From Gammaproteobacteria bacterium (GTDB lineage: Bacteria; Pseudomonadota; Gammaproteobacteria; Ga0077554; Ga007554): a DNA stretch of 42,626 nt. The DNA is taken from assembly GCA_005240065.1 (NCBI GenBank), contig SBBG01000237.1, positions 1-42,626 on the forward strand. The letters run 5' to 3'. A program made the position numbers and the translations under genes. Of the stretch, positions 1 through 42,626 are shown in pieces (within the stretch, counting starts at the first letter, position 1; each line of letters starts with the position of its first letter). The notes under the pieces were generated by a model. It had not been told where the DNA came from. It was given only the letters and a program-made list of their open reading frames with translations, and did no database searches.

Positions 1-1
1 G

Positions 2-1552
2 ACCAGCGGCACGCCTGCCGTACCTTCCGAGCCCGCCAGCCAGACTACCGCAGCAGCGCCTGCGCCCGCCGCTCCGGCGGCGAGCACCGTTCCGGTGATG
101 AAGGAAAGCGGGTTGCAGACCGGGCAGCGCATCCGTGTCAAGACTGATGTGCTGGATGTCGAGATCGACACTATGGGCGGTGATTTGCGCAAGGCGGATC
201 TGCTGGCTTATCCAGTGAAAGTGGACAAGCCCGGTGAACCGGTGCGCCTGCTCAACGATGCCGAGGCGGATACCTTCATCGCCCAGTCCGGCCTGCTGTC
301 GAGCCGCCCTGCGCCCGACCACCACGCCGCGTTCACCGCCGACAAGACCAGTTACCGGTTGGGGGCGGATGGCGCCAATGAGATCAAGGTGCCGTTGCGC
401 TGGACGGGGCCGGACGGCGTGGCCGTCACTAAGACCTATACTTTCCATCGCGGCAGTTATGTCGTCGATGTCGAACAGACGGTCAGTAACGCTTCGGCGG
501 CGCCGTGGACGGGCCGCCAATACCGGCAATTCCAGCGCCGCGATCCCTCCACCGGCGGCATGCAATTAATCTATACCTATACCGGAGGTGTCCTCTACAG
601 CGCGGATAAAAAGTACGAGAAAATCGCCTTCGACGACATGGCGGAAGAAAATCTCAGCCGTGACATCAAGGACGGTTGGGCGGCGATGATCCAGCATTAT
701 TTCCTCGGCGCATGGATACCTAAGGCCGGCGAGTCCAATCATTATTACAGCAAGTCTCTGGGCGACAAACGCTATGTGCTTGGTTTGGCCTCGCCCGAAG
801 CGACGGTTCAGCCCGGGCAAAGCAGCACCTTCAACAGCCGTCTGTTCATCGGCCCGAAATTGCAGGACACGCTGGAAAAGGTCGCGCCCGGCCTGGAGCT
901 GACGGTGGATTACGGTATGCTCACCATCATCGCCAAGCCGCTGTTCTGGCTCATGGAGTGGCTGTACAAGGGGGTGCAGAACTGGGGTTGGTCGATCATT
1001 CTGGTGACACTGATCATCAAGCTGGCGTTCTTCAAGCTGTCCGAGACCAGCTATCGCTCAATGGCCAACATGCGCCGTCTCCAGCCCAAGATGACCGCAC
1101 TCAAGGAGCGCTATGGCGACGACCGGCAGCGTTTCAGTCAAGCGATGATGGATCTGTATAAGAAGGAAAAGGTCAATCCGATGGGCGGTTGCCTGCCCAT
1201 CCTGGTGCAGATCCCGGTATTTATTGCCCTGTACTGGGTGTTGCTGGAGAGCGTCGAGCTGCGCCAGGCGCCGTTCATGTTGTGGATACAGGATCTCTCC
1301 ACGCGCGATCCTTATTATGTGTTGCCGCTGCTGATGGGTATATCGATGTTCATCCAGCAAAAGCTCAACCCGCCGCCACCCGATCCGATGATGGCGAAGA
1401 TGATCAAGCTGATGCCGTTCATCTTCACGCCATTCTTCGCTTTCTTCCCGGCAGGACTGGTGTTGTACTGGGTGGTCAATAATATCCTGTCCATTGCCCA
1501 GCAGTGGTACATTACCCGGCGTATGGAGCAGCAGGCCGCCAAGGCGGAGTAG
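2..1552 (+). CDS. yidC: Membrane protein insertase YidC (5' end truncated by window edge)
   Basis: Open frame continues upstream of the ORF-track ATG at 95 to the window edge; the C-terminal region ([46 protein letters not shown]...[23 protein letters not shown]) is typical of YidC/Oxa1; followed by mnmE. Confidence 0.97.
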
Positions 1553-1596
1553 GGCCGGCCGTAGGGTGCGCCGCGCGCACCATTCATTCGATCATG

Positions 1597-1623
1597 CACA
1601 GGGTGCGCATGGCGCACCCTGTG
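1597..1623. repeat. REP-like palindrome between yidC and mnmE
   Basis: CACAGGGTGCGC-ATG-GCGCACCCTGTG, perfect 12-bp stem; preceded by a related GGGTGCGCCGCGCGCACC hairpin (about 1564-1581). No T-tract follows. Confidence 0.6.
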
Positions 1624-1634
1624 GCGATAAACCC

Positions 1635-3002
1635 ATGAACATCGCCACCGACACCATCGTCGCGCTCGCCACCCCGCCGGGGCGGGGCGGGGTGGGCATC
1701 GTCCGCGTCTCCGGGCCGCTGGCGCCGGATATTACGCGCGCCATGCTGGCTGGTGCTGTTCCCGCGCCGCGCCGTGCCGAATATTTGCCGTTTCATGATG
1801 CCGATGGCGGTGTGATCGACACCGGCATTGCGCTCTATTTTCCCGCGCCCCATTCCTTCACCGGCGAAGACGTGCTCGAATTGCAGGGCCACGGTGGGCC
1901 GGTGGTGCTGGATCTGCTGATCAGGCGCATCCTCGCGTTGGGCGCGCGGCCGGCCCGTCCCGGCGAATTCTCCGAGCGCGCCTTTCTCAACGACAAGATC
2001 GACCTGGTGCAGGCCGAGGCCATCGCCGATCTCATCGACAGCGCCTCCGAGCAGGCGGCGCGCGCCGCGTCGCGTTCTTTGCAGGGCGAGTTTTCGGCGC
2101 GCGTCAACGAACTCATCGAGCGGCTGATCGCGCTGCGCATGTATGTGGAGTCAGCCATTGATTTTCCCGAGGAGGAAATCGATTTTCTTTCCGAGGGCAA
2201 TGTCGGTGCGCGTCTCGACGAGATCACCGGCGGCGTGCGACAGGTACTCGATTCCGCTCGCCAAGGCAGCCTGCTGCGCGAGGGCATGACGGTGGTGATC
2301 GCCGGCCGCCCCAATGCCGGCAAATCGAGCCTGCTCAATCGCCTCGCCTGCCGCGATGCGGCCATCGTCACCAATATCCCCGGCACCACCCGCGACGTGC
2401 TGCGCGAGCACATCACCCTCGACGGTTTGCCGCTGCACATCATCGACACCGCCGGACTGCGTGACAGCGATGACCCCGTCGAACAGCAAGGCATCCAGCG
2501 TGCCTGGGGCGAGATCGCGCGCGCCGATCGCCTGCTGCTGATGATCGATGACAGCGTGGAAGCCGACGATGAATGGGGCGATGAATTGCGCGAAATCCTG
2601 CGCAAGCTGCCGCAGGGCCTGTCCATCACCGTGGTGCGCAACAAGATCGACCTGAGCGGCCGCGCGCCGGGCCTCCGTGAATGCGCCCATGGGCCGGAGG
2701 TTGCCCTGTCGGCGCAGACCGGCGAAGGTATTGAGGCGCTGCGTGAACACCTCAAGGTATCCATCGGTTACGGTGGCGCCGGCGAAGGCGGCTTCATGGC
2801 ACGCCGCCGCCACATCGACGCCTTGCGCCGCGCACACGATACGCTGGAAAATGCCAGCGGCCGGTTCCGCCATCACCGCGCCGGAGAATTGCTCGCCGAA
2901 GATTTGCGCCAGACGCAAGACATGCTTTCCGAAATCACTGGCGAGTTTGGTTCCGACGAGTTACTGGGAAGAATATTTTCCAGTTTTTGTATTGGCAAGT
3001 AA
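1635..3002 (+). CDS. mnmE: tRNA uridine-5-carboxymethylaminomethyl(34) synthesis GTPase MnmE
   Basis: [27 protein letters not shown] start, [13 protein letters not shown]1 motif, C-terminal FCIGK. The ORF-track start at 1494 is upstream of the likely ATG. Confidence 0.97.
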
Positions 3003-3046
3003 GCCTTCAGCTATCCCCGTTTTCAGATTGATCCTGGATTACCTAT

Positions 3047-3196
3047 GGAAGCTCTGAATAATTCCATCCTGGAATTTTCAGGGCAGAAAAGCAAAAATGT
3101 GACTTTTGCTTTTCTTCATTTTTCAATCACTTGGGGTGATTGAAAAATGCTGGCGCCTCCGTGTGCCGCGGAACCTCTGAATTGATCAGAGGTTCC
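3047..3196. mobile_element. MITE-like element with four hairpins
   Basis: TIRs GGAAGCTCTGAATAATTC (3047-3064) and the reverse complement of 3179-3196, GGAACCTCTGATCAATTC (15/18 identical); flanked by direct repeats CCTAT (3042-3046 and 3197-3201); internal stems 3051-3084, 3085-3115, 3117-3149, 3170-3196; no ORF. Confidence 0.7.
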
Positions 3197-3270
3197 CCTA
3201 TCTCTTTTCTCTCTTTTCCCTGTGCAAGCCTTACCTTTACAAGGTTATCAGGGCGTTTTTCACAAATCCC

Positions 3271-3297
3271 TAAAGCTTCTTTAGATCTCGCCGCTAG
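3271..3297 (+). promoter_or_regulatory. Candidate sigma-28 (FliA) promoter
   Basis: TAAAGCTT-N11-GCCGCTAG versus consensus TAAAGTTT-N11-GCCGATAA (7/8 and 6/8), upstream of an MCP gene. Confidence 0.65.
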
Positions 3298-3355
3298 AGC
3301 GACGTGAGGCTCAAAGAATAATGGCCAAGGGTCATTGTATTAGGGATGGTGCAAA

Positions 3356-4948
3356 ATGAATATCAAGCGAAAGATATGGTCTCTGCCGGTTGCCGCGGTG
3401 CTGATTTTCATGATTGGCATCGCGGTCAATTACGTATTTTCTTCGTCGACTTCCACCTTGCTGGATCGGGTACATGAAATCGATTATCCGTTCCTGGATA
3501 ACACGCAGCAGCTTATCTCCGAGCTCAAAGGTATTCAGGAAAATCTGAAAAACGCGGTGACGGCCAATGACAGGCAAGGGCTGGCGATGGCCGCGGAGAA
3601 GGCGGCCAATTTCAGGAAGAACCTGGCCGCGCTGGCGGCCATTCCCGGCAAACAGAAAGAGGCGGAAGAGATCGGCAAGAAGTTTGACGATTATTACCAG
3701 GCGGCCAGCGATGCCGCGGCCATCATGCTGGGCGAGAAAAGCGGTGATATTGGCGCTGCCGCCGGCAAGATGCAGACGGCGCTGGAGGCATTGAATACCG
3801 CGCTCAATTCCGCCAGGGAACTTGCGGCCGGGGAATTCGATGCGGGGCTGGCCGGGATACAAAGCAATGTCGAGCGCGGACTGATAGCGAACATCGCTGT
3901 CGGGGTGGTGGTTATGCTGGGTTTGGGGCTGATTTCCTATTTCGTCATCGCTTCCATCACTGCCAGCCTGAAAGAAATTCTAGGCCGCGTCGAGGATATT
4001 GCCAACGGTGACGCCGATCTCACCAGGAAGGTGAATGTCTCCAGCAACGATGAGTTTGGTTATCTCGCGAGCCTGATCAACAAGTTCATCGGTAATCTGC
4101 ACAGTGTGATGTCGCGCGTGGCAGCGATTGCGAAAGATGTGCGGCATTCCTCGTCGGAGCTTGCATCCGCCACCTCCGGTTTGTCTCAGGGAGGACAGAT
4201 GCAGGCCGATCAGGTGACGCGCATCGCCCGCGCCATGGAGGAAGTGTCGGCGACGATTACCGAGATGGAAAGAAGCAGCACCAGCGCGGCGGATTCCGCC
4301 ACGGTGACCTATCAGGCCGCGAAAGACGGCGGGTTGGTCATTCAGGGCACCATCGACAGCATGCGCAAGGTGTCGGATTCCGTGAACGAGGCCGCCCGCA
4401 TGGTGCAAGCTCTGGGCGAAAGCTCCACCCATATCGGCGAAGTGATCCGTGTGATCCGGGATATCGCCGATCAGACCAATTTGCTGGCATTGAACGCCGC
4501 CATCGAGGCGGCACGCGCCGGCGAACAGGGACGCGGCTTCGCGGTGGTGGCCGATGAGGTGCGTAATTTGGCGGGGCGAACTTCCAAGGCGACCTTGGAG
4601 ATCAACCAGATGATCGAGAAGATTCAGAGTGAGGTCGGCGCCACAGTCAATTGTATTTCGGCCGGGAACGAGGCGGCGTCGATCGGCAAGGAACGGGCGG
4701 CCAGCGCCCAATCGGCATTGGAGAGCATACTCGCCAGTATCGATGGTGTCGGTGGCTTGATCCGTGAAATCGCCACGGCGACGGAGAACGTCACGCATGG
4801 CGTGCAGGGGATCACCAGCGAAACCGATCAGATTGCCGGTGTCGCGCAAAACAGTTTGGCGCAGACCCGGCAAGCCATGCAGCAAAGCGACAAACTGAAC
4901 GATGCAACAGAGCAGTTGGACAAGATGGTGGGCAGTTTCAAACTTTAA
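3356..4948 (+). CDS. Methyl-accepting chemotaxis protein
   Basis: N-terminal TM, periplasmic helical domain, second TM, HAMP, and signalling hairpin with [37 protein letters not shown]. Confidence 0.95.
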
Positions 4949-4966
4949 CATTGCAAGGAGAAGGGC

Positions 4967-6022
4967 ATGCGGTCGAGTTGCAAAAAGTATTTGGCTGTCG
5001 CGATGAGCGGCATCAGTTTGGCGGCTGGAGCTCAGTCAGCGCTGGCGGTGGAGATAAACGACAAGCTGTCGATTTACGGCTATGGTCATCAGGCTTATCT
5101 ACGCGCCAGCGACAATGCTTATCTCGAGGCGGACAAGAAGGGTGACTTGAGTTACGGCGCTCTTGCGCTGGTGTTTGCCGCGACACTGGATGACAAGACC
5201 AAGGTCTGGGCAAGCTTGCACAATACGCTAGAAAGGACGCTTATCGATTGGGTTTACGTTAATCGCCAGATGAGCGCCGGTCTTTCGCTGCGCGCTGGCC
5301 AAGTAAAGTTGCCGCTGGGATTGTACAACGAGATTCGTGATATCAAGTATCTGCATCTTTCCACCTTGGCTCCGGCCCTCTATCAGGAAGCCACAAGAAT
5401 CGCTGATGAAGCCTATCGTGGTATCGGCTTGAATTACAATCATGACATCGGTGTGGGTAGCCTCTCCTGGGATGGTTATGTGGGCCAGATAGTCAATCTT
5501 GAAGTCGTTTCAGGAATGGCGGGCGAGAAGATGCGGCGTCTGGTGGGCGGCCGCGTTACTTACTCGACCCCGGTGGATGGGCTGCGGTTCATGGTGTCGG
5601 CCTATGACGGCAAGGTGGAAAAGATGGGCGGTCTCGAAGACGGTCGCAGAACGTGGATAGTGTCGGCCGATTACAAGGCGAACAACCTCGATCTCAAGGC
5701 CGAATATGCGCCGATGAAATTTTTCGGTATGAAGAGCAAAACTTATTACGCGCAGGCAGGCTATACCCTTGCCGAGAAGTGGACACCCTTTGCCCGCTAC
5801 GACTATGTTACGACCGACAGCACGCAGAGCGACGTCCCTTCCTTTTACCAAAAAACCGCGAGCCTTGGCGTGGGGTACAGGTTCAGCGACAACATTGGTT
5901 TCCGCCTGGAGAACCACTGGAGTCGCGGCTACGCCTTGCCCGTCGCTTCGGGTGAAATCGTTGCGGGTGCCGGCAAGAACAATTGGAACATGTTTGCGGC
6001 CAGCATCAACTTCATATTTTGA
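4967..6022 (+). CDS. Putative outer-membrane beta-barrel/porin-like protein
   Basis: Signal peptide, alternating amphipathic beta-strand pattern, C-terminal ...NMFAASINFIF ending in an aromatic residue, as in outer-membrane barrels. Confidence 0.7.
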   Translation: MRSSCKKYLAVAMSGISLAAGAQSALAVEINDKLSIYGYGHQAYLRASDNAYLEADKKGDLSYGALALVFAATLDDKTKVWASLHNTLERTLIDWVYVNRQMSAGLSLRAGQVKLPLGLYNEIRDIKYLHLSTLAPALYQEATRIADEAYRGIGLNYNHDIGVGSLSWDGYVGQIVNLEVVSGMAGEKMRRLVGGRVTYSTPVDGLRFMVSAYDGKVEKMGGLEDGRRTWIVSADYKANNLDLKAEYAPMKFFGMKSKTYYAQAGYTLAEKWTPFARYDYVTTDSTQSDVPSFYQKTASLGVGYRFSDNIGFRLENHWSRGYALPVASGEIVAGAGKNNWNMFAASINFIF

Positions 6023-6039
6023 GGCGGAGGGAAAAGAAC

Positions 6040-6462
6040 ATGAAAGTGAATTTGCGTAGCATTGCGGCGATGGTTATGGCCGCCATAATGGCCCTGCCCG
6101 CCTGGGCCGGAGATGTGGTGGTGATCGTCAACAAGGGCAACAGCAATGCCGTGGATAAGGCATTTATTGTAAAAGTCTATACCGGTGAGGCCAAAGCCTG
6201 GGCCGATGGTGGCCCGGTATTCGCCGTCGATCAGGGCGAGGGCAACCCAGTCCGAGCGGATTTCTACGGTAACATCCTGGGCAAGAGCGTGGCCAACATG
6301 AAGGCGCTGTGGGCGCAGAACATCTTCGCCGGCAAGGCGCTGCCACCCAAGATTGTCGATCAGGATGCCGAGGTCAAGAAGGTGGTTGGCGCCAACAAGA
6401 ATGCGATTGGTTACATAAGTGCTTCCAGTGTGGATGACACTGTCAAAGTGATCGTTAAGTAA
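6040..6462 (+). CDS. PstS-like periplasmic substrate-binding domain protein (small)
   Basis: Signal peptide (MKVNLRSIAAMVMAAIMALPAWAG), GDVVVIVNKGNSNAVDKAFIVKVYTGEAKAW...GYISASSVDDTVKVI resembles short phosphate-ABC substrate-binding-like proteins; RBS GGAGGG. Confidence 0.75.
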   Translation: MKVNLRSIAAMVMAAIMALPAWAGDVVVIVNKGNSNAVDKAFIVKVYTGEAKAWADGGPVFAVDQGEGNPVRADFYGNILGKSVANMKALWAQNIFAGKALPPKIVDQDAEVKKVVGANKNAIGYISASSVDDTVKVIVK

Positions 6463-6473
6463 TCCTCTCTGCC

Positions 6474-6505
6474 GCGGGGCGCCGATTATTCGATTGGCGC
6501 TCCGC
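6474..6505 (+). terminator. Putative hairpin terminator after the MCP-porin-PstS-like genes
   Basis: GCGGGGCGCCGAT-TATTCG-ATTGGCGCTCCGC, 13-bp stem with G:U pairs; only a weak T-rich tail follows. Confidence 0.5.
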
Positions 6506-6512
6506 AGCTTTC

Positions 6513-6842
6513 TCAAAAATCGTCCTCTATCATCTGTTTCAACATCGTCAGCCTGGCGCGTTCCTGTGGTGTGAGATATTTCATCTGGTAGATCTCGACA
6601 GCGCCGGGTGTGGCGAGGATCTTTCCAAATTCTTTTATCCAGGCATCGAGTTTTTCATTCTGGTATCGATAGGCATCGAATGAAAAGGCCGTCCAGCCCT
6701 CGCCATCGCGTCCGGCGAATTCTTCCGGGGATATTTCCTCGAAGGGAAAGATATTTTTCACGCGATCTTCCAGTTCTGGCGAGGCCAGGGAGAGTTGGGG
6801 TGGTGGTTCAGTCATGGTTGTCGGTCTTTCGATTGCAATCAT
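6513..6842 (-). CDS. Hypothetical protein (~100-109 aa)
   Basis: ORF with plausible composition (TEPPPQLSLASPELEDRVKNIFPFEEISPEEFAGRDGEGWTAFSFDAYRYQNEKL...); alternative start at the MTEPPP methionine. Family not recognised. Confidence 0.6.
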   Translation of the reverse strand: MIAIERPTTMTEPPPQLSLASPELEDRVKNIFPFEEISPEEFAGRDGEGWTAFSFDAYRYQNEKLDAWIKEFGKILATPGAVEIYQMKYLTPQERARLTMLKQMIEDDF

Positions 6843-6977
6843 TCCGGGATGGCATTATTATCCTTGAAAATTAGGCGGTTTAAAAACCTGTCCGCGAATC
6901 AAAATCATGCGAAATCCTGGGGTTTTTAGGGGGTGTGGTGTTGATTGTTCGAAGTAGCCCGTGCTCGGGAGGGGGGT

Positions 6978-9052
6978 GTGATCGCTATGAGTGATGGCCC
7001 GATCAGCATTCTCCTTGTTGACGACGATCCCGATATGCGCGCCTTGCTGGCGCGTTTTCTTGGCCGGGAATTTTCCGATCTCCATGTTTCTTCGATTGGT
7101 CATCCGCAGGAATTGCAAGAGGCCTTTGCGGCGGGCGATTTCGACCTTGTTGTTACCGATTATCAGGTGCACTGGACAACCGGGCTGGAGGTCTTGCGCG
7201 AGGCCAAGTCACGGTGGCCAGATTGTCCGGTGATCATGTTCACGGCGACCGGCAGCGAGGAAATCGCCGTTGAAGCGATGAAGGCCGATCTCGACGATTA
7301 CATTCTCAAATCGCACGCCCATCTCCCCCGTCTGGCACTCGCGGTGCGCGCGGCGCTGAACAAGTCCCGCCAACGGCAGGCCTTGGCTGATGCCGAATTC
7401 CGCTATCGCGGTCTTTCGATGGCGTGCCGGTGGGCTTATATCAAACCACGTCCGAGGGGCGGATACTGGACGCCAATCCGGCGCTGTTACAGATGCTCGG
7501 ATATCCCGATCTGTCGTCGCTCAAAGCCATCAACGTCACCGATTTGTGTGTGCATGCTGAAGGTTACAGGCGCTTGCAGGAGCTGCTGTTGCGGCGGGAC
7601 GGCAAAATGCGCGGTTATATCGCGCAATTGCGCCGTTATGACGGCAGTGTGATTTGGGCCGAGACATGCAGCCGCGTTGTGTGTGATGCTGCAGGGCAGG
7701 TGCTGTATCACGAAGGCGCCATACAGGATATCACGGAACGCCGGAGCGCGGAGGCACGGATCCATTATCTGGCGCATCACGATGATCTCACCGGCTTGCC
7801 CAACCGTGTCATGTTCAAGCAACGCCTGGAACAGGCCATTGCCGAGGCCAGACGCTACGGCCACAAAGTCGCGGTATTGCTGCTCGATATGGATCGCTTT
7901 AAAACCATTAACGACACCTTGGGGCATGATGTGGGAGATGGTTTGATCAAAGCGGTGGCGATGCGGCTCAACGGGTGCGTGCGTGAGATTGATACGGTGT
8001 CCCGCCTCGCCGGCGACGAGTTCGCTTTCATTTTGCCGGGATTGGCGGTGGGTGAAGACGCCGCGCGTGTCGCGCAAAAGATTCTGGATGAATTTGCCCA
8101 GCCTTTCTGGGTGTCGGGTTATCAGCTCTTCATCAGCGCCAGCATCGGTATCGCACTCTATCCGGCCGATGGGCAGTGTGTCGATACCCTGTTGAAAAAC
8201 GTCGATGCGGCCATGTATCACACCAAGGAACATGGCCGCAGCGCCTACCAGTTCTACGCCGCTGAAATGAATGCCCGCGCGTTCGAGCGTTTGGCGTTGG
8301 AGCACGCCTTGCGCCATGCGCTCGAGCGCAATGAGCTGGTGCTTCATTATCAGCCGCAAATAGCGCTCGATAGCGGCAAGATTGTGGCGATGGAGGCATT
8401 GCTGCGCTGGCGGCACCCGGAGTTGGGCCTGATTGCGCCGATGCAGTTCATCCCGATTGCCGAAGAGACTGGTATGATCGTGCAGATCGGAGAATGGGTG
8501 TTGCATACGGCATGCGCGCAGAACAAGGTCTGGCAGGAAGCGGGGTTGGCTCCTGTGCGCATGGCCGTCAATCTTTCGGTGCGTCAGTTGCGCCAGCCCA
8601 ATCTGGGGCAGATGATCGAGCGGGTACTGCAGGACAGCAGGCTTGAACCGCGGTACCTCGAATTGGAGCTGACCGAATCCATGCTGATGCAGAATGCCGA
8701 AGTCGCGATTCCTGCGCTGAAGGCGCTGGGGGCGATGGGTATCGAGATCAGTATCGACGATTTCGGTACCGGCTACTCCAGTCTGAGCTACCTCAAACGT
8801 CTGCCGATCCATGCCCTCAAGATCGATCGCTCATTCGTCTGCGATATTCCCGCCGATCACGATGACGCGGCTATCGCCATGGCCATCATCGCCATGGCGC
8901 ACAATCTGGGGATACGGGTGATCGCGGAAGGGGTGGAGACCGCCGCGCAGCAGGGTTTCCTTGTCGATCATTACTGCGACGCCATGCAGGGTTTTCATCT
9001 CAGCACACCATTGCCTGCCTCGGAGGCGGTCCGGTTACTTGCTTGCGCATGA
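6978..9052 (+). pseudogene. Response regulator-PAS-GGDEF-EAL protein, reading frame interrupted by a -1 frameshift near 7414-7416
   Basis: REC domain in frame of 6945-7652 (ILLVDDDPDMRALLARFL...VVTDYQ) runs to ADAEFRYRGL; the PAS-GGDEF-EAL part continues in another frame from VPVGLYQTTSEGRILDANPALLQMLGY. Adding one T to CTTTCGATGG restores RYRGLFDGVPVGLYQTT. Could be a sequencing error. Confidence 0.85.
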
Positions 9053-9061
9053 GACAGGTTT

Positions 9062-9703
9062 TCATGGTTGTTTGACGAGGATCGTCCTCAGATAGGCGAC
9101 AACATCCTCGATTTCCTGGGCAGATAACTGTTCTCCCCATACCGGCATTACCGGCGAACGGCCCATCGCCGCTCCGCCCATCGTAATGATCATCCGTTTG
9201 TAATCATCGTTCTTGTCGCTCATGGTCAGGTTGGCGGGTGGCGGATTGAACAGCACCGAAGCGCGGCCCTTGCCGTCACCCTTCACGCCATGACAGAGCA
9301 CGCAATTGGTTTTGAATACCACCTCGCCACGGTGGGCGGAATCGCCGGTGATGCCGAGATAGGCCACTACATCGCTGATCTGTTCGTTCGACAGCTCGTC
9401 TTCCCAAGGCGGCATGTAGGGAGATTTGCCGACGGCGGGCCCACCCTTGCGGATGATTTTATCGTAGTATTCCGGCGACCGCGGTTTGATGTCCAGCGCG
9501 GCATTGCCGTAAAGTTTCGTCGCCTTGGAGGCGCCGTCGGCTCTGATACCGTGACACAGCGCGCAATAGGTTTTGAAAACGATGCCTCCGCGTATGGCGG
9601 GTTTGGATTGCGCCGCCTTTACATCCGCCTGGTCGTCAGTGGCCGATGCGCCAGTGGCGACCATGCCAAGCATCGCTATCATGAGTAGCTTTTTGGCACG
9701 CAT
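9062..9703 (-). CDS. Secreted diheme c-type cytochrome
   Basis: Signal peptide from MRAKKLLMIAMLG, two CxxCH motifs (CALCH, CVLCH) in tandem cytochrome c domains. ORF-track start at 9754 overlaps the upstream gene and is less likely. Confidence 0.9.
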   Translation of the reverse strand: MRAKKLLMIAMLGMVATGASATDDQADVKAAQSKPAIRGGIVFKTYCALCHGIRADGASKATKLYGNAALDIKPRSPEYYDKIIRKGGPAVGKSPYMPPWEDELSNEQISDVVAYLGITGDSAHRGEVVFKTNCVLCHGVKGDGKGRASVLFNPPPANLTMSDKNDDYKRMIITMGGAAMGRSPVMPVWGEQLSAQEIEDVVAYLRTILVKQP

Positions 9704-9708
9704 GCCTA

Positions 9709-10047
9709 TCACTCGACCTCGAGTTTTAATTGCATCTGCGGATGAATGGCGCACTCAATGTCGACGGTGCCCTTTTTGTCGAAAGTGACTGTGCGCGAAT
9801 CGCCCTTGGGGAAGGATCCCAGATCGAAGGTCTTCAGCTCGGACAGCGAAAAGATGTTGTGAAAAAACGGATCATGGTTCTTGAAGCGGATCGTGTCGCC
9901 GGCTTTGATTTTGAATTGCTCGATCTTCTGCCCGTTGTTGACGAAGCTTTTGTTCTGCTGACCGATCTCGTATTCGGCGGCATGTGACAAGGGCATCCAG
10001 GTGACAAGCAATAACAGCCCGGCTTTTTTGAGGTGTGACATAACCAT
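9709..10047 (-). CDS. Plastocyanin-like cupredoxin
   Basis: Signal peptide; FKNHDPFFHNIFS and ECAIHPQM give a candidate type-I copper ligand set (His, Cys-x2-His-x2-Met). Confidence 0.85.
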   Translation of the reverse strand: MVMSHLKKAGLLLLVTWMPLSHAAEYEIGQQNKSFVNNGQKIEQFKIKAGDTIRFKNHDPFFHNIFSLSELKTFDLGSFPKGDSRTVTFDKKGTVDIECAIHPQMQLKLEVE

Positions 10048-10073
10048 TTTGATATCTCTCCTTTTAGATCGGC

Positions 10074-11108
10074 TTAGTTCGGCAGCTTAGGCACGGTGAT
10101 GGCTGTATGTTTTCCAGTGAGGGTCTTGAGGAAGGCCACCAGATCGGTCTTTTCCTGCGCGCTCAGATTGAGCGGCTTGATGTTGGGGTCGAGATTATCC
10201 TTCGCGTCGCCGCCGCGATCGTAGTGATCAACCACTTCTTCCAGGGTTCTGTAGGCGCCGTTGTGCATATAGGGCGCGGTCAGTGCGATGTCGCGCAGAG
10301 TGGGGGTCTTGAAGGCACCCTTCAGCACCTTGACCTTGCGGTGGGCGAAGCGTCCTTCATCCTCCATATCACTGGTCTTCTTCAGGCCGATATTATGGAA
10401 GCCGTTGTCGACGAAATTGAAACCCTGATGGCAGGCCGCGCAGTTGGCCTTGCCTTCGAAAATGGTAAAGCCGCGCTTGGCCGATTCGCTGATGGCGTTT
10501 TTATCTCCCTTACGCCATTTGTCGAAGGGGGCCTCGCTGGAAACCACCGTTCTTTCAAAGCTGGCGATGGCCTTGCCGATGGTCTGCTTGTTGATGCCTT
10601 CACCGGGATACGCTTTTTCGAACAGTTCCTTGTAGCCGGGGATGGCGGACAGCTCTTTCACCAGGTCATCGAGATTCTGGTCCATTTCATCCGGTGACAC
10701 GATCGGGCCGGTCGCCTGGTCTTCCAGGGTTGGTGCGCGCCCGTCCCACATCTGGATCCTGTTATAGGCGGTGTTGAGCACGGTGGGGGTTGCCCGGGGC
10801 AGGGTTTTCATGCCGACACCGATCGCCGTCGGCAGGCCGTCAGACCAGGCCAGCGCCGGGTTGTGGCAGGTTGCGCAACTGATCCAGTTGGAGCCCGACA
10901 TGCGCGGATCGAAGAAGAGTATCTTGCCAAGCTCGACCCGGTCGGGCGTCATTTGGTTATTGGCCGGCGCCGGTACGATGTCGGGGCGCAGATATTGATC
11001 GCCTTCCTCTGTGCCGCCGAAGGGTGAATAGAAAAGGCTCGATACGCCGAGTGCGGCGGCGGCGATGACGCCTATCTGGTTTTTCCTGTGGGTTTGGGGG
11101 TGTTTCAC
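10074..11108 (-). CDS. Diheme cytochrome c peroxidase / MauG-family protein
   Basis: Two CxxCH motifs (CATCH, CAACH), ELGKILFFDPRMSGSNWISCATCHNPALAWSDG and TPTLRDIALTAPYMHNGAYRTLEEVVDHYDRGG; likely GTG start at 11108 (VKHPQTHRKNQ). Confidence 0.9.
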   Translation of the reverse strand: MKHPQTHRKNQIGVIAAAALGVSSLFYSPFGGTEEGDQYLRPDIVPAPANNQMTPDRVELGKILFFDPRMSGSNWISCATCHNPALAWSDGLPTAIGVGMKTLPRATPTVLNTAYNRIQMWDGRAPTLEDQATGPIVSPDEMDQNLDDLVKELSAIPGYKELFEKAYPGEGINKQTIGKAIASFERTVVSSEAPFDKWRKGDKNAISESAKRGFTIFEGKANCAACHQGFNFVDNGFHNIGLKKTSDMEDEGRFAHRKVKVLKGAFKTPTLRDIALTAPYMHNGAYRTLEEVVDHYDRGGDAKDNLDPNIKPLNLSAQEKTDLVAFLKTLTGKHTAITVPKLPN

Positions 11109-11170
11109 TGTGGCTTCCTCCTGTGGAATAGGTGTTTTCGGAATCATCCTAAAAACGGCGGTGGCTTATA

Positions 11171-11334
11171 GGGCACTTCTAAAAATCCGCTGAAGCCGCG
11201 ATGGCTACAACAGGGGGCGCTCAAAATGCGGGGCCGGGAAGCGGCCAGACTCCGTGTACACTCCGCTTTTGGGTGCCCCATTCATATAAAGGGCGCCTTG
11301 CCCTCGCGCCTTGATCGAATTTTTAGAAGTGCCC
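11171..11334 (-). mobile_element. MITE-like element, copy 1 (same relative orientation to the downstream gene as copy 2)
   Basis: TIR GGGCACTTCTAAAAAT ... ATTTTTAGAAGTGCCC; flanking direct repeats TATA (11167-11170, 11335-11338); clearly homologous to the reverse complement of 15306-15499; no ORF. Confidence 0.8.
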
Positions 11335-12956
11335 TATAGCTTGAATTCGTCGACGACGTTGTTCAGATCCACCGCCGACGAGTTCAAGGTATGCGCCAGA
11401 TTGTTCAGTATATCGGTTTGGGTGCTGGTCTCTTTGCTCAATTCGAGCAGGCCGTTGATCGATGCATTGATGCCGTTCACCGCCTTTTCCTGTTCGCTGA
11501 TCAGATCGACCACCTCTATCATGGCATTGCTCATCAGGCTGGTTTGTGTGCTGCTGGTTGCGGTTTCGTCGGCGACATTTTGCAGCCGAGTGATATTCTG
11601 ATGCGCTTCCGTGACAGAGCTTTCCAGCAGCCCGACAGTCGTTTTCACGCTGTTGGAGATGGTCTCCACAGAGGTGGATATTTCTCCTGTAGCGTCTTCG
11701 GTGCGGCGCGCCAGGGCTCTGACTTCATCGGCCACCACCGCAAAGCCGCGCCCTTGCTCGCCGGCGCGCGCCGCCTCGATCGCGGCGTTCAGCGCCAGCA
11801 GATTGGTTTGGGCTGAGATGTCTCGGATGGTTTTGGTGATGGTGGTGATGGTCTCCGCCGCCCTAGCGAGGTTGCGCGTGCCCGCTGCAGTGTTTTCCAT
11901 GCTTTGCTGGAAACGTTCGAAACTGATCACGGCTTCCCTGATCTGCGCGGCGTTTTGCTGTGCGCTTTCCGATGTTCCGCGCGCTTTTTGCACCACCTGC
12001 TCCAATTGTGCTACCGCCTGATTGGTTTTGTCGAGCGCGGTGCTGATATCGTCCTTGATGTCCTTGATGCTGCCGTGCAGCGTCGTCGAAACGCCATGAA
12101 TTTGATCCGCAGCATGGGTGACATCCCGCGCTTTTCCCGTCAGATGATCGGCGCCCTGATATATCTTGCCGATGATGTCGTGCAGTTTGTCCACGGTTTT
12201 CGACATGGCGCTGACCGTTCTGCCGATCTCGTCGTTGCCCATGCTCGCAGGCCGGCTGCGTAGATCGCCTGCCGCCAGCGCCGCCATGGCGTTCTCCAGC
12301 AAGGACAACGGCCGGGTAACGAGGCGCGCGGCGAAGAAGCTGATGATGAGTCCCAGCACGATGCCGGCCCCTGCCAGGATGCCCAGCATAACGATGACGC
12401 GATGACCATCCTCCATCTGCTGGGTCATCCGATAGTTCAATGTCTTGCGTTCCTTCGTGACGAGGTTACCCGACAGCTCCTCGACACGATTCATGGTGCC
12501 GAGCATTTCCTTGGTCTTTTCCGTCGCCAAGGTGTCGTCGTTTGCCCGAGCGGCCTTGATGATTTCAAGCGCCGTGGGTTTCATCTCCGCGACCAGTTTG
12601 ACGAGTTCTTCGACCTCGGATTCGCCCTTTAGCGTGGCGCCCAGATTTTGGATATTCTCATCCAGTAGCGAAGAGGCCTTGATGGCCGACAGGGCAGCTC
12701 GGCGGATGTCTGTCGGTTCCTGGGCAGCGATGATCTGCGCCTGGGCTCTGCCCATCGCAAGGATCGCGACCTGGGCATTGGCCGCCGCTTCGACACGCTG
12801 CTGCGATTCGCCGAGCGCCGCCTGCATGGAAGTGTTCTGATGATAGATGGTGTAACCGCCGAACAGACCGACGGCGGCGATACCCAAAACAAAGATTCCG
12901 GAAAGACCGAGAATCTTCTTCCGCCAACCGATGTTGGCCAACCACTTTTCCAGCAT
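11334..12956 (-). CDS. Methyl-accepting chemotaxis protein
   Basis: Two TMs, HAMP ([21 protein letters not shown]), [38 protein letters not shown]-terminal DEFKL. Confidence 0.95.
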
Positions 12957-13004
12957 ATATCACCTGCTTTATGTCGCTCATGACAAATAATATCGACAGA
13001 TTCG

Positions 13005-13031
13005 TTAGCGGTGGTGTGTTCAGAAACTTTA
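13005..13031 (-). promoter_or_regulatory. Candidate sigma-28 (FliA) promoter for the second MCP
   Basis: On the minus strand TAAAGTTT-N11-ACCGCTAA versus TAAAGTTT-N11-GCCGATAA (8/8 and 6/8), upstream of the MCP start at 12956. Confidence 0.7.
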
Positions 13032-13098
13032 GCCGGGATTTGCAAAGGTCACGAGCGGGTAAGGAGTGTCAGAGTGAACATGAAAGCCACAGACAAAA

Positions 13099-13126
13099 AA
13101 AGCCCCGCCATCGCTGACGGGGCTTT
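13099..13126 (-). terminator. Rho-independent terminator of groESL
   Basis: AAAGCCCCG...CGGGGCTTT stem immediately 3' of groEL, followed on the minus strand by a T-tract (GGCTTTTTTTG). Confidence 0.9.
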
Positions 13127-13153
13127 CAGGTACGGCGATAAAGCGAGACAGGC

Positions 13154-14821
<1,668 letters not shown>

Positions 14822-14848
14822 TTACCAGGAAAACGTCGGCTGACGGGA

Positions 14849-15139
14849 TCAGCCTTCGATGATGCCCATGATGTCTTCTTCGCGCATAACCAGCAGTTCC
14901 TGGCCTTCGACCTTCACCTCGGTGCCGGAATATTTGCCGAACAGCACCTTGTCGCCTGCCTTTACTTCCAGCGGACGCAGATCGCCGTTGTCCAGGACCT
15001 TGCCTTTGCCCACTGCGACCACTTCGCCGCGGATAGGCTTCTCGGTGGCGCTGTCGGGGATGACGATGCCGCCAGCGGATTTGCGCTCTTCTTCCAGGCG
15101 GCGGATAATGACGCGATCGTATAAAGGACGGATGTTCAT
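14849..15139 (-). CDS. groES: 10-kDa co-chaperonin GroES
   Basis: [47 protein letters not shown]...[10 protein letters not shown]; start set at 15139 instead of the ORF-track 15226. Confidence 0.99.
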
Positions 15140-15219
15140 TCGTTTCAGCTCCCTGTAAATGAAATTGACAGGCCGACGCGGGTGCGCGGCCACGAGGTTG
15201 AACACCGGTAGCGAGGGCG

Positions 15220-15246
15220 TTAGCACTCTCTATCGGCGAGTGCTAA
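15220..15246. promoter_or_regulatory. CIRCE operator (HrcA binding site)
   Basis: TTAGCACTC-N9-GAGTGCTAA, perfect inverted repeat upstream of groES. Confidence 0.95.
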
Positions 15247-15248
15247 CA

Positions 15249-15276
15249 ATGATAATCGGCAAAATTTCCGAGTCAA
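15249..15276 (-). promoter_or_regulatory. Candidate sigma-70 promoter of groESL
   Basis: On the minus strand TTGACT-N16-TATCAT directly upstream of CIRCE. Confidence 0.65.
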
Positions 15277-15305
15277 GGGGTTTTTGCAAAAAAACTCGTT
15301 CTTTA

Positions 15306-15499
15306 GGGCGCTTCTAAAAATTGGATCAAGGAGCGAAGGCAAGGCACCCTATTAAAGGCAAAGTGCCCTTACATAGGATGGGGCGCGGAAAAGCGGAGTG
15401 TACACGGAATCTGCCGCTTCTCGGCCCCGCATTTTGAGCGCCCCCTGTTAATAAGGGCAGCACCGCTATCGCAGTTTCAGCAGATTTTTAGAAGTGCCC
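15306..15499 (+). mobile_element. MITE-like element, copy 2
   Basis: TIR GGGCGCTTCTAAAAAT ... ATTTTTAGAAGTGCCC; flanking direct repeats TTTA (15302-15305, 15500-15503); homologous to copy 1 in opposite orientation. Confidence 0.8.
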
Positions 15500-15534
15500 T
15501 TTATCCCTGGGGCCGAATACAGTATCTTTTTATT

Positions 15535-15867
15535 ATGGCCGGAAAATACCACATCGTTCTGACCACTTGCCCTACCCCGGAAAGCGCCGAAATCCTGGCC
15601 AATGCCTTGGTGGATCGGGGGCTGGCGGGCTGCGTCAACGTCCTGCCTGCGATGCGCTCGATTTATTACTGGAAAGGAAAGCGCGAGAGTGGCGAGGAGC
15701 ATTTGTTGCTGATTAAGTCGCGGGCGGAAGCATATCCAGACATCGAAAGCATTATCCGGGAAACGCATCCCTATGAACTTCCGGAGATTATCGCTGTCTC
15801 CATTGATGCCGGGCTGGACGCCTATCTGTCCTGGATTGATGGTGCCAAAGAGAGATATAGAGCGTGA
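15535..15867 (+). CDS. cutA: Divalent-cation tolerance protein CutA
   Basis: VLTTCPTPESAEILANALVDRGLAGCVNVLPAMRSIYYWKGK...EEHLLLIKSRAEAYPDIESIIRETHPYELPEIIAV, typical CutA1. Confidence 0.96.
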   Translation: MAGKYHIVLTTCPTPESAEILANALVDRGLAGCVNVLPAMRSIYYWKGKRESGEEHLLLIKSRAEAYPDIESIIRETHPYELPEIIAVSIDAGLDAYLSWIDGAKERYRA

Positions 15868-17735
15868 ATAGGCTGTTCCCCATAGTATGGTTTCTTGCCG
15901 CTATTCTGGTCATGCCGGCGGGTTATGCCGACGAGCCGGCCGCTTCGGGCGTCATGGGTGCGATTTCCTCCTTGGGCGAGCGTCTTGGCTTGAAGAAAGC
16001 GGACGAAAAATTCCTTGAGCCCGACCGCGCCTTCGTCCTTTCCGTCGATGCCGTCAACGGTGGCACGGTGCGTGCACGCTGGGATATCGCGGAAGGGTAT
16101 TATCTGTACAAGAATAAATTCGGCTTCGATGTGAAAGACGCGCCGGGCGTCAGTCTGGGTAGGTTCAACGCGCCGCCGGGGCAATTCAAGAGCGATCCCA
16201 ATTTCGGTCAGGTGGAGGTTTATCATGATCAGGTTGTCATTAACCTGCCTGTGGCGCGCGCTCCGGCGGCGCCCGCCAATATCATGCTCGAGGCGCGTTA
16301 CCAGGGTTGCGCCGACGCCGGCTTCTGTTATCCGCCGATTACCAAGCAGATTGCTCTGACCTTGCCCTCCGGGGCTTCCGCTTTCGCTCCGGCGGCCGGA
16401 GCCGCTGCTGACCTTCCCGAGCAGGACCGTTATGCCCGTTCGCTGGCGAGTGGCGACACGGCGCTGACCTTGCTCAGTTTCTTCGGTGTTGGCCTGCTAT
16501 TGGCGTTCACGCCCTGCATGTTCCCGATGATCCCCATTTTGTCGAGCATCATCGTTGGCCAGGGCGAGCGGGTTGGCGCACGCCGCGCCTTCACCTTGTC
16601 GCTGTCCTACGTGCTGGCGATGGCTGTGGCCTATACCGTGGCCGGTGTCCTGGCGGGGTTATTCGGCGGCAATCTCCAGGCGGTGTTCCAGAATCCCTGG
16701 ATCCTGGGCAGTTTTGCCGCGGTGTTCGTGCTGCTGGCCTTGTCGATGTTCGGTTTTTACGATTTGCAGCTTCCTGCGAGCTGGCAAGGCAAGCTGGCGA
16801 CACTGAGCAACCGGCAGCGTGGCGGCAGTCATGCCGGGGTGGCGGTGATGGGCCTGTTGTCGGCGTTGATCGTCGGGCCGTGTATCGCCGCGCCGCTGGC
16901 AGGGGCGCTGATATATATCGGCCAGTCGGGCGATGCCGTGCTGGGCGGCACGGCGCTGTTCGCGCTGAGTCTGGGGATGGGCATACCGCTGCTGGTGATC
17001 GGCGCTTCGGCGGGCAAGTTGTTGCCCAAGGCGGGCGACTGGATGAACGCCATCAAGGCGGTGTTCGGCGTGATGCTGCTGGCGGTGGCGATCTGGATGC
17101 TGGAGCGGATCATCCCGGCGCAGGTGACGATGGTGCTATGGGCTGTTTTACTTATCATCTCCGCCGTTTATATGGGCGCGCTGACCAAGCTCCCTCCCGA
17201 GGCTGGCGGCTGGAGCAAACTATGGAAAGGGACGGGACTGGTGATGCTGATCTACGGCGGCTTGCTGATGTTCGGCGCGGCGGGCGGCGGCAGCGATGTG
17301 TTGCAGCCGTTGCGCGGCACACAGTTCACCGGCGGCGCCGGGCTCTCCGCAGCGGAGCGTCCCTTGCCGTTCAAACCCGTCAAGGGGCTGGCGGGGTTGA
17401 ACCGCGAGATTGAGCTGGCGGTGGCTTCCGGCAAGCCGGTGATGCTCGATTTCTATGCCGATTGGTGCGTGTCCTGCAAGGAAATGGAGAAAAAGACCTT
17501 TGCCGATGCCGGTGTGCGGCAGATGCTCGCGAATGTGGTGTTGTTGCAGGCGGATGTCACCGCCAACGATGCAGAAGATCAGGCGCTGCTCAAGCGGTAC
17601 GGGCTGTTCGGTCCGCCCTCGATCCTGTTCTTCGGCTCCGATGGCCAGGAGCGTCGCGATCGACGTCTGATGGGATTTTTGGAAGCGAATGAGTTTCGTG
17701 CCCATTTGTCTTCGGCATTGGCTATTGGAAAGTAA
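15864..17735 (+). CDS. dsbD: Thiol:disulfide interchange protein DsbD
   Basis: N-terminal DsbD alpha domain, polytopic membrane domain (FTPCMFPMIPILSSI), C-terminal thioredoxin-like domain (DFYADWCVSCKEMEKKTF). Confidence 0.96.
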   Translation: MNRLFPIVWFLAAILVMPAGYADEPAASGVMGAISSLGERLGLKKADEKFLEPDRAFVLSVDAVNGGTVRARWDIAEGYYLYKNKFGFDVKDAPGVSLGRFNAPPGQFKSDPNFGQVEVYHDQVVINLPVARAPAAPANIMLEARYQGCADAGFCYPPITKQIALTLPSGASAFAPAAGAAADLPEQDRYARSLASGDTALTLLSFFGVGLLLAFTPCMFPMIPILSSIIVGQGERVGARRAFTLSLSYVLAMAVAYTVAGVLAGLFGGNLQAVFQNPWILGSFAAVFVLLALSMFGFYDLQLPASWQGKLATLSNRQRGGSHAGVAVMGLLSALIVGPCIAAPLAGALIYIGQSGDAVLGGTALFALSLGMGIPLLVIGASAGKLLPKAGDWMNAIKAVFGVMLLAVAIWMLERIIPAQVTMVLWAVLLIISAVYMGALTKLPPEAGGWSKLWKGTGLVMLIYGGLLMFGAAGGGSDVLQPLRGTQFTGGAGLSAAERPLPFKPVKGLAGLNREIELAVASGKPVMLDFYADWCVSCKEMEKKTFADAGVRQMLANVVLLQADVTANDAEDQALLKRYGLFGPPSILFFGSDGQERRDRRLMGFLEANEFRAHLSSALAIGK

Positions 17736-17743
17736 GTTGGAAC

Positions 17744-18313
17744 ATGAAAAAGACAACATTGATATTGGGCGCGACATTGCTTTTTGCGCTGGGCGCCTGG
17801 GGCAGCAAATACCTCTATGGCGTACTCGATGAAGTAACCCCCGAGGCCATGGCGGCGGAAAAGCGGCCGGCGCCCGCCATGCAGGGATCCAATCCGGTTC
17901 GTCCGCTCTTCGCCTTGCCCGACATGGATGGTGTGTCGCGCAATATCAAAGGCTGGGATGGCAAGGTGTTGGTGATCAACTTCTGGGCGACCTGGTGTCC
18001 GCCCTGTTTGCGCGAGATGCCGGCCTTCATTGACTTGCAGAAGAAATATGGCCCGCAGGGATTACAATTCATCGGCGTGGCGTTCGACGACGTGGAGGCG
18101 ATCCAGGGATTTCTGAAATCCTCCAAAATGCGCATCAACTACCCGATCCTGGTGGGGGAGGACGATGCCATGGTGATCGCCGAGCAGTATGGCAATACGA
18201 TGGGGGTATTGCCTTACACCGTGATCGTCGATCGCAAAAGCCGGGTTGTCTACGGCCAGATGGGCGAAATATCGCGCTCGCTGGCGGAACAGACCATTAA
18301 GCCGTTATTGTAG
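17744..18313 (+). CDS. TlpA/ResA-family thiol-disulfide oxidoreductase
   Basis: N-terminal anchor and INFWATWCPPCLREMPAFIDLQKKYG active site. Confidence 0.93.
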   Translation: MKKTTLILGATLLFALGAWGSKYLYGVLDEVTPEAMAAEKRPAPAMQGSNPVRPLFALPDMDGVSRNIKGWDGKVLVINFWATWCPPCLREMPAFIDLQKKYGPQGLQFIGVAFDDVEAIQGFLKSSKMRINYPILVGEDDAMVIAEQYGNTMGVLPYTVIVDRKSRVVYGQMGEISRSLAEQTIKPLL

Positions 18314-18448
18314 GCTTTCTCTGATTCCTGAACAAAATTGACGGTATTTGCGTCAAACGTTCGGCAATTCCCGCTGATCTGGACAAAATTTCTTTTGCCG
18401 TGCAAAATGACCCCTTGCCTGATTCGGGTAGAGGGATACAAGATAAAA

Positions 18449-18889
18449 ATGGCGAAAATACTCGTCCTGAATGGTCCCAATCTCAACCTGCTGGGAACCC
18501 GCGAGCCAGAGCATTACGGCCGGGAGACGCTGGCCGGGATCAACGCGCGCCTGGAGCAAGCCGCGCAGGCGGCAGGGCATACCTTGGCCAGTTTTCAAAG
18601 CAACGCCGAGCACGCGCTGGTGGAGCGAGTGCATGCCGCCCAAGGCGAGGCGGTAGCGTTCATTATCATCAATCCGGCCGCATTCACCCATACCAGCGTG
18701 GCGTTGCGCGATGCGCTGAGCGCCGTCGGCATACCGTTCATCGAAGTGCATTTGTCGAATGTGCACGCGCGTGAGGCGTTTCGCCGTCACTCCTATTTTT
18801 CCGATCTCGCGGTTGGCGTCATCAGCGGTCTGGGCGCGCAGAGCTACGAACTTGCCTTACAGGCCGCGCTGGCGCGGCTTGGCGGCTAA
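18449..18889 (+). CDS. aroQ: Type II 3-dehydroquinate dehydratase
   Basis: [24 protein letters not shown]...[19 protein letters not shown]...[18 protein letters not shown]; upstream of accB as is common. Confidence 0.97.
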
Positions 18890-18920
18890 ACCTTGGATAT
18901 AGATATTTTGTGGATCAATT

Positions 18921-19370
18921 ATGGATATACGCAAAGTCAAAAAACTAATCGAATTGCTTGAAGAATCCGGTGTGGCGGAGATTGAGATCCGCGAGGGGGA
19001 GGAGTCTGTTCGCATCAGCCGTTATAACCAGCCCGCCGCGCCGCTGGTAATGCAGGCCCCGGTGCCCGCGATGCCGGCGCCGGTTGCCGCTCCCGTCGCA
19101 CAAACGGCTGCGACGGCCGTCCCGCCTCCCCCCGCCGGTCATGCTGTTACTTCTCCGATGGTGGGCACTTTTTATCGCGCGCCTTCGCCGGGCGCCAAAC
19201 CGTTCGTCGAGGTCGGCGGCCGCGTTAATGTCGGCGATGTGTTGTGCATCATCGAGGCGATGAAGATGCTCAACCAGATCGAGTCCGACAAGGCTGGGGT
19301 GGTCACCGCCATCCTGGTTGAGAATGGCGAGCCGGTCGAATACGGCGAGCCGCTGTTTATCATCGAATAA
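18921..19370 (+). CDS. accB: Acetyl-CoA carboxylase biotin carboxyl carrier protein
   Basis: [23 protein letters not shown], Pro/Ala linker, biotinyl motif EAMKM. Confidence 0.97.
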
Positions 19371-19379
19371 TCGACGTAG

Positions 19380-19396
19380 GGCGGGTACTGCCCGCC
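19380..19396. repeat. Short palindrome between accB and accC
   Basis: GGCGGG-TACTG-CCCGCC within GTAGGGCGGGTACTGCCCGCC. Confidence 0.5.
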
Positions 19397-19423
19397 TTGC
19401 TTATTTCCAGAGCGAGTTTGTGC

Positions 19424-20764
<1,341 letters not shown>

Positions 20765-20783
20765 GTAGTGTCGCACCGATAGT

Positions 20784-21671
20784 ATGCCTTGGTTGCAAAT
20801 CAAACTCGACGCCACCCCCGACAATGCTCAGCAACTCAGCGATCTGCTGAGCGAGGCGGGGGCCAGCGCCGTGACTTTTCAGGATGGCTCCGATCAGCCG
20901 CTCTACGAGCCGCCTCCCGGCGCCACGCCGCTGTGGGCGCAGACGCAGGTCGTCGGCCTGTTCGAGGCGGATGTGGATGTGGAGGCCGTGCTCGATCGCC
21001 TGCGCGGCGCGCTGGGTCAGGCCGGATTGACCGGTTGCCGTGTCTCGCCGCTGGAAGACAAGGATTGGGAGCGCGCTTGGATGGACAATTTTCAGCCGAT
21101 GCGTTTCGGCGAGCGGCTGTGGATCTGTCCAAGCTGGCGCACACCGCCCGATCCGGCGGCGGTGAATGTCATGCTCGATCCGGGGCTGGCGTTCGGCACC
21201 GGAACGCATCCGACGACGGCGTTGTGTCTGGAATGGCTGGATCGGCACGACCTCGCCGCTGGCGAGGTCGTCGACTATGGCTGTGGCTCGGGTATCCTCG
21301 CCGTGGCCGCCGCCAGACTCGGCGCGCGGCGGGTGTGGGCGGTCGATCACGATCCGCAAGCATTGCAGGCGACGATGCTCAACGCGGAGAAAAATGGCGT
21401 CAGCGAGATCGTCAACGTGGTGCTACCCAAAGACCTGCCCGCAATGCGCGCCGACCTGCTCGTCGCCAACATTCTCGCTGGTCCCCTCGTCGAACTCGCA
21501 CCGCTGTTTGCCGAGCGAGTGCGCCCCGGTGGTGGCATCGTCCTGTCCGGCATACTCGCCAGCCAGGCCGAAGAGGTCGCCCGGCATTACCGGCGCTGGT
21601 TCGTCATGGAGCCGCAGGCGGAACGGGAGGAATGGGTGCGGTTGTCGGGTGTAAAAATGGAAATCGCCTGA
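20784..21671 (+). CDS. prmA: Ribosomal protein L11 methyltransferase
   Basis: [34 protein letters not shown]...[21 protein letters not shown]...[20 protein letters not shown]. Confidence 0.96.
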
Positions 21672-21701
21672 AACACCGCGTGAAAGGACGCCGCTGTCGC
21701 C

Positions 21702-22475
21702 ATGTATACCCTCTGCCCTCACTGTAAAGCCGTCTTCAGAATCACCGCCGAACAGCTCGCCGCGAAACAGGGCAGGGTGCGTTGTGGCCAGTGCCGCGCG
21801 GCGTTCGATGCGCTGGAACATCTGGCGGACGACGCCAATCGGCTGGCCGTCTCCCAACCCATGGTTGCCGTTCCCCCGCCCGCCACATCGCCTGCCGTCA
21901 CGCCGCTGATCGCCGCCAGGGAAGGCGAAGAAGTTTTCGATATCGTCCACGCTCCGCCCGTTACCGCCGGCGAGCGCGTGTTGGCCGCCGGGGAAAAACG
22001 CGGCTGGACAGGCACGCTGGCCTGGACGGCGCTGAACTTGTCGTTGATCCTGCTGCTGGCGGGGCAATACGTCTATTTCCACCGCGATGACCTGGCCCGT
22101 TACCCCGCGTTGCGGCCGTCTTTGGAAGCGATGTGCGGCGTGCTGGATTGCGAGATTCCTCTGCGGCGGGATGTGAACCGTCTAAGCCTGGTCAACCGTG
22201 ATCTGCGCAGCCACCCGAGTGCGGCGAACGCCTTGCTGGTGCGAGTGACGCTGATCAACAACGCGCCGTTTCCCCAGCCTTATCCGGCGCTGCAATTGAG
22301 CTTATCGAACGTGGCGGGACAGACCGTGGCGATGCGGCGATTTCAGCCGTTTGAATATCTTGGCAAAGACCTCCCCATCAAGAAAGGCATGCTGCCGGGC
22401 AAGCCGGTCGAGGTGACACTGGAGCTGGTCGATCCTGGGCAGAGTGCGGTCAGTTTCGAGTTTGCGTTTCTTTGA
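21702..22475 (+). CDS. Zinc-ribbon (MJ0042-type) DUF3426 family protein
   Basis: N-terminal MYTLCPHCKAVFRITAEQLAAKQGRVRCGQCRAAFDAL, one TM, C-terminal DUF3426-like region. Confidence 0.88.
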   Translation: MYTLCPHCKAVFRITAEQLAAKQGRVRCGQCRAAFDALEHLADDANRLAVSQPMVAVPPPATSPAVTPLIAAREGEEVFDIVHAPPVTAGERVLAAGEKRGWTGTLAWTALNLSLILLLAGQYVYFHRDDLARYPALRPSLEAMCGVLDCEIPLRRDVNRLSLVNRDLRSHPSAANALLVRVTLINNAPFPQPYPALQLSLSNVAGQTVAMRRFQPFEYLGKDLPIKKGMLPGKPVEVTLELVDPGQSAVSFEFAFL

Positions 22476-22545
22476 GAATGGTGGTTATCCGATGGTCAAA
22501 GGAAACCGTTGGACGCGCTGCGATACCGTCCGCCGTCTCCGCCGG

Positions 22546-22731
22546 TCAATGCGCCGGCAAATTCCTACTCCCAGGCACAATCTCACCTCTCGCTATGGCT
22601 TCTTTGTGCCAAGTGTACAGGGTAACGCCGGAAATGCCCTCCTGCCGCGACAACTCCGTCACCGGCAGACTCTGAGGCGGCAACAGCTTCTTCAGAACAG
22701 CGGCTTTACGTTCCAGTGAATAACGATTCTT
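22546..22731 (-). pseudogene. Relic of an IS3-type OrfA (HTH) transposase
   Basis: Minus-strand frame KNRYSLERKAAVLKKLLPPQSLPVTELSRQEGISGVTLYTWHKEAIARGEIVPGSRNLPAH*; no in-frame ATG (an ATG is one base out of frame) and a TGA follows PAH. Confidence 0.7.
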
Positions 22732-22805
22732 TCATCTCTGCTTTCCACCCCTAGGCTATGGGTTTCTCAATTCGGGGGAGGCGGCAACTATCCTGACATA
22801 GTGAT

Positions 22806-22854
22806 TGTATCGCCGTGCTCGCGATACATTTTGGGACATCCCGGTCCCAAAATG
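22806..22854. repeat. Two adjacent hairpins in the relic region
   Basis: TGTATCGC-N7-GCGATACA (22806-22828) and CATTTTGGGAC-N6-GTCCCAAAATG (22827-22854), both perfect stems. Confidence 0.55.
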
Positions 22855-23158
22855 ACTGTGCCCGGCGACGAGTATCTTGAAAACCTCCGGGAACGGCCAA
22901 TGATGGAATGCCAAAAGGCAGCATGATGAAAACGGTTGACGCGACAACTATCTTGACGAACGCCGGTCGCGGTGTAACCGTTCATTTCCCGGAGTAATTG
23001 ACGCCCGATATCGTCGTTTCGGTTGGCTCCTGATCTGATGAGGGATAAGCTTGTCATCCTCGATGACGCGGCATTGTTTGCGCAGGTTATTCAGAGAATC
23101 CATTCAGGCAGTTCGATTGTGGAGTGGCTGGAAATTTGAGTGTCCATGGTATCTGCGT

Positions 23159-24187
23159 CTACCCAGCATTCTTGATATGCGCTTCGGCCAGGTCGAGATA
23201 CTCTTTTGCTAACGTGAGCCATTTTTGCACCTCGCGGACATGCGGTTCGCGCAGATGCCAGATGGCTAGTTTGGCCCGCAGGCTGGCGCGGTAACTCTTG
23301 TAGAAATGTAACAATCTTTCAGGAACGATGTCTCCGGTAATTTCGCGGTAAGTCTCAAAGATGAGGCGATCCAGAAACTCCGGCGCACCCAGCCGTTCGC
23401 ATTCCATGGTCAGGAAAGAAAGTTCGTCCTCCGGATCGAGGATGCGAAACTCGCGTCTGAATTCCAGGCAGTCGATGATGACGGGTTTGTCTGCCAGGCA
23501 GACATGCTCGGGCCGCAAATCACCGTGAGCTTCGATAATCTTGCTCGCACCAACGCGTTGATCGAACAGGTCGGACTCTCGTTTCAGGAATTCCAACTGC
23601 GCGGCGCAGATACTCGGTGCCACATTCAATGGCAGGCCGTAGGCGGGTGTGGTCAGTTCACGGAGGTTGGCGTGGATGTCTGTCTCGAATCGTCCCCGAT
23701 ATTCCGCTGGTGCGATCTCGATCGCCGGTGAGCCCTTGTAGAAGTGAGCCAGAGCCAGGGCGACCTGGGTGATATCCACTTCCCGCACGTCATGATTTCT
23801 TATCGCATGGTCGAGCATCCGCTGTTGCGGCAGGCGGCGCATTTCGACTAGCCAGTCGATCGCTGTGCCATCACCGCCAAGATGCATGGCACCCATGGCA
23901 TCAATGACGAGGGGCACGATGTCGATATATACATCATGCGCCAGCCGCCGATTCAGCCGTACTTCCTCGGCGCAATCATGATGCCGCGCATCGACGGTGC
24001 TGAAGTCGAGAAACTCATAGCGCACCGGTTTCTTCAGCTTGTAGGCGAAACAATCGGTCAGGAATACCCATGACATATGGGTTTCCACAACCTCCACGCG
24101 GTGCGGCTTGTCCGGGTAACTGTCCGGCCGGCGCAGAAAATCGACCTTGGCTTCGGTGGCGGCCCATGTGTCGTGTCCGTGCAGCAT
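23159..24187 (-). CDS. Aminoglycoside-phosphotransferase-like protein (COG2187 N-terminal-type)
   Basis: VEVVETHMSWVFLTDCFAYKLKKPVRYEFLDFSTVDARHHDCAEEVRLNRRL...KIIEAHGDLRPEHVCLADKPVIIDCLEFRREFRILDPEDE, kinase-like HGDLRPEH motif. Confidence 0.8.
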   Translation of the reverse strand: MLHGHDTWAATEAKVDFLRRPDSYPDKPHRVEVVETHMSWVFLTDCFAYKLKKPVRYEFLDFSTVDARHHDCAEEVRLNRRLAHDVYIDIVPLVIDAMGAMHLGGDGTAIDWLVEMRRLPQQRMLDHAIRNHDVREVDITQVALALAHFYKGSPAIEIAPAEYRGRFETDIHANLRELTTPAYGLPLNVAPSICAAQLEFLKRESDLFDQRVGASKIIEAHGDLRPEHVCLADKPVIIDCLEFRREFRILDPEDELSFLTMECERLGAPEFLDRLIFETYREITGDIVPERLLHFYKSYRASLRAKLAIWHLREPHVREVQKWLTLAKEYLDLAEAHIKNAG

Positions 24188-24202
24188 TGAATGACTAGAT
24201 CA

Positions 24203-24652
24203 TCACTTCCGAGTCTTCGCCTCCCTGATCTGTTCACGCGAGATGAGTCTGGCAAGTTCATTCATCTCCTGAGCAAGCAGATCGAACAGGTCATCCACCG
24301 AGACGATCCCCGCCAGGCTTCCTCCGCTATCGACGATCGGTATCCGGCGCACGCCTTTCAGGCGCATCAACTGAATGGTCTCGAACACTCCTTCCGACTC
24401 TCGCGCCGTGACAAGTTCAGGGCTCATGATGTCGCCAGCCGTGACGGTATTGACGTCAGTGCCTTTAGCTACGAGTTCAATGACGATATCCCGGTCAGTG
24501 ATTATCCCGGCCGGTATGCGTTTGCCGTTTTTTTCCTCCACCACGACCAGGTCTCCGACATGGTGATTGCGCATTAATTGTGCAATTTCCGTGATGGCCA
24601 TGTTTTTGTAGGCAAAAACAACGTCGCGGTTGCAAATTTCTCCGATGGGCAT
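24203..24652 (-). CDS. Tandem CBS-domain protein
   Basis: Two CBS repeats (HHVGDLVVVEEKNGKRIPAGIITDRDIV; GVRRIPIVDSGGSLAGIVSVDDLFDLL). Confidence 0.93.
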   Translation of the reverse strand: MPIGEICNRDVVFAYKNMAITEIAQLMRNHHVGDLVVVEEKNGKRIPAGIITDRDIVIELVAKGTDVNTVTAGDIMSPELVTARESEGVFETIQLMRLKGVRRIPIVDSGGSLAGIVSVDDLFDLLAQEMNELARLISREQIREAKTRK

Positions 24653-24726
24653 GGTGGTTCTCCTTCATGATTTTTTCGTTGGCAATAACTTCAACGAATA
24701 TGGTAACCCCCTTATGTGATATTTCT

Positions 24727-24740
24727 TTGATCTATATCAA
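24727..24740. promoter_or_regulatory. FNR/ANR-type binding site
   Basis: TTGAT-CTAT-ATCAA, perfect match to TTGAT-N4-ATCAA, in the divergent intergenic region between the CBS and phosphoribosyltransferase genes; TATCAT at 24763-24768 lies at class-II spacing. Confidence 0.8.
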
Positions 24741-24800
24741 ACCTGATGCAAATAATGTTGGTTATCATGAGTGCGAGATCCAAATGCCTGGGAGGGCGCC

Positions 24801-25457
24801 ATGATCTTCTCGAGCCGCGCGGAAGCCGCTTTCTTGCTTGCTGAAAAGCTGTCGAGTTATAAGGGCAGAAATCCGCTCGTGCTCGCCATCCCTCGGGGTG
24901 CAGTACCGATGGCGAAAATCATTGCCGGTGTGTTGGAGGGAGAGCTGGATGTGGTGCTGGTACGAAAGCTGCGTGCGCCGTTCAATCCGGAATTCGCCAT
25001 CGGGGCGATGGATGAAAGCGGTTGGGTCTATATCGCCGATTATGCCGAGCAGGCGGGTGCGTCCAGGGACTATATCGAGCAGGAAAAAAAGGCGCAGCTT
25101 GAAACCATGCGCAGACGGCGCGCGCAATATACTCCGGTGCGACCGCCGATCGACCCGGCGGGGCGCATTGTTATCGTCGTGGACGATGGTTTGGCGACTG
25201 GCGCGACCATGATTTCCGCTTTGCATGCGCTGCGTGCCAAACACCCTGCCAAGCTGATCTGCGCCGTGCCCGTCGCGCCGACGGATGCAGTGCAAAAAGT
25301 GAAGGATTACGCGGATGAGGTGATTTGCCTGGAAACGCCGGTCTATTTTCAGGCGGTCGGGCAGTTCTATGCGGATTTTCCACAGATTGAAGATGACGAG
25401 GTTGTCGAGACGCTGAAGGAAAGCATTAACCCACGCGGGGGCCGAGAAAGCGCGTGA
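24801..25457 (+). CDS. Phosphoribosyltransferase-family protein
   Basis: PRPP-binding-like motif IVIVVDDGLATGATMISALHALRAK; start at MIFSSRAEAAFLLAEKL. Confidence 0.9.
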   Translation: MIFSSRAEAAFLLAEKLSSYKGRNPLVLAIPRGAVPMAKIIAGVLEGELDVVLVRKLRAPFNPEFAIGAMDESGWVYIADYAEQAGASRDYIEQEKKAQLETMRRRRAQYTPVRPPIDPAGRIVIVVDDGLATGATMISALHALRAKHPAKLICAVPVAPTDAVQKVKDYADEVICLETPVYFQAVGQFYADFPQIEDDEVVETLKESINPRGGRESA

Positions 25458-26073
25458 ACCAGTGTGCCGCTTTCTGCGCCACTTCTTCGAGGGTGCCTGG
25501 TTCCTCGAAAAGGTGGGTAGCGCCGGGAACGATTACCAGTTCCTTCAGGCAGCTCAGACTCGCAAACGCCTGCTGATTCAGCTCGATCACGACATCATCG
25601 AGGCCGCCCACGAGCAGAAGGGTCGGCGCTTTGACTTTGTGTAGATCATCTTCGCCCGCCAGATCGGGCCGCCCACTGCGGGATACCACTGCGTCGATTT
25701 TTTCGGGAAGCCGGGCCGCGACCGTCAGCGCTGCTGCGGCGCCGGTGCTGGCGCCGAACAGGCCGATGGGAAGGATGCGGGTCTGGGATGTGTCCCCGAG
25801 CCAACGGACGGCGGCGAGCAGGCGGCGGGTCAAAAGAGGGATATTGAAACGGTTGGCGTAGTCGCTATCCTCCTGACGTGTGAGTAGATCGATCAGCAAT
25901 GTTCCGATACCCGCTTCGCGCAGTACCTCGGCTACATAGTTGTTGCGCGGGCTGAAGCGGCTGCTACCACTGCCATGGGCGAACAGTACGACGCCTTGGA
26001 CGTTATTCGGCAGCTCCAGCATGCCTTCCAGGCTGATGGAATCAGCAGGGATGTGGGCAAGTTCCTTCAACAT
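25426..26073 (-). CDS. Alpha/beta hydrolase (dienelactone-hydrolase-like)
   Basis: VVLFAHGSGSSRFSPRNNYVAEVLREAG..., GLFGASTGAAAAL nucleophile elbow, PTLLLVGGLDDVVIELN, GATHLFEEPG. Confidence 0.87.
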   Translation of the reverse strand: MLKELAHIPADSISLEGMLELPNNVQGVVLFAHGSGSSRFSPRNNYVAEVLREAGIGTLLIDLLTRQEDSDYANRFNIPLLTRRLLAAVRWLGDTSQTRILPIGLFGASTGAAAALTVAARLPEKIDAVVSRSGRPDLAGEDDLHKVKAPTLLLVGGLDDVVIELNQQAFASLSCLKELVIVPGATHLFEEPGTLEEVAQKAAHWFTRFLGPRVG

Positions 26074-28754
26074 GGCTTTTTCTCCTCATGCGTTTTTTCG
26101 ATCCGCACGGCCGTGATCTTGTATTCCGGGGTTTTTACATGACGGTCACGGTAGGCGCTGGTGACATTGTTTAAAAAGACCTGCGGCGTATGAAAAGTGG
26201 CGAAGAGTTCGCCCTTTTTTACGGCAGGGGTGATGTTGATCGGGAGTTCCGCGTCGCCGTAACGGCTGGTGATTTTGACCCGTTCTCCATTTTTCAGCCC
26301 TAGCCGCTCGGCGTCCGCAGGCGAGATATCCAGGACATCGCAGGGGCGCAAAACGATATTCTTGGTGCGCAGGGTCATGGTGCCTGCGTTGAACTGATAA
26401 AGAGTTCTGCCGGTGACCAGCAGGAAGGGGAAGTCTTCGTTGACCTTCTCGGCGGTGGGTCTATAGTCAATGCGGCGTAACGCCGCCTGCTTGTCGAGGG
26501 CAAAAGATTCGGTGTGCATGATCTGCGTGCCGGGATGGTTCTCGGTGGGGCAAGGCCATTGCAGGCCGCCGTGCTCCAGACGCCGATAGCTGATGCCATT
26601 CCCCGCAGCCCAAACGGCACGCACCTCATTCCAGATGTCTTCGGCAGATTGAAACTCGAAAAACTCCCCTTTACCCATGGCGCGCGCGATGTCGCAAATG
26701 ATTTCCCAGTCGGGTTTTGCCTGTCCGGGAGGCGGGATCGCTTTTCTGATGCGTTGGATGCGACGCTCGGCGTTCATGAAGGTGCCGTCTTTTTCGAATG
26801 ACGAGGCCGCGGGGAGAAATACCGAGCCGAACGACTTGGCGGTTTCGGTGAGGAACATGTCCTGGATGATGACCAATTCCATGGATTTCATCGCCTGTCG
26901 TGTAGTGTGGGCATCGGCATTGGTCAACAGCACGTCGTAGCCGATGGCCCATAGCGCCTTGAGCTTGCCTTGTGCCGCCGCATCCATCATTTGCAGCAGG
27001 TTCAGCCCCGCCGCGACGGGCAAGGGCGCGCCCCATATTTTTTCAAAGAGGCTTTGACCGTCCTTGATGGATATTCCGCCGGTGAGAGTGCCGGGATCAC
27101 AGCCCATGTGCGCCGCGCCTTGCACATTGTTCTGCCCGCGCAGAGGATTGATGCCGGCGCCGCGTTTGCCGATGTTGCCGGTCAGCAGCGCCAGATTGAC
27201 CAGACACATCACGCCTTCCGTGCCTTGGGTGTGCTCGGTGATTCCCAGGCCATGGAAGCTCATGGCGGGTTTGTTTGTCGCATACAGCCGCGCCGCCTGG
27301 CGGATAAGGTTGGCATCCACACCGCAGAGCACTGCGGTATGCTCCGGTGTCCATTGTTTTATGAATTCCTCAAATTGCGGCCAGCCGGAAATGCGTTCGC
27401 GCAAAAAAACTTCATCATGAAGTTGTTCCTCGACGATGGCGCAGGCCATGGCATTGAGTAGCGGCACATTGGTGCCCGGGCGCAACGCCATGTGCAGCGC
27501 CGCATAATCGGCCAGTTCGATACGGCGTGGGTCGATGACGATAAGAGGCACGCCACGCAGTGCGGCCTGTTTGATGCGTGCCCCGACGACAGGATGATTT
27601 TCGGTGGGGTTGGCGCCGCAGATCAGAATGGTGTGCGCCTGTTCGATGTCGTCGAAGGAATTGGTCGAGGCGCCTGTGCCCAGCATCAGCTTCATCGCTG
27701 CCGCAGTTGGCGTATGGCATACCCGTGCGCAGCAGTCCACGTTATTGGTGCCCAGCGCCATGCGCGCGAATTTTTGCGCGAGATAATTCTCCTCATTGGT
27801 GGCGCGAGCCGAGCCGAGTATGCCGATACTATCCGGGTCGTGGCGTGTGGCTATGGTTTGCAGCCTCTCGGCGGTATAGGCAATCGCTTCTTGCCATGAG
27901 GCGTTTTTCCATGCGCCGTTGTCGCGGATCATCGGTGTGGTGATGCGGTCATCGGCATGGACGAAATCATAGGCATAGCGGCCTTTTACGCAAAGATGTC
28001 CCTTGCTTACCGGGGCATCGAGGACGGGTTTCACGGCAATGATGCGCTCATTGCGCGTGCCAACTTCCATCTCGCAACCTGTGCCGCAATAGGGGCAGGT
28101 CGTGCGGGTCCATGCCGCGGGTTTGTCCGGGGTCAGCAGCGACTTGTCTTCCAGCGCGCCGGTCGGGCAGGTATCCACGCAGGCGCCGCAACCGACACAG
28201 GAGCTTTCGCGGAAGGTGGCGCGAGAATCGGGGCGTATCCGTGTCGCATCGCCGCGATTCCATGCCTGCCAGACGAACTGTCCCTGCACCTCTTCGCAGA
28301 TGCGTATGCAGCGATAACAGTCGATGCACTGCGACATATCGACATGGATATAGGGATGCGAGTCGTCGATGAGGGCGGTGTCGGCTGCGCCGCGTAATTC
28401 ACCTTCCAGGCCGTAGGTGCGGATGAGGCGGTGAAATTCCTTGTCAGGGGATTGTCGCAAGGGATCCGCCGGGTAGCGATGTGCGATGAGTTTGAGTAAC
28501 GTGCGCCGCAGGGTTTCGATCTCCGGCGTATGGGTGTTGATCACCATGCCGTCAGCCAAGCATGTGTCGCAGGCGGTCACCGGGCGCGCATGCCCATGTA
28601 CCTGCACGATGCACAAGCGGCAGCCACCGTAAGGTTTGAGGCGCTCGTCATGGCACAGGGTGGGCGCATCCGCGCCCACCGTTCGCAGCGCGTGCAGAAT
28701 GGTAACGTCTTCGTCGAACTCATATGCTTGGTCATTGATGGTTACGCGAAGCAT
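26067..28754 (-). CDS. fdsA: NAD-type formate dehydrogenase alpha subunit (molybdopterin, NuoG-like N-terminus)
   Basis: N-terminal 2Fe-2S/4Fe-4S region (CVGCGACVDTCPTGAL), TTCPYCGTGCEMEVG, CCARVCHTPTAAAMKLMLGTGASTNSFDDIE with Cys at the position often Sec/Cys. Start at MLRVTINDQAYEF (28754), not the ORF-track 28958. Confidence 0.9.
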   Translation of the reverse strand: MLRVTINDQAYEFDEDVTILHALRTVGADAPTLCHDERLKPYGGCRLCIVQVHGHARPVTACDTCLADGMVINTHTPEIETLRRTLLKLIAHRYPADPLRQSPDKEFHRLIRTYGLEGELRGAADTALIDDSHPYIHVDMSQCIDCYRCIRICEEVQGQFVWQAWNRGDATRIRPDSRATFRESSCVGCGACVDTCPTGALEDKSLLTPDKPAAWTRTTCPYCGTGCEMEVGTRNERIIAVKPVLDAPVSKGHLCVKGRYAYDFVHADDRITTPMIRDNGAWKNASWQEAIAYTAERLQTIATRHDPDSIGILGSARATNEENYLAQKFARMALGTNNVDCCARVCHTPTAAAMKLMLGTGASTNSFDDIEQAHTILICGANPTENHPVVGARIKQAALRGVPLIVIDPRRIELADYAALHMALRPGTNVPLLNAMACAIVEEQLHDEVFLRERISGWPQFEEFIKQWTPEHTAVLCGVDANLIRQAARLYATNKPAMSFHGLGITEHTQGTEGVMCLVNLALLTGNIGKRGAGINPLRGQNNVQGAAHMGCDPGTLTGGISIKDGQSLFEKIWGAPLPVAAGLNLLQMMDAAAQGKLKALWAIGYDVLLTNADAHTTRQAMKSMELVIIQDMFLTETAKSFGSVFLPAASSFEKDGTFMNAERRIQRIRKAIPPPGQAKPDWEIICDIARAMGKGEFFEFQSAEDIWNEVRAVWAAGNGISYRRLEHGGLQWPCPTENHPGTQIMHTESFALDKQAALRRIDYRPTAEKVNEDFPFLLVTGRTLYQFNAGTMTLRTKNIVLRPCDVLDISPADAERLGLKNGERVKITSRYGDAELPINITPAVKKGELFATFHTPQVFLNNVTSAYRDRHVKTPEYKITAVRIEKTHEEKKPC

Positions 28755-30211
28755 GCTGTCAGCTCCTGTGTATAGTATCTTTCGATGCTGTGGGCGAATT
28801 CGGCCAGGCCGGTACCCAGGCCGCACAGGCTGGTGTGCGCCAACGCCGCTACGATTTCTTCCCATTCCGCTTTTTCTATGGCCGGGGCCTTGCCGGTTTG
28901 CAGTGGTTTTTCGAAGATTTGCTCGATGCGGCGGCTGCCGAGGCGGCAGGGTGTGCACTTGCCGCAGGATTCGTAGGCGCCGAAGGAAAAGATGTGGTGG
29001 ATCAATGCCGCGATGGAGGTGTGTTCGTCGAAGACCACGACGCCACCGTGCCCGACCGCGGCGCCGATGGCGTGCAATTCCTCATGACCGAAAGGCGTGT
29101 CCAAAAGCTGTGGAGGTATCATTCCCGCCAGCGGCCCGCCGATGATGACACCCTTGAGTTTGCCCGTTTTCAGTCCGCCACCTAGCTGCTCTACAATGTG
29201 ACGCACCGGCATGCCGAATTCGATTTCGTAAAGTCCGGGCCGATTGAATAGCGAGTTGAGTGAAACCAGCTTGGTTCCTCTGCTATTGGAAAAGCCAAGG
29301 GTCCGGTAAGCCTCCGCGCCGTGTTGCACGATCCAGGGAATGGCAGCCAGGGTTTCGACGTTATCGATCAGGGTGGGTTTGTCGAACAAACCACTCTCGG
29401 TTGGATAAGGCGGGCGGACGCGCACCTCGGGTCTTCGCCCTTCAATGGAGTTGAGCAGCGCCGTTTCTTCGCCGCAGATGTAGCTGCCCTGGCCTATTAT
29501 CAGTTCGATGTCGAAGGAAAAACGGCTGTCGAGGATATTCTCGCCGAGATAACCCTGTTGCCGTGCATCGGCCAAGGCTTGTTTCAATATTATCCGGGCT
29601 TCGGGGTATTCGCTGCGCAAATAAATGCAGGCTTTGCTCGCGCCAACGGCATAGCCTGCGATGACGAGAGCCTCGATCAAGGCGTGCGGATCATCCTCCA
29701 TGATGAAGCGGTCGATATAGGCGCCAGGGTCGCCTTCATCGGCATTGGCGACAACGAATTTTTCGTCGCCCGAAGCCTGAAAGACAGCACGCCACTTTCT
29801 GCCGGTGGGAAAGCCCGCCCCGCCGCGACCGCGCAAGCCGGAGTGTTCGATGGCTTGGACAATGGCGTCTGGCGCCGTCCGCAGCGCTTGCGCCAGTGCT
29901 GTGTAGCCGCCGTGCCCGGTGTAGGATTGAACAGTGCGCGCGCCGCCCGCGACGACGCGTTTCAGCACCACCGGTTGTGCAGCGTGTATCTCAATGCCCG
30001 GTCGACGGGTGTCGCCGCCCGCGGCGGGGGCGGCATAGCATTTTCCCAGGCAATAAATCCGCGCTGCCTGCGTTTGTGCGGTGTGCCAGCGATCGGGATC
30101 AAGGTGTCTGGCGGCAAAACACGCCATTCCCTGGCACGGGCTGTCAGCGACGGCTCGCCCGGTAAGGTGATAAAACGAGGCGATGTTTGGTTCATGCGGG
30201 TTTGTCTGCAT
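28742..30211 (-). CDS. fdsB: Formate dehydrogenase beta subunit: NuoF-like with fused short NuoE/FdsG-like N-terminus
   Basis: GRGGAGFPTGRKW, ADEGDPGAYIDRFIMEDDPH, YICGEETALLNSIEG, ESCGKCTPCRLG; N-terminal C-x4-C ... C-x3-C (CQGMAC / CLGKC). Overlaps the fdsA start. Confidence 0.88.
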   Translation of the reverse strand: MQTNPHEPNIASFYHLTGRAVADSPCQGMACFAARHLDPDRWHTAQTQAARIYCLGKCYAAPAAGGDTRRPGIEIHAAQPVVLKRVVAGGARTVQSYTGHGGYTALAQALRTAPDAIVQAIEHSGLRGRGGAGFPTGRKWRAVFQASGDEKFVVANADEGDPGAYIDRFIMEDDPHALIEALVIAGYAVGASKACIYLRSEYPEARIILKQALADARQQGYLGENILDSRFSFDIELIIGQGSYICGEETALLNSIEGRRPEVRVRPPYPTESGLFDKPTLIDNVETLAAIPWIVQHGAEAYRTLGFSNSRGTKLVSLNSLFNRPGLYEIEFGMPVRHIVEQLGGGLKTGKLKGVIIGGPLAGMIPPQLLDTPFGHEELHAIGAAVGHGGVVVFDEHTSIAALIHHIFSFGAYESCGKCTPCRLGSRRIEQIFEKPLQTGKAPAIEKAEWEEIVAALAHTSLCGLGTGLAEFAHSIERYYTQELTACFA

Positions 30212-30266
30212 CGGAAGCCCTCCGAAGACGTTACCGCTATTTTATCCTGTTATTTCACAGAGCCGT

Positions 30267-30280
30267 TTGATCTGGATCAA
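30267..30280. promoter_or_regulatory. FNR/ANR-type binding site
   Basis: TTGAT-CTGG-ATCAA, perfect match, in the divergent intergenic region between fdsB and the phosphoketolase gene; minus-strand TAAAAT (30239-30244) lies at class-II -10 spacing. Confidence 0.8.
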
Positions 30281-30337
30281 GGTTTGCTATTTCTGTTTTT
30301 TGGTAAAGTGAGATGATTGCCGATCAAGAGGAGCACA

Positions 30338-32731
30338 ATGATGGAGTCTCAGGTCATGGTTTCATTGCAACAAAATCCGCTTTCCATGGACGAGCTTGGC
30401 AAAATACATGCCTATTGGCGCGCGGCGAATTATCTCTCTGTCGGGCAGATTTATCTGCTGGATAATCCGCTGTTGCGCGAGCCGCTCCGGCTGGAACACG
30501 TCAAACCGCGCTTGCTCGGCCACTGGGGCACCACACCGGGCCTCAATTTCATCTATGTTCATCTGAACCGCATCATCCAGGCGCATGATCTGAACGTCAT
30601 CTACCTTGCTGGTCCCGGTCACGGTGGACCCGGCGTGGTGGCCAATACTTATCTGGAAGGCACTTACAGCGAGTTCTATCCGAACGTGGCGCGGAATGCG
30701 GAAGGAATGAAGAGACTGTTCAAGCAGTTTTCCTTTCCGGGGGGCGTCCCCAGCCACGTCGCGCCGGAAACGCCAGGATCGATACATGAGGGCGGTGAGC
30801 TGGGCTATGTTCTTTCTCATGCCTATGGCGCGGCGTTTGACAATCCCGATCTGGTGGTTGCCTGCGTGGTGGGTGATGGCGAGGCCGAGACCGGACCCTT
30901 GGCGACGGCATGGCATTCCAACAAGTTTCTTAATCCCATTCACGATGGTGCGGTGCTACCCATCTTGCATCTGAACGGCTACAAGATCGCCAACCCCGCT
31001 GTACTGGCGCGCCTCAGTCATGAGGAGCTGGAAAGCCTGTTCACAGGTTATGGCTACCAGCCCTTTTTCGTTGAAGGATCCGACGCAGAGGCCATGCACC
31101 AGTTGATGGCGGCGACGCTGAATGCGGTGATCGCACGGATCAAGGCGATCCAGAACGAAGCGCGCAGCACCGGCATCGCCACACGCCCGCGTTGGCCGAT
31201 GATCATTCTGCGCACTCCCAAGGGATGGACGGGGCCGCAGCAGGTGGACGGTTTGAAAACGGAGGGGTTCTGGCGTTCACACCAGGTGCCGTTGTCCGGG
31301 ATGGCGGAAAAGCCCGAGCATCTGAAATTGCTTGAACAATGGATGAGGAGTTACAAGCCGGAAGAGTTGTTCGATGAGAACGGCGCATTGATGCCTGAAT
31401 TGGCCGCGCTTGCTCCCACGGGAGACAGACGCATGGGAGCCAATCCTCATGCCAATGGCGGTGCTCTGCTGCGGGATCTGATTTTGCCAGATTTCCGCGA
31501 TTATGCCGTGGAGATTGCCAGGAGGGGGCGGACTTTTTCCGAGGCGACGCGGGTCATGGGCCGTTTCTTGCGCGATGTGATGAAGCTCAATCAGGGCCAG
31601 CGCAATTTTCGTGTGATGGGTCCGGATGAGACGGCTTCGAATCGTCTCGATGCCTTGTTCGAGGTGACGGATCGCACCTGGATGGCCGAAACCCTGCCTG
31701 AGGACGAGCATCTTTCAACGGATGGCCGGGTGATGGAAATACTCTCCGAACATACCTGCCAGGGATGGCTGGAAGGGTATCTTCTGACGGGGCGCCACGG
31801 ACTGTTTTCCTGTTACGAGGCGTTCATCCACATTGTTGACTCGATGTTCAACCAGCACGCCAAATGGCTCAAGGTGACCGCCAAGGAAATTCCCTGGCGG
31901 CGGCCCATCGCCTCGCTCAATTATTTGCTCACTTCCCATGTCTGGCGTCAGGATCACAACGGTTTTTCTCACCAGGACCCCGGTTTCATAGATCATGTGG
32001 TAAACAAGAAGGCTGATGTGATCCGTGTTTATTTGCCACCCGACGCCAATACGCTGTTGTATGTCACCGATCAGTGTCTGCGCAGCCGCAATCTGATTAA
32101 TGTCATTGTCGCCGGCAAGAACGATCAGCCGCAGTGGCTGGACATGGATGCCGCCATCAAACACTGCACCGCTGGCATCGGTATCTGGGAGTGGGCGAGC
32201 AACGACCGTGACAGCGAGCCGGATGTGGTAATGGCCTGCGCTGGCGATGTGCCGACCATCGAGACGCTGGCCGCCGTGGATTTGCTACGCCAACATCTGC
32301 CCGAACTCAAGGTGCGGGTTATCAATGTGGTCGACCTGATGACGCTGCAACCGCAGGAGGAGCATCCGCATGGTTTGTCGAACAAGGATTTCGATACCTT
32401 GTTCACCACTGACAAGCCGATCATTTTTGCCTACCATGGCTATCCTTGGCTGATTCATCGTCTCACTTATCGCCGCGCCAATCACAAGAATCTCCATGTG
32501 CGCGGCTACAAGGAGGAGGGCACCACCACCACACCCTTCGATATGGCGGTGCGCAATGATCTGGACCGCTTTCACCTGGTGGCCGATGTGGTCGATCGTG
32601 TTCCCAAGCTCGGCTATCTTGCCGCGTATGCCAAACAGGTGATCCGCGACAAGCTGATCGAACATAAACAATACATCACCACCCATGGGCAGGATATGCC
32701 GGAAATCAGGGAGTGGAAGTGGCCTGAGTAG
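30338..32731 (+). CDS. xfp: Xylulose-5-phosphate/fructose-6-phosphate phosphoketolase
   Basis: [108 protein letters not shown] codons at 30338 and 30341. Confidence 0.97.
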
Positions 32732-32772
32732 AGAGTGCAGCAGTAAAGCGTTCCGGGAACTCTTGGATGGAG

Positions 32773-35340
32773 TTATCCTGTACTCCCATAAAGATGGGTT
32801 ATTTCATCGGCGGGCACGGGTTTGTTCAGGAAATAGCCTTGCACGATATCGCATTGCTGCGTTCTTAGAAAAGCCAGTTGATCGGCCGTTTCAACGCCCT
32901 CGGCAACGACCTTTAACTTCAGGCTGCGAGCCATCGCGATGATGGCGTTGGCTATCGCCACATCGTCTGGGTCATGAGGAATATCTCGGACGAACGAGCG
33001 GTCTATCTTCAGCGTATCGATGGGCAGATGTTTCAGGCGACTCAACGATGAATAGCCGGTGCCGAAATCGTCGATGGCCAGCGTGACTCCCAGGGATTTC
33101 AGGTTTCTTAACAGTTCGATGCTGTGCTCGGCGATTTCAAGATCGCCTTCGGTGATCTCCAGTTCGAGTTGCAGCTCGCCCGGCCGCATCCCCGATTCTT
33201 CCATAACCGTGTATAGCGTGTTCAGAATCTGGCCCTGCAAGATCTGGCGTCCTACGATGTTGACGCCGATCTGTAATTGAGGCAAGCCAGCGGCACGCCA
33301 TGCCTTGGCCTGATGATAAACCGTGTGCAGCACCCATTCACCGATGGGTACGATGAGGCCGGTCTCTTCGGCCACCGCCATGAATTTGTCCGGCGGCACC
33401 AGGCCCAGCTTGGGATGTTGCCAGCGGATCAGCGCTTCCACACCATAGATGGAGTTATTCTTGAGCAGGAATTGCGGTTGGTAATGCAACACGAACTCCT
33501 CCCGTGCCAGGGCTTGCCGCAGGCCCTGTTCAAGGGAGAGGTGCTCGAATGCCTTTTCAGTGAGCTCCGCGGCATAGAACTGGTAATTGTGCCTGCCGCT
33601 CTCCTTGGCGCGATACATCGCGGCATCGGCGGCCTTGGCGAGCCCCTCGCTGTCCTCTGCGTCATCGGGATATATGCTGATGCCGACGCTGGTGGAGGTG
33701 GTGATCTCATGCCCATCCACATAAATGGGCTGGGCCACGGTATTGATGATCTTCTTGGCCAGGATCGCGGCATCCTCGGCGTGAGCGACTTCGGACAGAA
33801 TGATGGTGAATTCGTCGCCTCCCAGTCTGGCCACCGTATCCTCGGCGCGCACGCAGTTCTTCAGGCGGATTGCGATCTCTTGCAGCAATCGGTCGCCGCA
33901 GGCATGGCCCAAGGTGTCATTGATGATCTTGAAGCGGTCCAGGTCGAGAAACAGCAGCGCGACCTGTTGCTTGTGCCGCTTGGCCCGCCGCAGTGCCTGA
34001 TTGAGGCTGGCGAGAAACAGCAGGCGATTGGGGAGTCCGGTGAGCGCATCATGGTGCGCGAGGTAGGTGAGCCTTTTTTCCGATTCCTTGATGGCGCTGA
34101 TATCGGAAAATACCGCCAGGTAATTGGTGATCTGTCCTTCGTCATCTTTGATGGCAGTGACGCATTCCCATGCCGGATAGATTTCACCGTTCTTGCGTCG
34201 GTTCAGGACTTCGCCGCGCCATTGGCCATGGGTTTCCAGCGATTTCGATAATTCCGCCGGCAATGTTTTGTTATGCCGGCCGGATTGATAAAAACGAGGG
34301 TTTTCCCCCAGCGCTTCGTGCGATTCATAGCCGGTGATATCGGTGAACGCCTTGTTGACGGCCACGATGCCTTTTTGAGCGTCGGTGATGACGATGGCTT
34401 CGATTGTGTTGTCGAAAACCGAGGCGGCCAGACGCTGTCTTTCTTCGGCCTTCTTATATTCGCTGATATCCTGAACCGCCACCATGCGGATTGCCCGGCC
34501 TTGATATTCAACGGTCTTCGCCCTGATCTCGACGGGGATTTGCGCACCGTCTTTTTTGATGATGAAGATCTCGTAAGCACCCTCGAATCCAGCCTGCATG
34601 TTACAAAGCACCTGCTGCCGGGACCGAGGCGCCACGAATTCTATGACATTTCTGCCGATGGTCTCATCAGCGGCGTAGCCCAGGATTTCCGGGATGGCGG
34701 GATTGACGTCCAGGATCTTGCCCTGGTCGTGAAAAAAAAGTCCCTCATAAGAGGCGGCGAAGAAACGCGCCAACCGTTCTTCGCTCTGATGCATCGCCTC
34801 TTGCGCCAGCATGCGTTCCGCAATCTCCGCGCGCAGGGCGATATTGACTTTCTCAAGATCGGCGGTGCGTTCTTGCACCCGCTGCTCCAGCTCGTCGCGC
34901 ACCTGTTGCAATTCCTCTTCGGCGAGTTTTTGCGCCGTGACATCCTTGTGCATCAAGACGATCTCGGTGATGGTCTCTCCATCTTTCACCGGGTAGATGA
35001 ATCCGCTGACACAGCGCCTTGAGGCGGCATTGGGATATGTGCGTTGCGGATCGTACCAGATGGCGGGAATCTCGGTCGCCTTGCCGGAGAAGCCATTTTC
35101 TATGTAGAGCATTATCCCTTTCTCGATCAGTTGCGGGTCCTTGAGGATGTTATAGTCACTGATCATCTCGGGAGTGACACCCCATAACTCTTGCGAAGCC
35201 CGATTCATAAGGCGGGGTTTGCCATCGAGGGAAAATATTTGCATGGCGAATGGAGACTGTTCAAACAGGGTGCGAAACCGCCTCTCGGAAGGCTGTGGCT
35301 CCAGATTGCCTGATGTCTGAGAGGAGGATCCAGTACACAT
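32773..35340 (-). CDS. Multi-PAS GGDEF-EAL protein
   Basis: Several PAS segments, ARLGGDEFTIIL, YGVEALIRWQHP and LAIDDFGTGYSSL motifs. Confidence 0.95.
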   Translation of the reverse strand: MCTGSSSQTSGNLEPQPSERRFRTLFEQSPFAMQIFSLDGKPRLMNRASQELWGVTPEMISDYNILKDPQLIEKGIMLYIENGFSGKATEIPAIWYDPQRTYPNAASRRCVSGFIYPVKDGETITEIVLMHKDVTAQKLAEEELQQVRDELEQRVQERTADLEKVNIALRAEIAERMLAQEAMHQSEERLARFFAASYEGLFFHDQGKILDVNPAIPEILGYAADETIGRNVIEFVAPRSRQQVLCNMQAGFEGAYEIFIIKKDGAQIPVEIRAKTVEYQGRAIRMVAVQDISEYKKAEERQRLAASVFDNTIEAIVITDAQKGIVAVNKAFTDITGYESHEALGENPRFYQSGRHNKTLPAELSKSLETHGQWRGEVLNRRKNGEIYPAWECVTAIKDDEGQITNYLAVFSDISAIKESEKRLTYLAHHDALTGLPNRLLFLASLNQALRRAKRHKQQVALLFLDLDRFKIINDTLGHACGDRLLQEIAIRLKNCVRAEDTVARLGGDEFTIILSEVAHAEDAAILAKKIINTVAQPIYVDGHEITTSTSVGISIYPDDAEDSEGLAKAADAAMYRAKESGRHNYQFYAAELTEKAFEHLSLEQGLRQALAREEFVLHYQPQFLLKNNSIYGVEALIRWQHPKLGLVPPDKFMAVAEETGLIVPIGEWVLHTVYHQAKAWRAAGLPQLQIGVNIVGRQILQGQILNTLYTVMEESGMRPGELQLELEITEGDLEIAEHSIELLRNLKSLGVTLAIDDFGTGYSSLSRLKHLPIDTLKIDRSFVRDIPHDPDDVAIANAIIAMARSLKLKVVAEGVETADQLAFLRTQQCDIVQGYFLNKPVPADEITHLYGSTG

Positions 35341-35404
35341 AAGTCAGTCTCGCAACGATGGGTTCTTTCAAGCGCCTATTGTAATCCTAACCTGCTGTTT
35401 TTCC

Positions 35405-36265
35405 CTACGGAGAAGGTGCTGTTTCGGCAGGGCTGGCCTGAGGTTCCGGTGTCGCCGTATCCGGCGGACGCTCGGCTTCCTCCTTTTCCATGTCAACCGG
35501 CTCCTTCGGTATTTCCAGTTCCGACGCGGTTTTCACGGGCGGCATCACCAGGCGCGGCGCGGCGTTGAAATCGCGGCCATAGCGCACCGCCATGCGCGCC
35601 AGAATGATGTTGGTTTTGCGCGCTGCGCGGCGGCTGCTGCGGTGGCTGTCGTAGTAGCGCGGATTGGGCACGATGGCGGCCAGCCACGCGGCTTCGCGCG
35701 GGGTCAGCTTGGCGGCGGATTTGCCGAAATAATGGCGCGCCGCCGCCTCGGCGCCGAAGACGCCATCGCCCCACTCGATGACATTCAGATAAATCTCGAA
35801 GATGCGCCGTTTGTCCAGGCTCTTTTCCAGCATCACCGTGATGACGGCCTCTTCCGCTTTGCGCCAGGGGGTGCGCTGCGCCGACAGAAAAAGGTTTTTG
35901 GCGAGCTGCTGACTGATGGTGCTACCGCCGGCGACCACCTTGCCTTGTTTGAGATTCTTTTCCGCGGCGACCTTGATGCCTTCCCAATCGAAGCCTTCAT
36001 GGCTATAAAACGTGGCATCCTCCGACGCGATGACGGCGCGTTGCAGGTAGCGCGAGATACGCGCCATCTCCATCCAGCGATAATCGATTCTGGTGGGTTT
36101 GCCCTCGGCCTCCATCTCTGCCAGCCGCGCGCGCATCAGCGCCGTCTCTTCGGGATTATGGGTGGCAAGGCGCGTGACCTGCCAGTAGATCCAGCCTTGA
36201 TAGAGCAATACGGCGAGCAGCGCCAAGCCCAGGCCGCGCCATAGCCATTTGTAAAAAACTTTCAT
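35405..36265 (-). CDS. mtgA: Monofunctional biosynthetic peptidoglycan transglycosylase
   Basis: AVIASEDATFYSHEGFDWEGIKVAAEKNLKQGKVVAGGSTISQQLAKNLFLS, GT51 motifs; acidic/proline-rich C-terminal tail. Confidence 0.95.
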   Translation of the reverse strand: MKVFYKWLWRGLGLALLAVLLYQGWIYWQVTRLATHNPEETALMRARLAEMEAEGKPTRIDYRWMEMARISRYLQRAVIASEDATFYSHEGFDWEGIKVAAEKNLKQGKVVAGGSTISQQLAKNLFLSAQRTPWRKAEEAVITVMLEKSLDKRRIFEIYLNVIEWGDGVFGAEAAARHYFGKSAAKLTPREAAWLAAIVPNPRYYDSHRSSRRAARKTNIILARMAVRYGRDFNAAPRLVMPPVKTASELEIPKEPVDMEKEEAERPPDTATPEPQASPAETAPSP

Positions 36266-36361
36266 CGTTGGATTTCTTTTATGTCTTGGCGGTTATTATG
36301 CGTAGCGACAAAAATAGCATGCACATAGCGCACGCTACGATGTATGTCATTGCGGATGGAT

Positions 36362-36973
36362 TTAGATGACTCTGACGCCTTCATGCTCCAGCATCTGCAC
36401 CAGGCTGATCAATGGCAGACCGACGAGGGCGGTGGGGTCTTCGCCTTCCAGTTTGTCGAACAACGCGATGCCCAAGCCCTCCGATTTGAACGAGCCTGCG
36501 CAGTTATAAGGCTGTTCGCGGCGTAGATAGTTGTCGATCTGCGCCGCGCTGAGAACCCGGAACACCACGGTGAAAGGGATGACGTTGACTTGCATGCGCC
36601 GGGTGGCACCATTGAGCAGGCATAATCCGGTCAGGAACTCCACGCGCTTGCCAGAGGCGTTGCTGAGTTGGGCGACGGCGTTGTCGTGATTTCCCGGCTT
36701 GCCCAGGATTTGATCCTCCAGCACCGCCACCTGATCCGAGCCAATGATCAATGCGTCGGGGTGCTGGTGCGCCACGGCATGCGCTTTGGCGCTGGCCAGC
36801 CGAGCCACCAACGCTTCCGGGGATTCGCCGGGCAACGGTGTTTCGTCGGCCTGCGGGGTGATGGTGATGAAGGGCAAGCCGAGCCGATGAAGCAGTTCCT
36901 TCCTGTAAGGCGAGGAAGAGGCCAGGATCAACTGTTGCCGTTTGTGTCCGTTGTGTTGTTCAACCGATTTCAA
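36362..36973 (-). CDS. Maf-like nucleotide pyrophosphatase
   Basis: [30 protein letters not shown]...[21 protein letters not shown]. Confidence 0.94.
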
Positions 36974-38783
36974 TCAGAGCCTCGTCGGGATTCACGCTGT
37001 CGCCTTTCTTCACATTGACCGCCAGTACTTCACCGGCGATCGGCGCCTGAACTTCCGTTTCCATTTTCATCGCCTCGGTCACCAGCACCGGATCACCCGC
37101 TTTGACCGTGTCGCCCACTTTCACCAGCACCTCGACGATGGTGCCGGGCATGGACGTGGTGACGTGTCCCGGCGCCTGGGCCTTGAGGCGTTTGCTGCCC
37201 TTGCCGCCGTTCGATGGCGCGGCGGAGGAGGCCAGCTCCTGGAGCGTTTCGACGATGATCTCTTCCGGTACGCCATCCACCGAGACATAGAGCGGCCGCC
37301 GGTTCTGCGTGGCGTGGCCGCTGCCGGTGACATTGATGTGGTAGGTCTCGCCGTGCAGGGTGACGTTGAACTCCACCGGCGTCGCGCCGCGGATCAAGGC
37401 GGCCTCGGCCGGTGTTTCGAGCGGTTCGGGAACCAGCGAGCCGGCCGCGCGCTGTTCCAGAAAGCCGCGCGCGATTTCCGGGAACATGGCATAGCTCAGC
37501 ACATCTTCCTCGCTGGCGGCGAGCGTGCCGATCTCATCGCGCAACGTCTCCATCTCGTCTTTGAGCAGATCGGCCGGGCGGCACTCGATGGCCTCTTCAT
37601 TGCCGATCGCCTGCTGGCGCACGAAAGGATTCACCGTGCCCGGCGTTTTGCCGTAGCGCCCCTGTAAATAGAGCTTTACCTCGTTGGTGATAGTCTTGTA
37701 GCGTGCGCCGGCCAGCACATTGAGCAAGGCCTGGGTGCCGACGATTTGCGAAGTGGGCGTGACCAGCGGCGGGTAACCGAGATCTTCGCGTACTCGCGGA
37801 ATCTCCTCCAGCACCTCGTTCATGCGTTCCAGCGCGCCCTGTTCGCGCAACTGATTGGCGAGGTTCGAGACCATACCGCCGGGAATCTGGTTGACTTGGA
37901 CGCGGGTGTCGATGCCGGTGTATTCGCTCTCGAAGCGGCGGTATTTCTTGCGCACCTCGTAGAAGTAAAAGCCAATCTCCTGCAACAGCTCCAGGTCGAG
38001 GCCGGTGTCATATTCCGTACCGCGCAGCGCCGCGACCATGCTCTCGGTGGGAGGATGGCTGGTACCGCCGGAGAAGCTCGAAATGGCGGTATCGATGTGG
38101 CGGCAGCCATTCTCGATCGCTTTGATCTGGCACATGCTGGCCAGTCCGGCGGTGGCGTGCGAGTGCAGATGTACGGGTAGCTTGACGGCGCTCACCAGGT
38201 TGCGTACCAGCTCTGCCGTGACCATCGGCGTCAGCAATCCCGCCATGTCCTTGATGGCGATGCTGTCGCAACCCATCGCTTCCAATTGGTGTGCCATGTC
38301 GATATATTGCGCGATGCCATGCACCGGGCTGGTGGTGTAGCAGATCGTTCCCTGAGCGTGTTTGCCGGCGTCTCTGACGGCTTCGATGGAAACGCGCAGA
38401 TTGCGTGTGTCGTTGAGCGCGTCGAAGATACGAAACACATCGATGCCATCAGCCGCGGCCTTTTTCACAAAGGCGCGCACCACGTCGTCGGAATAGTGGC
38501 GGTAGCCGAGCAGATTCTGGCCGCGCAGCAGCATTTGCAACCGGGTATTGGGCAGCGCAGCGCGCAGCTTCTTCAAGCGCTCCCAAGGGTCTTCCTTGAG
38601 AAAGCGCAGACAGGCATCGAAGGTTGCGCCGCCCCATACCTCCAGCGACCAGTAACCCGCCTGATCCAGCCTGGAGCAGATCGGCAGCATGTCTTCGGTG
38701 CGCATACGTGTTGCGATCAGGCATTGGTGCGCGTCGCGCAGGATGGTGTCGGTGATATGGACGCGGGACATAGCGGTGCTCAC
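36960..38783 (-). CDS. pycB: Pyruvate carboxylase subunit B / oxaloacetate decarboxylase alpha-like protein
   Basis: [25 protein letters not shown], carboxyltransferase domain, C-terminal biotinyl domain ([19 protein letters not shown]); adjacent to a biotin carboxylase. Confidence 0.88.
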
Positions 38784-38788
38784 TTGAT

Positions 38789-40231
38789 TCAGGAATGGGA
38801 AGCGGTTTCGTTCAGCGCGGCCAGGTGCGCGAAAATGGCGGCGGCGATGGCGGCCGCCAGCTCGCGCGGCGGGCGGCGCACGGAATAATCCACCAGTTCG
38901 GGATGCGTTTCGACGAAGCTGGTATCGAACGAGGCATTCTGGAATTCCGGCGAATGGAGGATTTCGATGTGATAAGGAATCGTGGTCTTGATACCGTAGA
39001 CGCCGATGTCGCGCAACGCGCGATCACCACGATCCAGTACTTCATCCCAGGTTAGCGCCCAGACGGTCAGCTTCACACACAGCGAATCGTAATAGGGCGG
39101 GATCTCGTAACCGGTATAGATCGCGCCATCGGTGCGCACGCCGGGGCCGCCGGGCGCGAAATAACGGGTGATGCGACCGAAGCTGGGCAAAAAGTCGTTT
39201 TTCGGGTCCTCGGCGTTGATGCGGAACTGGATGGCGTAGCCGCGGCGCTGCACCTCGTCCTGGCGGTAACGCAGGCGCAGGCCCGATGCGATGCGGATCT
39301 GCTCGCGGACGATGTCGATGCCGGTGATCTGTTCCGTGATGGTGTGCTCCACCTGCAAGCGGGTGTTCATCTCCATGAAATAGAAATTGCCCTGCGCATC
39401 GAGCAGGAACTCCACTGTGCCGGCATTCTGATAGCCGACCGCCCTGGCGGCGCGCACCGCAAGATCGCCCAGTATCGCGCGCTGATGATCGGTGAGCTGT
39501 GGCGAGGGGGCGATCTCGATCAGTTTCTGATGGCGGCGCTGGATCGAGCAGTCGCGTTCGAACAGGTGAATGACGTTGCCGTGGTGATCGCCCAGCACCT
39601 GCATCTCGATATGCCGCGGATTGACGATGCACTTTTCGAGAAAGATCTCGGCGCTGCCGAAAGCCTTGGTGGCCTCCGAGATGACGCGATCGAAGTTCTT
39701 CTTCAGCTCTTCCGGGTTTTCGCAGCGCCGGATACCGCGTCCGCCACCGCCCGACGTGGCCTTGAGCATCACCGGATAGCCCATGGTGTCGGCGCATCGC
39801 AGGGCTTCTTCCACCGAACCCAGATTGCCCTCGCTGCCGGGGATGACCGGAATGCCGGCCGCGATCATCGCCTGGCGCGCGGCGATCTTGTCGCCCATGC
39901 GGCGGATGACATCGGCGGAGGGGCCGATGAAGCGGATATTGCGGCGTGCGCAAATCTCCGCCAGTCCGGCATTTTCCGACAGAAAACCATAACCGGGGTG
40001 CAGCGCATCGCAGCCGGTCGCCACCGCCAGATTGACGATGCGATGGGCATTCAAATAGCCCGCCACCGACTCCGGGCCGATATTATAGGCCTCGTCAGCC
40101 TTTTTGACGTGCAAGCCGTGGCGGTCGGCGTCGGTATAAATCGCCACCGAAGTGATACCCATTTCCGCGCAGGCGCGCACGATACGCACGGCGATTTCGC
40201 CGCGGTTGGCGATCAGGACTTTTCGGATCAA
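38789..40231 (-). CDS. pycA: Pyruvate carboxylase subunit A (biotin carboxylase)
   Basis: [52 protein letters not shown]...; ATP-grasp KATSGGGGRGIR; second biotin carboxylase in the window besides accC. Confidence 0.88.
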   Translation of the reverse strand: MIRKVLIANRGEIAVRIVRACAEMGITSVAIYTDADRHGLHVKKADEAYNIGPESVAGYLNAHRIVNLAVATGCDALHPGYGFLSENAGLAEICARRNIRFIGPSADVIRRMGDKIAARQAMIAAGIPVIPGSEGNLGSVEEALRCADTMGYPVMLKATSGGGGRGIRRCENPEELKKNFDRVISEATKAFGSAEIFLEKCIVNPRHIEMQVLGDHHGNVIHLFERDCSIQRRHQKLIEIAPSPQLTDHQRAILGDLAVRAARAVGYQNAGTVEFLLDAQGNFYFMEMNTRLQVEHTITEQITGIDIVREQIRIASGLRLRYRQDEVQRRGYAIQFRINAEDPKNDFLPSFGRITRYFAPGGPGVRTDGAIYTGYEIPPYYDSLCVKLTVWALTWDEVLDRGDRALRDIGVYGIKTTIPYHIEILHSPEFQNASFDTSFVETHPELVDYSVRRPPRELAAAIAAAIFAHLAALNETASHS

Positions 40232-40397
40232 GGGGGCAGCCTCGCGCGTGTTATCCCTAAGGTGGAAAATCGGCCTGGCTTAGCGTTTTCTTTAGTACTG
40301 ATTTCTACGGGAATCGACCGTCATAGTCAAGCGGAAGGGCCGGATTTGCCGGGCGTTTTTGACACGAGGCGCGAGTCCCTTGTAAAATAGTCGGCTT

Positions 40398-40916
40398 ATG
40401 TCGAGCCGACTGCCCGAATATATAGATCCCCTGCGCCTGGCGGAGGCGCGGGCGGTGTTGCAAGGCCAGTTTGCCATCGCCGGCATGCGGCGTTTGGCAT
40501 CCGCCCTCCACTCCACGCAGGGCGTGGTGGATGTCGATATCGAGTTTGGCATCGACGAGGCGCGGACTCCGTATGTCAAAGGGGTGTTGCGTGCCGGGCT
40601 CGAAGTGGTGTGCCAGCGATGCCTCGGGCCGATGGTGCTGCCTGTCGAGGTAGAGGTGGCCCTGGGTATCGTGACCTCGGCGCAGGAAGCCGATCGCCTG
40701 CCGGGTAATTATGACCCATTGCTGGTGGAGGAAGAACCGATCTCCCTCAAGGATGTGGTCGAGGACGAACTGATTCTCTCTCTGCCCGTGGCGCCTGTGC
40801 ATCTCGAACAGCAATGTCCGCCGTGGCGGGATACCGTGGTCGAGCAGCCGGCGGAGAAGACCGGCAAGCCCAGCCCGTTTGCGGTGCTGGCGCAGTTGAA
40901 GGATAAGAAACAATAG
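40398..40916 (+). CDS. yceD: YceD/DUF177 family protein
   Basis: VCQRCLGPMVLPVEVEVALGIV...YDPLLVEEEPISLKDVVEDELILSLPVAPVH; directly upstream of rpmF. Confidence 0.93.
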   Translation: MSSRLPEYIDPLRLAEARAVLQGQFAIAGMRRLASALHSTQGVVDVDIEFGIDEARTPYVKGVLRAGLEVVCQRCLGPMVLPVEVEVALGIVTSAQEADRLPGNYDPLLVEEEPISLKDVVEDELILSLPVAPVHLEQQCPPWRDTVVEQPAEKTGKPSPFAVLAQLKDKKQ

Positions 40917-40965
40917 TTGTGTTTTGGGGTAGCCCGAATCTTTTAAGTACCTTTTGGAGTGTAAA

Positions 40966-41145
40966 ATGGCCGTACAACAGAACCGTAAAACCCCTTCCAA
41001 GCGTGGCATGCGCCGGGCGCACGACGCGCTTACTGCCAAGACCCTGTCGGTCGAGTCGACCACGGGTGAAACCCATTTGCGTCATCACATCAGCCCGGAT
41101 GGTTATTACCGTGGCCGCAAGATTCTCGGCGCCAAGGGCGAATAA
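40966..41145 (+). CDS. rpmF: 50S ribosomal protein L32
   Basis: [54 protein letters not shown]. Confidence 0.98.
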
Positions 41146-41148
41146 CGC

Positions 41149-42171
41149 TTGGGATTGACGCTTGCTTTGGATGCCATGGGCGGGGATCACGGTCCTTCCG
41201 TGGTCGTCCCCGCGGCGCTGAGCGTCCTTGCCGGGCAGGCTGATCTCACGCTGATCCTGGTGGGCGATCAGGAGGTGATCGCCAGGGAGCTGACCGCATA
41301 TGGCGCGAAGGCGAGCGACAGCTTGCAGATCCATCACGCTTCGCAGCGTGTCGAAATGCACGAGCCGCCTTCCCAGGCGTTGCGCGGAAAGAAGGATTCC
41401 TCGATGCGCGTAGCGATCGATCTGGTCAAGTCCGGTCGCGCGCAGGCCTGCGTCAGCGCGGGCAATACCGGCGCCCTGATGGCGACCGCCCGCTACGTGC
41501 TGAAAACTCTGCCGGGCATCGACCGTCCCGCCATCATCTCCGCCTTGCCGACCATGACCGGACATACCCACATGCTCGATCTGGGGGCGAATGTCGATTC
41601 GACCGCCGAGCATCTGTTCCAGTTTGCCGTCATGGGCTCGGTGTTGACCAGCGCGGTGGATAACATCGACCGCCCCAAGGTCGGCTTGCTCAATATCGGC
41701 GAGGAAGAGATCAAGGGCAACCAGGTCGTGAAAGACGCCGCCTCCTTGCTCGCCGCGAGCGACCTTCACTATGTCGGCTTCGTCGAGGGCGATGATATTT
41801 ACAAGGGCGCTGTCGATGTCGTGGTGTGCGACGGGTTTGTCGGCAATGTCGCGTTGAAAACCAGCGAAGGGGTGGCGAAGATGATCGGTCACTATATGAA
41901 GCAGGAATTCAGCCGCTCTTTGTTTTGCAAATTCGCCGGATTGTTCGCCAAGCCGGTGTTGACGGGTTTTCGCGCCAAGATTGATCCCCGCCGCTACAAC
42001 GGCGCGAGCTTGGTGGGCTTGCAGGGCATCGTCATCAAGAGCCACGGTGGTGCGGATACCTTCGCTTTCGCCAACGCCATCAAGGAGGCGGTGCTCGAGG
42101 TCAAAAAGGATGTGCCGCAGCGCATCAGCGCGCAACTGGAATCGTTTCTGTTGGAGAGGCGCGCGAGTTGA
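41149..42171 (+). CDS. plsX: Phosphate acyltransferase PlsX
   Basis: [22 protein letters not shown]...[30 protein letters not shown] start at 41149. Confidence 0.96.
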
Positions 42172-42626
42172 ACCATTCACGCATCATCGGCACCGGCGGC
42201 TATCTGCCTGACAAGGTGCTGACCAATCGCGACCTGGAGCAAATGGTCGAGACCACCGACCAGTGGATCGTCGAGCGCACCGGCATTCGCAAGCGCCACG
42301 TCGCCGCGCCCGGTCAGACCACCTGTGACATGGCCGAGGTGGCGGCGCGCCGCGCGATCGAGGCGGCGGGCATCGCTGTTTCGGACATCGATCTCATCAT
42401 CGTGGCGACCACCACCCCCGACAGGGTCTTTCCCAGCACCGCCTGTCTGTTGCAGCAGCGCTTGGGGATCTCCGGTCCGGCGGCATTCGATGTGCAGGCC
42501 GTGTGCACCGGCTTTGTCTATGCGCTGTCGGTGGCCGACAAGTTCATCCGCACCGGCAGCGCGCGCCATGCGCTTGTGGTGGGCGCGGAAACACTGTCGC
42601 GCATCGTCGACTGGAAAGATCGCGGC
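42168..42626 (+). CDS. fabH: 3-oxoacyl-ACP synthase III FabH (3' end truncated by window edge)
   Basis: Not in the ORF track: TTG start overlapping the plsX stop; [45 protein letters not shown]...[16 protein letters not shown]. Confidence 0.95.

Follow-up and report, generated by a model that had tools for sequence, protein, structure and literature searches.

What is the short, strongly folding segment that lies between mnmE and an MCP gene in this gammaproteobacterial contig: a mobile element, a source of structured RNA, or both? A sequence-only reading had proposed a non-autonomous transposon and/or a source of structured RNA, with four hairpins and a 5-bp duplication of the target. We followed up these proposals within the window (the whole stretch of 42,626 nucleotides), in its host genome, and across related genomes.

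The element in the window

The proposed outline of the element was confirmed, including its bounding CCTAT repeats, the pairing of its first and last 18 bases as inverted repeats (15/18), and the lack of any long ORF between 3047 and 3196. The predicted fold of the element reaches -75.3 kcal/mol compared with -38.6 ± 3.7 kcal/mol for shuffled sequences (z -9.9), and 0 of 200 shuffles folded as well. The folding into consecutive hairpins noted earlier was borne out, whereas their number was not: the family has five, and H4 is partly decayed in this copy. The features, with positions in the window, are as follows.

3042..3046, no strand: left flanking duplication CCTAT, seen in the sequence; the family norm is 4 bp, YTAR-like
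3047..3196, plus strand (orientation H1 to H5): whole 150-bp element, assigned as a five-hairpin IS5-type MITE from its match to covariance model R1 (162.6 bits over 1-152) and its genomic copies
3047..3064, plus strand: left terminal inverted repeat GGAAGCTCTGAATAATTC, which pairs with the right end at 15/18 and resembles IS5-family ends GGAACCTCTGAACAAT
3051..3084, no strand: hairpin H1, minus-strand loop with CCAGGATGG (GGA at 3069-3067), a CsrB-type CAGGAUG element
3085..3115, no strand: hairpin H2, A/T-rich stem
3117..3149, no strand: hairpin H3, perfect 14-bp stem
about 3150..3169, no strand: hairpin H4, partly decayed in this copy, family consensus GCGGCACATCCnTGTGCCGC, GGA at 3160-3158
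3170..3196, no strand: hairpin H5, perfect palindrome formed by the right terminal inverted repeat and its mirror copy
3179..3196, minus strand: right terminal inverted repeat, GGAACCTCTGATCAATTC on the minus strand, matching IS right ends such as AATAAATCAGAGATTCC
3197..3201, no strand: right flanking duplication CCTAT, seen in the sequence

Copies, target duplications, and insertion sites

The host genome, a 2.68-Mb draft, carries about 38 further copies or fragments of the element, which agrees with the earlier expectation of multiple copies with different flanks, although the duplications are typically 4 bp long. An exact 4-bp duplication was found around 51 of 98 full copies, while re-pairing the flanks at random gave a mean of 12.3 and a maximum of 23 in 2000 trials. 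These duplications are YTAR-like, dominated by TTAA, TTAG, CTAA, and CTAG, with the first three most frequent; IS5-derived elements make 4-bp duplications of the YTAR type. The 5-bp CCTAT duplication is real but unique to the window copy rather than a norm of the family, and is probably CTAT plus one extra C. In the single-contig genome G131, where the family has freshly expanded, nearly all of the 41 copies read are 98-100% alike; 37 of them have exact 4-bp duplications, 30 of which are YTAR.

An empty site, which had also been anticipated, was found in a relative: L044 reads GTAATG-TTAA-AAACCC, and L097 reads GATGATG-TTAA-element-TTAA, followed by a second, unrelated small insertion ending in TTAA. 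This second insertion, at about 6778-6980 of L097 and adjoining the element copy, is MITE-like and about 190 bp long, with the ends TCCTACTGTGTCACAAAG and CTTTGTGACACAGTAGGA and TTAA on both sides. The orthologous mnmE site was unusable as an empty site because the gene order differs. In the same gap of two genera, copies were found in opposite orientation (L041/L059 and L027/L069), as expected from independent insertions; these orthologous gaps may have been favoured targets hit more than once, or a copy may have inverted in situ. A same-orientation copy shared by the close genomes L044 and L097 is a case of ordinary common descent. The same sequence at orthologous loci with no copies elsewhere, the pattern that the sequence-only reading had set against a transposon, was not what we encountered. 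In short, the element is small, non-coding, and multi-copy, with terminal inverted repeats, target duplications, an empty site, and a partner with matching ends (see below), and the mobility of the family is well supported by these comparisons of sequence.

Gene positions around the copies were taken from crude codon-usage gene calls, by which most copies are intergenic. Among neighbouring genes with the stop codon facing the element, 24 of 82 end within 10 bp of it, compared with 0 of 76 genes whose start faces it, and the copies of G131 are placed likewise. Target preference alone may be sufficient for this placement, given the stop codons within TTAA, CTAA, and TTAG. Gaps between convergent, tandem, and divergent genes were used about equally, with no significant bias toward the convergent ones, and orientation relative to genes showed no significant bias either (39:28 overall; 10:9 in G131).

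Several altered forms were also seen. An insertion of about 180 bp, whose ends read ACTGTCCGGTTAAA and TTTAACCGGACAGTAG, splits one copy (L026 88-416), and two short derivatives (L036 1501-1585 and L039 1148-1225) are reduced to the pair of terminal hairpins, without H2 and H3. Directly 3' of mnmE in genome G003, at the mnmE stop codon (L137, about 2886-2930), there is a solitary palindrome of about 44 bp, GGAAACGCTGAT..ATCAGCGTTTCC, which is perhaps a minimal relative of the element consisting of terminal repeats only.

IS5-type partner transposases

An autonomous IS with matching ends, expected from the earlier reading, exists in relatives but survives in the host genome as remnants only, where PF05598 gave no match and PF01609 a single remnant. 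Among relatives, loci L139, L170, L141, and L169 carry IS5-family elements whose ends match and which are flanked by 4-bp duplications; the IS of L139 is 1183 bp long with TTAT on both sides, and that of L170 has a CTAA duplication. The two transposases tested both belong to NF033581 (transpos_IS5_4, IS5 family); the L139 enzyme has matches to DUF772 and DDE_Tnp_1 as well. IS5_4 elements with matching ends occur in genomes G007, G016, G032, G028, G131, and G267, with five copies in G131 and about a dozen in G267. The CGCTGA type of end occurs in G267 on both the IS (GGAAACGCTGA) and the MITE (GGAAGCGCTGA), while TCTGA is common to both in other genomes; such sharing of end variants within a genome is as expected if resident ends evolve together. 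In genome G006 (e.g., L142), about two dozen near-identical 402-aa DDE_Tnp_1 transposases represent a recent and separate IS expansion.

In its GGAAnCTCTGA-type terminal repeats and its 4-bp duplications of YTAR-like sites, the element matches the IS5 family (NF033581) and MITEs derived from it. The sequence in common is limited to roughly the outer 17 bp, however, and the interior consists of five conserved hairpins rather than a deleted IS. Taken together, the sequence comparisons support the assignment of the element as a non-autonomous IS5-type MITE, and the matching ends, the duplications, and the common end variants suggest that it would be mobilised in trans by the IS5_4 transposase. 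A search for CsrA sites in the leaders of the IS5 transposases gave no clear pattern.

Distribution and conservation of the five-hairpin build

Searches with the covariance model R1 detected the element in 57 of the 274 gammaproteobacterial genomes sampled, with carriers in 42 of 222 genera. In the sample of the whole phylum, Pseudomonadota, 44 of 399 genomes carried it, some of them from families outside Gammaproteobacteria, and nearly all matches were full length at about 146-155 bp. The named hosts are uncultured Gammaproteobacteria, one Halothiobacillus MAG, and one Chromatiales MAG, and collections of plasmids and phages held no match to the element. The order of hairpins is retained even in some distant copies with very different ends (e.g., in G286, where the end reads CAGGATGCTGAAAAAG and the duplication is CTAA). 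The gene csrA is present in 50 of the 57 carrier genomes and in 185 of 217 non-carriers, so that its co-occurrence with the element shows no association.

Over 82 copies, 92.4% of the stem cells are paired, and sliding the partners lowers pairing to 34-42%; cells changed on both sides number 162, compared with 51 in shuffles. With one representative taken from each of 37 genomes, 30 of the 46 pairs occur as two or more Watson-Crick types. For the count over 82 copies the structure was written by hand; RNAalifold gave a poor consensus on the raw alignment because the gaps in stems were misregistered there. Loci L061-L130 were retrieved by an exact H1 pattern and conservation of H1 among them is by construction, whereas genomes found through BLAST or the model are free of this bias, but the model favours its own loops. 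Within the main subfamily of the host genome the picture is different, as non-Watson-Crick pairs make up 11.5% against 11.8% in shuffled copies, and only 2 of 41 private stem changes are compensated. Covariation across genomes, set beside the lack of compensation among resident copies, indicates that the mobile lineage maintains the structure and that resident copies are decaying. The transposing lineage thus conserves the five-hairpin build, not the sequence.

GGA loops on the minus strand

The conserved loops lie on one strand. CA(N)GGANG motifs number 97 on the minus strand and 7 on the plus strand against 3.75 expected, in related sequences that are not independent trials. Both H1 and H4 carry the motif in 31 of 37 representatives of the class and in 12 of 17 of other classes, and minus-strand H4 reads (A/U)CANGGANG(U/A) in 31 of 37 and H1 holds GGA in 37 of 37, the representatives being related and partly found with a model that favours GGA loops. 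In the other-class set, the GGA loops are kept though the stems are very different. In intact relatives, H4 reads GCGGCACANGGATGTGCCGC on the minus strand, an ANGGAN hexaloop, and H1 carries the CsrB-type CAGGA(U/A/C)G; in the loops of both, A and GGA are fixed and the N positions vary. A GGA hexaloop with precisely this pattern is the site of CsrA/RsmE (PMC7652899). GGA motifs in hairpin loops of the expressed strand mark Csr/Rsm decoys, and the element shows them on its minus strand, which may be the one expressed.

The mismatches in the stems point to the same strand. When only mismatches enclosed by Watson-Crick pairs are counted on the minus strand, again in related sequences, G-U outnumbers A-C by 28 to 6, and the minus strand folds more stably in 34 of 37 and 15 of 17 representatives. 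A plain count by columns gives only a weak strand bias, with G-U and A-C close. DNA-level palindromes, suggested by these near-equal counts, were demoted to a rival explanation after the enclosed-mismatch count revealed a clear strand bias. As a yardstick, 19 tRNAs gave G-U:A-C of 27:0, a weak comparison because the finder favours paired stems.

The earlier suggestion of a structured RNA accordingly finds support for the family, on the opposite strand, but not for the window copy. Transcription from either neighbour, mnmE or the MCP gene, would read the strand that lacks GGA loops, and since H4 is also decayed, this copy is probably inert as RNA. No promoter-like site was found inside it, and it contains two terminator-like sites.

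Similarity to RsmW and other known systems

In Pseudomonas aeruginosa, the sRNA RsmW binds RsmA and is released from a 3' UTR by processing; it was described as lacking homology to the Rsm RNAs known before (PMC4950607). Four diverged elements, from G296 and G391, align with the entire Rfam model of RsmW (RF02809; positions 1-124), in every case on the opposite strand from R1, with scores of 45.6, 42.7, 39.2, and 35.9 bits (E 2e-4 to 0.02; 50 kb, 4227 families). No other Rfam hit in the 50-kb set reached E <= 1, and most elements gave no match to the RsmW model. Since all four scores lie under the curated cut-off of 52 bits (best 45.6 bits, E 2e-4), the relation at the level of sequence and fold is one of similarity, not membership. 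The order of hairpins in RsmW corresponds to H4-H3-H2-H1 of the element, with GGA loops in the first and the last; the element differs in its extra terminal hairpin H5, in being mobile and multi-copy, and in that its CsrA binding is predicted. The Rfam search of the window gave sub-threshold matches only, with no RsmW match for the window copy. Adjoining the element on the minus strand (3200-3281) is a weak TPP-riboswitch-like match of 26.1 bits, compared with a cut-off of 54.3.

REPINs are linked to RAYT (Y1-type) transposases. Like the element, REPIN/REP sequences (PMC3116915) are short, palindromic, non-autonomous mobile repeats between genes, but the element has target duplications and the ends of a DDE transposase. 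Correia/NEMIS, ERIC, RUP, CIR, and other MITEs (PMC2229807, PMC10969869) are likewise non-coding, 100-200 bp long, and flanked by target duplications, with terminal inverted repeats and a stable RNA fold; most form one long stem and CIR two arms (PMC2229807), whereas the element has five consecutive hairpins that covary across classes. With the decoy sRNAs CsrB, RsmX, RsmY, and RsmZ it shares CAGGA(U/A/C)G and ANGGAN hairpin loops (PMC7652899), but it has just two GGA loops, is mobile, and has no own promoter or terminator identified. Among the hits of our literature search, we recognised no paper that contains this repeat or connects CsrA with MITEs.

Weighing the explanations

The explanation that we favour, with moderate confidence, is that the element is a parasite of transposases which carries an RsmW-like RNA predicted to bind CsrA/RsmA. 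IS5-family transposases encoded elsewhere would recognise its ends and move it to YTAR-like tetranucleotides, chiefly in intergenic gaps and in many cases immediately at a stop codon. Its minus-strand H4 and H1 hold CsrA/RsmA-type GGA loops within an H4-H3-H2-H1 order resembling RsmW, and the minus strand would typically be transcribed through read-through in a 3' UTR. The RNA would bind a CsrA/RsmA dimer and would either be a small CsrA decoy or put the host transcript under CsrA, which may have an effect on, or be of benefit to, the element or the host. Counting against this reading are the uncompensated decay of resident copies, the sub-cut-off RsmW scores, the weak bias of the column count, and the lack of an own promoter or terminator. 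Moreover, the presence of csrA does not follow that of the element, copies are oriented almost at random, and both neighbours in the window read the non-GGA strand; because of these three, a plain IS5-type MITE retains a sizeable minority share of the probability. Its hairpins would then be DNA palindromes aiding transposition or re-made by template switching, with the GGA loops and the RsmW likeness coincidental. All of the evidence for mobility fits this as well, as do the composition of both end hairpins from the terminal repeat and its mirror copy, the arm-by-arm decay of resident copies, the close G-U and A-C column counts, and the missing links to csrA and to orientation. It leaves unaccounted for, however, that the internal hairpins H2-H4 covary without containing a terminal repeat, that one-strand GGA loops persist in two particular hairpins despite complete change of stems and ends, that enclosed mismatches are strand-biased 28:6, and that the four full-length RsmW matches are strand-consistent.

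It is improbable that the element serves as a mobile 3'-UTR insulator or terminator, whose hairpins would stop read-through or RNA decay and whose insertions would be tolerated, as with REP/ERIC-type elements. The placement near stop codons (within 10 bp for 24/82 stops but 0/76 starts) and the two terminator-like sites of the window copy would suit such a role, but copies show no conserved T-run after a hairpin and use all gap types alike, the YTAR target itself includes stop codons, and a terminator has no need of conserved GGA loops. That the element is a stationary structured RNA, a gene or part of a UTR passed on vertically, is hardly credible: the conserved, covarying fold and the one copy common to L044 and L097 at an orthologous site could be read in this way, but dozens of copies with site-specific duplications and an empty site already contradict it, as do the near-identical dispersed copies of G131 and the opposite orientations in orthologous gaps.

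Meaning for Csr/Rsm RNAs

A mobile, RsmW-like element addresses the question of where the Csr/Rsm decoy sRNAs originate, and suggests that RNAs which capture the global regulator CsrA/RsmA can spread as mobile DNA. Tentatively, and short of an even chance, we propose a transposon-borne family of CsrA/RsmA-binding RNAs that has taken one RNA build, with five hairpins and two GGA loops, through at least two classes of Pseudomonadota; Csr/Rsm sRNAs such as RsmW may be its domesticated descendants or its source. If true, this would be a bacterial MITE family with an RNA fold as its conserved cargo, in which the stems drift while the two protein-binding loops are fixed. The number of copies could then set the dosage of CsrA, and elements landing beside stop codons would explain how RsmW-like RNAs appear in new 3' UTRs.
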